Source of the DNA: Nitratireductor thuwali
Lineage (GTDB): Bacteria > Pseudomonadota > Alphaproteobacteria > Rhizobiales > Rhizobiaceae
Assembly: GCF_036621415.1 (NCBI RefSeq)
Contig: NZ_CP030941.1
Span: 310,001-374,000 of the forward strand
DNA length: 64,000 nt
Reading direction: 5' to 3'
Each line of letters opens with the position of its first letter. Within the stretch, counting starts at the first letter, position 1. Of the stretch, positions 1-64,000 are shown piece after piece. The notes under the pieces were generated by a model that saw only the letters and a list, made by a program, of their open reading frames with translations, ran no database searches and was not told the DNA's origin. The position numbers and the translations under genes are program-made.

Positions 1-294
1 GACACCGTCTTTCCCGATTTCCGCAACGAGGAAGCCTTCCGCGCCGACTGTCTGGAAGCCGAGCGCGACGGCTTCACCGGCCGCATGGCGATCCATCCGG
101 CCCAGGTCCCGATCATCAACGAGACCTTCACCCCCGCACCGGAGGCCGTCGCCCAGTCACAGCGGATCGTTGCGGCCTTTGCCGGCTCCGACGAAACGGG
201 CGTGATCGCCATCGACGGCCAGATGATCGACCGGCCTCATGTCCGCCGGGCCGAGCGCATCCTGGCCCGCGCCCGCCTCGCCGGCATGATTTGA
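1..294 (+). CDS. HpcH/HpaI aldolase / CitE-type CoA-ester lyase, C-terminal part
   Basis: Only the last 97 codons are present; the gene begins before the window. The visible segment holds the conserved C-terminal block of the citrate lyase beta / malyl-CoA lyase family (FTGRMAIHPAQVPIINETF followed by P), then a helical tail ending RARLAGMI. Family members cleave or form CoA thioesters of 3-hydroxy acids such as malyl-CoA or citramalyl-CoA, using a metal bound in the missing N-terminal barrel. The exact substrate cannot be told from this fragment. The frame is open from base 1 and stops with TGA at 292-294. A GC stem followed by six T residues overlaps the stop, so this is probably the end of a transcription unit. 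Confidence 0.8.
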   Translation, partial: DTVFPDFRNEEAFRADCLEAERDGFTGRMAIHPAQVPIINETFTPAPEAVAQSQRIVAAFAGSDETGVIAIDGQMIDRPHVRRAERILARARLAGMI

Positions 295-308
295 CGCGCC
301 GGTTTTTT
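281..308 (+). terminator. putative rho-independent terminator after the CitE-like gene
   Basis: The arms CCGGC (281-285) and GCCGG (298-302) can pair around a 12-nt loop and are followed directly by six T residues (303-308). The stem is short (5 bp) and begins inside the coding sequence, so strength is uncertain. Confidence 0.45.
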
Positions 309-491
309 GTCCCTCAAACGCCGGGCGTTCGGCGGGCGAAACGTCCACTGGACCTTTCGCTATTCCACCTCACCATCCGCACCCTTGGCCTGCGGCGCAA
401 GAGCGCCGGCCGGCCTTGCCATTGTCGCTAAGCAAAATGGAGCACCGCCAAAGCCGCTTCAAAGCAGCAGACCTTTGTTTCACCCCGTTTC

Positions 492-1106
492 CTAGGCATC
501 ACCCCAGCGGGGCCGGCGCATGGCGAACGTCTCCGTCACCGCCGCATAGTCCATATAGCCGAGCCGCGACAGCGTCTGCGCGCGGGTGATGTCGAACAGC
601 CCGTCCTTCAGCATCGCGTCGTCTATATGGACGCCGACCACCTGCCCCATCACGACGATGACGCCGGCCGGGTTTCCTTCAAGATCGTCGGGCTCCAGCA
701 CCTGCACCACCTTGCATTCCAGCACCGCCGCCGCCTCGGCCACCCGCGGACAGGACACCTGCCTGCACGGCGCCTCGGTCAGCCCGGCCAGTTCGAACTC
801 GTTCACGCCGCGCGGCGCGTCGATGGCGGTTTCGTTCATCCTTTCCGCCAGTGCCCGCCCGACGAGATTGGCGCAGAACTCGCCGCTTTGCCTGGCGATG
901 GTCGCGCTGTCCTTCGCGCCTTCCGATGAGAACCACACCAGATGGGGATCGCTCGAAATCGCGTTGAAGAACGAATAGGGCGCCAGATTGACCGCACCGT
1001 CCTCGCGGCGCGTCGATATCCACCCGATCGGCCGGGGCGCCACGATGGCCTTGAACGGATCGTGCGGCAGGCCGTGCCCTTCGCGCGGATCGTAGAACAT
1101 GATCAC
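492..1106 (-). CDS. flavin reductase family protein (FMN-binding split barrel)
   Basis: A 204-aa protein that matches the flavin reductase-like domain over almost its whole length: the N-terminal PRPIGWIST segment and the NLAPYSFFNAISSDPHLVWF block shape the FMN pocket in this family. Members bind FMN and either reduce free flavin with NAD(P)H or act as flavoproteins of unknown substrate. The start ATG (1106) overlaps the stop of the upstream nitroreductase gene in an ATGA junction, so the two are translationally coupled and probably act on related redox substrates. No membrane segment or signal peptide is seen. The substrate is unknown. Confidence 0.85.
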   Translation of the reverse strand: MIMFYDPREGHGLPHDPFKAIVAPRPIGWISTRREDGAVNLAPYSFFNAISSDPHLVWFSSEGAKDSATIARQSGEFCANLVGRALAERMNETAIDAPRGVNEFELAGLTEAPCRQVSCPRVAEAAAVLECKVVQVLEPDDLEGNPAGVIVVMGQVVGVHIDDAMLKDGLFDITRAQTLSRLGYMDYAAVTETFAMRRPRWGDA

Positions 1107-1696
1107 CCCTCCCCGGCATCATAAGGCCCGGCATAGTCGCTCGTCAGCGCCAAGACGTCCGGCCGGGGCCTGTCGGGCGTGCCGCCCTTGTGCCGGCCGA
1201 TATGAACGAAGCCGATCACCTTCTCGTCCGGCGCGAGCCCAAGGATGCGCCGGCCCTCCTCGACGTCGGAGTACCAGTTCGTGATCAGGTTCGAGCCGAA
1301 GCCCAGCGCGTCGGCTGCCAGGATGAGGTTCATCGCCGCCATTCCGCCGGACAGGAACATCTCCCATTGGGGGATCTTGGCGCTTTCCCTGGGGACGGAC
1401 ACCACGCCGACCACCAATGGCGCCCGCGAAAACCGCGTCAGCTCCTGCTCCCGGCGCGCCTCGGACAACGGTCCCTCGCGCTCCTCGGCAAGGGCGGCCA
1501 GCTTTTCGCCGACGCTCCGCCGCGCATCGCCGCGGTAAAGGATGAAGCGCCACGGCGCCAGCATGCCGTGGTCGGGCACCCGCGTCGCCGCCCGCAGCAT
1601 CGTCTCGATTTCCTCACGGGTGGGTTCGGGCCCCTCCAGCTCGGGAATGGGCGCCGAACGGCGGGCAAGCAGAAAGTCGATCACGTTCTGGTTCAA
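1103..1696 (-). CDS. nitroreductase family protein (YdjA-like)
   Basis: A 197-aa single-domain nitroreductase. The N-terminal FLLARRSAP gives the phosphate-binding arginines of FMN, PDHGMLAPWRF is the conserved dimer/FMN loop, and GGMAAMNLILAADALGFGS plus EKVIGFVHIG are the C-terminal family blocks. Such proteins are homodimeric FMN enzymes that use NAD(P)H to reduce nitro groups, quinones or enones in the cytoplasm. Length and motifs fit the short YdjA-type subgroup. It is first in a two-gene unit with the flavin reductase (4-nt overlap). The physiological substrate cannot be inferred. Confidence 0.88.
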   Translation of the reverse strand: MNQNVIDFLLARRSAPIPELEGPEPTREEIETMLRAATRVPDHGMLAPWRFILYRGDARRSVGEKLAALAEEREGPLSEARREQELTRFSRAPLVVGVVSVPRESAKIPQWEMFLSGGMAAMNLILAADALGFGSNLITNWYSDVEEGRRILGLAPDEKVIGFVHIGRHKGGTPDRPRPDVLALTSDYAGPYDAGEG

Positions 1697-1808
1697 AACA
1701 AGCTCCTGTCGGGGGGAACGGCTGGCGCGGGGGCTGGCTGGTTCTTATGCGATGACGATGGACGATGAGGCCTTGAAATTGCCACCGCTCTGGGCTTCAA
1801 AGCAAGCC

Positions 1809-2771
1809 ATGAGGGTGAAGCTTCTTCCGATTGCCGCTGTCCTGGCGCCGCTGTTTGTGGCGATGTGCATCCCATCCGTCAACGCCCAGCAGGGCAACAG
1901 CGAGCCGCTGGACGTGAAGGTGCCGGGATTGAGCGAATATGCTGCCCCGCAGCAAAGCGGTCCGCTGGCCCTCGGAGACGCCGGAAAGGTGACGCTTTCG
2001 GCCAGGCTCACGGAGGAATCGGACGAGATTCCCCGCGGCCTTGTCTGGCGCGTCTTCACGCCGGAGCCCGGCCCCGACGGCACGCTGCCCCTGGTCGCCA
2101 GTTCGGAGGGCGGCACGAGCGTCTTCGCCCTTTCGCCCGGCAGCTATCTCGTCCATGCCGCCTATGGCCGGGCCGGCGCGACCAAACGAATCACTGTCGG
2201 CCGGGACACCAAGCAGGAAAGCCTGGTGCTCGACGCCGGGGGGCTCAAGCTGGACGCGGTCCTGTCCGGCGGCATTCGCATACCGCCGAAGCGCCTGCGA
2301 TTCTCGATCTACGAGGAACACCCGGACGCAACCGGCGAACGTCCGCTCATCGTGCCGGACGTGCGGGCGGGCTCCGTGGTGCGGCTCAATGCCGGAACCT
2401 ATCACGTCGTCTCGACCTATGGCTCGGTCAACGCCGTCATCCGCTCCGATATCCGGGTGGAAGCCGGCGAACTCACCGAAGCCACCGTCGAGCACCGCGC
2501 CGCCCAGCTCACCATGAAGCTGGTGCGCGAGCCCGGCGGCGAAGCCATCGCCGACACCGCCTGGTCGATCTTCACCGAAACCGGCGAGATCGTCCGGGAA
2601 ACGGTCGGCGCCTACGCCTCCATGGTGCTGGCGGAAGGCCAGTACACGGTCGTCGCCAAGAACCGCGACCGCATCTACCAGCGCGACTTCATCGTCGCCC
2701 CTGGCCGCAATCGCGATGTGGAGCTCCTTCCCGACGATCTCGTCGAGGCGCCGCAGGACTTCGTGGAATAA
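1809..2771 (+). CDS. secreted protein of unknown function with three tandem beta-rich repeats
   Basis: I do not recognise a named family. Starting at ATG 1809 the 320-aa product begins with a typical signal peptide (MRVKLLPIAAVLAPLFVAM then a likely cleavage near VNAQ). The rest is three similar units of about 75-85 residues (roughly 61-143, 146-230 and 233-306). Each has an aromatic strand (LVWRVFTP, LRFSIYEE, TAWSIFTE), a glycine turn with a tyrosine (GSYLVHAAYG, GTYHVVSTYG, GQYTVVAKNR) and a closing strand. This suggests three carboxypeptidase-regulatory-like or Ig-like periplasmic domains. An in-frame ATG at 1758 would add 17 residues in front of the signal peptide, and the frame is open further upstream without coding character. 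A stem-loop follows the stop. Confidence 0.65.
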   Translation: MRVKLLPIAAVLAPLFVAMCIPSVNAQQGNSEPLDVKVPGLSEYAAPQQSGPLALGDAGKVTLSARLTEESDEIPRGLVWRVFTPEPGPDGTLPLVASSEGGTSVFALSPGSYLVHAAYGRAGATKRITVGRDTKQESLVLDAGGLKLDAVLSGGIRIPPKRLRFSIYEEHPDATGERPLIVPDVRAGSVVRLNAGTYHVVSTYGSVNAVIRSDIRVEAGELTEATVEHRAAQLTMKLVREPGGEAIADTAWSIFTETGEIVRETVGAYASMVLAEGQYTVVAKNRDRIYQRDFIVAPGRNRDVELLPDDLVEAPQDFVE

Positions 2772-2778
2772 GGCCCAC

Positions 2779-2801
2779 GGAAAACCGGCTTCCACTTTTC
2801 C
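2779..2801. repeat. short hairpin, rhizobial intergenic palindromic repeat fragment
   Basis: GGAAAA (2779-2784) pairs with TTTTCC (2796-2801) around an 11-nt spacer. The sequence resembles the short GGAAAACCGG...ACTTTTCC palindromes scattered between genes in Hyphomicrobiales (recalled family knowledge). It follows the stop at 2771 by 7 nt and could also end transcription. The IS630 element is inserted just beyond it at 2814. Confidence 0.5.
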
Positions 2802-2813
2802 TGGAATTGCTGT

Positions 2814-2827
2814 TAGAGCGGTTCAGG
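2814..2827 (+). repeat. left terminal inverted repeat of IS630-family element
   Basis: TAGAGCGGTTCAGG, paired with the inverted copy at 5224-5237 (12 of 14 identical). The first two bases are the TA target dinucleotide. Confidence 0.8.
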
Positions 2828-3242
2828 TTGTATCTGAATCGGAGGGGATTCCGATTTCGGACGTTTTGTGATTCAAGATGCTGGCTGGAGTGGAGGCCAG
2901 CATCGGATGACGCGACCTCTTTCGAATGATTTGCGTGAACGTGTTGTCAGGGCGGTCGAGGCCGGCGAGAGCTGCCGGTCGGTGGCGGCTCGTTTCGGCG
3001 TTGCCGTCTCGTCGGCGGTGAAGTGGTCTCAGCGCTACCGTGCGAGCGGGTCTGTGGCGCCGGGCAAGATGGGCGGGCACCGCAAGCGCGTGTTGGAGCC
3101 GCACCGTGCCTTCATCGCCGAGCGGATCAGCCAGACGCCGCATCTGTCGCTGCACAAGCTGAAGGAAGAGCTGGCGGCGCGCGGCGTGAAGGTGTCGCAC
3201 GATACGGTGTGGCGCTTCCTGCGCCGCGAGGGGCTTCGGTTT

Positions 3243-3250
3243 AAAAAAAA
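3243..3250 (+). other. A8 slippery site for programmed frameshift in the IS630 transposase
   Basis: Eight consecutive A residues follow TTT in the frame-0 reading F-K-K-N. Frame 0 ends 16 nt further on at TGA 3264-3266, and the downstream transposase frame is +1 (or -2) relative to it and continuous with the same protein. Homopolymer slippage is an established way for IS630-type elements to make full-length transposase. A plain indel mutation would look the same. Confidence 0.6.
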
Positions 3251-3598
3251 CACTGTTCGCCCTTGAGCAGGCCCGTGCCGATATTGCCCGCCGGCGGCAA
3301 CGCTGGCGTTCTTGGCAGTCCGGTCTCGATCCGACACGGCTGGTGTTCATCGACGAGACCTGGATCAAGACCAACATGGCGCCGCTGCGGGGCTGGGGGC
3401 CGAGAGGCAAGCGCCTGCGCGGCTTTGCCCCGCACGGCCACTGGCGCACGCTGACCTTCCTCGGCGCTTTGCGCCACGACCGGCTGACGGCGCCTTGCGT
3501 CTTCGACGGACCGATCAACGGCCCGTGCTTCCGCGCCTATGTCGAGCAGCAGCTCGTGCCGGTGCTCAAACCGGGCGACATCGTCGTCATGGACATGT

Positions 3599-3610
3599 GT
3601 GGACGCCCCC
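3599..3610 (+). repeat. subterminal inverted repeat of IS1111-type element, one end
   Basis: GTGGACGCCCCC here is the exact inverted copy of GGGGGCGTCCAC at 4950-4961. It lies 5 bp inside the junction, typical of IS1111-group elements, which have subterminal rather than terminal repeats. Confidence 0.75.
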
Positions 3611-3654
3611 GTTGGTGCAAGAAGAATCTTTTCGAAGAGCGCGGAGCGTGGTCA

Positions 3655-3860
3655 GGTGCTGACATGTGTCCGGCCTCTGATGCGGCGTTCTACATGCCGC
3701 GGGCCCGTATGGGAGTTCGCGGAGCGGGTCCAATTCAATCTCGCGTGCTCAAGGCACGTATCCATGATCTGGTTTTCCCGATCCCGTCTCGTTGACCGTT
3801 GCGCCATACTCTCCGTTCGACCTTCTCACACCATGGCAGCCCGCTCGAGGAGCGGTATAG
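3655..3860 (-). ncRNA. predicted bridge RNA (seekRNA) of the IS1111-type element
   Basis: This is the non-coding stretch downstream of the transposase stop, read on the same strand. A 5' stem-loop (CCGCTC 3841-3846 with GAGCGG 3850-3855) comes first. Next is a hairpin CGTGC/GCACG (3744-3748, 3754-3758) flanked by two guides: 3761-3767 reads TCATGGA on the RNA strand and equals the left target flank 3587-3593, and 3736-3743 is CAATCTCG, equal to the right flank 4967-4974. A second hairpin GCGGC/GCCGC (3682-3686, 3696-3700) is flanked by CCCAT (from 3709-3713), equal to the element end 4962-4966, and by CATGTGT (3663-3669), equal to the other element end 3594-3600. This is the target-loop plus donor-loop design known for IS110-family guide RNAs. 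Exact RNA ends are a guess. Confidence 0.75.
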
Positions 3861-3866
3861 AGCGGA

Positions 3867-4892
3867 CTATCCTGCTATGGCCGGCGTTCGATAGGTTCCG
3901 CCTCTGGCCATCAATGCCCACACGATGCGCGCCGTCTTGTTGGCCAAGGCGACGATGACCAGCATGGGTGGCTTGCGCTCAAGCATCCGCGAAAGCCACG
4001 GATCCCCGGTCGATCCCTTCCGCATGGCCCAGCGCACGGCGGCGCTGGCCCCAATGATCAGCAGCCGTCGCAGGGTTCGCTCGCCCATTCGAGACGTCTC
4101 GCCGAGCTTCTGCTTGCCGCCCGAAGAACGTTGCAGCGGCGTTAGTCCGAGCCATGCCGCGAAGTCCCGGCCTCTCTTGAAGGTCTGAGCGGACGGGGCC
4201 AACGCGGCAAGCGCCGTCGCGGTGACCGGTCCTATACCGGGAATGGTCATCAAGCGCCTGGCTTCCGCATCCTCTCTGGCGCGCCGAGCGACCTCTCGGT
4301 CGAGCTCGGCCACTCTCGTATCCAGCGCCCGCAACTGCTCAACGAGTAGAGACAGGATCGGGCGGGCGGCTTCGGGGATGGCGGAACCCTTATCCTCAAT
4401 CGTCGCGATGAGCTTGGCCACGTGGAAGAGGCCTTGCGCAGCCACAAGTCCAAATTCCGCAAGATGGCCGCGTATTGCATTGATCGTCTGGGTCCGCTGG
4501 CGAACGACAAGATCGCGGACGCGGAACACCATTGCCGCAGCCTGCTGCTCTTCGCTCTTCACCGCCACGAACCGCATGGTCGGCCGTTGCGCAGCTTCAC
4601 AGATTGCTTCGGCGTCAGCCGCATCGTTCTTCTGACGCTTCACAAATGGCTTGACGTATCCCGGAGCGATCAGCCGGACTTCGTGCCCGAGCTTCGCGAT
4701 CTCCCGCGCCCAGTAATGGCTGCCGGCGCACGCTTCCATGGCAACCGTGCAGGCCGGCTGATCGACAAGAAAGCGAAGTACCTGATCGCGGCGAAGCTTC
4801 TTCCGGAACAGCACAGCTCCCGACCCATCTGCGCCGTGCGCCTGGAACACGTTCTTCGCCAGGTCCAATCCGATTGTGTTAACTTCCAACAT
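3867..4892 (-). CDS. IS110-family (IS1111 group) DEDD transposase
   Basis: A 341-aa, full-length transposase. The N-terminal RuvC-like DEDD domain shows D10 (TIGLDLAK), E53 (AMEACAGSHYWA), and D90 and D93 (KNDAADAEAI). A coiled segment covers about 186-211. The C-terminal half has the helix-hairpin-helix IPGIGPVTA (about 216-224) and the LTPLQRSSGGKQKLG block with the family catalytic serine near 255-256. These enzymes recombine a circular element junction with a target, guided by an element-encoded structured RNA. The start ATG (4892) has GGAGG nearby. Nothing is broken, so this copy may be active. Confidence 0.93.
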   Translation of the reverse strand: MLEVNTIGLDLAKNVFQAHGADGSGAVLFRKKLRRDQVLRFLVDQPACTVAMEACAGSHYWAREIAKLGHEVRLIAPGYVKPFVKRQKNDAADAEAICEAAQRPTMRFVAVKSEEQQAAAMVFRVRDLVVRQRTQTINAIRGHLAEFGLVAAQGLFHVAKLIATIEDKGSAIPEAARPILSLLVEQLRALDTRVAELDREVARRAREDAEARRLMTIPGIGPVTATALAALAPSAQTFKRGRDFAAWLGLTPLQRSSGGKQKLGETSRMGERTLRRLLIIGASAAVRWAMRKGSTGDPWLSRMLERKPPMLVIVALANKTARIVWALMARGGTYRTPAIAG

Positions 4893-4949
4893 GGACGCCT
4901 CCGTTCAAGTGATGATCAACGACACCACTTTGGCACAGCGATGCCGTGA

Positions 4950-4961
4950 GGGGGCGTCCAC
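4950..4961 (+). repeat. subterminal inverted repeat of IS1111-type element, transposase-proximal end
   Basis: GGGGGCGTCCAC is the exact inverse of 3599-3610. It lies 5 bp inside the CA junction, upstream of the transposase start on the minus strand. Confidence 0.75.
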
Positions 4962-5223
4962 CCCATCAATCTCGGCTCGCACAAGTCGGCCGCCGTCCGG
5001 CAGATGATCAAAGCCGCCGGCGCAAGGCTCTGGTATCTGCCCCCATACTCGCCCGACCTCAATCCGATCGAGCAGGCCTTCGCCAAGATCAAGCACTGGA
5101 TGCGCACGGCCCAAAAGCGAACCATCGAGGAGACATGGCGGCACATCGGCGGCCTCGTCTCCTCAATCCAGCCCAGCGAATGCAGCAACTACTTCCTCAA
5201 TGCAGGATATGCTTCCGTCAAAA

Positions 5224-5237
5224 CCTGAAAGGCTCTA
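5224..5237 (-). repeat. right terminal inverted repeat of IS630-family element
   Basis: Read on the minus strand it is TAGAGCCTTTCAGG, matching the left end at 12 of 14 positions. It overlaps the last codon of the transposase and the stop codon of the VOC gene. Confidence 0.8.
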
Positions 5238-5588
5238 GGCGTGGACGAGGATGTTCACCAGCCGGCCGAACGGGTCGCGGACGAAGAAGCGCCGCACGCC
5301 CCAGGGCTCCTCGGCCGGCCCGTAAGCGATGGCGATTCCGGCCTCCCGCACGCGCCTGAGCGCCTCGTCCAGATCGTCGACTTCGACCGAAAGGTCGGGA
5401 ACGGCGGTGCCCGAGCCGCCTTCGGAGGCGACGCTGACCTGCACCGACATCGCCTCGTCATTGCCGTAGGTCACGATCCAGCCGTGATCCATCTTCACGT
5501 TCAGGCCGAGCAACTCGCCGTAGAAGCGCCGGGCGGCGGCGACATCCGCCACCGCGATATTGGCCACGATCCGCTTTACCTTCATCAA
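5235..5588 (-). CDS. VOC/glyoxalase-superfamily protein
   Basis: A 117-aa protein with the paired beta-alpha-beta-beta-beta pattern of the vicinal oxygen chelate fold: RIVANIAVADVAAARRFYGE at the start, a central VPDLSVEVDDLDEALRRV module, and RRFFVRDPFGRLVNILVHA at the end. Superfamily members include glyoxalase, ring-cleaving dioxygenases and antibiotic-binding proteins; this short form resembles the bleomycin-resistance/glyoxalase-like group of unknown substrate. GGAGGAGA lies upstream of the start. The stop TAG is partly formed by the IS630 insertion; before insertion the same site would have read TAA, so the protein is unchanged. Confidence 0.8.
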   Translation of the reverse strand: MMKVKRIVANIAVADVAAARRFYGELLGLNVKMDHGWIVTYGNDEAMSVQVSVASEGGSGTAVPDLSVEVDDLDEALRRVREAGIAIAYGPAEEPWGVRRFFVRDPFGRLVNILVHA

Positions 5589-5602
5589 TCTCCTCCTTCC
5601 TT

Positions 5603-7564
5603 TCAGCCGCGCCGAAGATCTGGCGGCGTCGCCTCCCTGGAAAGGCTGGAAATGGCGTCCTCCAGGGACATGGACGTCTGATCCCTCGAACCCAGCCGGC
5701 GGATGTTGACCGTGCCTTCCTCGGCCTCGCGCTTGCCGCAGACGAGGATGACCGGGACCTTGGCATGGCTATGCTCGCGGACCTTGTAGTTGATCTTTTC
5801 GTTGCGCAGGTCGGTCTGGGCGGACAGGCCCGCCCGCTTCAGCCTCTCGGCGACGCCGGCGGCGTAGTCGTCGGCCTCCGACGTGATGGTGGCCACCACC
5901 ACCTGCACCGGCGCGAACCATAGCGGGAAATGCCCGGCAAAGTTCTCGATGAGAATTCCCAGAAAGCGCTCCATCGAGCCGCAGATGGCGCGATGGATCA
6001 TCACCGGCTGCTTCTTCTCCGAATCCTTGTCGATGTAGAAGGCGCCGAAGCGCTCCGGCAGGTTGAAGTCGATCTGCGTCGTGCCGCACTGCCATTCGCG
6101 GCCGATGGCATCGCGCAGCACATAGTCGAATTTCGGCCCGTAGAAGGCGCCGTCGCCGGGATTGATCGCCGTCCTGATCCGGTTGTCTGACCGCTGGATC
6201 TGCTCCAGAACGCCCGCCATGATCTCTTCGGCATGATCCCACAGCGCGTCGGAGCCGACACGTTTTTCCGGCCGCGTGGAGAAGAACACCGTGATCTCCT
6301 CGAAGCCGAAATCGGCATAGGTGGACAGGATCAGATCGTTGATCTTCAGGCACTCCGCCGCCAGCTGGTCTTCCGTGCAGAAGATGTGCGCGTCGTCCTG
6401 CGTGAAGCCGCGCACGCGCATCAGCCCGTGCAGCGCGCCCGAGGGCTCGTAGCGATGCACATTGCCGAACTCGGCCAGCCGGATCGGCAGGTCGCGATAG
6501 GATTTCAGCCCGTGCTTGAAAATCTGCACATGCCCGGGACAATTCATCGGCTTCAGCGCGAAGACGCGCTTGTCCTCGGCGTCCTCGTCGGCGCACTGCA
6601 CGGAGAACATGTTCTCCTTGTACCAGCCCCAGTGGCCGGAGGTTTGCCAGAGCGAGGAGTCGAGCACCTGCGGCGCATTCACCTCTTCATACTCACCTTC
6701 AAGACGCCGACGCATATAGCTGACAAGATTCTGGAAAAGCCGCCAGCCCTTGGAGTGCCAGAACACGACGCCCGGCCCTTCCTCCTGGAAGTGGAACAGG
6801 TCCATCTCGCGGCCCAGCCGGCGATGGTCGCGCTTCTCGGCCTCCTCCAGCATGTGCAGATAGGCGTCGAGCTGCTCCTGGCTGGCCCAGGCCGTGCCAT
6901 AGATGCGCGTCAGCATCGGATTGCTGGAATCGCCGCGCCAATAGGCGCCGGCGACCTTCATCAGCTTGAACGCCTTCCCCACCAGCCCGGTCGAGGGCAT
7001 ATGCGGACCCCGGCAAAGGTCGAACCATTCGCCCTGGGAGTAGATCTTGACGTCCTGGTCTTCCGGAATGGCGTCGATGAGCTCGACCTTGTAGCTCTCA
7101 CCCTTGTCGGCGAAGACCTTCTTGGCCTTCTCGCGCGGCCACACTTCCTTGGTGAAAGGCCGGTTGCGCGCGATTATCTCCGCCATCTTCTTCTCGATGA
7201 CCGGGAAATCCTCGGGCGTGAAGGGCTCCTCGCGCGCGAAGTCGTAATAGAAGCCGTTCTCGATCACCGGTCCGATGGTGACTTGCGTGTCCGGCCACAA
7301 TTCCTGCACGGCCTCGGCCAGCACATGGGCGCAATCGTGGCGGATGAGCTCCAGCGCGCGCGGATCCTCCCGCGTGACGATTTCGACGGCGCCGGACCTG
7401 CCGAAGGGATCGGAAAGGTCGCGCAGCTCGCCGTCCAGCGTATAGGCCACCGCCTTCTTGGCGAGCGACTTCGAAATGGAGGCGGCAAGCTCCGCGCCGC
7501 TCATGCCGGCATCGACGTCGCGCTTGTTGCCATCGGGAAATATCAGGGAAACGGCTTCCGCCAT
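5603..7564 (-). CDS. thrS: threonine--tRNA ligase
   Basis: A 653-aa cytoplasmic class II synthetase that charges tRNA-Thr. The N-terminal TGS domain (about 1-65, starting [20 protein letters not shown]) is followed by the editing domain with [17 protein letters not shown]. The catalytic core has the zinc cysteine in [20 protein letters not shown], and the motif 2 region [20 protein letters not shown]. The C-terminal anticodon-binding domain starts around [10 protein letters not shown]. The start at 7564 has AAGGAG at ideal spacing; the frame stays open upstream but without coding sense. It lies alone between the VOC gene and yidD. Confidence 0.96.
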
Positions 7565-7747
7565 GGTGGTTCTCCTTATCCAGTCCCGCCAACGAGCGCG
7601 GGTGGTGACGCGTGAAACGAATTGCACGCGGCATGTAGCCTCATCGGGCGAAAGGGTAAAGGCCCCGCCGGACGACGAATGCGAATGATGAACGACTGCG
7701 GTGAGAGAAGGCGCGGCCGACAAGACGCCGCCGCAAACAGGCACCGT

Positions 7748-8056
7748 TCACCAATGCCGCCACGGCGCCCACCAGCGCGTTCGCGGCGGCAGGGTTTCCG
7801 GCACGGGGTCCAGCCCATGGGTGCCGCCGGGCCCGCAGCGGGCAACCCGGAAGAGCGCCATCCAGCCCCCGGCCCACAGGCCATGGCGGGCGATCGCCTC
7901 ATAGGCGAATTCCGAACATGTGGGCAGGTGGCGGCAACTGTTGCCGATGAAGCCTGAAAGGGTGAGCTGATAGAGCCGCACCAGGCCGGCGCCAGCCAGC
8001 CTGCCGGGCGTCTTCGGCCACGCGCCCTGCCAGTTCCGCGAATAGGGTCTTGTCAT
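7748..8056 (-). CDS. yidD: membrane protein insertion efficiency factor YidD
   Basis: A 102-aa protein with the YidD signature: RLYQLTLSGFIGNSCRHLPTCS, then SEFAYEAIARHGLWAGGW and RCGPGGTHGLDPVPE. The three conserved cysteines (CRHLPTC and RC) are present. YidD assists the YidC insertase at the inner membrane face. The family core is about 70-85 residues; this form has an N-terminal extension rich in Arg and Trp. It follows the IscU-like gene on the same strand with a 19-nt gap, so the two are probably cotranscribed. Confidence 0.9.
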   Translation of the reverse strand: MTRPYSRNWQGAWPKTPGRLAGAGLVRLYQLTLSGFIGNSCRHLPTCSEFAYEAIARHGLWAGGWMALFRVARCGPGGTHGLDPVPETLPPRTRWWAPWRHW

Positions 8057-8075
8057 CTTCGTTCCGGCAAGACCG

Positions 8076-8522
8076 TCAAGCCGCCTGCCCGGCCTTGTTC
8101 TTCTCGATCTGCTCGATGCAGTCGACGACCGCGTCGAAGGTCAGCATGGTCGAGGCGTGGCGCGCCTTGTAGTCGCGCACCGGCTCCAGATATTTCAGAT
8201 CGGAAAAGCGCCCTTCCGGCACCGGCCCGTTTTCCTTCAGCATCCTGCGCATGGATTCGCGCACGGCCTTGAGCTCGGCGGCATCCGCGCCCACCACGTT
8301 CGCCGCCATGATGGCGGAAGAAGCCTGTCCCAGCGCGCAGGCGCGCACCTCATGCGCGAAATCGGTCACGATGCCCTCGTCCATCTTCAGGTCGACCGTT
8401 ACCGTGGAGCCGCAGAGCTTGGAATGCGCGGTCGCCGTGGCGTCCGGCCGATCGAGCCGGCCCAGCCGGCCGATATTGCCCGCAAAGCCAAGAATTTTCG
8501 CGTTATAGACGTCGTCAATCAT
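8076..8522 (-). CDS. iron-sulfur cluster assembly scaffold protein, IscU/SufU-like
   Basis: A 148-aa NifU-N domain protein. Two canonical cluster ligands are visible in SKLCGSTVTVDLKM and VRACALGQASSAIMAANVV. The third conserved cysteine, usually in an R-x-x-C segment near the C terminus, is not there: the region reads VRDYKARHASTML, and the nearest cysteine is later in DAVVDCIEQIE. This is a feature of a divergent alphaproteobacterial IscU-like group rather than an obvious mutation, but it leaves the cluster-holding role uncertain. The chosen start is MIDDVYNAK at 8522; an upstream ATG (8558) would add MACQECAAAGKF. Confidence 0.8.
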   Translation of the reverse strand: MIDDVYNAKILGFAGNIGRLGRLDRPDATATAHSKLCGSTVTVDLKMDEGIVTDFAHEVRACALGQASSAIMAANVVGADAAELKAVRESMRRMLKENGPVPEGRFSDLKYLEPVRDYKARHASTMLTFDAVVDCIEQIEKNKAGQAA

Positions 8523-8725
8523 GAATTTCCCGGCTGCGGCGCATTCTTGGCAAGCCATGTCGCGCACGCATCTTTCATTTCGCCATGCGACGTTTATATA
8601 ATAATGGTATCCGGTAGAGGGCAAGAACAGGCACCAACATTGTCCGCCGGATACCGCATGCCGCTTTCGGGACGGACTGTCCGCAGTTCATGAAGACCCG
8701 CAAAAGGCAGTGATCCGTTTAACTC

Positions 8726-8745
8726 GTCGCTGCATAGACAGCGAC
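8726..8745 (+). other. short hairpin in the folE leader
   Basis: GTCGCTG (8726-8732) and CAGCGAC (8739-8745) pair perfectly around a 6-nt loop, ending 17 nt before the folE ATG. It might affect translation. No known riboswitch fold is visible around it. Confidence 0.4.
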
Positions 8746-8762
8746 TACGGGAGACGCCTTCC

Positions 8763-9425
8763 ATGGACGCAGTCATCAAGAGCTTTCCGCCCCGCACCGA
8801 AGAGGAAAAGGCGGCCACCACCGCCCCCATAGAGAAGCCGGCAGCCAAGCGCCCGAGCCAGAAGGAGGCGGAGGCCGCCGTCCGCACATTGCTGCGCTGG
8901 ACCGGCGACGATGTCGAGCGCGAGGGCCTGATCGAAACCCCGGCCCGCGTGGCCAAGGCCTTCCGCGAGATGTTTTCGGGCTACGACCAGGATCCGGTCG
9001 CAGAGCTCGGACGCACCTTCGAGGAGGTGGCCGGCTACGACGATCTCGTGCTGGTCAAGGACATCTCCTTCCATTCCCATTGCGAGCACCACATGGTGCC
9101 GATCATCGGCAAGGTCCATGTCGGCTATCTGCCCGACGGCAAGGTTGTCGGCCTGTCCAAGATCGCCCGCGTGGTGGATATCTTCGCCCGCCGCCTGCAG
9201 ACCCAGGAAGCCATGACGGCGCAGATCGCCAACGTGATCCAGGATGTGCTGAAGCCGCGCGGCGTGGCCGTCATGGTCGAGGCCGAGCACATGTGCATGG
9301 CCATGCGCGGCATCCGCAAGCAGGGCTCGACGACGCTCACCTCCACCTTCACCGGCGCCTTCAAGACCGAACCGGCCGAGCAGGTGCGCTTCATCACCCT
9401 GGTGCGGGACAGCCGTACCGCATGA
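8763..9425 (+). CDS. folE: GTP cyclohydrolase I FolE
   Basis: A 220-aa enzyme that makes 7,8-dihydroneopterin triphosphate from GTP, the first step of folate synthesis. Conserved parts: [17 protein letters not shown], the zinc motif [35 protein letters not shown], and the second zinc cysteine in [11 protein letters not shown]. The N-terminal 35 residues are low-complexity and variable, as is usual. A 7-bp hairpin (8726-8745) lies in the leader between a divergent start and ATG 8763. The stop overlaps the hisI start (ATGA), so translation is coupled. Confidence 0.95.
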
Positions 9426-9835
9426 GCGCCCGCGATTTTTCCCCCGCACCCACGGACAAGAAGACCCTGGAGGAAGGCGTCGCCTTCACCCCGCGCTTCG
9501 ACGACCGCGGGCTGCTGACGGCGGTCGTCACCGATGCGTCGGACGGGCGCCTGCTCATGGTCGCCCATATGAACGCGGAGGCCCTGTCGAAGACGCTGGA
9601 AACGGGCATTGCGCATTATTGGTCCCGTTCCCGCCGCACGCTCTGGAAAAAGGGCGAGACCTCCGGCAATCTTCAGCATGTCGTGGCGGTGGAAACCGAC
9701 TGCGACCAGGACGCGGTGCATCTGCAGGTGCGGGTGTCGGGCGACAATGCCACCTGCCATACCGGCCGCCGCTCCTGCTTCTACCGGCGCGTGGAAGCCG
9801 GCGGCGGCGAGCTCCGCCTGATCGACGGGGGCTGA
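9422..9835 (+). CDS. hisI: phosphoribosyl-AMP cyclohydrolase HisI
   Basis: A 137-aa cytoplasmic enzyme opening the purine ring of phosphoribosyl-AMP in histidine synthesis (step 3). The family core is complete: [36 protein letters not shown], the metal-binding [14 protein letters not shown], and [13 protein letters not shown] with zinc cysteines. It is the stand-alone form with no HisE fusion. Its ATG lies within the folE stop (4-nt overlap). Pairing of folE and hisI is frequent in Hyphomicrobiales (recalled). Confidence 0.93.
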
Positions 9836-9960
9836 TTTGCGCCTGACCCGTGCTTCCGGAAAAGCTTTTGCCGGTCCCCATGCAACTGGCAAAGCCGCTG
9901 CCACGTTCACACTTCATATACTATACTGCACGAGTATGGGGGACGGACGAGGAGACACGG

Positions 9961-10944
9961 ATGCTCGATTGGGCGTCGCTACGCGCTAAGCCGGAAAACC
10001 GGGAGAAGGTCACGCTTCCGCCGGATGCTCCATTGCTTTCCCCGAAACCTGAAAGATCGAGCGGCATCGCGCTGGCGCTCGGCGGCGGCGCGGCGCGCGG
10101 CTGGGCCCATATCGGCGTGCTGCGCGCTCTCGACGAGGCGGGCGTGCCCGTCGACATGATCGCCGGCACGTCCATCGGCGCACTGGTCGGCGGCTGCTAC
10201 CTGGCCGGCAAGCTGGACGAACTGGAGGAATTCGCCCGCTCCCTCACCCGCAGGCGCATCTTCGGCCTTCTCGACCTCAATTTCGGCGGCAGCGGCCTGT
10301 TCGGAGGCATGAAGCTGGACAGCCGCATGCAGGAGCATCTCGAGAACGTCACCTTCGACGATCTGTCGAAGCCGTTCGTGTGCGTTGCGGCCGAAATCCG
10401 CACCGGCCACGAAATATGGCTGTCGAGCGGATCGCTCATCACCGCGATGCGCGCGTCCTACGCGCTGCCCGGCGTCTTCGAGCCCGTGGTCTGCAACCGC
10501 CGCGTCCTCATCGACGGGGCGCTGGTCAACCCGGTCCCGGTCTCCGTTTGCCGCGCCCATGAGCAGGCGCTCGTCGTCGCCGTCAATCTTCACTATGATC
10601 TTTTCGGGCGTGCCGCGGTGATCAAGCATTCCGCCGACCTGCCCGATAAGGAGAAGAATCCCGTCGACGGCACCCGGACGCCGCTGGTGGTCGACAGGGG
10701 GCCACGCCACCGCAACGCGCGGCTGGGCATCACCGGCGTCATGGTCGAAGCCTTCAACATCATCCAGGACCGCATATCGCGCGCGCGCATGGCAGGCGAC
10801 CCGCCCGACATCTCGCTGCAGCCCAAGCTGGGCCATATCGGCCTGACCGAGTTCTACCGCGCCGACGAGGCGATCAAGCTCGGCTATGATTCGGCCAAGG
10901 CGCAGCTTCCCGAGATCGACCGGCTTCTGACGGTCCTGGGTTAA
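9961..10944 (+). CDS. patatin-like phospholipase family protein (RssA-type)
   Basis: A 327-aa protein with a patatin lipase domain. The oxyanion loop GGGAARGWAHIGVL (residues about 41-54), the nucleophile elbow GTSIGALVGG and the catalytic Asp in IDGALVNPVPV are intact, so an active Ser-Asp acyl hydrolase is expected. There is no signal peptide. The start at 9961 is chosen because GAGGAGA precedes it; the frame extends upstream to 9850 without coding character. It converges with recJ, with the stop codons overlapping by 3 nt. Confidence 0.88.
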   Translation: MLDWASLRAKPENREKVTLPPDAPLLSPKPERSSGIALALGGGAARGWAHIGVLRALDEAGVPVDMIAGTSIGALVGGCYLAGKLDELEEFARSLTRRRIFGLLDLNFGGSGLFGGMKLDSRMQEHLENVTFDDLSKPFVCVAAEIRTGHEIWLSSGSLITAMRASYALPGVFEPVVCNRRVLIDGALVNPVPVSVCRAHEQALVVAVNLHYDLFGRAAVIKHSADLPDKEKNPVDGTRTPLVVDRGPRHRNARLGITGVMVEAFNIIQDRISRARMAGDPPDISLQPKLGHIGLTEFYRADEAIKLGYDSAKAQLPEIDRLLTVLG

Positions 10945-12728
10945 TCCTTCGCCGCGTCCGAGATGCGGAATTGGACTGAGCGGGTGCCGTTCCAGTAATT
11001 GGCCGAAAGGGAGCCGGCCAGGTGGATGGAAGCGCCGCGATGGTCGAACAGGAACCTGCCGAGATCGGTTTCGGCCGCGCGAAAGGCGATGGCCTGGAGC
11101 CTGCCGCCCGACTGGGAGCGGAGCTCGGCCCGCACATGGCCGTTGCCGACCACCCTGGCATCCGCCAGCCGGTGCCTCGGCAGCACCAGCATGGGAGCCG
11201 GATGACCGGCGCCGAAGGGCCCCGCCGCCTCCAGCCGGTCGAGCAGGTCGAAATTCGCGCCCTCGGCCGATAGCGCCGCATCGATCTTCAGGCTTTCCGC
11301 ATCCCGCAGGCTGGCGACCACGCTTGCCGCCCTTTCCTCGAAAAAGGCACGCAGCCGCCCCAGCTTTTCCCGCTCGACGGTAATTCCCGCCGCCATGGCA
11401 TGGCCGCCGCCCTTCACGAGCAGGCCCTCGCCCACGGCATCGCGGACCAATCTGCCAAGGTCGAAACCGGGAATCGACCGGCCGGAACCCATGCCGATCC
11501 CGCTGCCGTTGAAGGCGATGGCGAAGGTGGGCCGGCGCGCATGGTCCTTGAGCCGCGATGCGATCAGCCCGACGATCCCCGGATGCCAGTCCCGCGAGGC
11601 CGTCACCAGCACGGCCGGCCCACCGCCGGCGAGTTCGGCATCGGCTTCGGCGCGCGCCTCCGCCAGCATGGCGGCCTCCATTTCCTGGCGCTCCCGGTTG
11701 AGCCGGTCGAGCGTCGCCGCGATCTCCTCGGCCTCGCCCGCCTCCGTGCAGGCAAGAAGATTGCTGCCGAGCGCGGCATTGCCGATGCGCCCGCCGGCAT
11801 TGATGCGCGGGCCGATCAGGAAGCCGAGATGATAGGGATTGAGCGGCTCGCCGATGCGCGATATCCGTGCCAGCGCCGAAAGGCCGGGCGAGTTCATCTG
11901 GCGCGCCGCCAGCATGCCCTTGACGACGAAGGCGCGGTTGACGCCGATCAGCGGCACGACATCGCATACCGTTGCCAACGCAACGAGATCGAGCATGCCG
12001 AGAAGATCGAAAGGCGCGGTGGCCGGCATCTTCTCGCGCAGCAGCCGGCTCGTGCGCACCAGCGTCAGGAACACGACGCCGGCGGCGCACAGATGCCCCT
12101 GCCCCGAAAGGTCGTCCTCGCGGTTGGGATTGACCACCGCCACGCCCTCCGGCAGCGCGCCGCCCACCTGGTGATGGTCGAGAACCACCACGTCCGCGCC
12201 CGCCGCGCGGCCCGCCGCGATCGCTTCCGCGCTGTTCGTCCCGCAATCGACGGTGACGATCAGCGAGGCCCTGCCGGCCAGCTCCCGCATCGCATCCGGA
12301 TTGGGTCCGTAGCCTTCGAAAATGCGGTCGGGAATATAGATTTCGCTGGCGACGCCGTAATGGGCGAGGAAGCGCTTCAACATGGCAGAGGAGACCGCCC
12401 CGTCAACGTCGTAATCGCCGAAGATGGCGACGCGCTCGCCGCTCGCCGCCGCCGCGGCGATCCGTTCCGATGCCGGTCCCATGTCGGTCAGGGTCATCGG
12501 GTCGGGCAGGAGATCGCGAATGGCGGGCAGCAGGAAGCGCTGCGCATCGTCGGGCGCGACGCCGCGCCCGGCCAGAACGCGGCATACGATGTCCGGCAGG
12601 CCGTGGCTCTGCGCCATGGCAAGGGCCATGTTCTCGCCGCGCGCATCCAGCCGGTGCACCCAGCCGATGCCGCGCGCGGACTGCCGCACGTCGAGGAAAT
12701 ACCGCTTGTCGCCCGTCACATCATGCAT
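10941..12728 (-). CDS. recJ: single-stranded-DNA-specific exonuclease RecJ
   Basis: A 595-aa DHH-superfamily 5'-3' exonuclease used in recombination and mismatch repair. Motif order is normal: IFGDYDVDGAVSSAML, TVDCGTN, LDHHQVGG (the DHH motif), then DHHA1 with GGGHAMAAG at about 440-450, and a C-terminal OB-like domain. Length is normal for alphaproteobacterial RecJ. It lies 45 nt downstream of glpX on the same strand. Confidence 0.95.
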   Translation of the reverse strand: MHDVTGDKRYFLDVRQSARGIGWVHRLDARGENMALAMAQSHGLPDIVCRVLAGRGVAPDDAQRFLLPAIRDLLPDPMTLTDMGPASERIAAAAASGERVAIFGDYDVDGAVSSAMLKRFLAHYGVASEIYIPDRIFEGYGPNPDAMRELAGRASLIVTVDCGTNSAEAIAAGRAAGADVVVLDHHQVGGALPEGVAVVNPNREDDLSGQGHLCAAGVVFLTLVRTSRLLREKMPATAPFDLLGMLDLVALATVCDVVPLIGVNRAFVVKGMLAARQMNSPGLSALARISRIGEPLNPYHLGFLIGPRINAGGRIGNAALGSNLLACTEAGEAEEIAATLDRLNRERQEMEAAMLAEARAEADAELAGGGPAVLVTASRDWHPGIVGLIASRLKDHARRPTFAIAFNGSGIGMGSGRSIPGFDLGRLVRDAVGEGLLVKGGGHAMAAGITVEREKLGRLRAFFEERAASVVASLRDAESLKIDAALSAEGANFDLLDRLEAAGPFGAGHPAPMLVLPRHRLADARVVGNGHVRAELRSQSGGRLQAIAFRAAETDLGRFLFDHRGASIHLAGSLSANYWNGTRSVQFRISDAAKD

Positions 12729-12773
12729 GCAGGCGGGTTTGGTCGTTATTTGCAGTCAACGCAAGCCCGATGG

Positions 12774-13751
12774 TCAGAACTTGTCGAGATCCTGATGCCG
12801 CGCCTTGATCTCGCGCACCGTGCCGGACGACGAACGCATGACGATCGTATGGGTCTGGATCGAATCGCGTCCGAACTTCACGCCTGAGAGCAGGTTTCCG
12901 TCGGTCACGCCGGTGGCGGCGAACAGCACGTCGCCCTTGGCCATCTCGTCCATGCGGTAGACCTTGGCGGGATCGGAAATGCCCATCTTGGCCGCGCGCG
13001 CGACCTTCTCCTCCGTGTTGAGCTGCAGGCGGCCCTGCATCTGGCCGCCAATGCACCGCAGCGCGGCCGCCGCCAGCACGCCCTCGGGCGCGCCGCCGAT
13101 GCCGAGATAGATATCGATGCCGGTCTCGTCCGGGTCGGTGGTGTGGATCACGCCCGCCACGTCGCCGTCGCCGATCAGCCGGATGGCGGCTCCCGTCGCA
13201 CGCACCTCCTCGATCAGGCGCGCATGGCGCGGCCGGTCTAGAATGCAGGCGGTGATCTCGGAAACGGGAACGCCCTTGGCCTTGGCCAGGTTCTCGATGT
13301 TTTCCACCGCCGGGGCATCCAGGTCGACGATGCCTTCGGGATAGCCCGGCCCGACGGCGATCTTCTCCATATAGACGTCCGGCGCGTAAAGCAGGCTGCC
13401 GCGCTCGGCAATCGCGATGACCGCCAGCGAATTGGGCAGGTTCTTGGCGCAGATCGTGGTGCCTTCCAGCGGGTCGAGCGCGATGTCCACCTCCGGCCCC
13501 TCGCCCGCGCCCACTTCCTCGCCGATATAGAGCATCGGCGCCTCGTCGCGCTCACCCTCGCCGATCACCACCGTGCCCTTGATGGGCAGCCGGTTGAGCT
13601 CGGAGCGCATGGCATCGACGGCGACCTGGTCCGCCGCCTTCTCGTCGCCGCGGCCCCGAAGCCGCGCCGCCGCCACGGCGGCCCTTTCGGTCACGCGCAC
13701 CAGTTCGAGGGTCAGGATGCGGTCGAGGCCGGCTTGCGGGTTTTTCGGCAT
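12774..13751 (-). CDS. glpX: class II fructose-1,6-bisphosphatase
   Basis: A 325-aa GlpX-type phosphatase for gluconeogenesis. Diagnostic motifs: VVIGEGERDEAPMLYIGEEV, the metal site LDPLEGTT, GDGDVAGVI, and GIGGAPEGVLAAAAL. Start MPKNPQAGL at 13751; a further ATG three codons upstream (MTF) is possible. In related genomes hom, glpX and recJ are adjacent. Here hom is separated by the MocR gene and the DMT transporter, which may be a local insertion. Confidence 0.93.
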   Translation of the reverse strand: MPKNPQAGLDRILTLELVRVTERAAVAAARLRGRGDEKAADQVAVDAMRSELNRLPIKGTVVIGEGERDEAPMLYIGEEVGAGEGPEVDIALDPLEGTTICAKNLPNSLAVIAIAERGSLLYAPDVYMEKIAVGPGYPEGIVDLDAPAVENIENLAKAKGVPVSEITACILDRPRHARLIEEVRATGAAIRLIGDGDVAGVIHTTDPDETGIDIYLGIGGAPEGVLAAAALRCIGGQMQGRLQLNTEEKVARAAKMGISDPAKVYRMDEMAKGDVLFAATGVTDGNLLSGVKFGRDSIQTHTIVMRSSSGTVREIKARHQDLDKF

Positions 13752-14055
13752 GAAGGTCATTCCTGTTCTCCAGATCGGGCCGCTTCTCCCGAAGGGCCGG
13801 GTGCGCGCCGCGCACGGATTTCGAAGGTCCTTGTGGCAAACGGACGAATGCGCCGCAAGAGCCCTGCCCCTCCACCTACCAACATGAATCGATTGAATAA
13901 TTGTGACAGCGCGACCGATTGCGCTACAGCATCGGCCCGAAAACCGGAATCGATTTCCGGAAAACATGACGCGTCGATCCAATGTGCTGGAGCGTCCTTG
14001 GGCAGCGTTCATTCGGAGGCACGGCGCTCCAGGGACGGTGCGGTACCGTGCGGGT
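13752..14055. repeat. 304-bp intergenic region with a rhizobial palindromic repeat
   Basis: No gene is supported here. At 13944-13960 CCGGAA-TCGAT-TTCCGG forms a perfect 6-bp stem. The surrounding bases (about 13930-13980) resemble the mosaic palindromic repeats common between genes in this order. The remainder is the glpX leader and the 3' flank of the MocR gene. Confidence 0.5.
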
Positions 14056-15480
14056 TCAACCCCGCATCGCCTTCTCGAGCACCTCGAACATGCGTTGATC
14101 GCCGGATTGGGCAGCGTTGAAGCGCATGTAGCTGTTGGCCGTCCTCGAAAGGCTGAACGCATTGCCTGGCGCAAGCACGACATTGGCCGCCAGGGCGCGG
14201 CGGGCGATTTCGGCCGCATCGATGCCCTCGGGCAGCCTGCACCAGACGAACATGCCCGCCTGCGGCTCGATCCACGGCGCGATCCCGATCGCCGCCAGCC
14301 GGCCGATCACATCGCTCATCGCGCGCGACAGTCGCAGCCGCAGCGCTTCCATGTGCTTGCGGTAGCTGCCGTCACTGAGCAGCGCCAGCACCAGCTCCGC
14401 CGAAAGCCGCCCGCCGCCGAAAGACGTGGCGATCTTCAGGTCGATGAGGCCCTCGACCCAATCGCGCGGCGCGGCAATGAAGCCGCAGCGCACCGAGGCG
14501 GAAAGCGTCTTGGAAAAGCTTCCGATATGGACGACCCGGTCGAGGCCGTCGAACGCCGCCAGGCGCGGCGCGGGCGTATGCTCGAAATCGGCGAAGATGT
14601 CGTCCTCGACGATTGTCAGCCCCGACTGGTCGGCAAGCTTCAGCAGGCGATGGGCGACGACGGGGGAAAGGGTGGCGCCCGTGGGATTTTGCAGCGCCGC
14701 ATTGGTGATGTAGAGACGCGGCCGGTGTTCGCTCAGCGCCCGCGCGAACAGGTCGATGTCCGGCCCCGACGGCGTATAGGGAACGCCGACGATGTTCGCC
14801 CGGTGCGCGCGCAGCAGCGCATGGAAATTGAAGTAGCAGGGGTCGTCGACCAGAACCGTGTCTCCGGGCTCGAGCAGGAACCGGCAGAGAAGGTCGATGG
14901 CCTGCGTGCCCGATTCGGTCAGGACGATCTGGTCGGGCGAGGCCTCGATGCCATGCTCGCCCATGCGCCGCGCCAGAAGCCGGCGCAGTGGGGCGAGCCC
15001 CAGCGGCGTGGCGTAATCCGTCAGCGCCGCATCGTCGGCGCGCGCCAGCGCCCGCAGCGCGCGGCGCATGGCTGCCTCCGGCATCCATGAGGCCGGCAGC
15101 CAGCCACAGCCCGGTTTCAACACTTCATCGCAGGCATCCAGAGACTGGCGCGACACCCAAAGCGGATCGATCTCCCGGTCGAGCCTGGGGCCGACATCGG
15201 CCAGCGACAACGGCGCCAGCGGGCTGGAAACATAAAAGCCGGAGCCCGGCCGCGACCGGATCGCGCCCTCCGCCACCAGTCTTTCATAGGCTTCGACGAC
15301 GGTCGATGTGGAAACCTGCATGGTTCTGGCAAAGGACCGGATGGACGGCAGCTTGGCGCCCGGCGTCAGGCTGCGCGCCGCGATGCGCCGGCGGATTCTC
15401 GCCATGACCGCGCCGACCAGCGTTGCCTCGTTCCCGTCGATGCCGGTGCGATCGTCCATCTGTAATGCTTCAGTATCCAT
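14056..15480 (-). CDS. MocR-type regulator: GntR DNA-binding domain fused to class I aminotransferase domain
   Basis: A 474-aa PLP-dependent regulator. Residues about 20-85 form the winged helix (LTPGAKLPSIRSFARTMQVS, then TVVEAYERLVAEGAIRSRPG). Residues about 115-470 are an aminotransferase-like domain with YATPLGLAPLRRLLARRM and the PLP lysine in GSFSKTLSASVRCGF. Such proteins sense PLP or an amino compound and usually control a neighbouring divergent gene, here the DMT exporter starting 90 bp away. Starts at 15480 or 15459 are both possible. Confidence 0.9.
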   Translation of the reverse strand: MDTEALQMDDRTGIDGNEATLVGAVMARIRRRIAARSLTPGAKLPSIRSFARTMQVSTSTVVEAYERLVAEGAIRSRPGSGFYVSSPLAPLSLADVGPRLDREIDPLWVSRQSLDACDEVLKPGCGWLPASWMPEAAMRRALRALARADDAALTDYATPLGLAPLRRLLARRMGEHGIEASPDQIVLTESGTQAIDLLCRFLLEPGDTVLVDDPCYFNFHALLRAHRANIVGVPYTPSGPDIDLFARALSEHRPRLYITNAALQNPTGATLSPVVAHRLLKLADQSGLTIVEDDIFADFEHTPAPRLAAFDGLDRVVHIGSFSKTLSASVRCGFIAAPRDWVEGLIDLKIATSFGGGRLSAELVLALLSDGSYRKHMEALRLRLSRAMSDVIGRLAAIGIAPWIEPQAGMFVWCRLPEGIDAAEIARRALAANVVLAPGNAFSLSRTANSYMRFNAAQSGDQRMFEVLEKAMRG

Positions 15481-15568
15481 AACAGTTTTGACGAACTGTA
15501 CTGGATTGTATCTGGCAACGCCATCCGCCGCAGCCGATAACGGCCGAAAACGACACGGGATTCACGAA

Positions 15569-16432
15569 TTGGACAAGACGGCGAGCGGCTGGATCAACGG
15601 GTTCCTGGGCATATTGATATTCAGCGGGTCGCTGCCGGCCACGCGGGTGGCCGTGATGGAGTTCGATCCCGTCTTCCTGACGGCCGCGCGCGCGACCATC
15701 GCCGGACTGCTGGGTCTCGCGCTCCTGACAGCGTTCCGCGAGAAGCGCCCGGAGCGCGGCGACCTGCTGTCGCTGGCCATCGTTGCGCTCGGCGTCGTGG
15801 TGGGCTTTCCGCTGCTTACGGCGCTGGCGCTCGAACATATCACCTCGGCTCATTCCATCGTCTTCATCGGCCTGCTGCCGCTTGCGACGGCGATTTTCGG
15901 CGTGCTGCGCGGCGGCGAGCGTCCTCGGCCGGCCTTCTGGCTGTTCTCGTGCCTTGGCAGCGCACTCGTTGCCAGCTTCGCGGCGACGCAGGGCCTTTCC
16001 GTCTCGCCCATCGGAGACCTCCTGATGCTGGCCGCGATCATCGTATGCGGGCTGGGCTACGCGGAAGGCGCGAAACTGTCGCGCAAGCTCGGCGGCTGGC
16101 AGGTGATTTCCTGGGCGCTCGTCCTGTCCCTGCCGATCATGCTGGCGCTGACCTTCATCACCCTGCCGCTATCGCTGAGGGGCATCGGCGACGCCGCCTG
16201 GGCGGGGTTCGCCTATGTCTCCACCTTCAGCATGCTGATCGGCTTCGTGTTCTGGTATCGCGGGCTGGCGCAGGGCGGCATCGCCGCCGTCGGGCAGCTG
16301 CAGCTCCTTCAGCCCTTCTTCGGCCTGGCGCTGGCCGCCGGCCTGCTGCGCGAGCAGGTGAGCGCGGGCATGCTCGTGGTGACGATTGCCGTCGTGCTGT
16401 GCGTGGCGGGGGCCAAGAAGTTCGCGAGATAG
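15569..16432 (+). CDS. DMT/EamA-family transporter
   Basis: A 287-aa inner-membrane protein with two EamA repeats and about ten hydrophobic helices. Examples are GFLGILIFSGSLPATRVAV, TIAGLLGLALLTAF, HSIVFIGLLPLATAIFG and LLQPFFGLALAAGLL. The best start is TTG at 15569 (M-DKTASGW), because there is no ATG between the divergent regulator and the first helix. Families of this type export amino acids or metabolites. The divergent MocR regulator suggests control by an amine or vitamin B6 compound. Confidence 0.85.
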   Translation: MDKTASGWINGFLGILIFSGSLPATRVAVMEFDPVFLTAARATIAGLLGLALLTAFREKRPERGDLLSLAIVALGVVVGFPLLTALALEHITSAHSIVFIGLLPLATAIFGVLRGGERPRPAFWLFSCLGSALVASFAATQGLSVSPIGDLLMLAAIIVCGLGYAEGAKLSRKLGGWQVISWALVLSLPIMLALTFITLPLSLRGIGDAAWAGFAYVSTFSMLIGFVFWYRGLAQGGIAAVGQLQLLQPFFGLALAAGLLREQVSAGMLVVTIAVVLCVAGAKKFAR

Positions 16433-16441
16433 CGGGCGCCC

Positions 16442-17752
16442 CTACGCCGCCCGCTCGATGCGGATCACCTGCGCCTTGTCCACCAGATGCCCGTCCTTGA
16501 CGATGCCGTCGACGGCCTTGCGAACGGCCGCCTCGGTCGTCTCGTGGGTGACGAGGATCACGGTCTTGTGGGCGTCTTCGGTGGCGTCGCCGTGCTGGAC
16601 GATGGACTCCAGCGAGATGTCGTTGTCGGCCATGCGCTTGGCGATTGCGGCGAAAACGCCGGCGCGGTCGTGCACCGTCAGGCGGATGAAGTAACCGCCC
16701 TCGTGGGAGCGCATGCGGGCGCGCCTATAGGGCAGAAGCTGCTTGGCCGGCCAGCCGAAGACCGGCCCGTGCTGGAAGCCGGGGCGGCTCTTGGCGATGT
16801 CGGCCACGTCGCCGATGACTGCCGAAGCGGTCGCGTTGCCGCCGGCGCCGGGACCGGTCAGAAGCAACTCGCCCAGATAGTCGGTCTCGACAGCCACCGC
16901 ATTGGTGACGCCGTGCACCTGCGCGATCACCGAGCCTATCGGCACCATGGTCGGATGCACCCGCTGCTCGATGCCGCTCTCCGTCTTCTGCGCCACGCCC
17001 AGCAGCTTGATGCGGTAGCCGAGTTCGGCGGCGGCGCGGATATCGGCCTGGGTGATGTTGGAGATGCCTTCGAGATAGATGTCGTCGGCCGAGATGCGGC
17101 AACCGAAAGCCAGGCTGGTGAGGATCGAAAGCTTGTGCGCGGTGTCATGGCCTTCGATGTCGAAGGTGGGATCGGCTTCCGCGTAGCCCAAAAGCTGCGC
17201 GTCCTTCAGGCAGTCCTCGAAGCTGATGCCCTCGGCCTCCATGCGGGTGAGGATATAGTTGCAGGTGCCGTTCATGATGCCGAAGACGCGGGTGACGCTG
17301 TTGCCGGCCATGGCCTCGCGCATCGTCTTGATGATCGGGATGCCGCCGGCCACCGCCGCCTCATAGTTGAGGAGCACGCCCTTCTTCTCGGCGATCGTGG
17401 CGAGATGGACGCCATGCCGGGAAAGCAGCGCCTTGTTGGCGGTCACCACATGGCGGCCGGTCTCGAGCGCCGCCTTGACCGAAGAAAGCGCCGGGCCGTC
17501 CTCCCCGCCGATCAGCTCGACGAAGACGTCGATGCCGTCGGCCCTGGCCAGGGCCACCGGGTCGTCGAACCATTGCGCATTGCCCAGATCGATGCCGCGG
17601 TCGCGGTTGCGCTCGCGCGCGGAAACGCCGACGACCGCGATCTCGCGCCCGCATTGCCGCGTGAGCTCGGCCGCCTTGTCCTGCAACATGCGCACCATGC
17701 TGGCGCCCACGGTGCCCAATCCGGCAATTCCTATGCGCAAGGCTTCGGCCAT
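16442..17752 (-). CDS. hom: homoserine dehydrogenase
   Basis: A 436-aa enzyme reducing aspartate semialdehyde to homoserine, leading to threonine and methionine. The NAD(P) site GIAGLGTVGASMVRML is at the N terminus. The catalytic domain holds FGIMNGTCNYILTRM and EGHDTAHKLSILTSLAFG. A C-terminal ACT domain (about 355-436: VHDRAGVFAAIAKRMADN) implies feedback regulation, usually by threonine. Start at 17752 (MAEALRIG). It follows alaC after a 101-nt gap that holds a strong palindrome. Confidence 0.95.
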   Translation of the reverse strand: MAEALRIGIAGLGTVGASMVRMLQDKAAELTRQCGREIAVVGVSARERNRDRGIDLGNAQWFDDPVALARADGIDVFVELIGGEDGPALSSVKAALETGRHVVTANKALLSRHGVHLATIAEKKGVLLNYEAAVAGGIPIIKTMREAMAGNSVTRVFGIMNGTCNYILTRMEAEGISFEDCLKDAQLLGYAEADPTFDIEGHDTAHKLSILTSLAFGCRISADDIYLEGISNITQADIRAAAELGYRIKLLGVAQKTESGIEQRVHPTMVPIGSVIAQVHGVTNAVAVETDYLGELLLTGPGAGGNATASAVIGDVADIAKSRPGFQHGPVFGWPAKQLLPYRRARMRSHEGGYFIRLTVHDRAGVFAAIAKRMADNDISLESIVQHGDATEDAHKTVILVTHETTEAAVRKAVDGIVKDGHLVDKAQVIRIERAA

Positions 17753-17814
17753 AACGGGATAACCCCTCCGATCATTCCTGAAAGTGACTGTTGAAATTCT
17801 AGCTTCGTCCTGAT

Positions 17815-17854
17815 GCACGATGTCCGAAAAGTCTGCAACTTTCCGGCATCGTGC
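17815..17854. repeat. 40-bp palindromic repeat between alaC and hom
   Basis: Arms GCACGATG (17815-17822) and CATCGTGC (17847-17854) pair perfectly. The inner arms CCGAAAAGT and ACTTTCCGG pair at 8 of 9 positions around a CTGCA loop. It touches the alaC stop codon and lies 62 nt before hom. The sequence resembles rhizobial GCATGAT...CCGAAAA...CTTTTCGG...ATCATGC repeats (recalled), which may stabilise or process mRNA. Confidence 0.7.
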
Positions 17855-19071
17855 TATCTGCGCGCGCTCAGCGGCACGACGTTGTCGGCGTTCTGCCCGG
17901 CGGATGCAAGAAAACGCTTGATGCTGCGCGCGGCCTGGCGGATGCGATGCTCGTTTTCCACAAGCGCGATGCGCACATAATCGTCGCCATGCTCGCCGAA
18001 GCCGATGCCGGGCGCCACCGCCACGTCCGCCCGCTCGACCAGGAGCTTGGAGAATTCCAGCGATCCCATGGCCTTGAACGGATCGGGGATCGGCGCCCAG
18101 GCGAACATGGTCGCCGGCGGCGGCGGCACATGCCAGCCGGCCCTGCCGAAGGCGTCCACCAGCACGTCGCGGCGGCGGCGATAGACCGAGCGCACCTCCT
18201 CGATCTCGGCGCCGTCGGAGTTGAGCCCCGCCGTTGCGGCGACCTGGATCGGCGTGAACGCGCCGTAGTCGAGATAGGATTTCACCCGCGACAGCGCGGA
18301 GATGAGCCTCTCATTGCCGACGGCGAAGCCCATGCGCCAGCCGGGCATGGAAAAGGTCTTCGACATGGAGGTGAACTCGACCGTCACGTCCATCGCGCCC
18401 GGCACCTGGAGCACGGAAGGCGGCGGCGCGCCGTCGAAATAGATCTCCGCATAGGCAAGATCGGAAAGGATGATGACGTCGTGCTTGCGCGCGAAGGCCA
18501 CGACGTCCTTGTAGAAATCGAGCGTCGCCACACAGGCTGTCGGGTTCGACGGGTAATTGAGGATCAGCGCCAGCGGCTTGGGGATCGAATGGCGAACCGC
18601 CCGCTCCAGCGCCGGGATGAAGCCGTCGTCGGGCTCGGCCTGGATGGAGCGGATGACGCCGCCCGACATGATGAAGCCGAAGGCGTGGATCGGATAGGTG
18701 GGGTTGGGGCACAGCACCACGTCGCCCGGCGCGGTGATCGCCTGCGCCATATTGGCGAAGCCCTCCTTCGAGCCCAGCGTGGCCACCACCTGGCTCTCGG
18801 GATCGAGCTTCACGCCGAAGCGCCGCGCGTAATAGGCGGCCTGGGCGCGGCGCAGGCCGGGGATGCCCCTGGACGAGGAATAGCGGTGCGTGCGCGGGTC
18901 GCGCACGACCTCGCACAGCTTGTCGACGATGGATTGCGGCGTCGGAAGGTCGGGATTGCCCATGCCGAGATCGATGATGTCGGCGCCGCGCGACCGGGCG
19001 CTGGCCTTGAGCCGGTTCACCTGCTCGAAGACGTAGGGCGGCAGCCTGCGGACCTTGTGAAACTCTTCCAT
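17854..19071 (-). CDS. class I/II aminotransferase, AlaC-like (alanine/2-oxoacid transaminase)
   Basis: A 405-aa fold-type I PLP enzyme: IIDLGMGNPDLPTPQ, YSSSRGIPGLRRAQAAYYARR, LNYPSNPTACVA, SDLAYAEIYFDG, and the PLP lysine in EFTSMSKTFSMPGWRMGFA. The pattern is closest to the AlaC/LL-diaminopimelate aminotransferase-related group. Alanine-glutamate transamination is the commonest annotation, but other 2-oxoacids are possible. It is upstream of hom on the same strand, which ties it to amino acid synthesis. Confidence 0.88.
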   Translation of the reverse strand: MEEFHKVRRLPPYVFEQVNRLKASARSRGADIIDLGMGNPDLPTPQSIVDKLCEVVRDPRTHRYSSSRGIPGLRRAQAAYYARRFGVKLDPESQVVATLGSKEGFANMAQAITAPGDVVLCPNPTYPIHAFGFIMSGGVIRSIQAEPDDGFIPALERAVRHSIPKPLALILNYPSNPTACVATLDFYKDVVAFARKHDVIILSDLAYAEIYFDGAPPPSVLQVPGAMDVTVEFTSMSKTFSMPGWRMGFAVGNERLISALSRVKSYLDYGAFTPIQVAATAGLNSDGAEIEEVRSVYRRRRDVLVDAFGRAGWHVPPPPATMFAWAPIPDPFKAMGSLEFSKLLVERADVAVAPGIGFGEHGDDYVRIALVENEHRIRQAARSIKRFLASAGQNADNVVPLSARR

Positions 19072-19155
19072 AGCCGTGTTCCGTTGTGAGAGATCGCCGC
19101 TCTATATACCCGTTCGCGATACCGGTCGATAGAAGAAGGCGGCGAACGATCTGCC

Positions 19156-19542
19156 CTATTCCGTCGCCTCGATCGCGCCCAGCGCCTCATCGCCGTGCCG
19201 GAGGGCGAGCCGCCGCAGCCTCTCGCGCTCGGAAGCAGCCTGCCCGGCAGAAGCAGCGGCACCCTGGCGCGCCCGCGCCGCCGCCAGGTCGCCTGTGAGC
19301 GCGGCCCGGTCTTCGTCGCTGAGTTGCGCGGAGGCCGGCTCCGACCGCACATTGAGATTGGGATAGCCGTCGGGCTGACGCGGCTGGGCTATGGCGGGCG
19401 GCCGAACCGCCGCGGCCGATTGCGGGGCGATCTCCTCGAGCGCCGTGGTCGAACAGGATGCGAGCGCGAGCGCGAACCCGGCGCCGGAGGCGGCACGAAC
19501 GGCGATCATGCAATAATTCCGGCGCGAATTCGCGATTTTCAT
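19156..19542 (-). CDS. small lipoprotein of unknown function
   Basis: A 128-aa product with an unrecognised mature part. A basic N terminus (MKIANSRRNY) and hydrophobic stretch lead to the lipobox LASC (Cys about residue 30), so it is predicted to be lipidated at the membrane. The mature region is rich in Ala, Pro and Arg with the segment SDEDRAALTGDLAAARARQ, likely helical. AGGAAAA precedes the ATG. It diverges from phaC with a 102-bp gap and ends 84 nt before alaC. Confidence 0.65.
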   Translation of the reverse strand: MKIANSRRNYCMIAVRAASGAGFALALASCSTTALEEIAPQSAAAVRPPAIAQPRQPDGYPNLNVRSEPASAQLSDEDRAALTGDLAAARARQGAAASAGQAASERERLRRLALRHGDEALGAIEATE

Positions 19543-19644
19543 ATTGTTTTCCTGATCGACGCTTTAGGCTTTTATAGGAAAGGAAGGAGAGACTCTTTCC
19601 CTCGCATGATGTCAATATAGCGCAATCGGGAGGCAGCGCGACCT

Positions 19645-21474
19645 ATGGTCGACAAGAAGAGCGGCAATCGCCGCACCGACGGCCCGCCGGATGTCGAACC
19701 CTATCTGGTGAAGAACCCGGAGCAGTTCGCGCGCAATATGGCAAGAGCGTTGGAGGAAGCCGGCAAGGCCGCCGCCCAATGGACCCGCGCCCGCGAAAGC
19801 GGCGAAGCGGAGGATCCCGCCGCCGAACCGGCGACCGACATGATCCGCACCTTCTCCAAGCTCACCGAATACTGGCTTTCCGACCCCGGCCGCGCGCTGG
19901 AAGCGCAGACCCGGCTCTTCGGCGCCTATATGGGCATCTGGGCCAATGCCATCCGCAAGCTGAGCGGCGAGGAAGCCGTTTCGAGCGAGATCGAGCCTGA
20001 AAAGGGCGACAAGCGCTTCGAAGACCCCGATTGGGCGCGCCACGCCTTTTTCGACTTCCTGAAGCAGGCCTATCTGGTGACCACCCGCTGGGCCGCCGAT
20101 CTTGTGGACAATGCGGAAGGGCTCGACGAGCAGTCGCGCCACAAGGCCCGCTTCTACGTGCGGCAGATCACCGACGCCCTGTCGCCCAGCAATTTCCTCA
20201 TGACCAATCCGCAGCTCCTGCGCGAGACCATGGAGACCGATGGCGAAAACCTGGTGCGCGGCATGCGCATGCTGGCCGAGGACATCGCCGCCGGCAAGGG
20301 ACAGCTGCGCCTGCGCCAGGCCGACTATTCGAAATTCGAGGTGGGCCGCAACCTGGCCACCACCCCCGGCAAGGTGGTCGCCAGGAGCGAGCTGGCCGAG
20401 ATCATCCAATATGCGCCCGCAACGGAACAGGTCCTGCGCCGGCCGCTGCTGATCGTGCCGCCCTGGATCAACAAGTTCTACATTCTCGACCTCAACGAGA
20501 AGCGCTCCTTCATCCGCTGGGCCATCGAGCAGGGCCACACGGTCTTCGTCATCTCCTGGGTCAACCCCGACGAAAGGCATGGCGACAAGGATTGGGACGA
20601 TTATACCGGCGAAGGCATCGAGCTTGCCCTCGACACGATCGCCGAGCGCACCGGCGAGCGCCAGGTCAACGCAATCGGCTATTGCGTCGGCGGCACGCTG
20701 CTGGCCGCAGCGCTGGCCCTGATGGCGCAGGAGAACGACGACCGCATCGCCACCGCCACCTTCTTCACGACGCAGGTGGATTTCACCCATGCCGGCGATC
20801 TCAAGGTCTTCGTCGACGAGGAGCAGGTCAAGGCGGTCGACGAGGCGATGAAGCAGAAGGGCTATCTTGAAGGCAGCCGCATGGCGACCGCCTTCAACAT
20901 GCTGCGCGCCCGCGATCTGATCTGGCCCTATGTCGTCAACAACTACCTGCGCGGCCGCGACCCCCTGCCCTTCGACCTGCTCTACTGGAACGCCGATTCG
21001 ACGCGCATGCCGGCCGCCAACCATTCCTACTATCTGCGCAACTGCTACCTGGACAACAATCTGGCGCAGGGCCGGGCCAAGCTGCGCGGAAAGCGCATCC
21101 GCCTCCAGGACATCAAGATCCCGATCTACAACCTTGCCACCATCGAGGACCATATCGCGCCGGCCAGATCCGTCTATGCCGGGTCCAGCCTGTTCGGAGG
21201 ACCGGTCGAATTCACCCTCGCCGGCTCCGGCCATATCGCCGGCGTGGTGAACCCGCCGGAGCTGAACAAGTACCAGTACTGGACCGGGAAGGTGGGGCCA
21301 CCGTCGCTGGAAGCGTGGCTTGAAAAGGCGACCCCGAAGCCCGGCTCCTGGTGGCCTCACTGGCAGGCGTGGATCGAAAAGCAGAACGACGAGCGCGTTG
21401 CCGCCCGCAGGTTCGACGTCACGGAAAACTTCCTGGGCGAGGCCCCCGGCGACTATGTGCGCGTGCGCATCTAG
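19645..21474 (+). CDS. phaC: class I poly(3-hydroxyalkanoate) synthase
   Basis: A 609-aa granule-associated polymerase joining 3-hydroxyacyl-CoA units. The N-terminal PhaC_N domain holds NPQLLRETMETDGENLVRGM. The alpha/beta-hydrolase core has the lipase-box-like GYCVGGT with the nucleophile Cys347 and the catalytic His in GSGHIAGVVNPP. The length fits class I (acting alone, short chain). GGGAGG lies before the ATG. No depolymerase, phasin or phaAB neighbour is in the window. Confidence 0.95.
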   Translation: MVDKKSGNRRTDGPPDVEPYLVKNPEQFARNMARALEEAGKAAAQWTRARESGEAEDPAAEPATDMIRTFSKLTEYWLSDPGRALEAQTRLFGAYMGIWANAIRKLSGEEAVSSEIEPEKGDKRFEDPDWARHAFFDFLKQAYLVTTRWAADLVDNAEGLDEQSRHKARFYVRQITDALSPSNFLMTNPQLLRETMETDGENLVRGMRMLAEDIAAGKGQLRLRQADYSKFEVGRNLATTPGKVVARSELAEIIQYAPATEQVLRRPLLIVPPWINKFYILDLNEKRSFIRWAIEQGHTVFVISWVNPDERHGDKDWDDYTGEGIELALDTIAERTGERQVNAIGYCVGGTLLAAALALMAQENDDRIATATFFTTQVDFTHAGDLKVFVDEEQVKAVDEAMKQKGYLEGSRMATAFNMLRARDLIWPYVVNNYLRGRDPLPFDLLYWNADSTRMPAANHSYYLRNCYLDNNLAQGRAKLRGKRIRLQDIKIPIYNLATIEDHIAPARSVYAGSSLFGGPVEFTLAGSGHIAGVVNPPELNKYQYWTGKVGPPSLEAWLEKATPKPGSWWPHWQAWIEKQNDERVAARRFDVTENFLGEAPGDYVRVRI

Positions 21475-21808
21475 CGCCCGGTCATGGCCGTTCATCAAGA
21501 CGGATGGTTTCTGAGGGTAACTGTTTTTTACCGGTTGCGTGTTGCAGCCGGCGCACATTTTGGCTACCAGTCTTGCCAGCGTTCACGTTGCTTCGGGGAC
21601 TGCCAGCCGTTCTGTGCATCTTGAAATTGCGCAGAATCCGGCCGGCAAAAACAGGCAAACGGGCGCTGCCGAGGGGCGGAAAGCCGCGCCAAGGTGCACT
21701 GGCATTGCGACGATTGCGGATATTTCCCGCAGAACCGGCTGCCGAGAAGGACTGCTTTTGGCTTTTGACACCGTTGTTGGAACCCGAAAACGCCGGGCTG
21801 AAACGCTG
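21475..21808. other. 334-bp stretch between phaC and the M15-type lipoprotein gene
   Basis: The reading frame of the next gene is open back to 21539, but codon use and translation there do not look like protein. I see no RNA gene or clear terminator. Confidence 0.4.
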
Positions 21809-22951
21809 GTGAGCGCGCGCGCCGTGGGAGCGGCTCTTGCCGCCATCATGCTCGCGTCCTGCTCCGTTTCGTCCGACCCGGTGGCACAGCTCGGCCTTGC
21901 CCCTGCCGAATATCAGACGGCGGCGGACGACACGAACGCAGGCGGCACGGCGCTTTTCCAATCAAGCCCTGCAGGACAGGAAGCCGCCGCACGGCCCGCG
22001 CCGGACGCGGGATCACAGGCTGAGCCCGAGGGCGGCGGCCAGGCGCGGACCGCCGCAGCCGCCGAGGCGCCCGCACCGGTGGAGACGGCGCAGGCCGAAG
22101 CCGCTCCGCAGCAGACAGCGGCCGAAGAGCAGACCGAAACCGCCGCAGCCGAAGAGCCGGCCAAGCCGGAAGCAGGACAAGCGGAGCAAGCGGCGGCGAT
22201 AGACGCGAGCGCGCAGGAACAGGTCCAAACGGCCGCGGCCGATGCCTCGGGCGATTCGCTCGAAGAAAAGCGCGGTTTCCTTTCCGCCTTCTTCTCCCCG
22301 CGCCAACCGGCCGACGCCGGACGGCCGACGCCGCTGATCGAGGAGAAGGCCGCCGCAGCCGCCGAGGAAAAGCAGAAACCCGCCGAAACCAAGCCGCTCA
22401 TCACGCTCGCATCGGCAAGCGGCAACTCGTCTCCCCTGCTCGCGGTCGCCGGCGCGGACGCTCTGCCGGGCGTGCGCCAGGGCGACAATCTTTTCGAAAT
22501 CAAGCGCAAGTCCAGCATCGACGACGACAGCGATCTGGATCTGTACGAGCAAGAAGGCAGCTACCAGGTTGCCTCCGCCGCCGGCCTCGCGCGGCTTGCG
22601 CCGAACGGCCTCCTGACCCAGCGCGACAGCGTCGATGTCGGCTGCCTAAAGCCGGCGCTGCTGCGCACCGTCAAGACCATCGAGCGGCACTTCGGCAGGA
22701 AGGCGGTCGTCACCTCCGGCTATCGCAGCCCCAGCCACAACAAGCGCGTTCGCGGCGCCCGCAACTCGCTGCACATGTACTGCGCGGCGGTCGATATACA
22801 GGTACCGGGCGTATCCAAATGGGACCTGGCGAAATTCGCCCGCTCCATGCCGGGACGCGGCGGCGTCGGCACCTATTGCCATACCGCATCCGTGCATGTC
22901 GACATCGGCCCCGAGCGCGACTGGAACTGGCGCTGCCGCCGCAAACGCTGA
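21809..22951 (+). CDS. lipoprotein with C-terminal peptidase M15-type (DUF882/YcbK-like) domain
   Basis: About 380 aa. A hydrophobic leader ending LASC (about residue 16) predicts a lipoprotein. Residues about 35-220 are a long low-complexity Ala/Glu/Pro/Gln linker. The last about 120 residues carry the M15 metallopeptidase fold: LRTVKTIERHFGRKAVVTSG, YRSPSHNKRVRGARNSLHMY, CAAVDIQVPGVSKWDLAKFA, and HVDIGPERDWNWRC. The zinc residues H (SLHMY), D (AVDIQ) and H (SVHVDIG) are present, so activity on peptidoglycan peptides at the cell envelope is likely. The start is uncertain: GTG 21809 is the best guess, with GTG 21824 or ATG 21849 as alternatives. Confidence 0.7.
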   Translation: MSARAVGAALAAIMLASCSVSSDPVAQLGLAPAEYQTAADDTNAGGTALFQSSPAGQEAAARPAPDAGSQAEPEGGGQARTAAAAEAPAPVETAQAEAAPQQTAAEEQTETAAAEEPAKPEAGQAEQAAAIDASAQEQVQTAAADASGDSLEEKRGFLSAFFSPRQPADAGRPTPLIEEKAAAAAEEKQKPAETKPLITLASASGNSSPLLAVAGADALPGVRQGDNLFEIKRKSSIDDDSDLDLYEQEGSYQVASAAGLARLAPNGLLTQRDSVDVGCLKPALLRTVKTIERHFGRKAVVTSGYRSPSHNKRVRGARNSLHMYCAAVDIQVPGVSKWDLAKFARSMPGRGGVGTYCHTASVHVDIGPERDWNWRCRRKR

Positions 22952-22996
22952 CTATCCAACGCATCCAAAAAAACTCTCACGCGCAAAGAAGACGGG

Positions 22997-23025
22997 TTGC
23001 CGGAACGATCGAAGCTATCTATAAC
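22997..23025 (+). promoter_or_regulatory. sigma70-type promoter of tRNA-Glu
   Basis: TTGCCG (22997-23002), a 17-bp spacer, and TATAAC (23020-23025) end 16 nt before the tRNA. This is a good match to the housekeeping consensus. Confidence 0.65.
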
Positions 23026-23041
23026 CCGCCTCGTCTTGAGC

Positions 23042-23117
23042 GCGCCCATCGTCTAGCGGTCTAGGACGCCGCCCTTTCACGGCGGAAACACGGGTTCGAG
23101 TCCCGTTGGGCGTACCA
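23042..23117 (+). tRNA. tRNA-Glu (anticodon TTC)
   Basis: The 76-nt sequence folds as a cloverleaf: acceptor GCGCCCA/TGGGCGT, anticodon stem CCGCC/GGCGG (23069-23073, 23081-23085) with loop CTTTCAC and anticodon TTC at 23076-23078, T-loop GTTCGAG, and encoded CCA at 23115-23117. Its 3' 15 bases plus TTT recur at 52643-52660, so it appears to be the attachment site of a genomic island. Confidence 0.97.
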
Positions 23118-23120
23118 TTT
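23103..23120 (+). other. putative attL: 3' end of tRNA-Glu
   Basis: CCGTTGGGCGTACCATTT here is identical over 18 bp to 52643-52660 in the same orientation. tRNA 3' ends are the usual attachment sites of integrase-borne islands. The tRNA stays complete at this side. Confidence 0.65.
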
Positions 23121-23232
23121 CGTTTGTCAATTTTTCAATCTGTTATCTTTTTTTGCGTAACTGTTCATCGACCGAAGTCGACATACGCTCGCCTCATACT
23201 GCACGCGTATCCGCCAGCCCGCCGCGGCAGGT

Positions 23233-24804
23233 TTACCCCATGCTCTGCTTACCGTCCTGTGCGAAGGACTGCACCGTGCGGACCGCTCCGTCGAGGGCAA
23301 CGCCATCCGCATCGGCAAGGGCAGCCTCACGCAAACGTCTGATCCAATCGGCGGCGTCGCTGCGCCCGGCGAGCATGGGCAGGCAGCCGAGCACCCGGTC
23401 GAATTTCGAATGTCCCCGCGCGTGTGTGTCGGAATACCCCTTGATAAGCCGCCGGCACTTCAGCACCTCGACGCCGAGATCGTAGTCCTCAGCCATCTTG
23501 CGCAGCGCCAGATCGAGCCACCGTTCGCGATGCTCCGTCTCCACCCTGTGGCGGAGCAGGCTGCGCCGGAAGCGCCGCAGACCGCCGATGACCCAGAGCA
23601 TGCTGAAGCCGATGATTCCGTCGGTGCGGATACGGCGGCCGCGATCGACGAAGCGGTTGAGCCGCGTCATCAGTTTCGGCCGCGCCTCAATGCCTGCGCC
23701 GAGGCGCGCGGGAAGCAGGCCGACCACCTCCTGCATGCGCGGATGGAAATACTCGGTCGTCAGGAGCGTCTGATCGCCGCCCAGATGCACATCCCGGCGA
23801 ACCCGCTCTGCCCGCGCGGAGCGGGTTTTCAAGTCGGCGACGCGAATGATGTCGTCATAGACCATCGCGTTGGCGAGGTATTTCGCGGCCTCAAGGGTAA
23901 AAGCGAACGCCTTGTCCTGCCTGTCGGCTGCAGCGATTTCCTCCAGCTTGTCCAGATATTCCGCAGCATAGCGGTGATCCAGGAAGTCGACCACCTTGCG
24001 CAGGCCCGCCTCGGCCATCTCCTGTACGGGCGACGGCAGAGCCGCCACCCGGAGAGTGAGTGCCTTCCACTCCTGGAGGAGCCTCGCGGGACCTGCCGCA
24101 AGAGCCCGCGCGCCGGCGGTCCTTTCCGCCGGCCCAGCCTCTTCTTGCGCACCGGAAGCCCGCTGGAAGGCGCGCGCAAAGGCCGCGAGACTTGCCTGCG
24201 CGCCGCGGCCGCCAGCGCGGATCGTCTCCTCGAACGCGGTGCGTTCAAATGGCAATTCGCCCGAGCCGGCAAGCGCGCCTAAGAGGCTGGCTGAAATCAC
24301 GGTTCCAGCCTCCTGCGCGATCGCCTCCATGTCGAAATGGATGAATCGGCGCGAGGCCTCCCCCGCCTTTTGCAGCACCGTCTGGCCGTCGGCACGCCCG
24401 TCGCCGGGCACGATCTTCTCCGACACGGCGAGCGTGCGGTGGCTGGAGGCGATGAGAGCGGTGCGCTCGGGCGTGACGAAGCCGCGCAGGATGGCCCTGC
24501 CCGCTTCCGCAAGCTCCGCTGCGATGACGATGTCCACGTCGCCAGGCGCCGGGCTCAGTGCGAAGACGGGCTGTGCCTCGGGCCGGTCCGGGTCCTTCGG
24601 CAGCATCTCCACATAATAGATGGTAGCGCCGGTGCGCTGCGCCACGCCCGCAACCGAGGTCGACTGCACGTGCCAGTCCGCGCGCTGGGCAAGCTCGGTG
24701 ATCCAGTTGGTGAGCACGCCGCCGCCCTGCCCGCCAACGGCAAGGATTGCGAGCTTTATAATTCTGTGCGTCGAATCCGCGCCTTCCGGCAGTCCGAGCT
24801 TCAC
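23233..24804 (-). CDS. indolepyruvate oxidoreductase subunit beta-type protein with long C-terminal extension (DUF6537-like)
   Basis: A 523-aa protein. The first about 190 residues are the gamma-type 2-oxoacid:acceptor oxidoreductase domain (LAILAVGGQGGGVLTNWI, then VQSTSVAGVAQRTGATIYYV). The remaining about 330 residues are a helical extension found in the large aryl-pyruvate oxidoreductase beta proteins. It partners the alpha subunit to decarboxylate 2-oxoacids to acyl-CoA with reduction of ferredoxin. GTG 24804 is the chosen start because it overlaps the alpha stop as GTGA. It is the gene next to the tRNA, 113 nt past the attachment repeat. Confidence 0.88.
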   Translation of the reverse strand: MKLGLPEGADSTHRIIKLAILAVGGQGGGVLTNWITELAQRADWHVQSTSVAGVAQRTGATIYYVEMLPKDPDRPEAQPVFALSPAPGDVDIVIAAELAEAGRAILRGFVTPERTALIASSHRTLAVSEKIVPGDGRADGQTVLQKAGEASRRFIHFDMEAIAQEAGTVISASLLGALAGSGELPFERTAFEETIRAGGRGAQASLAAFARAFQRASGAQEEAGPAERTAGARALAAGPARLLQEWKALTLRVAALPSPVQEMAEAGLRKVVDFLDHRYAAEYLDKLEEIAAADRQDKAFAFTLEAAKYLANAMVYDDIIRVADLKTRSARAERVRRDVHLGGDQTLLTTEYFHPRMQEVVGLLPARLGAGIEARPKLMTRLNRFVDRGRRIRTDGIIGFSMLWVIGGLRRFRRSLLRHRVETEHRERWLDLALRKMAEDYDLGVEVLKCRRLIKGYSDTHARGHSKFDRVLGCLPMLAGRSDAADWIRRLREAALADADGVALDGAVRTVQSFAQDGKQSMG

Positions 24805-26954
24805 ACCGCATTCTCCGCGAAGACCAGCCGTCGGCGCTCGCGCCGCGCCTGCAACCAGGCGATGACGCGCTGACTGAGGTTGAAGCGGAAGCGCTCCCAG
24901 CGGGTGGGGTTGTTGACCACATCGGCCTGATAGAATGAGGGGCAAAGCACCGCCGCATCCGCCACCTCGCCGCAATTGCCGCAGCCGACGCAATTCTCGT
25001 CGATGGCTGCCACCGGATCGTCGCGGAGTGGGTCGTCGAGATGCTTGATCGTAAGCGACGGGCAGCCCGAAAGCCGCATGCAGGCGTGATCACCCGTGCA
25101 GACGTCCTCGTCCACGCCGAACTTCGTCTTGACCACGCGTTTGCCGTCGGTGAGCGCCTTCTTGAGCAGGGGCTTCTCGCGACGCTGCCGGTTGAGCATG
25201 CATTCCGACGAGGCGACGATGACCTTCGGCCCCTTCTCCTGCGTCGTCAGCGCCTCCTTCAGCGTGTCGCGCATCTTACCGACATCATAGGTGCGGTCGA
25301 TATGGCGCACCCACTTCACGCCCATGCCTTTGACGGCATCCGTGATGGGATGCTTGGTCGCCTTCGTGGGATTGCTGGCGCGAGAGGAAAGGATGTCCTG
25401 CCCGCCGGTTGCGGCCGAATAGTAGTTGTCGACCACGACGATCACGCCGTCATTCTTATTGAAGACGGCGTTGCCGATCGAGGAGGTCAGGCCATTGTGC
25501 CAGAAGCCGCCATCGCCGACGAAGGAGATCGAACGCCGCTTGGCGTCCGGTGAATTGAAGGCCGACGCCGAGGCCGGCCCCAGCCCGTAGCCCATCGTGG
25601 TGGCGCCGAGTTCGAAGGGCGGCATGATGGAGAACAGGTGGCAGCCGATATCGGAGGCGATGTGGTGCTTTCCGAGATCCTGCTCCACCAGCTTGGTCGC
25701 CGCGAAGATCGGCCGTTCCGGGCAGCCGATGCAGAAGCCCGGCGGGCGCATCGGCACCGCCTTGACGAGGTCATCGAAAATGGGCGGAGCCGGCACATTG
25801 GGCGCGCGCACTTCCGGCGCCAGCATCTCTCCTGCATGCTGACGCAGGAAACTGCCGATGCCGGACAGCATGACGTCGCCCGTATACTCGCCTGCCATGG
25901 GGAGCATCCCCTTGCCCACCAGCCGCACCGTCGCGTCGGCCTTGTAGAGCATCGAACCTAGCGCCTGCTCGATATAATCGGGCTGACCCTCTTCCACGAC
26001 GAGCACCGCGTCCTTGGTGGCGCAGAACTCCAGGAGATCGTCCTCCACCAGCGGATAGGTGACGTTGAGGACATGCAGCGGCACGTCGGTCTCGCCATAG
26101 ACGTCGGCAAGACCCAGCCGCTGCAGGGCGCGGATAACGCCATTATACATGCCGCCCTGCATGATGATGCCCACACGGCCGGAACCGCCGAAGGTCTCGT
26201 TCAACTGGTGGCGCTTGATATAATCGATGGCCGCCGGCAGCCGCTTGCTGATCTTCTCCTTCTCATGAAGGAAGGAGGCGGGTGGCAGCACGATGCGCTG
26301 CGTGTCGCGCCGGGGGTTTTCCAGCGCGTCGGCGACGGTCATGGGCGGCCGGCGGTTATCCTTGGCGGTGAAGGCGCCGTGCACGTGGCAGCAGCGGATG
26401 CGCACCTGCAGCATCACCGGCGTGTTCGACGCCTCCGACAGCTCGAAGCCGTGCTCAACGGCCGAAACGATGGAAGGCAGGTTGGGGCGCGGGTCGAGCA
26501 GCCAGACCTGGCTCTTCATGGCGAAGGCGTGGCTGCGCTCCTGCATGATGGAGGAACCCTCGCCGTAATCCTCGCCCACGATAATGAGCGCGCCGCCCGT
26601 CACCCCGCCCGAGGCCAGATTGGCGAGCGCATCCGAGGCCACATTCGTGCCGACAGTGGACTTGAAGGTAGCAGCTCCCCTTATCGGATAGTGCACGGAG
26701 GCCGCCAGCATGGCGGTGGCGGTGGCTTCCGAAGCGCTCGCCTCGAAATGCACGCCGAGTTCGCCGAGGATCTCCTGCGCGTCGGAAAGCACATCCATGA
26801 GATGGCTGATGGGCGCCCCCTGATAGCCGCCCACATAGCCCACCCCGCACTGAAGCAGCGCCTTGGTGATGGCGAGAATGCCTTCGCCCGCGAACTCTTC
26901 CCCCGCACCGAGCCTGAGCTTCTGGACCTCCTTCGCGAATGATCGTTCGGCCAT
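24801..26954 (-). CDS. indolepyruvate ferredoxin oxidoreductase alpha subunit-type protein
   Basis: A 717-aa TPP enzyme. The N-terminal pyrimidine-binding domain contains GVGYVGGYQGAPISHLMD. The TPP-binding domain has CIGCPERPIF and FVGDGGFWHNGLTSS. The C terminus has two ferredoxin-like clusters: CTGDHACMRLSGCP and ENCVGCGNCGEV. It oxidatively decarboxylates aryl pyruvates such as indolepyruvate, phenylpyruvate or related 2-oxoacids. GAGGAGA precedes ATG 26954. MarR and an FAD oxidoreductase lie directly upstream on the same strand, suggesting one operon. Confidence 0.92.
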   Translation of the reverse strand: MAERSFAKEVQKLRLGAGEEFAGEGILAITKALLQCGVGYVGGYQGAPISHLMDVLSDAQEILGELGVHFEASASEATATAMLAASVHYPIRGAATFKSTVGTNVASDALANLASGGVTGGALIIVGEDYGEGSSIMQERSHAFAMKSQVWLLDPRPNLPSIVSAVEHGFELSEASNTPVMLQVRIRCCHVHGAFTAKDNRRPPMTVADALENPRRDTQRIVLPPASFLHEKEKISKRLPAAIDYIKRHQLNETFGGSGRVGIIMQGGMYNGVIRALQRLGLADVYGETDVPLHVLNVTYPLVEDDLLEFCATKDAVLVVEEGQPDYIEQALGSMLYKADATVRLVGKGMLPMAGEYTGDVMLSGIGSFLRQHAGEMLAPEVRAPNVPAPPIFDDLVKAVPMRPPGFCIGCPERPIFAATKLVEQDLGKHHIASDIGCHLFSIMPPFELGATTMGYGLGPASASAFNSPDAKRRSISFVGDGGFWHNGLTSSIGNAVFNKNDGVIVVVDNYYSAATGGQDILSSRASNPTKATKHPITDAVKGMGVKWVRHIDRTYDVGKMRDTLKEALTTQEKGPKVIVASSECMLNRQRREKPLLKKALTDGKRVVKTKFGVDEDVCTGDHACMRLSGCPSLTIKHLDDPLRDDPVAAIDENCVGCGNCGEVADAAVLCPSFYQADVVNNPTRWERFRFNLSQRVIAWLQARRERRRLVFAENAV

Positions 26955-26964
26955 GGGATTCTCC

Positions 26965-27450
26965 TCAGAAGTCGTGCTTGCGGATATTGATGAGGATCTT
27001 CTGCAGCGTGGACACGAAGGCACTCCGCTCATCGGCACCGATGCCGGCAAACATGCGCTCGTAGCTGCTGCGCATCGTCGGCCACAGTTTCTCGAACGTG
27101 GCCCGACCCGACACGGTGATGCTGACCCGGGTGGAGCGGCTGTCGACCGGGTCCGGGACGCGGCGTACGAGCCCTTCAGCCTCGAGCGAATCGAGGGCGC
27201 GGCTAAGAGTCGACACATCCACCACGGCATAGACGGCCAGTTGGCCGATCGTCAGGCTGTCGATGACGGAAAGGACGGCAAGCGTGCGCATCTTGGGCGT
27301 CGTAAGACCCATTTTGGCGAGGTCATCGCGAAGGGACGCGTTGTAGCGCCCCATAATGCGATTCATGAGATAGGGCGCGAAATGCTGCAGGCCGATCTCC
27401 CCCAGGGTCGGACCTTCTTGCTTCTCGCTCAAGACGGGCTGATCGTTCAT
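26965..27450 (-). CDS. MarR-family transcriptional regulator
   Basis: A 161-aa winged-helix regulator. The recognition region LTIGQLAVYAVVDVSTLSRALDSLEAEGLVRR and wing DPVDSRSTRVSITVSGRA are classic MarR. Such dimers usually repress and release DNA on binding an aromatic acid. It sits 10 nt before the alpha oxidoreductase gene and overlaps the FAD oxidoreductase stop by 4 nt, so it is in the same operon. The 14-bp palindrome at 29893-29906 is its likely operator. Confidence 0.9.
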   Translation of the reverse strand: MNDQPVLSEKQEGPTLGEIGLQHFAPYLMNRIMGRYNASLRDDLAKMGLTTPKMRTLAVLSVIDSLTIGQLAVYAVVDVSTLSRALDSLEAEGLVRRVPDPVDSRSTRVSITVSGRATFEKLWPTMRSSYERMFAGIGADERSAFVSTLQKILINIRKHDF

Positions 27451-29012
27451 CCAAGCTCCTTTGCAAGCATGTAGCCCGATCCGCCGCCAAGGCCAGGACC
27501 GGGATGGGTCGAGGCTCCGATGTGGTAGAGACCCTTGACAGGCGTGCGATGATTGACGGAGCCGGGAAACGGTCGCCAAAGGAAGAACTGGTCGATGGTG
27601 CAGGCGCCGCCATAGGGATCGCCGCCCACCAGGTTGGCGTTGATCGCTTCCAGATCGGCGGGCGAATAGGCGCGCCGGCCGAGGATCGTTTCGGAAAAGC
27701 CGCCGATGTGCTTGGCGAGGATCGCCTCGATCCGGTCGGCGAAGGCTTCACGGGTCCTTTCGTCCCACAGGCCGGTGCCGGCTATCGTGCCGGCCGCATC
27801 GCCTTTGATCTCCCGCGGCGCGTCCGGCACCTGGATCCACAGGATCGCGTTGCCGGGCGGGCATCGGGAAGGATCGAGCGCAGCCGGCTGGCCCACGCAG
27901 AGCGTCGGCGTTTCAGGCAGAAGGCCGCGTGTCGCCTCGTTATGCGACTTGGAGACGGCGTCGATGCCGTCGGTCAGATGAATGAGGGCAACCTGCTCCA
28001 GCCCCTCCGCCTTCCACTGCGGCGGCCGGTCGAGCGCGTAGTGGAGCTGAAAATTGCCGCGCCCGTGGCGGTACCTTCGAGCCGCCTCGCGCTCGGCCGG
28101 CGGCGCTTCTTCGGACAGAAGCGGCCCGTAGAGCTGCCCCGGCGCCACGGAGGCGATGACGGATTTCGCGGCTCGGACAACCTCGCCGCCTTGAAGGTGG
28201 ACGCCCGTGGCGCGGCCGCTTTCCACCAGGATGCGCTCCACATGTGCGCCTGTGCGCACCGTGCCGCCGCGCTCCTCGATGAGGACGCGGAAGGCGGAGG
28301 CCGCCCTGCCCGCGCCTCCCTTGGCGATCGGTGCGCCGGCCGCCTCGAGCGCGAAGGCTACAACCTTGCCCATCTGGGCGGAATAGGCGTCCTCGGGCGA
28401 AAGGCCGCAATGCAGCGTCCACGGCGCATAGAGCGCCTGGAGCGTGGGTGAGGAATAGGCGCTTTCCAACCAGGCACGCGCCGGCTTCAGTGCCTCGCCC
28501 AGATAGGCGGCGAGGCTGCGCGGCCCCCTTTGCCACGCCTCCTTCGCGAGAAGCTTGGCCGTTCCGCCGCTCCACAACCCTTCGCCCAGAAGGCCGAAGA
28601 GCAGCGATGCGTTGGCTTCGATGCCGCCGATATCGGCCGCATGGGCTTCACCGTCGCCGGGCGCGAGCCTGTTGAAGGCGGCGACATTGGCGGCGCGGTC
28701 CGTAGTCAGCACCGCGCTCGACCCGTCTGGCCGCAAGACCGCGGTCGGATGCGGCGTGTTGCAGAATTCGAGCCCGTGGCGGGCGAGATCCTCGCCCAAG
28801 TCCACATGGGCCGGGCCGGTGAGGAAGAGCACGAAGGTGGCCGCCATCACATCATGGGTGAAGCCGGGCGCCGTCACTTCGTCGCTGAAGAGACAGCCGC
28901 CCAGATGCGCCGCGCGATCGAGGAGGACTACCTTGCCGCCCTGCCCCGCGAGCATGGCGGCGGCCACCAACCCGTTGATGCCGCCGCCGATGATGACGTG
29001 GTCGGCCTGCAC
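27447..29012 (-). CDS. FAD-dependent oxidoreductase, phytoene-dehydrogenase-like (paralogue 1)
   Basis: A 521-aa flavoprotein. The Rossmann motif ADHVIIGGGINGLVAAAMLA is at the extreme N terminus, with GRAASAFRVLIEERGGTV and the C-terminal FAD motif GLYHIGASTHPGPGLGGGSG. This family includes carotenoid desaturases and many uncharacterised oxidoreductases; a carotenoid role is unlikely as no carotenoid genes are near. GTG 29012 is the chosen start, 9 nt after the cyclase stop with AGAGG overlapping. It is a diverged paralogue of the gene at 29930. Confidence 0.82.
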   Translation of the reverse strand: MQADHVIIGGGINGLVAAAMLAGQGGKVVLLDRAAHLGGCLFSDEVTAPGFTHDVMAATFVLFLTGPAHVDLGEDLARHGLEFCNTPHPTAVLRPDGSSAVLTTDRAANVAAFNRLAPGDGEAHAADIGGIEANASLLFGLLGEGLWSGGTAKLLAKEAWQRGPRSLAAYLGEALKPARAWLESAYSSPTLQALYAPWTLHCGLSPEDAYSAQMGKVVAFALEAAGAPIAKGGAGRAASAFRVLIEERGGTVRTGAHVERILVESGRATGVHLQGGEVVRAAKSVIASVAPGQLYGPLLSEEAPPAEREAARRYRHGRGNFQLHYALDRPPQWKAEGLEQVALIHLTDGIDAVSKSHNEATRGLLPETPTLCVGQPAALDPSRCPPGNAILWIQVPDAPREIKGDAAGTIAGTGLWDERTREAFADRIEAILAKHIGGFSETILGRRAYSPADLEAINANLVGGDPYGGACTIDQFFLWRPFPGSVNHRTPVKGLYHIGASTHPGPGLGGGSGYMLAKELG

Positions 29013-29020
29013 CTGGACCT

Positions 29021-29812
29021 CTAAGTCCTTGGCACGAGTGCCAGCGCGCGCACCGGGCTTCCCGTGCCTTTGGCGATCTTGAGCGGCGCGGCGATCAGAA
29101 TCGCGCCCTTGGGCGGCAGCTTGTCGAGGCTGCAGAGGCTCGCAAGTCCGTACTTGTTGGCCTTGTGCAACAGATTGTGCGCCGGGAAAGGCGGCTCCAT
29201 GCCGCCGGCCGAGCCCGCATCGGTGCCGATGCACTGCGTGCCCCAGCCGATGGCGCCGCGCTCCAGGATGTATTCGATGCAATCGACCGTCGGCCCCGGC
29301 GAATGGGGACCGTTTTCGTCCATGTTCAGGAAGTCTGATTCCGAGCCATTGCGCCGGTCCCAGTCGGTGCGCATCAGCACCCATTCGCCCTCGCTGATCG
29401 CCCCGTATTTTGCCTCCCAGGCGCGTACGCCTTCCGCCGTGAGCAGAAAATCCGGGTTCTTGGCACTCTCGGCCGAGCAGTCGATTACATTCACCGGCGC
29501 CACGAAATTCTGCACGGGAATCGAGTCGGTATAGCCATCGGCATAGTCCTTGCCGGTGATCCAGTGGTGCGGCGCGTCGAAATGGGTGCCTGAATGCTCA
29601 CCGATCTTGAGCCAGTTCCAGGCCCAGAACGGCCCGTTGTCGTCATATTCGGAAATGGTGTGGATCTCGATCTTCGGCGTGTCCACGGCCAGTTCCGGCG
29701 GCAGCTTGAGGAGCGGGGTGTCCGGCCCCAGCGGTGCGGACAGGTCGACGACCTCCACTCGGCCGTTCAGTAGCAATTCGGTCAGTTTCCCCAGTGCGGC
29801 AGCTGCTGACAT
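29021..29812 (-). CDS. cyclase-family metal hydrolase (kynurenine formamidase / isatin hydrolase type)
   Basis: A 263-aa protein of the cyclase family. The metal motif is HSGTHFDAPHHW (about residues 74-85), with GWGTQCIGTDAG and NLLHKANKYGLASL downstream. Known members hydrolyse N-formylkynurenine, isatin or related amides with Mn or Zn. Next to an aryl-pyruvate oxidoreductase this points to tryptophan/indole-type or other aromatic substrates, but the specificity is not determined. Start 29812 has GAGGAGGT at good spacing. It is first in the operon ending at iorB. Confidence 0.85.
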   Translation of the reverse strand: MSAAAALGKLTELLLNGRVEVVDLSAPLGPDTPLLKLPPELAVDTPKIEIHTISEYDDNGPFWAWNWLKIGEHSGTHFDAPHHWITGKDYADGYTDSIPVQNFVAPVNVIDCSAESAKNPDFLLTAEGVRAWEAKYGAISEGEWVLMRTDWDRRNGSESDFLNMDENGPHSPGPTVDCIEYILERGAIGWGTQCIGTDAGSAGGMEPPFPAHNLLHKANKYGLASLCSLDKLPPKGAILIAAPLKIAKGTGSPVRALALVPRT

Positions 29813-29892
29813 GACGGTTACCTCCTCCTCTTGTTCGTTCGCCCCATGCCTGGAAGCGTCACGCACATACAGTTAAAGACTAGACGTATTTA

Positions 29893-29906
29893 TTTGCATA
29901 TGCAAA
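29893..29906. promoter_or_regulatory. perfect 14-bp palindrome, putative MarR operator
   Basis: TTTGCATATGCAAA lies in the 117-bp gap between two divergent operons (starts 29812 and 29930). Size and symmetry fit a MarR-dimer site, and a MarR gene is in one of the flanking operons. The link is inferred. Confidence 0.6.
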
Positions 29907-29929
29907 CATACTTTCCGTGGGGTGAGAGA

Positions 29930-31498
29930 ATGAACACCTTCGATGCCGTCATCATCGGCGCCGGGCACAATGGCCTGGCCTGCGCAGCGCATCTGGCGAA
30001 GCGTGGGTGGAGCGTAGGCGTGTTCGAGCAGTCGGAGCTGCCCGGCGGTGCCGTCAAGACGCTGGAGCTGACGCTGCCCGGCTACCGGCACGACTTTGCC
30101 GCCATGAACCTCAGCCTTTTCGCCGGGTCCGCATTTAATAAGGCTTACGGCGCCGATCTGCAGCGCCACGGGCTCGAATTCGCGCCAGTGTCCGACTGTT
30201 TCGCGTCCGCCTTCCCGGACGGCAAATGGGTCGGCGTTTCCACCGATCTTGCCGCCACCCAAGCGCGCATCCGCGCCTTCTCGAGCCGTGACGCCGAAAC
30301 CTGGGGCGAGCTTGTGGCCGGCTTCCCGGATCGTGCCGCCGCACTTTTCGGGCTGCTCGGCAGTCCAATGAAAAAGCGTGCACTTGCAAGCATCGCCTTC
30401 TCCACGTTACGCGGCCAGGGCTTTGCCGGCACACGCGACCTGATGCGGTTTCTCATCTCCACGCCCCGCGCCTGGCTCGACGAGACCTTCGAGAGCGATG
30501 CCGTTAAGGCGATGCTCGGCGCCTGGGGCATGCACCTCGACTTCGCGCCGGACATCGCCGGCGGGGCGCTTTTCCCGTATCTCGAGGGCATGGCCAGCCA
30601 GAGTTTTGGGATGGTGCTCGGCAAGGGCGGCGCGGACACCATGATCAACGCGCTCACCTCGATGATCGAGGCTGGAGGTGGCAAGGTCGAATGCGGCGCT
30701 CGCGTGGAGCGTGTCGAGACGGCAAGCCGAACGGCGACCGGTGTGACCCTTGCCGACGGCCGCAGGATCGAGGCACGCCGCGCCGTGGTCGGCTGTATCG
30801 CGCCGCGCGCGTTGGAAGACCTGCTGCCGGGCGGCTCGGGCGATGCCCGCTTCGACAGGCAGATGAAGAGCTTCCGCCACGCGCCGGGCACGATGATGAT
30901 CCACCTGGCGCTGGACGATCTTCCGGCCTGGCCCGACCCGGCATTGCGCCGCTTCGCCTATGTCCACCTAGCCCCCAGCCTCGACATGATGGCGCTCGCC
31001 TATGCGCAGGCGCAGGCGGGGCTTTTGCCGGCCGAGCCGGTGATCGTGGTTGGCCAGCCGACGGCGGTCGACCCGAGCCGCGCGCCGGAAGGCAAGCACG
31101 TGCTGTGGCTGCAGGTGCGCATGGTGCCGGCGGAAATCGCCGGCGACGCGGCAGGCCTGATTGCACAACGCGACTGGCCGGCGGTGGCCGATGCCTATGC
31201 GGACCGCGTGATCGGGATTGTCGAGCGCTACGCGCCAGGCCTTTCCGGCCACATCCTCGCCCGCCGCGTTGTCTCCCCGCTCGATCTCGAGCGCGAGGAC
31301 CCGAACCTGGTGGGCGGCGACCAGATCTGCGGCAGCCATCACCTTTCCCAGCATTTCCTCTTCAGGCCCGCGGCGGGTGCGGCCGACTGGAGCACGCCGG
31401 TCGCGAACTTCCACCTTGCCGGAGCCGCCACCTGGCCGGGTGCCGGCGTTGGGGCCGGCTCCGGCTATATGCTCGCTCGAAAGCTTGCGGGCGGATGA
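29930..31498 (+). CDS. FAD-dependent oxidoreductase, phytoene-dehydrogenase-like (paralogue 2)
   Basis: A 522-aa flavoprotein beginning MNTFDAVIIGAGHNGLACAA, the FAD dinucleotide fold. Shared features with paralogue 1 include the EDPNLVGGDQICGSHHLSQHF segment (cf. NANLVGGDPYGGACTIDQFF), VGQPTAVDPSRAPEG and the end LAGAATWPGAGVGAGSGYML. The substrate is unknown. GGTGAGAGA precedes the ATG. It is transcribed away from the cyclase operon, and the peptide ABC operon follows after 31 nt. Confidence 0.84.
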   Translation: MNTFDAVIIGAGHNGLACAAHLAKRGWSVGVFEQSELPGGAVKTLELTLPGYRHDFAAMNLSLFAGSAFNKAYGADLQRHGLEFAPVSDCFASAFPDGKWVGVSTDLAATQARIRAFSSRDAETWGELVAGFPDRAAALFGLLGSPMKKRALASIAFSTLRGQGFAGTRDLMRFLISTPRAWLDETFESDAVKAMLGAWGMHLDFAPDIAGGALFPYLEGMASQSFGMVLGKGGADTMINALTSMIEAGGGKVECGARVERVETASRTATGVTLADGRRIEARRAVVGCIAPRALEDLLPGGSGDARFDRQMKSFRHAPGTMMIHLALDDLPAWPDPALRRFAYVHLAPSLDMMALAYAQAQAGLLPAEPVIVVGQPTAVDPSRAPEGKHVLWLQVRMVPAEIAGDAAGLIAQRDWPAVADAYADRVIGIVERYAPGLSGHILARRVVSPLDLEREDPNLVGGDQICGSHHLSQHFLFRPAAGAADWSTPVANFHLAGAATWPGAGVGAGSGYMLARKLAGG

Positions 31499-31529
31499 TC
31501 ATCGAGACAACAATAAGGGGAACGGAAAC

Positions 31530-33062
31530 ATGCTCTCTCATCGAACCGACCGACGCACATTGTTGAAATTCGCAGGCGCCGGCGCCGCGGCACTTTCGCT
31601 GCCGCGCATCGCTCTTGCGCAGGACCAGAACGAGCTGGTCATCGCCTATAACGTCAACCTCCCCTCCTGGGACCCGACCGTCGGCCCCTCGGCGGTGAAC
31701 CCGACGATCCAGGGCTTTTACCAATCCGTCTTCGACATGTTCATTCACCAGAACCCGGACCTGAGCTTTGCGCCGGGGCTGATTACCGAGTGGGGCTGGA
31801 ACGAGGACCGCAGCAAGATCTTCCTCGTCGTGCGCGAGGGCGTGACCTGGCACGACGGCAGTCCATTTTCGGCGGAGGACGTCGCCTGGTCGCTGGAGCG
31901 CGCCGGCAAGGCGGAGACCGGCAATCCTATCCAGTTCGTCTGGGCCAAGATCGGCAATTTCACGGTGGACGGCAACCGCGTCGAGGCGGACGTGATCGAA
32001 TTCGAGCCGACGCTCTTCAAGTGGATGTCGTTCCTGACCGGCTATGTGCTGCCCAAGGCCTATTACGAGAAGGTGGGCGCGGAGGGTTTCGAGCAGGCGC
32101 CTATCGGCACCGGCCCCTATATGGTGGAGCGCTACGAGCGCAACGCCTTCGTGCGCCTCAAGGCCAACCCGGACTACTGGAACGGCAAGCCGGAATTCGA
32201 GAACGTCACCATCAAGTTCGTCACCGACGCGGCAAGCCGCGTGGCGGAGCTGGAATCCGGCAACTCGGATGTGACGCTCGAGATCCCGTATGAAGAATAT
32301 GACCGCCTGCTCGCCAAGGGTTTTGCCGGCACGGCAAAGCCGATCTCCGACATCGCCATGATCTTTCTGAACGATGTCGAGCCGATGCTGGACCGCAATG
32401 TGCGGCTTGCGGCCAACCATGCCATCGACAAGCAGTTGCTCATCGACCGACTTCTCAGCGGATACGGCGTGCCACTCGACACGCTGGAGACGCCGGAATA
32501 TGTTGCATACGATCCGGAGATAAAGGTGGCCTACGATCCGGAGCTGGCGAAGAAGCTTCTGGCGGATTCCGGTCATTCGCCTGAAAACCCGGTGCGCTTC
32601 AAGATCCAGACGACCCGCGGCTTCAAGCCCAAAGATTACGAGATGATCCAGGCTATCGTGGGTATGTGGCGCCGCGTCGGGATCGAGGCGGAGATCGAGG
32701 TCTACGAGATCGCCCAGCATTTCGAATTGCGCGCAGCCGACAAGCTGGCGCCCGCCGCCTTCTACAATTGGGGCAACGCCGTGGGCGATCCGACAACCTC
32801 GACAGGCTTTGCCATGTTCGGCCCGAGCCCACATTCAGTGTGGGACGGGCAGGAGCTGATAGACAAGATCATCCCGCTCTGGGGCGAGGCCGACGAGGAA
32901 AAGCGCATCCAGGGCTGGAAGGGCGTCTCGCGCTACGTCGCCGAGGAAGGGCTGGTGATCCCGCTTATCCAGTATGTGCAGCCGATCGTCTCGCGCGACG
33001 GCCTGAAAGTCACGGCCCACGCCTCGGGCGCCCTGCTGCCGCACCTGATCAGCCGGGGATGA
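31530..33062 (+). CDS. ABC transporter substrate-binding protein, peptide/opine family (SBP family 5)
   Basis: A 510-aa periplasmic binding protein. A twin-arginine-like leader (DRRTLLKFAGAGAAALSLP, cleavage near ALAQ) precedes the family 5 domain: FAPGLITEWGWNEDRSKIF, VREGVTWHDGSPFSAEDVAWS, and IGTGPYMVERYERNAFVRLK. It delivers peptides, opines or similar solutes to the permeases encoded next. Family 5 size is normal. It is the first of five dpp-like genes. Confidence 0.93.
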   Translation: MLSHRTDRRTLLKFAGAGAAALSLPRIALAQDQNELVIAYNVNLPSWDPTVGPSAVNPTIQGFYQSVFDMFIHQNPDLSFAPGLITEWGWNEDRSKIFLVVREGVTWHDGSPFSAEDVAWSLERAGKAETGNPIQFVWAKIGNFTVDGNRVEADVIEFEPTLFKWMSFLTGYVLPKAYYEKVGAEGFEQAPIGTGPYMVERYERNAFVRLKANPDYWNGKPEFENVTIKFVTDAASRVAELESGNSDVTLEIPYEEYDRLLAKGFAGTAKPISDIAMIFLNDVEPMLDRNVRLAANHAIDKQLLIDRLLSGYGVPLDTLETPEYVAYDPEIKVAYDPELAKKLLADSGHSPENPVRFKIQTTRGFKPKDYEMIQAIVGMWRRVGIEAEIEVYEIAQHFELRAADKLAPAAFYNWGNAVGDPTTSTGFAMFGPSPHSVWDGQELIDKIIPLWGEADEEKRIQGWKGVSRYVAEEGLVIPLIQYVQPIVSRDGLKVTAHASGALLPHLISRG

Positions 33063-33099
33063 CGATGCCATTGGCCCGCCGCGTGGCGGGCCGTTTCCC

Positions 33100-34110
33100 A
33101 TGCTGATCGCCCGCATCGCCGCATTGCGCCTGCTCACCACGCTGATCACCCTCATCGGCGTGGCCGTCATCGTTTTCGTTGTCGTCCGGGTCGTGCCCGG
33201 AAACCCCATCGCCATGATGTTGCCGCCGGGAGCGAGCGAGGCGGACATAGAGCGCCTGCGCGCGCTCTATGGGCTCGACAAATCTATCCCCCAGCAATTC
33301 GTCATCTGGTTCGGCAACGTTCTCCAGGGCGATTTCGGCACCTCCATCTCCACGCGCCAGCCTGTCTTGAGGCTGGTTCTGGAGCGCCTGCCCGCGACGC
33401 TGGAATTAAGCCTGCTGGCGCTCTTCATGGCGGTCCTCATCGGCGGCTCGCTCGCCATCCTTGGCACGCGGCTGCGCGGGCGGCGGGCCGAAGCCGGCGT
33501 CGACGTTGCCAACGGAGTCGGCCTTTCCGTGCCGGACTTCCTGTGGGGGCTGCTCCTGATCCTTCTGTTCGGCGTGCTGTGGCCCGTGTTCCAGATTTCC
33601 GGCCGCGTCTCGCCGAGGCTCGACATTCCTTTCTCGACGCAATTCTACCTGATCGAGAGCCTGCTCACCCTGCGCTTCGACATCACCGCGAACCTGATGA
33701 ACCACATGTTCATGCCGGCGCTGGCACTTGCATTGCCGCTCGCTGCCATCATATCCCAGCTCCTGAAGCAATCGCTGAAGGAGACGCTCGACCTCGACTA
33801 CACGGTGCTTGCCCGCACCAAGGGCTATGGCGAGACGCGGGTGATCCTTTCCGAGGCGCTGCGCAACGCCGTGCTGCCTACACTGACCCTCATCGGCGTG
33901 CAGTTCACCTTCCTGATGGGCGGGACGGTGATCATCGAGCGGCTCTTTTCCTACGAAGGTCTCGGCAACATGGCCATCGATGCGGTGATCAACCGCGACC
34001 TGCCGCTCATCCAGGGCATCGTCATCCTCTTCGCCCTCATCTTCACCATCGTCAATCTGATGGTCGACATGAGCTATGCCCTGCTCAACCCGAGGCTGCG
34101 CCATGCTTGA
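33100..34110 (+). CDS. ABC transporter permease, DppB-like
   Basis: A 336-aa inner-membrane permease. It starts with the helix LITLIGVAVIVFVVVRVVPGNP, has about six membrane spans, and carries the EAA loop YTVLARTKGYGETRVILSEALRNAVLPTL. A C-terminal GTVIIERLFSYEGLGNMAIDAV block is typical of DppB/OppB. Its stop overlaps the next permease start by 8 nt. Confidence 0.92.
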   Translation: MLIARIAALRLLTTLITLIGVAVIVFVVVRVVPGNPIAMMLPPGASEADIERLRALYGLDKSIPQQFVIWFGNVLQGDFGTSISTRQPVLRLVLERLPATLELSLLALFMAVLIGGSLAILGTRLRGRRAEAGVDVANGVGLSVPDFLWGLLLILLFGVLWPVFQISGRVSPRLDIPFSTQFYLIESLLTLRFDITANLMNHMFMPALALALPLAAIISQLLKQSLKETLDLDYTVLARTKGYGETRVILSEALRNAVLPTLTLIGVQFTFLMGGTVIIERLFSYEGLGNMAIDAVINRDLPLIQGIVILFALIFTIVNLMVDMSYALLNPRLRHA

Positions 34111-34954
34111 CGGACGAGGCGCAATTCGCAGGCGGGCCGGCGCGCGGCTGTGGCTTGCCGGGATATGGCTCGCGGTTGTGGCATTCTCGGCCATCTTCGC
34201 GCCGCTCATCAGCCCGCACGATCCGCTTGCGCAGGATCTTCTTCTCGGCCGTCTGCCGCCCTTTTGGATGGCAGGCTCGGAACCGGAATTCCCGCTCGGC
34301 ACGGACAGTCTCGGCCGCGACGTGCTCTCGCGCATGATCCATGGCACGCGCGTGGCGGTGATCGTGGCGTTGGCGGCCGGTGTCGTCACGTGCCTGATCG
34401 GCTCGTTCCTCGGTCTCGTCGCCGGCTTCTACCGCGGCTGGCCCGACAGGATCATCAGCCGGCTGGTCGACATCTGGATGGCCTTTCCGCCGGTGCTCTT
34501 CGCCATCCTGCTGATCGCCGTTCTCGGCACCGGTGTCTTCTCCGTCGTAATCGCCATCATCGTGATCGACTGGACGCGCTTTTGCCGCGTGGTGCGGGCG
34601 GAGGCCATGAACCAGTCGAAGATGGACTATGTCCAGAGCGCCCAAGTTGCAGGCTTCACCCGCATGCGCACACTCGCGGCGGAGATCCTGCCCAACGTCC
34701 TTCCCACCATCGTGGCGCTGCTCACGTTGGAAATGGGGATCGCCGTCATCGTCGAGGCGATCCTGTCCTTCGTGAACCTCTCCGTCTCCACCGACGCCCC
34801 CACCTGGGGCGGCATGATCGCGGAGGGAAGGCTTTCGGTCCACCAGGCCTGGTGGGTACTGGTCTTCCCGCTTGCCGCCCTCTTTCTCACCGTGCTCTCC
34901 TTCGCCCAGCTCGGCGAAGCCCTGCGCGACCGTTTCGACCCGGTGCTCCGATGA
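34103..34954 (+). CDS. ABC transporter permease, DppC-like
   Basis: A 283-aa membrane protein with the N-terminal OppC-like segment (APLISPHDPLAQD), the LGTDSLGRDVLSRMIHGTRV signature of DppC, and the EAA loop DYVQSAQVAGFTRMRTLAAEILPNV. It pairs with DppB to form the pore. Overlapping starts and stops on both sides show tight coupling. Confidence 0.92.
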   Translation: MLDGRGAIRRRAGARLWLAGIWLAVVAFSAIFAPLISPHDPLAQDLLLGRLPPFWMAGSEPEFPLGTDSLGRDVLSRMIHGTRVAVIVALAAGVVTCLIGSFLGLVAGFYRGWPDRIISRLVDIWMAFPPVLFAILLIAVLGTGVFSVVIAIIVIDWTRFCRVVRAEAMNQSKMDYVQSAQVAGFTRMRTLAAEILPNVLPTIVALLTLEMGIAVIVEAILSFVNLSVSTDAPTWGGMIAEGRLSVHQAWWVLVFPLAALFLTVLSFAQLGEALRDRFDPVLR

Positions 34955-35829
34955 GCGCGTTCCTTAAGATCTGCAACCTCTCCGCCAGGCTGCGCGGCAC
35001 GGACGAACGCCTGCTGCGCGCGGTCTCGATCGACGTGCCGACTGGCACGGTGCGCGGCCTCGTAGGCGAGAGCGGGGCCGGCAAGAGCATGATCGGCAAG
35101 GCTGTGCTCGGCGTGCTGCCGCGCGCGGTGGAGGTGATCGAGGGCGAAATCCTGCTTGACGGCGAGGACCTTCTCGCCATGCCGCCCGCCCGGCGCAGAC
35201 AGGTGATCGGCGCCAGGACCGCGCTCATCCCGCAGGACCCGCTCACCGCCCTCAACCCCTCGCGCCGCATCGGGTCGCAGATCACCGACCGGCTGATCGA
35301 CATACTGGGCTGGCCGAAGGAGCGCGCCCGCGGCCGCGCGTTGGAGGCTCTCCAGGAAGTGCATATCGGCGAGCCGGAGCGTGTGCTGCGGCTCTACCCG
35401 CACGAGCTCTCCGGCGGCATGCGGCAGCGGGTCCTCATCGCCGCGGCCTTCGCCGCCGAGCCGAAGCTGATCGTCGCCGACGAGCCCACCACGGCGCTCG
35501 ACGTGACCGTGCAGAAGCAGGTCCTCCAGCTCATCTCCGAGCTTCAGGCGCGCCACAGCACCGCCCTGCTCTTCGTCACCCACGATCTCGGCGTGGTGGC
35601 CAAGATCTGCGACAGCCTCTCCGTGCTCTATGCCGGCAAGGTGGTGGAAGACACCACGGTTGAGGCCTTCTTCGCCGGCCCCTCCCACCCGTATAGCGCC
35701 GCGCTTCTGGCGGCCACGCCGCGCCACACCGACCCTGCCTCATCGCTCAAGCCCGTGCCGCGCGAAGTGATCGAGACCGCGCGCGCCGAGATCGCGGCGG
35801 CAGACGCCGCCTGGAGGATGCATGGCTGA
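34951..35829 (+). CDS. ABC transporter ATP-binding protein, DppD-like
   Basis: A 292-aa ATPase. Walker A is GESGAGKSMIGK, the Q-loop sits in LIPQDPLTALNP, the signature is LSGGMRQRV, and Walker B is LIVADEPTTALD. The C-terminal oligopeptide/dipeptide extension (PSHPYSAALLAATP) is present. It starts in the ATGA overlap with DppC and works with the DppF-like ATPase. Confidence 0.93.
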   Translation: MSAFLKICNLSARLRGTDERLLRAVSIDVPTGTVRGLVGESGAGKSMIGKAVLGVLPRAVEVIEGEILLDGEDLLAMPPARRRQVIGARTALIPQDPLTALNPSRRIGSQITDRLIDILGWPKERARGRALEALQEVHIGEPERVLRLYPHELSGGMRQRVLIAAAFAAEPKLIVADEPTTALDVTVQKQVLQLISELQARHSTALLFVTHDLGVVAKICDSLSVLYAGKVVEDTTVEAFFAGPSHPYSAALLAATPRHTDPASSLKPVPREVIETARAEIAAADAAWRMHG

Positions 35830-36613
35830 GGCGCTCTTCAGCATCCGCGACCTGCGCGTCGAAGTCGCCGACATGACGCGCAAGCCGCTCCTCGGCGCCG
35901 CCCCGCCGCTGGAGATCCTCAAGGGGATCAGCCTCGACATCGCCCGCGGCACCGTGCTCGGCATCGTCGGTGGCTCGGGCTCGGGCAAGACGACGCTCGG
36001 CCGCACGCTGGTGCGGCTGATGGAGCCGACCGGCGGCACGATCGTGTTCGACAGCCGCGACATCACCCACATCTCGGAAGCGCGGATGCGGCCCCTGCGC
36101 CCGCGCATCCAGATGATCTTCCAGGACCCCATGTCCTCGCTCAACCCGCGCCTCACCATCGGCCGCATCATCGCCGCCCCGCTGGGCGCGCGAACGGGCG
36201 ACCCGCGCGTGGCCGAGGCGCTCGACCATGTCGGGCTGCCGCCGGAGATGGCGCGGCGCTACCCGCACGAGCTTTCCGGCGGCCAGCGTCAGCGCGTCGG
36301 CATCGCCCGCGCCATCGCCAGGCGGCCGGACTTCATCCTCGCCGACGAGATCGTGTCCGGCCTCGACGTCTCGTCCCAGGCCCAGATCCTGAACCTGCTC
36401 GGCCAGCTGGTCGAGGAACTGGGTCTCACGCTTGCCTTCATCAGCCACGACCTCTCCGTCATCCGCAGGCTGTGCAGCCGCGTCATGGTGATGCAGGGGG
36501 GCGTGATCGTGGAGGACGGGCCGACGGCCAACCTCTTCGAGGCCCCAAGTCATCCCTATACGCGCGAGCTCCTCGATTCCATTCCCGTGCCCGACCCCTC
36601 GGTGCGCTGGTGA
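35822..36613 (+). CDS. ABC transporter ATP-binding protein, DppF-like
   Basis: A 263-aa ATPase with Walker A GGSGSGKTTLGR, signature LSGGQRQRVGIARAIA, and Walker B FILADEIVSGLD. It overlaps the DppD-like gene by 8 nt and ends the dpp-like unit. The Walker B is followed by IVSGLD rather than the usual PTSALD, a mild variation. Confidence 0.92.
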   Translation: MAEALFSIRDLRVEVADMTRKPLLGAAPPLEILKGISLDIARGTVLGIVGGSGSGKTTLGRTLVRLMEPTGGTIVFDSRDITHISEARMRPLRPRIQMIFQDPMSSLNPRLTIGRIIAAPLGARTGDPRVAEALDHVGLPPEMARRYPHELSGGQRQRVGIARAIARRPDFILADEIVSGLDVSSQAQILNLLGQLVEELGLTLAFISHDLSVIRRLCSRVMVMQGGVIVEDGPTANLFEAPSHPYTRELLDSIPVPDPSVRW

Positions 36614-36670
36614 GAGGCACCCGCGGAAAGAAAAGAAGGTGGAAATTTCATGCTTGAAGGATTTTCGTTG

Positions 36671-36711
36671 ATTGCCGCCCATTCTCGTGATCATTTGAGC
36701 ACGGCGGCAAT
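36671..36711. repeat. 9-bp inverted repeat enclosing a putative operator
   Basis: ATTGCCGCC (36671-36679) and GGCGGCAAT (36703-36711) are perfect complements 23 nt apart. The loop carries the GntR-like palindrome (36686-36703). It could end the dpp transcript, but no T-run follows. Confidence 0.5.
36686..36703. promoter_or_regulatory. putative GntR operator, copy 2
   Basis: CGTGATCATTTGAGCACG is an imperfect palindrome that matches the perfect 18-bp palindrome at 51739-51756 at 16 positions. It lies 118 bp before the polar amino acid binding-protein gene. Confidence 0.6.
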
Positions 36712-36820
36712 AAAACCGGCGGAAGCCCGCGTCCAGCAGACGAGGGCGGCCGCCAGACGCGAGGGAACACCGCCTGCGGGACGACAGAACGTCCGCGGAT
36801 GAAGCAAAAGGAGGACTGGC

Positions 36821-37615
36821 ATGAAACTTGGTTTTTCGATCGCTGCGATCGCCACGGCGGTCGCCCTGTCCATGACGGTGCCGGCATCGGCCCAGGAGAA
36901 GATCGTCGTCGGCGCCTATCCGGCCAACCCGCCCTGGGAGTACAAGACCGAGACCGGCGCTTTCGAGGGATTCGAGGTCGAGGTGGCGCGGGAAGTCGCC
37001 GAGCGGCTCGGAAGGGAGGTGGAGTTCCAGGACATGGGCTTTCAGGCGCTGTTCGCCGCCACCAGCTCCGGCCGCATCGACTTCGCCATCTCCTCGATCT
37101 CGATCACCAATGATCGGCTGCAGAACCAGTCCTTCACCCAGCCCTATTACGACAGTGACGGCACTGTGGTGGGGCGCGAGGATTCCACCGTCGACTCGCT
37201 CGACGATCTCGAAGGCAAGGTAATCGGCGTCGTGGCGGGCACCACCGGCGAGAAGTGGGCCAACGAGAACAAGGACGAGCTCGGTATCGCCGAAATTCGC
37301 AGCTACAACGCTCAGCAGGACCTGCTTCTGGATGTGCAGAACGGCCGCGTGGAAGGCGGCGCAGGCGAGATCGCCGGCTTCCAGTACGCCATGACGCAGA
37401 TGCCGGGCCTGAAGATCCTGGTGCGCATCCCCACCGGCGAGCGCTTCGCCATGATGGCAGGCAAGAACCATCCGCTCATCGAGGAGGCGAACGAGGCCAT
37501 CTCCGCCATGAAGGAGGACGGCACGCTCGCCGCCATTCACGAGAAGTGGTTCGGCGTCGCGCCCGAGCCGGGAACCAGTACCGTCGAGGCAATGCCGCTT
37601 CCAAAGGCCGAATAG
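36821..37615 (+). CDS. amino acid ABC transporter substrate-binding protein (SBP family 3)
   Basis: A 264-aa periplasmic protein. The signal peptide MKLGFSIAAIATAVALSMT ends near ASAQ. The binding core has ANPPWEYKTETGAFEGFEVE, SSGRIDFAISSISITNDR, and TTGEKWANENKDELGI. Family 3 binds polar amino acids or similar. AAAAGGAGG precedes the ATG. It is followed by one permease gene but no ATPase gene. Confidence 0.92.
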   Translation: MKLGFSIAAIATAVALSMTVPASAQEKIVVGAYPANPPWEYKTETGAFEGFEVEVAREVAERLGREVEFQDMGFQALFAATSSGRIDFAISSISITNDRLQNQSFTQPYYDSDGTVVGREDSTVDSLDDLEGKVIGVVAGTTGEKWANENKDELGIAEIRSYNAQQDLLLDVQNGRVEGGAGEIAGFQYAMTQMPGLKILVRIPTGERFAMMAGKNHPLIEEANEAISAMKEDGTLAAIHEKWFGVAPEPGTSTVEAMPLPKAE

Positions 37616-37718
37616 CCCGGCGATCTCTCAGGATGCCGCCGTTGCGGCATCCTGAGCGCAAACCCGCACCGGCCGTGCATCGGCCGGTGCACCTTGATTG
37701 CATCTGCCGGATCGCGCG

Positions 37719-38396
37719 ATGGACCTGATCAGCACCTTCTTCAACTGGGACGTTCTCGTCCGCTCCTTCCCGATGCTGATGCGGGGCATCGGCAACACCA
37801 TCATGCTCGGGGTCGCCAGCACCATACTCGGCGGCGCGGGCGGTCTCATCGTCTGCCTGATGCGCCTTTACGGTCCCAAGCCCGCACGCATCTTCGCCAT
37901 CGGCTATATTGACCTCTTCAGGGCGCTTCCCATCCTGGTGCTCCTGATCCTCATCTACTACGCCCTGCCCTTCGTCGGCATACGGTTTTCCTCCTTCACC
38001 TCAGCCACGCTCGCCCTGTCGCTCGTCTTTTCCGCCTTCACCGCAGAGGTCTGCCGCGCCGGCATCGAGAGTATCCCGCGCGGGCAGTTCGAGGCGGCCC
38101 AGGCGCTCGGCCTCAACTTCTGGATCACCATGCGCAAGGTGATCCTGCCGCAGGCCCTGCGCGTGGTCATACCGCCGCTCACCAGCAATTGCGTAACCAT
38201 CTACAAGGACACGGCGCTGGCATCGGTGGTGGCCATGCCGGACCTTCTGAAGCAGGCGACGGACGCCCAGGCGCTTATGGCCAATCCCACCCCGCTCATC
38301 GGTGCGGCGGCGATCTATCTGGCCTTCCTGTGGCCGCTGGTGCGGCTGGTGAACCATCTGGAGGAGCGCGGCAGGCGGCAAATGGAAGCGCGCTAG
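37719..38396 (+). CDS. amino acid ABC transporter permease (HisM/GlnP-like)
   Basis: A 225-aa permease with about five spans. It begins with MLMRGIGNTIMLGVASTILG and has the EAA loop GQFEAAQALGLNFWITMRKV. It pairs with the upstream binding protein. One permease can form a homodimer in this family, but no matching ATP-binding gene follows (the next genes are TRAP), so the ATPase must come from elsewhere or was lost. Confidence 0.9.
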   Translation: MDLISTFFNWDVLVRSFPMLMRGIGNTIMLGVASTILGGAGGLIVCLMRLYGPKPARIFAIGYIDLFRALPILVLLILIYYALPFVGIRFSSFTSATLALSLVFSAFTAEVCRAGIESIPRGQFEAAQALGLNFWITMRKVILPQALRVVIPPLTSNCVTIYKDTALASVVAMPDLLKQATDAQALMANPTPLIGAAAIYLAFLWPLVRLVNHLEERGRRQMEAR

Positions 38397-38504
38397 ACCT
38401 GTCCCAGGCCCGCGAGCGATAGGGGCACCGCGGGCGAAGGCCAATATTCAGAAAGCGGCCGGTCGGCGACAATCGCTGCGGCCCCAACATATGGAGGAAC
38501 GTTC

Positions 38505-39509
38505 ATGCTGAAGTCACTTGCAATCCTGCTGATGGCCGGCGCCGTCATTTCGGCGGCGCCGGGTCCCGCATCCGCCCAGGAGATAAAGGTGGGGCTGTCG
38601 CTGCCGGAGGACATCGTCGGCTTCGACTTCGTCAACGGTATGTACGAGACGTTCAAACAGGAGGTGGAAGCCAACTCCGATATGACCGTCGACCTCGTCT
38701 ATGCCGGCGCGCTTGGCGCACCCAACGAGCGTCTCAACCAGATGCGGCGAGGGGTCATACAGATGACGGATGCCGCCGACGGCAACTACGCGACCATCTA
38801 CAGCGACATCCAGGTTCTCAACATGCCCTATCTCTTCCCCACCGAAGAGAGCGCCTGGGCGCTGTTCGACGGGCCGCTGGGAGACAGGCTGGCGCAGGAC
38901 ATCCGCGCCAAGACCGGCATCCGCGTGCTCGGCTGGTGGGAGTCGGGCGGCTTCAAGCATTTCAGCGCCAACAAGCCGATCAGCACGCCCGAGGACATGG
39001 CCGGCCTGAAGATGCGCGTCCTGGGGCCGCTCGCCACCATCCCGGTCGAGGCGCTGGGCGCATCGGCAGCACCGATCGCATTCGGCGAGCTCTATACGTC
39101 GCTGCGCACCGGTGTTGTCGACGGACAGGACAACTCCGTCGCCACCTTCAACCTCGTCAAGCTCTATGAGGTGCAGTCGCACCTCGCGCTGACGGGGCAT
39201 ACCTACGCCTTCGGCCCGCTCGGCATCAACGATGCCTTCTTCTCCGGCCTGCCGGAGGACAAGCAGCAGATCATCTTCGACGCGGCCGCAAAGGCGATCG
39301 AGTTCAACCGCGAGAAATCGCGCGAGATCGAGAGCGGCGCCATCGCTTTTGCCAAGGAGAACGGTGTCGAGGTGATCGAGCTCGACCAGGAGGCCCGCGA
39401 CGCCTTCCGCGCCGTCATGCAGCCGCCGGCAATCGAGTGGCTCAGGCAGAACGTGGATACCCCGAGCCTCATCGACGAGGCCATCGCCGCGGTAGAAGCC
39501 AATCGGTAG
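38505..39509 (+). CDS. TRAP transporter solute-binding protein (DctP family)
   Basis: A 334-aa periplasmic protein. The signal peptide (SLAILLMAGAVISAAPGPAS) is followed by the DctP domain: LNQMRRGVIQMTDAADGN, GLKMRVLGPLATIPVEALGA, and FGELYTSLRTGVVDGQDN with the ligand-binding arginine region. TRAP systems take up carboxylic or amino acids using the ion gradient. GGAGGAACG precedes the ATG. Confidence 0.92.
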   Translation: MLKSLAILLMAGAVISAAPGPASAQEIKVGLSLPEDIVGFDFVNGMYETFKQEVEANSDMTVDLVYAGALGAPNERLNQMRRGVIQMTDAADGNYATIYSDIQVLNMPYLFPTEESAWALFDGPLGDRLAQDIRAKTGIRVLGWWESGGFKHFSANKPISTPEDMAGLKMRVLGPLATIPVEALGASAAPIAFGELYTSLRTGVVDGQDNSVATFNLVKLYEVQSHLALTGHTYAFGPLGINDAFFSGLPEDKQQIIFDAAAKAIEFNREKSREIESGAIAFAKENGVEVIELDQEARDAFRAVMQPPAIEWLRQNVDTPSLIDEAIAAVEANR

Positions 39510-39510
39510 A

Positions 39511-39984
39511 ATGATGCGGTTGATCCTTCTCATTGAGAAAGCGCTGCGGCTCGCCGCAGCGCTTTGCCTGCTCACGCTCACGGTTCTGGTCGTCGCCCAG
39601 GTGGTCCTGCGCTACGGTTTCGGCGGCGTTCCCTTCTTCACCGAGGAAGTGGCGCGCTACGCGATGATCTGGATGGCGCTGCTGGCGGCCGCCGTGGCCG
39701 TGCGCGAGGCGAGCCACATCCGCATCGATTTCGTTCCCGACGCCCTGCGCGCCGTTTCGCCCCGTGCGCGGCTCGTACTTGATGCCGTGCTCGACGTGAT
39801 CTCGCTCACAGTCTTTCTCGTCCTCCTCTGGTATGGCATCGACATGACCATGTTCGCCGCCGGGCAAACCAGCGAAGGGCTGCGCATCTCGCTCTCCTAC
39901 CCCTACGCGGCGGTGCCGGTTTCCTTCTTCTTTGCCACCCTCTTTGCGCTGCTGCGCCTTGGCAAAAAAACGGGTGCGCTATGA
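39511..39984 (+). CDS. TRAP transporter small permease (DctQ)
   Basis: A 157-aa membrane protein with four predicted helices, e.g. LAAALCLLTLTVLVVAQVVL and YPYAAVPVSFFFATLFALLR, and the DctQ segment FFTEEVARYAMIWMALL. It starts 1 nt after the dctP stop and overlaps dctM by 4 nt. Confidence 0.9.
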   Translation: MMRLILLIEKALRLAAALCLLTLTVLVVAQVVLRYGFGGVPFFTEEVARYAMIWMALLAAAVAVREASHIRIDFVPDALRAVSPRARLVLDAVLDVISLTVFLVLLWYGIDMTMFAAGQTSEGLRISLSYPYAAVPVSFFFATLFALLRLGKKTGAL

Positions 39985-41273
39985 GCGCTTCCCTGACCCT
40001 TCTGAGCACAAGCTTCATCGGCCTGATCGTCGCCGGCTTGCCGATTGCCTGGGCGATGATCGCCGCCGTACTTTTGTGGATGGTCTATACGGGAAGCTGG
40101 AGCTTCCTGCCGATCGTCGCCGAACGGCTCTACCAGGGCATGGATTCCTTCGTGCTGATGGCGGTGCCGCTTTTCATCCTAGCCGGTGAACTGGTGAACG
40201 AGGGACGGATCACCGACCGGCTGATCGCCTTTGCCAACGCATTATTCGGCTGGATGCGCGGCGGGCTGGCCCAGGTCAATATCGGCGCGTCGATCCTTTT
40301 TTCCGGCATCACCGGCGTCGCGTTGGGTGACATCGCCTCCCTCGGCCGGGTCTTTATCCCCGGCATGGTCAAGCAGGGCTACAGTTCGGCCTATGCGGCG
40401 GCCGTCACCGCATCCTCCTCCATCATCGGGCCGATGGTGCCCCCTTCCCTCGTCGCCGTCATCTACGGCTCCATGACCAATGTCTCCATCGGCGCGCTGA
40501 TGGCCGCCACGCTGGTGCCCGGCCTTCTCATCGGCCTCGTCCAGATGATCCTCGTCGCGGTGCAAGCGCGCATCCACGGCTTCCCGGCCGTCGAGATGGA
40601 CCGCTCCCCTCGAGCGCTGGCGAAAGTCACCGGTCACGCGCTGGTACCGCTTATGATCCCCGTCATCATCCTCGCCGGCATGCTTGGCGGGCTCATGACG
40701 CCCACCGAGGCCGGCGGCGTGGCAGCCGCCTATGCCCTCCTCGTCTCTGTCTTCCTCTTCCGTTCCATCCGCTTTGACGCCCTCGCCGGCGTCTTCAACC
40801 GCTCGGCCATCTTTTCCGGGCAGTTGCTCATCATCGTCGGCTGCGGCACGGCGTTTTCTTGGGTGATGGGGATGGAGAACGTGCCGAGAATGGTTGGGGC
40901 AGCCGTGTCGGGCTGGGAACTCGGCTATTTCGGCACCATGCTGGTTTTCAACGTGATCCTGCTTGCGCTTGGCATGTTCATCGATCCGACGACCGTGATC
41001 ATCCTCTTCGGGCCGCTACTTTCGGCCGCCGCCGCGCATGCCGGCATCGATCCGCTCCATTTCGGCGTGGTGGCGATCCTCAACCTCAACATCGGCCTGC
41101 TGACGCCGCCGCTCGGCGTCTGCCTTTTCGCTGCCGAGCGCATCGCCAATTGCGGCTTCGTGCCGTTGCTGCGGGCGGCCGCACCCTTCATCCTCGTCAA
41201 CATCATCGCACTGATGATCGTCGTGGCGGTTCCCGAATTAAGCTTGATATTGCCGAGGCTCCTCGGCTTCTAG
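39981..41273 (+). CDS. TRAP transporter large permease (DctM)
   Basis: A 430-aa membrane protein with about 12 helices. Characteristic are MDSFVLMAVPLFILAGELVN, the FSGITGVALGDIASLGRVF block, SSSIIGPMVPPSLVAVIYG, and the repeat-like LNLNIGLLTPPLGVCLFAA. It provides the transport channel for the DctP-bound substrate. The kynureninase-like gene follows after 14 nt. Confidence 0.93.
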   Translation: MSASLTLLSTSFIGLIVAGLPIAWAMIAAVLLWMVYTGSWSFLPIVAERLYQGMDSFVLMAVPLFILAGELVNEGRITDRLIAFANALFGWMRGGLAQVNIGASILFSGITGVALGDIASLGRVFIPGMVKQGYSSAYAAAVTASSSIIGPMVPPSLVAVIYGSMTNVSIGALMAATLVPGLLIGLVQMILVAVQARIHGFPAVEMDRSPRALAKVTGHALVPLMIPVIILAGMLGGLMTPTEAGGVAAAYALLVSVFLFRSIRFDALAGVFNRSAIFSGQLLIIVGCGTAFSWVMGMENVPRMVGAAVSGWELGYFGTMLVFNVILLALGMFIDPTTVIILFGPLLSAAAAHAGIDPLHFGVVAILNLNIGLLTPPLGVCLFAAERIANCGFVPLLRAAAPFILVNIIALMIVVAVPELSLILPRLLGF

Positions 41274-41287
41274 AAACGGACAGGAAC

Positions 41288-42433
41288 ATGAGTAAAAATC
41301 GCGACCGGGCCGACGGCTCCGCATATTTCCTCTACCACTCGATCGGCATGTATCCGGGCAAGGCCGAGGCGATGGCCGAGGCCTTCGCCGACTTCTCCCG
41401 GAGCTGGGGGGCGCTCGACGACGGACAGTGGGTGCGCGCGCTCGGCCTGCGGCAGGACTTTGTCGAGCTCTGGAGCCGTCTCATCGGCGCGCCGAAGGGG
41501 ACGCTGACGACAGCGGAGAATGTCACCACGGCGCTCTACAGCCTGATCGGCGCGCTGCCCGAGGAGCATCTCAAGGGCAAGCGCCTGCTGGTGGCGGCGG
41601 ACTGCTTTCCAAGCCTGCACTTCCTGCTTGCGGGCCTTGCGCCACGGCTGGGCTTTACGCTCGACACCGTGCCGCTGCGCGACGGTGAAAGCTGGGTGCG
41701 CGACGAGGATTTCATCGACCGGTGGGACGAAGGCGTCGGGGTCGCGCTCGTGACCTTCGTCACCTCGACCGCCTCGCATCGTCCGGACCTTGCCGTGCTG
41801 GTCGAGCATGGGCGGCGCATGGGAAGCCTCATCGGCGTGGACATCACCCAGGGCGTGGGGCTCCTGCCCTTCCACGTCGACCAGCCGGCCGTCGATTTCA
41901 CCGTCTCCACCACGCTCAAATGGCTGTGTGGCACGCCGGGTGCCGGCATCCTCCACGTCGCCGACCCGCTGCTGAAAACTTGCCGGCCGGAACTGCGCGG
42001 CTGGTTCAGTCAGGAAAACATCTTTTCCTGGGATCTGGGCGCCTTCGCCTACGCTTCCGACGCGCGCCGCTTCGACCACGGCACACCGTCGGTGCTGGCC
42101 TGTGCAGGTTCCGTGCCGGCGCTGAAGTGGCATGCCGTGCAGGACCACGCCGCCATGCTCGCCCACAACCGGGCGCTCACTGCAATGATCATCGAGGAGG
42201 CCGATCGCTTGGGCCTGGCGCTCGCGAGCCCTGCGGAGGAGGAGCGTCGCGGCGGCAGCCTCATGCTGCGCCTGCCGGAAGGCTCCGAGCCAGCGGCAAT
42301 CGTGGACGGCTTGCGCGAACGGGCTGTCTTCGCCGACTGCCGCGGCCGCATCCTGCGCCTTTCCCCCGGCACGGTCACCACGGAAGATGGCGTCTCCCGC
42401 CTCTTTGCCGCCCTGTACGGGATACTGGAGTGA
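41288..42433 (+). CDS. class V aminotransferase / kynureninase-like PLP enzyme
   Basis: A 381-aa fold-type I PLP protein. The PLP lysine lies in STTLKWLCGTPGAG, preceded by VGVDITQG-type GVDITQGVGLLPF and the SHRPDLAVLVEHGRRMG turn. The arrangement (YFLYHSIGMYPGKAEAM at the N terminus, small C-terminal domain) is closest to kynureninase, but identity is not proven and cysteine desulfurase-like activity is possible. It follows the TRAP genes and precedes SRPBCC, suggesting use of the imported substrate. Confidence 0.78.
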   Translation: MSKNRDRADGSAYFLYHSIGMYPGKAEAMAEAFADFSRSWGALDDGQWVRALGLRQDFVELWSRLIGAPKGTLTTAENVTTALYSLIGALPEEHLKGKRLLVAADCFPSLHFLLAGLAPRLGFTLDTVPLRDGESWVRDEDFIDRWDEGVGVALVTFVTSTASHRPDLAVLVEHGRRMGSLIGVDITQGVGLLPFHVDQPAVDFTVSTTLKWLCGTPGAGILHVADPLLKTCRPELRGWFSQENIFSWDLGAFAYASDARRFDHGTPSVLACAGSVPALKWHAVQDHAAMLAHNRALTAMIIEEADRLGLALASPAEEERRGGSLMLRLPEGSEPAAIVDGLRERAVFADCRGRILRLSPGTVTTEDGVSRLFAALYGILE

Positions 42434-42437
42434 AGCC

Positions 42438-42893
42438 ATGAACCTTTCGGACAGCTACGCCCACAGCGTCACAGCACTTCTGGAAGTGCCGGCCGGGACG
42501 GCCTTCGACTTCATGTGCGATCCGATGGCGCTAGGGCGCTGGTCCCTCGGCTGCTGGGACACGCGTCCGACGGGAAGCGACGGCATCTATCAAGGCCGCT
42601 CCCTCTTCGACGGCGGCGAGGGCACCTTCCGCATCGCCGCCGATGCGCAACGCATGCTCGTCGACTATCTGCTGGGACCGCCCGACCGCATGGTGCCGCG
42701 CATTTCCGCCCGCATCGTCGCAGCCGAGACCTGCGACCTCAAGTCCGGCCAATGCTACCTCACCTTAACGGCTTGGCGGACAAGCGGCATGGACGAGGCG
42801 CGCTGGCACAGGCTATGCGCTTCTCACGAGGCGGAAATCCTGCTCATCAAGGCGCAATGCGAGAGCGCTGCGAATGCGCGGCCGGAGAGCTGA
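42438..42893 (+). CDS. SRPBCC-family protein of unknown substrate
   Basis: A 151-aa protein with START-like features: VTALLEVPAGTAFDFMCDPM at the N terminus and a long C-terminal helix (RWHRLCASHEAEILLIK). Members bind hydrophobic or aromatic ligands or act as cyclases/hydratases. It starts 4 nt after the kynureninase-like stop and ends 1 nt before the next ATG, so it is in the operon. Confidence 0.68.
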   Translation: MNLSDSYAHSVTALLEVPAGTAFDFMCDPMALGRWSLGCWDTRPTGSDGIYQGRSLFDGGEGTFRIAADAQRMLVDYLLGPPDRMVPRISARIVAAETCDLKSGQCYLTLTAWRTSGMDEARWHRLCASHEAEILLIKAQCESAANARPES

Positions 42894-42894
42894 G

Positions 42895-43686
42895 ATGAAT
42901 GGCGCGACACCTGCCGAGATCAGGCACGCAGCGCGCCACGGCCGGCTCGCCGGACCCACGGCGGGGCTCGCGCTCGGCTGCCAGCAGGCCAACATCGCGA
43001 TCGTGCCGCAGGCGGCGGCGGATGACTTCCTCGCCTATGTGCGTGCCAACCCCGCGGCGTGCCCCCTGCTGGCGGTCGGCGCGCCGGGCGACCCCCGCCT
43101 CTCCGCGCTGGGCGCCGGCATCGACATACGCACGGACCTGCCGCGCTACCGCATCTTTCGCGACGGAGAGGCCGTGGAAGACGTAGCCGAAATAAGCGCC
43201 CTTTGGCGCGATGATCTCGTCACCTTCGCGCTCGGTTGCTCGTTGGGCTTTGAGGTGGCCCTGGCTGGCACCGGAATCCATCTTCGCTGCCACGCGCCAG
43301 GCGCGAACTGTTCGGCCTTCGACAGCGCGATGGAGACCGTCGCCGCCGGCCCCTTTTGCGGCCCGCTGGTCGTTACCATGCGTGCGGTGCCTGAGGATCA
43401 GGTGGATCGCGTCCGCGAACTCACGGCCGCACACCCCGAGACGCACGGCGCCCCGGTGCACGTGGGCGACCCTGCCGCAATCGGCGTCGATCTCGGCCGG
43501 CCGATCGACGGCATCGGGCTTACCGACATCCGGCCCGGCGAGGTGCCTGTCTTCTGGGCCTGCGGCGTGACGCCCCAAAGGGCACTGGAACGCACGAAGC
43601 TGTCGCTCGCGATCAGCCATGCGCCTGGACATATGCTGGTGACGGACCTGCCGCTCGGGCCGCCGCCCTACGGACGATCCGCCTAG
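42895..43686 (+). CDS. DUF1445 / D-glutamate cyclase-like putative hydro-lyase
   Basis: A 263-aa member of the UPF0317 family. The signatures are GLALGCQQANIAIVPQAAAD, CPLLAVGAPGDPRLSALG, LVTFALGCSLGFEVAL, and the C-terminal VFWACGVTPQRALE followed by ISHAPGHMLVTDLP. Related proteins convert D-glutamate to 5-oxo-proline (D-glutamate cyclase); the role here is unverified. It is the last gene of the plus-strand unit and converges on the GntR gene, with a 4-nt overlap. Confidence 0.8.
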   Translation: MNGATPAEIRHAARHGRLAGPTAGLALGCQQANIAIVPQAAADDFLAYVRANPAACPLLAVGAPGDPRLSALGAGIDIRTDLPRYRIFRDGEAVEDVAEISALWRDDLVTFALGCSLGFEVALAGTGIHLRCHAPGANCSAFDSAMETVAAGPFCGPLVVTMRAVPEDQVDRVRELTAAHPETHGAPVHVGDPAAIGVDLGRPIDGIGLTDIRPGEVPVFWACGVTPQRALERTKLSLAISHAPGHMLVTDLPLGPPPYGRSA

Positions 43687-44378
43687 ATAGCCTCGGCCTG
43701 GCAGAGCTCGCGCAGAAGCATCTGCGTGCCGGTGATGTCGGCGACCATGTGCTCGCGCGCGGCCGCGCCGTCGCGCCGGCGCAGCGCGTCGACGATGGCG
43801 TGGTGGTGATTGGCGAAGGGCTCGTGCAGGCCCGTGCCCAGCCGCGGCGCGATGTGGGAGGAGAGCATGCGCATATAAGGGCCGTAGCGCAGCCACAGGG
43901 AATCGATGAGCTGCACCAGCACCTCAGAGCGGGAGGCGCGATAGATGGCGAAGTGGAAGTCGCGGTTCTTCAGGAGCATGTCGTAGACATTGCCGCCGGC
44001 GCTGGTGGCCTCGTGCTCGGCCATGAAGGCCTCCACAGCGGGGATCTCTTCGGGCCGGATCGTGCCGGCGGCGATCTCCGTTGCCAGCCCCTCCAGCGCC
44101 ACGCGGGCACGGCAGATGTCGTCGAGGCGCTCCACCGAGACCTTGGGTACGCAGGCCGAACCGTTGGAGGCGATCTCCAGCGCGTTCTCCGCGGCCAGCC
44201 GCCGCAGCGCCTCGCGCACCGGCATGTGGCTGGTCTGAAATGATTTGGCCAAGGCCGAAATGGTGAGTACCTGGCCTGGATCGAAGCGGCCGGTGATCAG
44301 CGCGTTGCGCAGCTGGAAATAGACACCGTCGCCGATGGTGACGCGCGAGGAGACAGGGCCAAGTGGTTCGTCAAGCAT
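43683..44378 (-). CDS. GntR-family (FadR/FCD type) transcriptional regulator
   Basis: A 231-aa regulator. The N-terminal winged helix has GRFDPGQVLTISALAKSFQ and VREALRRLAAENALEIASNG. The C-terminal FCD all-helical sensor has RVALEGLATEIAAGTIRPEE and DFHFAIYRASRSEVLVQLID, with H residues for a metal. It is the last gene of a minus-strand unit from livG, and candidate operators lie upstream of livG and at 36686. Start 44378 (GAGGAGA close by) is preferred over ATG 44411. Confidence 0.9.
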   Translation of the reverse strand: MLDEPLGPVSSRVTIGDGVYFQLRNALITGRFDPGQVLTISALAKSFQTSHMPVREALRRLAAENALEIASNGSACVPKVSVERLDDICRARVALEGLATEIAAGTIRPEEIPAVEAFMAEHEATSAGGNVYDMLLKNRDFHFAIYRASRSEVLVQLIDSLWLRYGPYMRMLSSHIAPRLGTGLHEPFANHHHAIVDALRRRDGAAAREHMVADITGTQMLLRELCQAEAI

Positions 44379-44463
44379 TCTCCTCGCTTCCCATTTTCCG
44401 TTCGCCCTCATGCTACGTGACTGGTTAGAGGACACGGCCCGCCAGCGCCAGCCCCGCCTCTCC

Positions 44464-45645
44464 TTATAGCGAATTAAAGAATCTGCTGAGCCTGTCCATA
44501 GCTTCTTCGAGACGTTCGTAGCTCTGCGAGCCGAAGCAGATGCGCAGGTGGTGCTCGCCGAGCCCTCCATAGAAGCTTCCCGCCTCCACCACAACGTCGA
44601 CCTTTTCCAGAATGGCGTCGGCGGCAGCTTGTGCCGTCAGCCCCGTGCGGCTGATGTCGGGGAAGGCGTAGATCGTGCCCTCCGGACGCGGGCAGACCAC
44701 ACCTGGCATTTGGTTCAGGCGGCTCACCACCAGGTCGCGCTTGCGGCAGTCGTCGTCGACCATCTCGTCGAGCACGGAGGCCGGTCCGGTGACCGCCGCG
44801 AGCGCCCCATATTGGATGAAGGTGTTGACGTGGGTGACCTCCGTCGTGGTGATCTTCATGAGCGCAGGCATCATCGACTTGTCGGCCGCCAGATAGCCGA
44901 GCCGCCACCCGTCCATCGCATAGGCCTTGGTGAAGGCGAACATGGTGACGGTGCGCTCCTTCATGCCCGGAAGCGAGGCGATGCTGGTGTGCCGGCCGTC
45001 GTCGAAGACGATCTGCTCGTAGACCTCGTCGGAGACGACTGCCAGATCGTGCTCGATGGCAAGATCGGCGAGCGCCTGAAGCTCCTCGCGCGAATAGACG
45101 CGGCCCGTCGGGTTTGACGGGTTCACGAGCACGATCATTCGCGTGCGCGGGGTGATCAGCGGCTCGATCAGATCCTTGCGGATGGCGAAGCCCGCCGCCT
45201 TGTCGAGCGGCGCCAGAACCGGCTTGGCTCCCGCCATCTCCACCTTTCCGAGATGCTGGGGATAGTAGGGCTCGAGCAGGACGGCCTCCTCCCCCTCGTC
45301 GAGCAGCGCCATGAAAGCGGCGAAGGAGGCCTGGGTGAGACCATTGGTGACCATGATCTCCGATGCCGAAACCTCGATGCGGTTATAGTCCCGCACCTTG
45401 GCGGCGAGCGCCTCGCGAAGCGGCAGGATGCCCTGCAGGTCGCTGTAGTGTACGTGGCCGCCCCGCAGCGCGTCGATCGCCGCCTGCTTGATGTGCTCCG
45501 GCGTATCGTGCACGGGCTGGCCCAACTCGAGATGGATGATGTCGCGGCCCTCCTTCGCCATGCCTGCCGCCTTGGCGAACATGCCGTAGCTCTTCTTGGA
45601 GGTCTGGGTGATTCTTCGCGCGAATTTCGGCATGGGTACGTCCAT
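44464..45645 (-). CDS. class I aminotransferase, aspartate/tyrosine type
   Basis: A 393-aa PLP enzyme. Motifs are LELGQPVHDTPEHIKQAA, the NPSNPTGRVYSREEL block, VVSDEVYEQIVFDDG, and the PLP lysine in FAFTKAYAMDGWRLGY. It converts an amino acid to its 2-oxoacid. Its context (branched-chain transporter, FAD oxidase, GntR) implies catabolism. A 70-nt gap and a GC hairpin separate it from the upstream binding-protein gene. Start at 45645 (MDVPMPKF) or at Met5. Confidence 0.88.
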   Translation of the reverse strand: MDVPMPKFARRITQTSKKSYGMFAKAAGMAKEGRDIIHLELGQPVHDTPEHIKQAAIDALRGGHVHYSDLQGILPLREALAAKVRDYNRIEVSASEIMVTNGLTQASFAAFMALLDEGEEAVLLEPYYPQHLGKVEMAGAKPVLAPLDKAAGFAIRKDLIEPLITPRTRMIVLVNPSNPTGRVYSREELQALADLAIEHDLAVVSDEVYEQIVFDDGRHTSIASLPGMKERTVTMFAFTKAYAMDGWRLGYLAADKSMMPALMKITTTEVTHVNTFIQYGALAAVTGPASVLDEMVDDDCRKRDLVVSRLNQMPGVVCPRPEGTIYAFPDISRTGLTAQAAADAILEKVDVVVEAGSFYGGLGEHHLRICFGSQSYERLEEAMDRLSRFFNSL

Positions 45646-45683
45646 CTCATCCGTTCATTGCACCGGCAGCCGCCGGGAGGAGT

Positions 45684-45705
45684 GGCGGCGGCCGCAACCG
45701 CCGCC
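45684..45705 (-). terminator. GC-rich hairpin after the branched-chain binding-protein gene
   Basis: GGCGGCGG (45684-45691) and CCGCCGCC (45698-45705) pair perfectly around CCGCAA. No T-run follows, so this may be an mRNA-stabilising or partial terminator structure between the liv genes and the aminotransferase. Confidence 0.4.
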
Positions 45706-45715
45706 TTGCCGCCCT

Positions 45716-46981
45716 TCACTCGCTGACGGCGGCGATCGCTTCGGAAACCCTGGCGTTGTCCCACTTGTCCAGGGTGACAAGTTCGCCGTCCTTCACGCCC
45801 CAGATGAGATAGGGGCCGGTGACATCGCCGTTCTCGTCGAACTCGATGGGGCCGGTGGCGCCGACATAGCGGATGGGCTTTCCTTCCGCGATGAGCTCCT
45901 TAGCCTTCTTGAAGCCCTCGGCCCCCGGATAGACGGGCTCGCCGTCGCCGCCCGTGATTTTGCGGATATTGTCGCGGATTGCGGTGCCGTCCGCCTCGCC
46001 CGCCTGTTCCATGGCAAGCAGGGCGACGGCCGCGGCATCGTACATGGTGTGGAGACCGGGGCCGTTCGGCGCGCTGCCGAAGGCGGCTTCCCAAGCCTTG
46101 TTGAAGGCATCGACGGATTCGCCTTCCACCTGGGCATTGTCGATGCCCAAGGCTTCGGTCAGGTACTCGGCGCCCACCGCGTCTACGAACTCGTCGGCGC
46201 GCAATGCATTCGAGAAGACAAACTTCTGTGGACCGCCGAAGGAGATCCATTCGCGCGTCACCGTCGCCCCGTCGGCGGGGAAGGCTACGAGGAAGAGTGC
46301 CTCGGGCTCGCCCTGGAACGCGGCGTTCACCTCGGCACGATAGGAGGCCTGCTCCTGATTATAGGCGGTCATGCTGGTGACCGTGCCTCCCAGCTTCTCA
46401 ATATCCCTTTTGAAGCTTCTGGCGAGGCTCACGCCGTAATCGGAGTTCACGTAGACGACGGCGATCTTCTTATAGCCGCGCTCGGCGGCGATGTTTGCAA
46501 GCACCGCCGCCTGTGGCCGGTCAGTGGGCAGGGTGCGGAACCAGTAGCCGTCAGTGCCGCCCTCGGCGGCGAGCGCTGTAAAAGACGGAGCGCTGGAGCA
46601 GCAGGATATCTGGGTGACCTTGGCCGGCACCGTGACGGAAGTGAGTATGGGCATGGAGACGCCCGACTGGATGGCGCCGAGCAGGACCGGCACTTCCTCG
46701 ATCTCCACCAGCGTCTTGGCCGCGTCGACGCCGACATTGGGCGAGCCCTGATCGTCGCGCAGGATGTAGCGCACGGTGCAGTCGTTGACGCCGCCCGCCT
46801 CGTTGATGTGGTCGACGGCGAGCTTGCCGGCGTCGCCGATGGCCGAGCCGATCGCCGCCATGGACCCCGTGATCGACAGCACCGAGCCGACCGTGATCTC
46901 GCAGGACTGGGCGCTGGCCGTTGCGGCCGAGCCGATGAAGAGACCAACGCCGACGGCGCCGGACAGAAGCAGGTGTCTCAT
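45716..46981 (-). CDS. branched-chain amino acid-type ABC transporter substrate-binding protein
   Basis: A 421-aa periplasmic binding protein of the LivJ-like class (Peripla_BP_6). The signal peptide (LLLSGAVGVGLFIGSA...ASAQ) is followed by GSVLSITGSMAAIGSAIGDA, VLLGAIQSGVSMPILTSV and VVYVNSDYGVSLARSFKRD. The SCCSSA segment near residue 125 is a cysteine-rich ligand-region variant. It overlaps the end of the FAD oxidase gene (4 nt). The true ligand could be an amide or aromatic amino acid. Confidence 0.9.
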   Translation of the reverse strand: MRHLLLSGAVGVGLFIGSAATASAQSCEITVGSVLSITGSMAAIGSAIGDAGKLAVDHINEAGGVNDCTVRYILRDDQGSPNVGVDAAKTLVEIEEVPVLLGAIQSGVSMPILTSVTVPAKVTQISCCSSAPSFTALAAEGGTDGYWFRTLPTDRPQAAVLANIAAERGYKKIAVVYVNSDYGVSLARSFKRDIEKLGGTVTSMTAYNQEQASYRAEVNAAFQGEPEALFLVAFPADGATVTREWISFGGPQKFVFSNALRADEFVDAVGAEYLTEALGIDNAQVEGESVDAFNKAWEAAFGSAPNGPGLHTMYDAAAVALLAMEQAGEADGTAIRDNIRKITGGDGEPVYPGAEGFKKAKELIAEGKPIRYVGATGPIEFDENGDVTGPYLIWGVKDGELVTLDKWDNARVSEAIAAVSE

Positions 46982-48315
46982 GGAATTTCCCCTTTCAAGG
47001 TTGAGGTGTTCGTCGCCTTTGCGGCTGTTCTTCTTGTTGTCCGCCAGTCGTCCAGAATGCCGCGCACGAGAAAGGCCGAGGGCGCGGCGCGGGCGATCGG
47101 ACGGAAGGGTATCGAGGCAGGCTCGGAAACGGGAACCGGCAGCGCATCGGGCGGGGCTCCGGTGACGGCATCGGCAAGCACGTCGCCGAACATCGTCGTC
47201 ATGGCGATGCCGCGGCCGTTGCAGCCGGTAGCGCCGAAGAAGCCGTCGCCGAAGCGAACGATGCGCGGCAGGAAATCGGGCGTGACCGCGGCCGTGCCCC
47301 GCCAGACATGGGTGACGCGCGGGACATCGGACAGGCCGAGTTCCCTTGCAAGCCGGCGCACGATGCGCGCTCCCATGCGCCGTTCGGCGGCCAGGGGCAC
47401 GATGGCCATCCCGCCCGAGATCAGCCGGTTGTCGGCGTCGAGCCTGAAGGTGAAGATATTGGCGCGCGTGTCGGAAACCGGCTCGCGATGCGGCGAAAAG
47501 CGGTTGGCGGCCTCCTTCGTCAGCGGCTCGGTGGCGATCTGGTAGACGTTGAGCGGAATGACCTGCCACGCCAGCCGTGCCGCCACGCCCGCTTCTTCCG
47601 CATTGGTGCACAAGAGCACCTTCCCGGCGCGCACGGCGCCTTGTGTCGTCGCCAGGTGCCAGCCGTCTCCGTCGGCCGGCCGCACATCCGTCACGGTCGC
47701 ATCCTCGACGATGCGCGCACCGGCGGCAGCCGCGGCGCGAGCGAGCGCCCGGGCATAGGCGAGCGGATTGATGACGCCGCCCGACCGGTCGGCCAAAGCG
47801 CCGTGGTAGATGTCCATGCCCGTGCGGCGGGCAGTCTCGGCCGCATCGATCCACTCGACGGGCCGCCCGAGCGCCCGCCATGCCTCGACCCGTTTCCGCA
47901 GCATGTCTGCCGCGGCGGCCGAATGGGCCGGCTGCAGCCATCCGTTCTGTTCTGCTTGCCAGCCGAGTCCTGCCGCCCGAGCGAACGCGAAGACGCGGTC
48001 GGCGCCCTGGCCTACGAGCTCAAGCAAGCGTTCGCCCGTTTCCTTCCCAAGCCGCGCGACGACAGCCGCTGGATCTGCCTTGGAGAAGTTGGGCACAACG
48101 AAACCCGCGTTGCGGCCGCTTGCACCCCAGCCGACGGCATGTGCTTCCAGAAGCAGCACCTCCACGCCGCGCTGCGCCAGGGCAAGGGCACTGCTGAGCC
48201 CCGCGAAGCCGCCGCCGATGACGGCAACCTCCGCCGTGGCGCCGGGATCCAGACGTCCGAAGGCCGGGGCCGGGCCGGTCACGGCATGCCAGAGTGTGTC
48301 GGGCGCGCGCTCCAT
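46978..48315 (-). CDS. FAD-dependent amino acid oxidase, DadA/DAO family
   Basis: A 445-aa flavoprotein. The FAD fold is EVAVIGGGFAGLSSALALAQR, followed by ASGRNAGFVVPNFSKADP typical of glycine/D-amino acid oxidases and the C-terminal GFFGATGCNGRGIAMTTMFG FAD block. It oxidises a free or N-modified amino acid to an imino acid. Sitting between livM and livJ genes, it probably handles the imported substrate, and the divergent RidA fits removal of imines. Start 48315 is preferred. Confidence 0.87.
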   Translation of the reverse strand: MERAPDTLWHAVTGPAPAFGRLDPGATAEVAVIGGGFAGLSSALALAQRGVEVLLLEAHAVGWGASGRNAGFVVPNFSKADPAAVVARLGKETGERLLELVGQGADRVFAFARAAGLGWQAEQNGWLQPAHSAAAADMLRKRVEAWRALGRPVEWIDAAETARRTGMDIYHGALADRSGGVINPLAYARALARAAAAAGARIVEDATVTDVRPADGDGWHLATTQGAVRAGKVLLCTNAEEAGVAARLAWQVIPLNVYQIATEPLTKEAANRFSPHREPVSDTRANIFTFRLDADNRLISGGMAIVPLAAERRMGARIVRRLARELGLSDVPRVTHVWRGTAAVTPDFLPRIVRFGDGFFGATGCNGRGIAMTTMFGDVLADAVTGAPPDALPVPVSEPASIPFRPIARAAPSAFLVRGILDDWRTTRRTAAKATNTSTLKGEIP

Positions 48316-48317
48316 CC

Positions 48318-49262
48318 CTACCTCGTGTGCCTGGAGACGGCTTCCGTCTCGCCGATCAGCCCGCGGGGGCGGAAGAGAAGCGTAAGCACGATCAGGAGAC
48401 CGATCAGGATCACTTGGATCGCGCCGCCTTGGGACTGGTAGGTGACCGGCAGGAGGCGGCTGATCGCCAACCCGCTCATGGCCCAGAGCGCCCACACGCC
48501 GACCGCGCCGACGATCGCGCCGCGATTGTTGCCGCTGCCGCCGACGATCAGCATCGCCCAGATCTGGAAGGTGAGGATCGGCAGGAAGTCGAGCGGGCTC
48601 ACATAGCCGATGAAGCCGACATAGAGGCCGCCGGCGAGCCCCATCAGCGTGCAGCCCAGCACGAAGACCTGCAGGCGGATGGCGGCCGGGTTCTTGCCGA
48701 GCGAGCGGGCGGCGGTCTCGTCTTCGCGCACGGCCTTGAGCACCCGCCCCCAGGGCGAGCGGACGGCAACCTCGAGCGCCACATAGACGATCGCCGCCAT
48801 GGCCACCACGACAAGGAGATAGAAGAGGTTGTAGGCGCCCGGAGAGCCGAAGAAGGAAAAGAGCGGCCGCGGCAGGCCGGCGAGCCCCTGCGCGCCGCCC
48901 GTCAGCGCCTCGAAATTGAGCGCCACGAGCTGGATCGAGATGGCAATGCCGAAGGTGGCGATGGCCAGATATTCCTCGCGCAGCCGCAAGGTGGCGAGGC
49001 CGACGATGAATGCCGCGAGCGCCGAAAGCGCCATGCCGCCGGCGACCCCCAGCGGAAACGGCAGGCCGAAGCCGCCGATGAGATGAGCCCGGTCGGGGCC
49101 CACCAGCACCGCCGTGCCGTAGGCGCCGATGGCGAAGAAGCCCACCACGCCGGCATTGAAGAGACCCGTATAGCCCCATTGCAGGTTGAGCCCCATGGTC
49201 ACGATGGAATAGGTGAGCGCGACGATGAGGAAGAAGACGAGATAGGCCGCGAACCCGCTCAT
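48318..49262 (-). CDS. livM: branched-chain amino acid-type ABC transporter permease LivM
   Basis: A 314-aa permease beginning MSGFAAYLVFFLIVALTYSI with about eight spans. It has GLNLQWGYTGLFNAGVVGFF and the EAA-like loop GRVLKAVREDETAARSLGKN. Its frame is open upstream through livH, but the real ATG 49262 overlaps the livH stop by 4 nt. Confidence 0.92.
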   Translation of the reverse strand: MSGFAAYLVFFLIVALTYSIVTMGLNLQWGYTGLFNAGVVGFFAIGAYGTAVLVGPDRAHLIGGFGLPFPLGVAGGMALSALAAFIVGLATLRLREEYLAIATFGIAISIQLVALNFEALTGGAQGLAGLPRPLFSFFGSPGAYNLFYLLVVVAMAAIVYVALEVAVRSPWGRVLKAVREDETAARSLGKNPAAIRLQVFVLGCTLMGLAGGLYVGFIGYVSPLDFLPILTFQIWAMLIVGGSGNNRGAIVGAVGVWALWAMSGLAISRLLPVTYQSQGGAIQVILIGLLIVLTLLFRPRGLIGETEAVSRHTR

Positions 49263-50163
49263 TTGACGCCTCCCACGGTACCGGCGAAGATGCCGGTGGG
49301 ACGCAGGTAGAGCACGGCCAGCAGGATGATGAAGGGCACCGCCATCTTGTAGCCCGCCGGAACCACCAGCACGGCGAAGGATTCGGCAAGGCCGATGACG
49401 AGCCCGCCAAGGACCGCGCCGAAGACATTGCCCACGCCCCCCAGGATGACGGCGGCAAAGAGCGGCAGGAGGAGATGAAAGCCGATCTCCGGGCGCAGCT
49501 GCACGGAAAGCCCGTAGAGCACGCCCGAGACGGCGGCGAGCGAAGCACCGATGACCCAGGTCCAGCGCACCACGGCGCGCGTGTCGAGGCCGTTGACGCG
49601 CGCAAGCTCCGGGTTTTCCGCAAGCGCTCGCATGGAAAGCCCCAGCCGCGTGTTCTGAAGGAAGAAGTGGAGCCCCACCACGATTACCACCGTGAGCGCC
49701 AGTGTGAAAATCTGGTCGGGCAGAATGCGCATGCCGGGTGCCACCGGAATGGCGATCTGAAGCGTGCGCGAATAGTACTGGGCGGCCCCGCCGAAGATGA
49801 GCAGCACCACCATGCGCACGAGCAGCGAGACGCCGAAGGAGCTGAAGACCAGCGTGAGATGGCTGGTGTTGCGGCGCAGCGGGCGGTAGACGAGCCAGTC
49901 GATCGCAAGCGCCAGTGCAGCGGTGAGCGCTGCCGCGACGATAGTGGCGAAAATCAGGGGCAAGCCGAAGGAAAAGGGTGCGATCGGCCCCATGAAAGGA
50001 CCCGTGAGCGTCACGACAGCGAGCGCCATATAGGCGCCCCAGGTGACGAGCTCGGCATGGGCGAAATTCGCAAAACGCAGGATGCCCATCGTCAGCGTCA
50101 GACCGATGGCGCCCAGCGCGATGATGGAGCCTGTAAGAATCCCGTCGGCAAGAGCCTGCAGCA

Positions 50164-50164
<1 letters not shown>
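49259..50164 (-). CDS. livH: branched-chain amino acid-type ABC transporter permease LivH
   Basis: A 301-aa permease. The N-terminal ALADGILTGSIIALGAIGLT and LRFANFAHAELVTWGAYMAL are family signatures, with the EAA-like loop LSMRALAENPELARVNGLD. Eight spans are predicted. The start codon at 50164 touches the end of livF (1-nt overlap). Confidence 0.92.
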
Positions 50165-51701
<1,537 letters not shown>

Positions 51702-51738
51702 CGCTGTTCCCCCTGCTTTCTTGACCGGCAACGGTATG

Positions 51739-51756
51739 CGTGATCATATGATCACG
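51739..51756. promoter_or_regulatory. perfect 18-bp palindrome, putative GntR operator, copy 1
   Basis: CGTGATCATATGATCACG is fully symmetric and lies between livG (start 51701) and the divergent ridA-like gene (start 51782). A near copy is at 36686-36703. Size and the central ATCATATGAT core suit a dimeric FCD-type GntR, the regulator encoded at 43683-44378. Confidence 0.7.
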
Positions 51757-51781
51757 TCAAGATATTTTGAGGTTAAAGTTT

Positions 51782-52174
51782 ATGGCTCGACAGGAACGGT
51801 GGACGATCAAGTCCGGCTCGAAGTTTGAGGAGATGGCGGGCTATTCGCGCGCCGTGGTCGACGGCGAATGGATCTTCGTGTCGGGTACGGCCGGCTACAA
51901 TTTCGAGGACGGTACGATCTCGGACGATGCGGCCGAGCAGGCGCGCCAGGCGCTGCGCACCATTGCGCAAGCGTTGGAGAAGGCCGGCGCCGCGCTTTCG
52001 GACATCGTGCGCGTGCGCGTCTTCCTCTCTGACCGCGCCGACGTCGTGGGGGTCTCGCGCGTGCTGGGCGAGACATTCTCCGACCCGCGCCCCACCAACA
52101 CGACGATCATCTGCGGCTTTGCCGAGGAAGCGATGAAGGTGGAGATCGAGATTACGGCCTTGAAGCGCGGTTGA
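51782..52174 (+). CDS. RidA family protein (imine/enamine deaminase)
   Basis: A 130-aa single-domain protein with the fold signature VVDGEWIFVSGTAGYNFED and the active-site arginine in FSDPRPTNTTIICGFAEEAMKVEIE. RidA proteins hydrolyse reactive imines and enamines. Its divergent position from an operon with an FAD amino acid oxidase fits that job. A palindromic operator is 26 bp upstream. Confidence 0.9.
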   Translation: MARQERWTIKSGSKFEEMAGYSRAVVDGEWIFVSGTAGYNFEDGTISDDAAEQARQALRTIAQALEKAGAALSDIVRVRVFLSDRADVVGVSRVLGETFSDPRPTNTTIICGFAEEAMKVEIEITALKRG

Positions 52175-53137
52175 GGCACGTAGGACTTCGTGCGCACCGG
52201 AGGGCTACTATGGTTACTCGCCAAGCCGGCGAAATTCGCTGATCGACCACGATGGGGCGTGCTGCCGGATTTGCGGTCCTACCTAAATCATTGCATTCCA
52301 TCATATTCCATGAGCAACCTTTGCGTTTTCTCAGGACTCTCGAAGAGAATATGTCGCGTACCACCAGAATAACTTCGGGCCGCTAAGGAACCGAGATCAC
52401 GTTGCAGATCAGTTTACTCTGGCAAATTGTGAACTTCTCGAAAACTCCGCGACCCTGTGCAGATGCCGACGTAATCCGCTGGTTCAAACGCGGGCAGGTT
52501 TTGAGCCTCAAGCCGCAGCCTAGTGGACTTTCCGCTCACCCGGAACGGTTAGGCGATTTCCGAATTTTCTCATGTAGATCAACGGCACGGTGGTTAGACA
52601 ACGGCTCGCCTAAGCCAGTGTCTTCCCTTGCTGCGCCGATTTCCGTTGGGCGTACCATTTTTGCCTGCTCGGATGTTTTCAAGATTCTGCCAGCGCTTCC
52701 GACCTCTTAGTCGCCATCTCACGGCAGCAAAACAGCGTCCGAGTGAACGCGATGCTCGTTTGGCAGCCATTTCCTCCGCCGGTTTCTCGCCGAGGTGCTT
52801 GCAGGCCTCTGCGATGAAATCCACCGGGTGCTCGTCGCGGACAGCGGGACAAGCCTTGGCGAGGCTACAGGGCGAGATGCCGACCAGATATTGGAGCCGA
52901 AGCCAAAGCCAGAGGAGCAGCGTACGGGTTTCCCGACCGCAGGAGGATATCCTCGGATGGGTGCGCCGCCTCATCATCAGGGCCCCGACCGACTGCCGGC
53001 GCCGCCCTCACCAGAATGCCGATGAACGAGCCGCTTCTGTGTGAAAGGAGCTTCGTGCTTCCGTGCCGGGAAACATGGGCTCAGGTTACGGCAAGGTCGA
53101 CATCGTTGAAGCGTGTCATTTCTCTCTTGTCCGACAC
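52175..53137. other. 963-bp non-coding stretch at the right island border
   Basis: No open reading frame here has convincing coding character. It holds the 18-bp copy of the tRNA-Glu 3' end at 52643-52660 and otherwise looks like decayed DNA, perhaps remnants of former genes. I find no integrase, RNA gene or clear repeat. Confidence 0.5.
52643..52660 (+). other. putative attR: 18-bp direct copy of the tRNA-Glu 3' end
   Basis: CCGTTGGGCGTACCATTT, identical and in the same orientation as 23103-23120. There is no tRNA body upstream of it. It bounds a 29.5-kb segment with the tRNA copy. Confidence 0.65.
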
Positions 53138-54133
53138 CTATGGGGTCTGCCGGTCTCCGGTTCCTGCTTTTGCGATCGCGGGAAAGACGGCAGCAGCGTT
53201 GACGGTCCGGATCCGCCGCCTGCTTTCCGGCGCAAGATGCCCGAGATCATGGTCTGCATCTGGCGCGCCCATGGGAAACGGCCAGTCGCTGCCGAGCAAG
53301 AGATGGTCGGTGCCGATGGTCCGGACGAGAAGATCGAGCACGGCCGGCTCGTGAACGATCGTATCGAAATAGAACCAGCGGCCGGCATCCTTCGCCGATA
53401 TTCCAACCGGCCCGAGGCCGGGGCGCGACGTGTCGATGCCCCGCTGCCAGCGCCCGAGCAGGGCCGCCGTCGCCCCGCCACCATGGGAGAGGATGATCTT
53501 CAGGTTGGGAAACAGCGACGGCAGGTCGCCGAAGATCATCTGGGCGGCGGCGCGCGTGGTCTCCATCGGATTGCCGAGGAGGTTGGAGAGATAAAACTCC
53601 GAAAGCCGCGGATCCTTCGATTCGGAGGGATGAAGCAGTGCCGGCAGCCCGCGGTCGGAAAGAAGCTGCCACAGCGGATGATAGGCTGGGTCTGCGTAGC
53701 TCCGCGCGCCGAGATCCGTGCCGACGATGACGCCGGCCCATGCGCCTTCGAGGCTGCCGGCGATCTCGATCGCAAGCTCCGGCAGGTCGGTCGGCAGGTA
53801 AGCCATGGCCAGCAGGCGCTCGTGCGGAGCGACCGCGCGCAACAGGCCCTCGTTCATCTGCTGCACATAGGCGCGGCGCTCGGCCGCCGGCAGATCAGGC
53901 CGGAAGAGCGGCGGCGGGATCGCCACGATTGCACCGTCCAGCCGGTCGCTGTCGAGGCGCGCGAGCAGCGCCCGGGGGCGCCCCATCGATTCGAGCGACA
54001 GCTTGAAGCCGTGAACCTCGACGGTCTTGTCGCCGAGATTCATGCCATAGGAGCGGTCCCGCGCGAGTTCGACGATCCCGTCAGGCAGGAGATGTGCGTG
54101 GACGTCCCAGCCGCCCATTATATCAGGTCGCAT
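53138..54133 (-). CDS. amidohydrolase-2 family protein, ACMSD-like
   Basis: A 331-aa TIM-barrel metal enzyme. The metal motif is WDVHAHLLP (HxH near residue 11). The segment GNPMETTRAAAQMIFGDLP and HGGGA in LKIILSHGGGATAALLGRWQ are typical of the aminocarboxymuconate-semialdehyde decarboxylase group, and the late Asp is in LLLGSDWPFPM. It decarboxylates or hydrolyses an aromatic-ring breakdown product; the exact substrate is not known. The start 54133 overlaps the cupin stop; 54118 is the alternative. Last gene of the unit. Confidence 0.82.
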   Translation of the reverse strand: MRPDIMGGWDVHAHLLPDGIVELARDRSYGMNLGDKTVEVHGFKLSLESMGRPRALLARLDSDRLDGAIVAIPPPLFRPDLPAAERRAYVQQMNEGLLRAVAPHERLLAMAYLPTDLPELAIEIAGSLEGAWAGVIVGTDLGARSYADPAYHPLWQLLSDRGLPALLHPSESKDPRLSEFYLSNLLGNPMETTRAAAQMIFGDLPSLFPNLKIILSHGGGATAALLGRWQRGIDTSRPGLGPVGISAKDAGRWFYFDTIVHEPAVLDLLVRTIGTDHLLLGSDWPFPMGAPDADHDLGHLAPESRRRIRTVNAAAVFPAIAKAGTGDRQTP

Positions 54134-54908
54134 CCTTCGGATCCGTGTACCATGGCGGCTGTACCGGGTAATGCGGCCCGTCATAGATCTCCAGGAAGAC
54201 CGTCGTTTCGTCGGCAATGGTAGGACCGTGCACGCTGCCGACCGGGTTGCAATAGAAGGAGCCTGCCACCAGGGTGGTGCCCGTCGGGATGTAGCGGTAC
54301 TTGCCCGACAGACAGTACATGAACTGGTTTGAGGCGTGGGCGTGGGCGTTGGGTATGCCGACCCCCTTGTCGAACTTGATGAGGGCGATGGAGGCGCCGG
54401 TCTCCTCGTTGCGCCACAGCATCTTCTGGTAGAGCCCCTTGAGTGATTTCGGCTCCCAGGGCAGATCGCCCGTATGGGTGAGGATTTCGTTGAATGCGGC
54501 CTCGAAGCCTTCCGGAGTTGCGTCGCCGGGCTCCGGCTTCGATTCGCTCGGATCGCCCTCATAGGTCCAGCGGACCGCCTTGAACTCGATCAGCCGGGAC
54601 AGATAGGTGCGGTCGGAGCGGTTGGTCAGCTTGTGGATTGCCCGCTTCTGATCGATGTAGACCGTGTGCCCGACCGGTTCATGCGTGGCGATCGTATCGC
54701 CGAAGATGGTCTCTATCTCGTTGTCGCCGCCGCCGAGGGAGACCACGTAGTAGGGATGGTAGTGGATGTGGAAGCCGAGTTCCTCTCCCGGTTCCAGCTT
54801 CACTTCCCAGACACGGGTCAGGTCGTTGTCCTCGACAATGCGGTGACCGACCGGGCCGAGCTTGATCCCGCGCTGGCGCGCGAGGTCGAATCCGTAGTCG
54901 TTATCCAT
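54123..54908 (-). CDS. bicupin protein (possible dioxygenase)
   Basis: A 261-aa protein with two cupin modules. The first has GEELGFHIHYHPYYVVSLGG (metal His cluster), the second has IPNAHAHASNQFMYCLSGKY and the ending FYCNPVGSVHGP. Both keep histidines, so it may bind Fe or Mn. Ring-cleaving dioxygenases such as gentisate or hydroxyanthranilate types are cupins, but this sequence does not clearly match either. GGAGG precedes ATG 54908. It overlaps the amidohydrolase start. Confidence 0.72.
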   Translation of the reverse strand: MDNDYGFDLARQRGIKLGPVGHRIVEDNDLTRVWEVKLEPGEELGFHIHYHPYYVVSLGGGDNEIETIFGDTIATHEPVGHTVYIDQKRAIHKLTNRSDRTYLSRLIEFKAVRWTYEGDPSESKPEPGDATPEGFEAAFNEILTHTGDLPWEPKSLKGLYQKMLWRNEETGASIALIKFDKGVGIPNAHAHASNQFMYCLSGKYRYIPTGTTLVAGSFYCNPVGSVHGPTIADETTVFLEIYDGPHYPVQPPWYTDPKDAT

Positions 54909-55011
54909 TGCTGTTGCCTCCACATGCGTCGGACCAGATTATGCTGCGGCTCCGTTGAATGGCCAGCATGCTCCGGTCTGCTGTTTTCAGAACCGTTTCC
55001 AAAGCCGGTGC

Positions 55012-55917
55012 TCAAGTCCTGCCGTCAGAGGGAGAATGCAGGTCCGCTGCCGTCAGCTTGTTGCGCAACTCGCCCAGCAGCGGGCTGCGGCAGACGACCT
55101 CGTCCCCCTCCTTGAGAAAGAGCTGCGGCGTGCGCGCATTGCCGACGCCGGCGGGCGTCCCCGTCAGAAGCACGTCGCCGGCGCGCAGCGTCATGCCGAA
55201 GGACAGCTCGGCGATCAGCGTGGCTATGGGAAAGGCCATGAGCTTCGTCGACGCGCTCTGCACGACCGTTCCGTTCAGCACGCATTCGATATCGATGGCG
55301 GACGGATCGACCCCATCGGCAAGCGTCACATAGGGGCCGAACGGCATGGTGCCGTCGATGCTTTTCCCCTTCAGCCACTGCCCCCCATGGGCCCGCTGCA
55401 GGTCGCGCTGCGAGATGTCGTTCGCCAGGCAATAGCCGAACACGTGGTCGAGCGCGTCCGCCTCGGCGATGCTGCGGCCCTCCTTGCCGATGATGATCGC
55501 CACCTCCACCTCGTAGTCCCATTTGGCTGAGATAGCGGGATCGTAGGCGATCGGGTCGAATGGCCCGATCATCGTGTCCGGCCCCTTGGTGAAGAAGGTC
55601 GGATGCTCCGGACGATCGACCTCCTGGCCATCGCGCCGTCCCTTTCCCTCCTCGAAATGGTCCCAATAGTTCCACCCGGCACAGAGGATATCGCGCCTGG
55701 TGTCGGTGCGCGGGGCGCGAAGCAGCGCCTCCTCGTAGCCGATCCGTTGCAGGTCGGCGCGCGCGGCAAGCGCGCGAAGCGCCGGCCTGCCCGCTGCGAT
55801 GGCATCCTGGATCTGGACCAGGTCCTCGGGCAGGAGCCGAAGGCTCCCGTCGTCGACAAATGCCAGGCGGCCGCTGCCGCCGAATTTTATTGCGGCCAGT
55901 TTCAGCATGCCGGTCAT
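55012..55917 (-). CDS. fumarylacetoacetate hydrolase (FAH) family protein
   Basis: A 301-aa enzyme. The FAH signature GWNYWDHFEEGKGRRDGQ, the metal acids in WDYEVEVAIIIGKEGR and FGYCLANDISQRDLQ, and the end LTGTPAGVGNARTP are present. Members hydrate or hydrolyse 2-oxo-diene acids (fumarylpyruvate, oxaloacetate, 4-oxalocrotonate). ATGA overlap with the upstream RidA gene. A 103-nt gap leads to the cupin. Confidence 0.88.
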   Translation of the reverse strand: MTGMLKLAAIKFGGSGRLAFVDDGSLRLLPEDLVQIQDAIAAGRPALRALAARADLQRIGYEEALLRAPRTDTRRDILCAGWNYWDHFEEGKGRRDGQEVDRPEHPTFFTKGPDTMIGPFDPIAYDPAISAKWDYEVEVAIIIGKEGRSIAEADALDHVFGYCLANDISQRDLQRAHGGQWLKGKSIDGTMPFGPYVTLADGVDPSAIDIECVLNGTVVQSASTKLMAFPIATLIAELSFGMTLRAGDVLLTGTPAGVGNARTPQLFLKEGDEVVCRSPLLGELRNKLTAADLHSPSDGRT

Positions 55918-56315
55918 GCCTCCGGGAGGACCGCGATGGCGCTGATTTCGATCAGGTATTCGGGAAACACCATCTTGCTCACCTCGACCATGGTCGAGGC
56001 CGGCAGCGGTGACTTGAAGTACTCCCGCCGGACCGCGTGGATCTTGTCGAAATCCTCGATGTTGCGGACGTAAACGTCGACGCGGCAGACGTCGTCGAGC
56101 GTACCGCCGGCGTGTTCGACCGCGGCCTTGATATTCTCGCAGACCTGACGCGTCTGCTCAGACACGTCGCCGATCCCGGCGATGGTGCCGTCGGGGCGCC
56201 GGGCCGTCATGCCCGAGATGAACACCAGCTTGCCCTTGGCCTCGATGGTGGTGGCCTGCGAGAAGTGGCCGTTGGGCGTGCGCAGGTTCGACGTGCTGAT
56301 CTCCTGTTTGGGCAT
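55914..56315 (-). CDS. RidA family protein, possible 2-aminomuconate deaminase relative
   Basis: A 133-aa RidA-fold protein: KGKLVFISGMTARRPDGTIA, the catalytic region SPLPASTMVEVSKMVFPEYL, and the VYVRNIEDFDKIHAVRREYF block. The arginine usually found in the SDPR/TPARTT motif appears to be replaced: the segment reads SPLPASTMVEV. That suggests a divergent subgroup, possibly an aminomuconate-type deaminase. It overlaps the FAH gene by 4 nt and lies 12 nt after the Ldh gene. Confidence 0.82.
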   Translation of the reverse strand: MPKQEISTSNLRTPNGHFSQATTIEAKGKLVFISGMTARRPDGTIAGIGDVSEQTRQVCENIKAAVEHAGGTLDDVCRVDVYVRNIEDFDKIHAVRREYFKSPLPASTMVEVSKMVFPEYLIEISAIAVLPEA

Positions 56316-56327
56316 TTCTTCCTCTTT

Positions 56328-57383
56328 CTATGCGAGCGGAACAGTGGTGAGCTGGACGTCGAGCGACCTGGCGAGGTCCGACAGCATCGCTGCCACGCCT
56401 TCATCGACGGAAACCTGGTCTTCCGCCTCCTGTCTTTTGCACCACTCCGGCTCTCCGGGAGTGTAGAGGCGCGTGACGCCAGGCGCGCGGGCGCCGCAGC
56501 GGATTCGCTGCGCGGCCGCCTGCACGCGCCGCCCGGCCTCGCCCGCATCGGTGAAATGACCGATGTCGATGGCCATCAGAAGATGCGAGCAATCGTAGGG
56601 AACGGACATGTCTCCATAGAGCGGTTTCACGTCGGGACCGAAGGCACCGCCCGACAGCACGCCGCACAGAAGGTCGATCATCAGGGCGAGGCCGAACCCT
56701 TTGGGGCCGGCCGTCGGCAGCAGCATGCCCTCGATGGCTTCCAGGGGATCGGTGGTCGGCGAACCGTCGGCCTTGACCGCCCAGCTCTCGGGGATGGCGG
56801 CGCCGTTCTTCGCCGCCATGCGGATCTTGCCCATCGCCGCCTCGCTGGTCGCCATGTCGAGGACAAAGGGTATGGCATCGGCGGTGGGAAAGGCGATCGA
56901 CAGCGGATTGTTGCCCACAATGCGCTCGGCCCCTCCAGGGGCGGGCATCAGCGGGCGGGTGTTGCACAGGGCGATGCCGACGCAGCCGGCCGCGGCCGCG
57001 GCTTCGGTAAAACGGCGTGCGGCGCCGAAATGAAAGGCATGGCGGACGGCGACGATGCCGGCACCATAGGCACGCGCCTTGGCAACCGCCTTCTGCATTG
57101 CGTTGTCGGCCGTCAGCACGCCGAAGGCGTTGCGGCCGTCGAGGACCATGGTAACGCCCCGATCGGAAATCACGGCCGGCTCGCGCTCGGTCGAAACGGA
57201 ACCGGCCTTGAGCCGATGCACATACATGTCCGTCAGCATCACGCCGTGCGAGGCAAGCCCCAGCCGGTCCGCCTCGACAAGGCTTTCGGCCACCGTGTCG
57301 GCGGCGTCGGCGCCGAGGCCGGCCCCGACGAATATGCCGGCAATGTCGGCACGCAGGCCGTCCACGTTCAATAACAAGGCCAT
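56328..57383 (-). CDS. Ldh-family NAD(P)-dependent oxidoreductase
   Basis: A 351-aa malate/L-lactate/ureidoglycolate dehydrogenase-type enzyme. Features are ADRLGLASHGVMLTDMYVHR, HAFHFGAARRFTEAAAAAG, VGNNPLSIAFPTADAIPFV, GPKGFGLALMIDLLCGVLSG and DMATSEAAMGKI. It oxidises a 2-hydroxy acid or reduces a 2-oxo acid. It is the first gene of the minus unit and diverges from a NitT-type transporter with a 178-bp gap. Confidence 0.9.
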   Translation of the reverse strand: MALLLNVDGLRADIAGIFVGAGLGADAADTVAESLVEADRLGLASHGVMLTDMYVHRLKAGSVSTEREPAVISDRGVTMVLDGRNAFGVLTADNAMQKAVAKARAYGAGIVAVRHAFHFGAARRFTEAAAAAGCVGIALCNTRPLMPAPGGAERIVGNNPLSIAFPTADAIPFVLDMATSEAAMGKIRMAAKNGAAIPESWAVKADGSPTTDPLEAIEGMLLPTAGPKGFGLALMIDLLCGVLSGGAFGPDVKPLYGDMSVPYDCSHLLMAIDIGHFTDAGEAGRRVQAAAQRIRCGARAPGVTRLYTPGEPEWCKRQEAEDQVSVDEGVAAMLSDLARSLDVQLTTVPLA

Positions 57384-57453
57384 TCCGGGCCCTCCACGCA
57401 GTCTCAGTCGATCCGAGGGGTAGCGGAGTTTGTTACGACAATCAATATGATTA

Positions 57454-57476
57454 TCGAAAATCATTTGACTAATCGA
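57454..57476. promoter_or_regulatory. 23-bp motif before the NitT/TauT-type transporter, copy 1
   Basis: A TCGA-bounded imperfect palindrome, starting TCGAAAATC and ending ATCGA, matching 61052-61074 at 19 of 23 positions. It lies 85 bp upstream of the binding-protein gene and overlaps a TTGAC -35-like element. It is the likely site of the GntR regulator at 60240-60905. Confidence 0.6.
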
Positions 57477-57561
57477 ACATTGTGCGTTTTTCTGCCAAGC
57501 ACACCCTGGTTGGTGTTGGATGGGGAATCTGGGCATGGTCCCAGAAGCGAAGGAGACAATA

Positions 57562-58587
57562 ATGAGCATGCTGAAGGGAACGCGCCTGGCACTCGCTCTC
57601 GGCCTGAGCACGCTAGCTGCGGCGCCGATGGCCGCCGAGGCGGCGGATGAATTGAAACCGGTCGTCTTCTCACTCGATTTCATCCCGCTCGGTCGCCATG
57701 CGCCCTGGTATGCGGCGGTCGAGGAGGGTTTCTTCGCCGAGGAAGGGCTCGACGTCACCATCATCCCCTCGCAGGGCACGGCACAGGTGATGCAGGCGAT
57801 CGCCAGCGGCACGGCGCAGTTCGGCTTTGTCGATCTGCCCGGCGTGGTCCTGGCGCAGGCGGGCGGCACCGATATCGAGATGATCTCGGTCAACTACCAG
57901 AAATCGCCCTACGCCATCTTCTCGCTCGCCAATGGCGGCGATGTCCAGGACATCGCGCAGATCGAAGGCCTGTCGCTGGGCAGCGGCGCCGGCAGCATAA
58001 CGCCGAAGGTCATAGGCGGCTTCATGAGCCAGAACGGGCTGTCCGCCTCGTCGCTTGAAATCGTCAACGTCGCGCCGCCGGCCCGTGCCAGCGCGCTGCT
58101 CTCCGGCCAGGTTCCGGCGATCGAGTTCTTCGTCATGGCCAAGCCGGGACTGGAGAAAGCGGCAAAGGAGGCAGGCACCGAGCTGCGCACCTTCCTGCTT
58201 GCCGACAACGGGCTCGAGCTCTACTCGAACGGCATCGGCGCGCTCGGCTCCTATCTCGACGAAAACCCGGACGTTGCTGAAGGCTTCGTGCGGGCTGCGA
58301 TGCGCGGCTGGAAGTTCACGCTTGATAATCCGGAGAAGGCGGCTGACCACATCGTCAAGAATGTCGACGGGCTCGACCACGACGTGGTCCTCGCCGAGAT
58401 CGAGGTCGTGCGCAATCTCGCCGTCACCGACGATGTGAAGGAACATGGGCTCGGCTGGTTCAGCCCGGAAAAGATGAAGACCGGTGTCGAATTCGTCATC
58501 GACAATGTCGGCGTCGACGGCACGGCGCCCGAGGCTGGTTCAATCTATCGAAGCGAGTTCCTGCCCGAACCCGCGATCCTGCCGTAA
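57562..58587 (+). CDS. NitT/TauT-type ABC transporter substrate-binding protein
   Basis: A 341-aa periplasmic protein. The signal peptide (LALALGLSTLAAAPMAAEA) is followed by the NMT1/SsuA fold: FSLDFIPLGRHAPWYAAVEE, GFFAEEGLDVTIIPSQGTAQ, IASGTAQFGFVDLPGVVLAQ and SLGSGAGSITPKVIGGFMSQ. It binds thiamine-precursor, sulfonate or similar small anions, but the substrate is unclear. Start 57562 has AAGGAGA; an upstream ATG lacks one. Confidence 0.9.
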   Translation: MSMLKGTRLALALGLSTLAAAPMAAEAADELKPVVFSLDFIPLGRHAPWYAAVEEGFFAEEGLDVTIIPSQGTAQVMQAIASGTAQFGFVDLPGVVLAQAGGTDIEMISVNYQKSPYAIFSLANGGDVQDIAQIEGLSLGSGAGSITPKVIGGFMSQNGLSASSLEIVNVAPPARASALLSGQVPAIEFFVMAKPGLEKAAKEAGTELRTFLLADNGLELYSNGIGALGSYLDENPDVAEGFVRAAMRGWKFTLDNPEKAADHIVKNVDGLDHDVVLAEIEVVRNLAVTDDVKEHGLGWFSPEKMKTGVEFVIDNVGVDGTAPEAGSIYRSEFLPEPAILP

Positions 58588-58607
58588 GCGGGGGCAAGGT
58601 GACCCAG

Positions 58608-59417
58608 ATGGCAATTTCCAAGGAGCGGGCCCGGTGCGGGCCTGTTTCCAATGTCGAGCCCTTCGGCGATTTCAAGAACATTGAAAAGCGCTTCGATCTC
58701 GGCGGCGGCGAGTATCTGACCGCCATCGAGCAACTGTCGCTGAAGCTCGAAAAGGGGCAGTTGATCAGCCTCCTGGGGCCAAGCGGATGCGGCAAGACGA
58801 CGTTCCTGCGCATCGTCGCCGGCCTTGAACGGGCGAGCGCTGGCGAGGTTCGGATTGAAGGGCGGGCGATCTCCGGACCGCATCCCGATTTCGCCTTCGT
58901 CTTCCAGCAGCCGAACCTGATGCCTTGGCGCACCGTTCTGGAAAACATCCTTTTCCCGCTCGAAATCCGCCGCCAAAGAACGCAGGCAGGCATCGAGAGG
59001 GCGAAGGAACTGCTCGATCTCGTCGGCCTCGACGGCTTCGAGAGCCGCTATCCGTCGGAGCTTTCCGGCGGCATGCAGCAGCGTGTGGCGTTGTGCCGGG
59101 CGCTGGTCCACGATGCCAGGCTCCTGCTGATGGACGAGCCGTTCGGCGCGCTCGACGAACTGAAGCGGATGGAGATGCATGACCTGCTCCTGTCCATCCG
59201 CGCGCGAACCAATGTCAGCGTCCTTTTCGTGACGCACTCCATTTCAGAGGCGGTCTATCTGTCTGATGTCGTGGCCGTTTTCTCGCGGCGGCCGGCGACG
59301 ATCAGCAAGCTGATCCCGATCGATCTGCCTTATCCTCGGCAGCACGAGATGCGCTACGAAGCCCAGTTCACCGAACACGAACGCGAGGCGAGCAGGTTGC
59401 TGGGGATCGTGCGATGA
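58608..59417 (+). CDS. NitT/TauT-type ABC transporter ATP-binding protein
   Basis: A 269-aa ATPase. Walker A is GPSGCGKTTFLR, Q-loop FVFQQPNLMPWRT, signature LSGGMQQRVALCRAL, Walker B LLLMDEPFGALDELKR. It works with the flanking permease. GTG 58599 is a possible alternative start. Confidence 0.92.
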   Translation: MAISKERARCGPVSNVEPFGDFKNIEKRFDLGGGEYLTAIEQLSLKLEKGQLISLLGPSGCGKTTFLRIVAGLERASAGEVRIEGRAISGPHPDFAFVFQQPNLMPWRTVLENILFPLEIRRQRTQAGIERAKELLDLVGLDGFESRYPSELSGGMQQRVALCRALVHDARLLLMDEPFGALDELKRMEMHDLLLSIRARTNVSVLFVTHSISEAVYLSDVVAVFSRRPATISKLIPIDLPYPRQHEMRYEAQFTEHEREASRLLGIVR

Positions 59418-60178
59418 CGAGCAATATCTACTACCGGTCGATCTTCCCGCTGGTCGGGATCCTCGTCATCCTTATCGCCTGGCAGATCTATACGGACGTC
59501 TTCAACGTCAGCAGGGTCGTGCTGCCGAGCCCCACCGACATCTTCTTCGCGACGACCGAGAATTTCAGTCAGCTCGCCAGACACGCCTGGCCGACCTTCC
59601 TCGAATGCGTGCTCGGTTTCGCGCTCGCCGTCGGCATCGGCATCCCGATCGCCGTCGCCCTGTCCAGTTCGGTCATCCTCAACCTGACGCTCTATCCGAT
59701 CCTGATCGCCATGCAGTCGGTGCCGAAAGTGGCCGTGGCGCCGATCATCCTCGTCTGGTTCGGGCTCGGCATGGAATCCAAGCTCGCTATCGCCTTCCTG
59801 GTGGCGTTCTTCCCGATCGTCGTCGACACGGCGACCGGACTGAACGCGACGCCGACCGGACTGCTGGAACTTGCGAAGTCGTTGCGCGCCACGCGCTGGC
59901 AGATCTTCAGCAAGGTGCAACTGCCGGCCGCGCTGCCGTTCGTTTTCGCCGGCGCCAAGGTGGCCGTCACGCTGACGGTGATCGGCGCCGTCATCGGCGA
60001 GTTCGTCGGCTCGAACGAGGGACTGGGCAACCTGCTTTTGACCGCCAACTCGCAGCTCAACGGGCCGCTGGCCTGGGCGGCGCTGGTCTGGCTCAGCGTG
60101 CTCGGCATGGTGCTGTTCGGCGCGGTCGCCCTTGCCGAACGCTTCTTCATGCCGTGGGCCAAAACGGCAAGCCATTGA
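59414..60178 (+). CDS. NitT/TauT-type ABC transporter permease
   Basis: A 254-aa inner-membrane permease with about six spans. It has SVPKVAVAPIILVWFGLGME, the EAA loop ELAKSLRATRWQIFSKVQLP and TLTVIGAVIGEFVGSNEGLG. It overlaps the ATPase by 4 nt and ends 61 nt before the convergent GntR gene. Confidence 0.92.
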   Translation: MTSNIYYRSIFPLVGILVILIAWQIYTDVFNVSRVVLPSPTDIFFATTENFSQLARHAWPTFLECVLGFALAVGIGIPIAVALSSSVILNLTLYPILIAMQSVPKVAVAPIILVWFGLGMESKLAIAFLVAFFPIVVDTATGLNATPTGLLELAKSLRATRWQIFSKVQLPAALPFVFAGAKVAVTLTVIGAVIGEFVGSNEGLGNLLLTANSQLNGPLAWAALVWLSVLGMVLFGAVALAERFFMPWAKTASH

Positions 60179-60208
60179 GCCCGTTGCGCGCTCGCGCGCT
60201 GGAAGATC

Positions 60209-60236
60209 GGGAAGACGCCGGACGGCGGCGTCTCCC
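60209..60236. terminator. bidirectional stem-loop between convergent genes
   Basis: GACGCCG (60214-60220) and CGGCGTC (60226-60232) pair around GACGG and are flanked by GGGA/TCCC arms. It sits between the transporter stop (60178) and the GntR stop (60240). No T-run on either strand. Confidence 0.5.
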
Positions 60237-60239
60237 GCC

Positions 60240-60905
60240 CTATTTGAAGCCGCCGAACTGCTTCAGCTTTTCGGTGGTCCGCTCGATATGTTCGGTGTTG
60301 AGGCGAACCGCCCCGTCGACGTCGCGTTCGAGCGCAGCCGTCATCAACGCCTTGTGTTCGGCCTCGTGGTCGCGCGAGTCGCCCTTGGTCGAGATCGACA
60401 GGGCGACATAGCGTTCGGCGAGGTCGAACAGGCGCTCGCGGATGTCGAGCAGCATTGGCGATCTGCAGCCGGCGACGAGGGCGCGGTGGAACTCGCGGTG
60501 ATAGGCCAGCCAGTTGGCGTTGCGCTCGGGCGGCGCATCGTTCGGCTCGCGCGAGACGCTGGCAAGGAAATGCATGGCGCTCACCAGGTTCGCCTCCCAC
60601 TCCACGCCGCCGATCTCGATCGACTTGCGCAGCGCGATTGCCTCGATCTCGATGCGTGTCGCCGTCAGGTCGTCGAGCTGCTCGCGCGAGACTTCCGCGA
60701 CGCGGAATCCCTTGTTTTCCTCGAGCACGACCAGGCCTTCGGCCTCGAGCCGCATCAAGGCCTCGCGCACCGGACTTCCGCCGACGTCATAACGCTGGCG
60801 CAGCGTTTCCGTCCGCAGCCTCTCTCCGGGCCTCAGACGCCCCGTCACGATGTCTTCGCGCAGCCGCATGAACACCGTTCTGTTTCGCGTGATCTGTATA
60901 TTCAT
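60240..60905 (-). CDS. GntR-family (FCD type) transcriptional regulator
   Basis: A 221-aa regulator. The DNA-binding part has VTGRLRPGERLRTETLRQRY, followed by SPVREALMRLEAEGLVVLEE. The FCD domain shows LTATRIEIEAIALRKSIEIG and HREFHRALVAGCRSPMLLDI. It lies between two ABC operons that share the 23-bp motif, so it probably regulates both. ATG 60905 (MNIQITRNRT) is preferred to 60944. Confidence 0.9.
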   Translation of the reverse strand: MNIQITRNRTVFMRLREDIVTGRLRPGERLRTETLRQRYDVGGSPVREALMRLEAEGLVVLEENKGFRVAEVSREQLDDLTATRIEIEAIALRKSIEIGGVEWEANLVSAMHFLASVSREPNDAPPERNANWLAYHREFHRALVAGCRSPMLLDIRERLFDLAERYVALSISTKGDSRDHEAEHKALMTAALERDVDGAVRLNTEHIERTTEKLKQFGGFK

Positions 60906-61051
60906 CGTGTTTTCCAACGAAGTGCGTCTGTCTTCATGGGGCATGCCCGGCGCAAATCATGGGCATCTCCCTTCAGGTTCTTTGTCACATGCCAAGCCTA
61001 TATGCCAGAGCCAGCGAGAATAATCCATATAATCGGTATAAATCGTTATAT

Positions 61052-61074
61052 TCGAAAATCTATTGACATATCGA
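61052..61074. promoter_or_regulatory. 23-bp motif before the second transporter, copy 2
   Basis: Begins TCGAAAATC and ends with ATATCGA, overlapping TTGACA at 61063-61068. It matches 57454-57476 at 19 of 23 positions, lies 51 bp before the binding-protein gene and faces the GntR gene on the other side. Confidence 0.6.
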
Positions 61075-61125
61075 TAGAATGCACCGAGGGTTCTGAAAAA
61101 GGCATCTTGAACGGAGGATGATGCG

Positions 61126-62091
61126 ATGACGAAGGGGAATATTCGACGGCTCCTGGCCACTACGCTGCTGACGGCGGTCGTCGCCGGGCCGCTCCATGCG
61201 GCCGAAACGAAGGCGGTTTTCGGTTTCTCGGGCTGGTCAGTCGGCTACCTGCCGACGGCGGTCGCGCTCGACCGGCTGAAGGACATGGGCTATGAGATCG
61301 AGGCCGTCGAACTCGGCGGCAACAGCAACCAGCTGCAGGCGGCCGCTACGGGCGCCATCGACATTTCGGCCATCGCCCAGATTCTCGATGCCATGGATCA
61401 GGGGCTCGACAGCAAGTTCTTCCTGGCCGGCAATTCCAACGAGTTCCTGCTTGTCGCCCGCACGGGAATCAGCACCTGCGAGGATCTGGACGGCAAGAGC
61501 CTCGGCATCCACTCCGTCGGCTCCTTCGTCGGCCAGCTCGCGCTTCAGCACCTGGCGGCGAACTGCCCCGATGCCGAGCCCAAGATCACCGTGATCGAGG
61601 GCTCGGAGAACCGTCTGGCGGCGCTGATCGCCGGGCAGCTCGATTCGAGCGTCGTCGATCTGCAGGACTGGACGCTCCTCAACGAGAAGCTGCCCGGTCA
61701 ATTCCAGGTCACGCAGGACTTCACCAGCACCATGCCGATCATGCGCGCCGCATTTGCCGCAAAGACGGAATTCCTGTCCTCGCATCCCGAACTTGTGCGC
61801 GACTGGATCGAGGTCCATCTCGACGTGTACAACGAGCTCTACGAGAACCCGCAGCTGCTCATCGACAAGGGCGAGGCTCTTCTGGACGAAATCGACCCCG
61901 AGGTGCTGCCCAAGCTGGTGCAGGCCTTTGTCGATGCCCGAATCTGGCCGGTCGACGGGGGGCTGTCCGCGGCGTCGGTCCAGAAGACGATCGACTTCTT
62001 CAACAATGACGGCGAGCCGTTCGAAACGATCTCCAAGCCTGCCGACGTGGTTGACAGAAGCGTTCTCGATCAGGTGCTCGCGGACCGATGA
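61126..62091 (+). CDS. NitT/TauT-type ABC transporter substrate-binding protein (second system)
   Basis: A 321-aa periplasmic protein. The signal peptide MTKGNIRRLLATTLLTAVVA ends near LHAAE. The core has GFSGWSVGYLPTAVALDRLK, LGGNSNQLQAAATGAIDISA, and LGIHSVGSFVGQLALQHLAA. The ligand is not evident. Strong GGAGG precedes the ATG. Confidence 0.9.
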   Translation: MTKGNIRRLLATTLLTAVVAGPLHAAETKAVFGFSGWSVGYLPTAVALDRLKDMGYEIEAVELGGNSNQLQAAATGAIDISAIAQILDAMDQGLDSKFFLAGNSNEFLLVARTGISTCEDLDGKSLGIHSVGSFVGQLALQHLAANCPDAEPKITVIEGSENRLAALIAGQLDSSVVDLQDWTLLNEKLPGQFQVTQDFTSTMPIMRAAFAAKTEFLSSHPELVRDWIEVHLDVYNELYENPQLLIDKGEALLDEIDPEVLPKLVQAFVDARIWPVDGGLSAASVQKTIDFFNNDGEPFETISKPADVVDRSVLDQVLADR

Positions 62092-62906
62092 TCCAACGCG
62101 GACCTGAAATGCAGGCCGGCGCCCCGCAGCGCCGGCTTGCCGGTAACCTGACAGAGACCTTCTGGGGGCGGGCGGCGCTGCGCCTCGTCGCGCTGGTGCT
62201 GTTTGTCGGCGCTTGGCAGCTTGCCGGCGACGACAGCATCGACCTGCTCTTCCCCACCGCCACGCGCACCCTCGACGCCTTCGTTGAGCTCGTCAGGGAC
62301 GGCCGGCTGCCGCTTGGCCTGCTGATCACCGGCCAGGCGCTGGCCGTCGGCTTCGCCATCATCGTCAGCATCGGCGTGCCGACCGGGGTCCTGGTCGCCC
62401 GCTTTCCGCTGGCCGACCGCGTGGTCACGCCCTACTTCACCTTTCTGGTCGCCATCCCGATCATCGCCCTCGTCCCGGTGGTTCAGGCCCTTCTCGGGCT
62501 GACCTTCGCCGCCCGCGTCACCGTGATCGTCCTGTTCGGCATTTCCTACGTTGTCATCAACAGCGCCATCGCCGTGCGCCGCGTGCGGACCGACCTGACG
62601 GAGATGGCGAGAAGCTTTGGCGCCGGACGCCTCGCGATGATGACCGAGGTCGTCCTGCCGGCCGCGCTTCCCGGCATCATGACCGGCGTGCGCCTCGCCC
62701 TCGGCCAGGCCCTGATCGGCATGGTGGTGGCGGAGCTCACCATCGTCGGCGCCGGGGTCGGCAGCCTGATCGCCGAGTTGCAGGGCCGCTTCAAGGTCGC
62801 TGGCGTGCTCGCGGTCGCCATGACCATCGTGCTGGTCGGCCTTTGTCTTCTGAGCCTTGTGGAAATGATGGAGCGCCGCGTGAACCGTTGGAGTGTCCAA
62901 AAATGA
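62088..62906 (+). CDS. NitT/TauT-type ABC transporter permease (second system, permease 1)
   Basis: A 272-aa permease with about six helices, ALRLVALVLFVGAWQLAGDD first, and the EAA loop LTEMARSFGAGRLAMMTEVVLPAALPG. It overlaps the binding-protein stop (ATGA). A start at ATG 62109 is possible. Confidence 0.91.
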   Translation: MIQRGPEMQAGAPQRRLAGNLTETFWGRAALRLVALVLFVGAWQLAGDDSIDLLFPTATRTLDAFVELVRDGRLPLGLLITGQALAVGFAIIVSIGVPTGVLVARFPLADRVVTPYFTFLVAIPIIALVPVVQALLGLTFAARVTVIVLFGISYVVINSAIAVRRVRTDLTEMARSFGAGRLAMMTEVVLPAALPGIMTGVRLALGQALIGMVVAELTIVGAGVGSLIAELQGRFKVAGVLAVAMTIVLVGLCLLSLVEMMERRVNRWSVQK

Positions 62907-63706
62907 CCGATTCCGCCGCACCCGCCATCGAGGTGCAGGACGTTTGCAAGTTTTACTTGTCGGCTGACGGCCGCAAAACCCTGGCGCTGGATCGCGTCAA
63001 CCTGACGGTGAAACGGGGCGAGTTCGTCTCCATCATCGGGCCGAGCGGTTGCGGCAAGACCACCCTGCTGAAAATGGTGGCGGGCATTCTCGGCTGGGAC
63101 GAGGGGCGCATCAGCGTGCTCGGCGCTCCCGTGACCGGCCCCGGCGCCGAACGCGCGACTGTCTTCCAGTCCTTCGCCCTGCTGCCTTGGATGACGGTGC
63201 TCGACAACGCCGCCTTCGGCCTAAAGATGCGCGGCGAGGCCAAGGTCGCGCGGCGCCGGACGGCGCAGACCCTGCTCGACAAGGTCGGGCTGGGCGACTT
63301 TGCCAGCGCCTATCCGGGAGAACTGTCGGGCGGCATGCAGCAGCGCGTCGGGCTTGCGCGCGCGCTTGCGGTTTCGCCCGACATACTGTTGATGGACGAG
63401 CCCTTCTCGGCAATCGACGCGCAGACGCGGCTGATCCTGCAAACGGAGCTGTTGAACATCTGGTCCGGCAGCGACCTTTCCGTCCTCTTCATCACGCACG
63501 CGATGGATGAGGCGGTGTTCCTGTCCGACCGCGTCGTCATCATGGGCGCCCGGCCCGGCCATGTGACCGATATCATCGAGATCGATCTGCCGCGGCCGCG
63601 CACGGAGGAAACGCGCAAGGAGCCGCGTTTCGTCGAGCTCACCGCCATGGTCTGGGACCGGCTGCGCGGAATGATCGCGGACGAACACACCGGCGAGGCC
63701 GCATGA
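62903..63706 (+). CDS. NitT/TauT-type ABC transporter ATP-binding protein (second system)
   Basis: A 267-aa ATPase: Walker A GPSGCGKTTLLK, Q-loop FQSFALLPWMT, signature LSGGMQQRVGLARAL, Walker B ILLMDEPFSAIDAQTR. Start 62903 overlaps the permease stop, and its own stop overlaps the next permease start. Confidence 0.93.
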   Translation: MTDSAAPAIEVQDVCKFYLSADGRKTLALDRVNLTVKRGEFVSIIGPSGCGKTTLLKMVAGILGWDEGRISVLGAPVTGPGAERATVFQSFALLPWMTVLDNAAFGLKMRGEAKVARRRTAQTLLDKVGLGDFASAYPGELSGGMQQRVGLARALAVSPDILLMDEPFSAIDAQTRLILQTELLNIWSGSDLSVLFITHAMDEAVFLSDRVVIMGARPGHVTDIIEIDLPRPRTEETRKEPRFVELTAMVWDRLRGMIADEHTGEAA

Positions 63707-64000
63707 CGACCTGGATGCGGCGAATCCTCAAGGCGCTCAATATCCCGCTGCTCGTCTCGCTGGCGGTGTTCGCGTGCATCTGGGAGATCGTGGGACGAAC
63801 GGCGGACATCCTCACCCTGCCGCCGCTCAGCGCCGTTCTCACGGCCTTCGCGCGTCTGTGGACGAACGGCGTGCTGACCGCGCCGCTGCTCGACAGCACC
63901 ATCGCGCTCATGACCGGCCTCGGCATCTCGCTCGCCGCAGGCAGCATCGTTGGCATAGGCATTGGCCTGTCGCGGGTGGCGGAGGTCGCGTTGGGTCCCT
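63703..64000 (+). CDS. ABC transporter permease, second system, permease 2 (cut by window end)
   Basis: The first 99 codons are visible: MTTWMRRILKALNIPLLVSL, then the first helix, ADILTLPPLSAVLTAFARLW, and further hydrophobic segments. This matches the N terminus of SsuC/TauC-like permeases. The rest lies beyond base 64000. A second permease implies a heterodimeric pore. Confidence 0.85.
   Translation, partial: MTTWMRRILKALNIPLLVSLAVFACIWEIVGRTADILTLPPLSAVLTAFARLWTNGVLTAPLLDSTIALMTGLGISLAAGSIVGIGIGLSRVAEVALGP

Follow-up and report, generated by a model that had tools for sequence, protein, structure and literature searches.

The window analysed here is a 64,000-nt stretch of the Nitratireductor thuwali genome (contig NZ_CP030941.1, positions 310,001 to 374,000). 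It carries an IS630-family element on the plus strand (2814..5237, the limits being the points at which the copies in this genome diverge), and this element is interrupted by an IS1111-group element of 1373 bp at 3594..4966. The boundaries of the inner element follow from comparison with the empty site and from five identical copies in the same genome, and they are ambiguous by the 2-bp core CA (3594-3595 / 4967-4968). Its tnp gene, on the minus strand at 3867..4892, encodes an IS110-family recombinase of 341 aa with DEDD_Tnp_IS110 and Transposase_20 domains (PF01548, 3.5e-16; PF02371, 2.3e-23), and the closest solved structures in the PDB by sequence are those of ISCro4 (9t56) and IS621 (8wt6). 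In the portions of the literature drawn on here, the IS1111 group is characterized by a GL-P----S(t)G motif and a recombinase of 330-350 aa (PMC11187229) and by subterminal inverted repeats of 7-17 bp (PMC11208160). The motif is present as GLTPLQRSSG, the length of the protein falls inside that range, and the subterminal inverted repeats are exact over 12 bp, with GTGGACGCCCCC at 3599..3610 on the plus strand (the right end in tnp orientation) and the second copy at 4950..4961 on the minus strand. The element ends read CATGTGT (3594-3600) and CCCAT (4962-4966), and 273 bp of non-coding DNA lie downstream of tnp as against 74 bp upstream. A preliminary description of this DNA had called the insertion an IS1111-type element; the recombinase domains, the motif, the inverted repeats and the downstream non-coding region bear this out, and judged from its sequence the element is intact-looking.

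The insertion lies at the Asp codon of the motif VVM-D-NLGSHK, in the DDE_3 domain of the IS630 transposase. Comparison with the empty site places the left half of the split target, TCATGGA, at 3587..3593 and the right half, CAATCTCG, at 4967..4974, both on the plus strand; rejoined, they read TCATGGA|CAATCTCG, with no duplication beyond the CA core. Further upstream, at window positions 3240-3270, the frame of the IS630 transposase shifts at an A8 run (tttaaaaaaaac); programmed frameshifting occurs in IS630-type elements. A second, diverged IS1111-like element with TGGACGGCCTCCGC repeats is found on contig C3 of the same genome (L006, 68% identity over the first 517 bp).

The non-coding region downstream of the recombinase gene contains a predicted bridge RNA, or seekRNA, on the minus strand at approximately 3640..3790. 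The guide, target and end sequences that had been named for it beforehand were all found in place. On the minus strand the putative target loop reads ...CCAGA-TCATGGA-TA-CGTGCCTTGAGCACG-CGAGATTG-AATTGG...: the 5' guide TCATGGA (3761..3767) is followed by two bases, TA, that face the core, then by a hairpin within the loop, CGTGC CTTGA GCACG (3744..3758), and by the 3' guide CGAGATTG (3736..3743), which includes the core. The putative donor loop, also on the minus strand, reads ...CTCCCATACGGGCC...GGCCGG-ACACATG-TC..., with the 5' guide CCCAT at 3709..3713 and the 3' guide ACACATG at 3663..3669, and this pair matches both element ends (4962-4966 and 3594-3600) as originally proposed. The two bases that follow, TC (3661..3662), are a candidate handshake guide and equal the first two target bases past the core.

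Two claims about the target loop needed adjustment. The preliminary description had the two target guides cover the 15 bp of the empty target without a gap, and this 15/15 match is beyond chance: among 20,000 random 15-mers from the window, tested with the same geometry against the 227-nt region, none reached 15/15 and 22 reached 14. The per-position rates given below nevertheless put the guided stretch at about 13 bp, and two of the 15 matching bp are probably fortuitous. The 5' guide had also been said to stop beside the core; this is so under strict pairing, but the next bases, TA, face CA as a U.G wobble plus a match, and in 34 of 59 elements the 5' guide pairs exactly with the core.

The proposed bridge-RNA fold finds its support in covariation and not in the energy of the single sequence, which is ordinary. 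The structure alignment comprises 59 of 60 distinct rows, the window's sequence included and L105 left out. In it, 98.0% of the pair cells are standard and 15 of the 24 pairs have changed on both sides; one pair of the target-loop hairpin, for instance, occurs as UA 28 times, CG 26, AU three times and GC once. None of 500 shuffles reached the observed value in any of five measures, a test in which related sequences can exceed shuffles; in slid controls, which keep relatedness, at most 43% of cells were paired. Helix 4, in the donor loop, is invariant across the alignment and is no evidence either way. The minimum free energy of the region gave z +0.75 against shuffles, 149 of 200 shuffles being as low, and since this is no better than the shuffles, the fold energy is no evidence for an RNA. 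An Rfam search of the whole window at the gathering threshold returned no bridge-RNA family, only a tRNA (23042-23114) and a THF-II riboswitch (RF02977, 58.5 bits, 8715-8753).

Guides, targets and element ends were then compared across 61 elements, the window's among them. The elements came from 394 genomes belonging to the same family, together with a single scan of the species genome collection; these gave a starting set of 143 loci, many of them pattern or partial matches. Elements were kept if the recombinase matched over about 300 residues counted from its start, if a recognisable pair of inverted repeats stood 700-1700 bp apart, if 30 bp were available to either side and if the flanks were new to the set. 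Two of them, L053 and L079, have displaced ends; they entered the guide-flank and donor-end tests and were left out of the per-position and handshake tests, which thus cover 59 elements. The protein tree likewise holds 59 of the 61.

With the guide region fixed by the alignment, and the best offset granted to own and other targets alike, guides matched their own flanks at a mean of 13.85 of 17 positions, compared with 8.98 for unrelated flanks (sd 1.22, 3250 comparisons). The own target outscored every unrelated one in 51 of the 61 elements. Ten did not beat all unrelated targets (L043, L046, L048, L053, L079, L088, L089, L094, L116 and L122), L053 and L079 being those with displaced ends and the others poorer matches, e.g. 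L043 with 12/17. Because related elements share guides and targets by descent, these counts overstate independence; clustering by target leaves nine groups, and when one element per cluster was used none of 10,000 permutations scored as high. This test replaced an earlier free scan of a 280-nt stretch (own 12.5 versus other 10.6 of 15), since the scan had picked false places in some elements. Per-position rates over the 59 elements, with offsets fitted to the own target only and controls not equally fitted, show about 13 constrained bp, made up of the 2-nt core with 6 nt to one side and 5 nt to the other; at the next position outward the match rate was 0.37 on each side, versus 0.24 and 0.31 for unrelated targets. 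In tnp orientation the core is TG in 42 elements, CG in 13, AG in three and CA in one, and it agrees with the element end in 55 of the 59.

The donor guides also follow the elements that carry them. The 3' donor guide equals the element's own right end at 7/7 positions in 55 of the 61 elements, compared with 65 of 2868 pairings with differing ends, while the 5' donor guide covaries weakly (own 4.70 versus 4.35 of 6). Identity between the two bases that follow the 3' donor guide and target bases one and two past the core was seen at rates of 0.75 versus 0.37 and 0.56 versus 0.37 (p = 0.0002 for each base; 5000 permutations, 59 elements, uncorrected for relatedness), and the window's element matches at both. 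This signal agrees with the handshake of IS621, as far as the part of PMC11208158 used here describes it. The following two donor-loop bases did not vary with the target (p 0.44 and 1.0), and no significant covariation was seen across the 59 elements for the target-loop handshake positions (p 0.09 and 1.0).

Other copies, to which the preliminary description had pointed as a check, tell the same story across genomes. Outside the genome of the window the guide TCATGGA was read at 12 loci (L038, L065, L066, L067, L071, L109, L174, L175, L177, L188, L189 and L190), none of which lies at an unrelated site. At ten of them both flanks are in the same IS630-type (DDE_3) motif; at L109 and L175 this holds for the right flank only, the left flank of L175 being another element. 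Pfam searches with pieces from seven of the loci placed DDE_3 above the cut-off in L109, L174, L177, L188, L189 and L190; the piece from L175 scored below it (24.1 vs 28.6 bits) and a second piece from L188, of 54 aa, had no match. At the remaining five the motif was read in frame (VVM or VIM, then NLGSHK or NLPAHK), for L066 from the flank letters. The downstream pieces of the prey genes of L174, L177, L188, L189 and L190 each start at position 87 of the DDE_3 profile.

The decisive case for guided targeting is a copy on plasmid NZ_CP120362.1 of Chelativorans sp. AA-79. This element differs from the window's at 9 of 1373 bases (99.3% identical) and occupies the same 15-bp site. The IS630 around it is clearly a different one, matching the window's at 67% over 240 bp on one side and at 53% over 632 bp on the other. 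At L065, similarly, the element is 87% identical and its IS630 flanks 61%. L071, from Acidisoma, has 72% protein identity, the same 5' guide and the same target, yet does not group in the well-supported clade that holds the window's element; the tree is compatible with a single origin. One flank in such an IS630 site was also seen for L181 and for the outer element of L176.

The copies within the window's own genome carry less weight. There are five, 100% identical, and all lie in the same IS630 site; a search of this genome for the exact empty target found none. Of the IS630 copies, L003 is truncated at one side and L004 has 4 differing positions; the other three agree at every base, so that four of the five, L003 among them, are identical over the sequence that remains, while the sequence beyond the IS630 differs at all five loci. 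Given these identities and the differing outer flanks, we lean slightly towards a single insertion event that was copied as a nested IS630+IS1111 unit, with no repeated targeting in this genome. The 4 substitutions in the IS630 of L004, with none in its IS1111, mildly favour a separate insertion instead. Furthermore, when the last 269 bp of the IS630 were used as a query, all five matches in the genome adjoined an IS1111 copy, and no uninterrupted near-identical IS630 able to supply transposase was seen with this query. Since they possibly represent one nested unit, the own copies were dropped as five separate events; copying of such a unit leaves the cases in other genomes untouched.

Altogether, we are highly confident that the IS1111 element encodes a bridge RNA that directs its insertion into IS630 transposase genes. 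The observations behind this are the anatomy of the element, the matches of guides to targets and to element ends, the covariation of these, the covariation of the RNA structure, and the occupation of one and the same site across different IS630 genes. A bridge RNA (seekRNA) would arise from the non-coding DNA downstream of the recombinase gene and would have two loops, one to bind the target and one to bind the donor; its transcription, and its loading by the recombinase, are proposed by analogy with published work on IS621, ISEc11 and ISEc21. The target loop would pair with both strands of a site of about 13 bp (6 nt, the CA/TG core and 5 nt), which in IS630-family transposase genes encodes the second catalytic Asp together with adjacent residues (M-D-N-L). 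The joined ends of a circular form of the element would pair with the donor loop, and strands would be exchanged at the core dinucleotide without target duplication, both the circle and the exchange being modelled on the same three systems.

A bias of survival, by which IS630 genes are expendable and only insertions into them remain visible, would fit the 20 of 61 targets that lie in or beside mobile-element genes, which are expendable; we regard it as very improbable, as it fails to explain why the same codon is hit in IS630 genes that are 53-67% identical, or why guide and target are identical. Least probable of all is that protein-DNA recognition picks the IS630 site and that the RNA-like matches are captured flank remnants or chance: the 12 TCATGGA loci and the own copies are all in IS630-type genes, a choice that could be fixed without RNA, but across the 61 elements guides vary in step with targets, the loop stems covary, and the matches stand at fixed loop positions and involve both strands.

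IS1111 seekRNAs (PMC11187229) and IS110 bridge RNAs (PMC11208160) were published in 2024, and the RNA-guided element described here is a further case of these systems: every testable feature fits the IS1111 group, guide order included. According to the sections of PMC11187229 consulted, it resembles the seekRNA elements ISEc11, ISPa11, ISKpn4 and ISPst6 in its recombinase of 330-350 aa, its subterminal inverted repeats, the non-coding region downstream of tnp and a guide complementary to the top strand that lies 5' of the one for the bottom strand; two segments complementary to the two target strands, the top-strand one first, are present here. It differs from those four in its target, the second-Asp motif of IS630 transposase genes. 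ISEc21, an IS110-family element treated in the same sections, also aims at the second D of a DDE transposase and the codons near it, but it preys on IS3 and has an upstream non-coding region and a reversed guide order, whereas here an IS1111-group element preys on IS630. With IS621, on the excerpts of PMC11208160 and PMC11208158 used, it shares a two-loop RNA with two guides per loop, a core dinucleotide and handshake guides beside the core. IS621 differs in belonging to the IS110 group and in having its RNA in the other element end, an 11-bp target and a CT core, as opposed to about 13 bp and CA (TG in tnp orientation) here. A literature search over titles and abstract openings, with most subscription papers outside it, found no announcement of an IS1111 element with an IS630 target, nor of RNA-guided insertion into IS110-family transposase codons.

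Several element ends in the set are irregular. At the L038 / L182 right end a 24-bp unit stands four times in tandem in L038, and L176 has a 74-bp unit twice in tandem (2614-2687), and in both the units are bounded at or close to the core dinucleotide. A simple scan for tandem right ends picked up one of the 61 elements (L038). In five different IS1111 elements (L036/L175, L040/L186, L053, L056/L187 and L079) the same foreign CTCCCGCGATTACCCCATG stands just before the TGGA of the left inverted repeat. Judged by a reading frame in L186 and L187 (MTEYIGLDVSMKET), this sequence resembles the beginning of a further IS110-family element, one that may target the ends of IS1111 elements. Finally, the inner element of L080 (4222-5625; 47% to the query) is inserted into another IS1111, in its bridge-RNA region just past the 3' donor guide, and the right end of the outer element has 71 bp repeated in tandem, in two copies.

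The relatives aim at a variety of targets. Guides for the PHGHWKT codons of IS630-type genes were read in L041, L075, L078 and L193, with DDE_3 in pieces of all four, and the one base by which L193 (GCACGGG) differs from L075 (GCATGGG) follows the His codon of PHG in the target. L043 / L074, which have the same flanks, carry PHGHWKT-type guides yet are inserted in a YspA-like (YAcAr) gene with a guide match of 12/17; comparison of guide and site makes this a probable off-target insertion. L124 interrupts a gene of IS6 type; the piece downstream of it matches PF13610 (2.5e-27), the piece upstream has a sub-threshold IS66 match only. Targets of TTGCA-/TCGCA-type belong to 14 elements. Right-flank pieces from nine of them were tested and a transposase was found in eight and none in L127, the eight being IS5-type (PF13737/PF01609) in five cases, IS6-type (PF13610) in two and IS3-type integrase core (PF13683) in one. 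This suggests that these targets are the terminal repeats of the elements concerned.

In a further group the insertion falls within transposase genes at K-x-Q-K, with NDAADA following wherever the right flank is available: L039/L176/L177 (two copies in one genome, Mesorhizobium sp. L-8-3), L145, L149 and L154. The prey genes read as IS110-family by their motifs and, for L039, also by DNA identity to the window's element. Readings of NDAADA-aimed guides are limited to L039 and L145; both match, with CGTCGTT for AACGACG in L145 and CATCGTT for AACGATG in L039. By position, going by an alignment with ISCro4 and the part of PMC11208158 used here, NDAADA would hold the equivalents of D102 and D105 of IS621. 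At L177 the outer, interrupted element is of the window's guide class and lies inside an IS630-type gene, which makes three nested elements. The interrupted copy at L174 (genome G298) was considered as an NDAADA-aimed insertion and dropped, an unrelated element being present there. Plasmid pMHa of Mesorhizobium huakuii carries a partial relative (91%) of the NDAADA-aimed element, with a different left flank and its RNA region missing, and L197 and L198, fuller and more distant relatives on pMHa, have other guides and other flanks. At E <= 1e-150 nothing matched in 397 genomes of the order, a negative that carries no weight in a set with no known-positive genome.

At the core position the own codon of this group, where readable (L039/L144/L135/L136, all from one genome, L145 and L154), is AAA and not AAG. 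The own gene might thus escape through the synonymous AAA for AAG, which alters the core dinucleotide. This is only suggestive, since AAA is also the codon in 6 of the 15 other relatives that could be read, L156 not counted, and the group is one clade.

By a generous count, identified mobile-element sequences contain or adjoin 20 of the 61 elements; as targets are identified for these 20 only, with the GACATT, GGGTG and AAGCTG classes outside them, mobile-element targeting is not callable as general. A tentative reading, to which we give somewhat less than even chances, is that the IS1111 clade forms an RNA-guided predation web in which guide changes aim its members at functional sequences of other IS, namely the IS630 Asp codon, PHGHWKT, an IS6-type motif, the probable IS5/IS6 ends, the IS1111 bridge-RNA region and the catalytic K-x-Q-K|NDAADA motif of IS110-family transposases. 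It is weakened by the fact that NDAADA guides were read at two loci only, and by the same 20 of 61.

At this locus target, donor, core and (predicted) guide RNA can all be read in one natural insertion, which belongs to a set of 61 elements whose guides, targets and ends vary together. The set suggests guide lengths for this IS1111 clade (6 + core + 5) and natural core variants (TG, CG, AG and CA), offers covariation support for the donor-loop handshake guide, and holds pairs of elements in which a one-base guide difference tracks a codon change in the prey. It is therefore usable to study natural retargeting and gives starting points for programmable recombinases. If the predation web is real, the NDAADA group would represent an RNA-guided attack within the element's own IS110 family, its own gene being spared by AAA.
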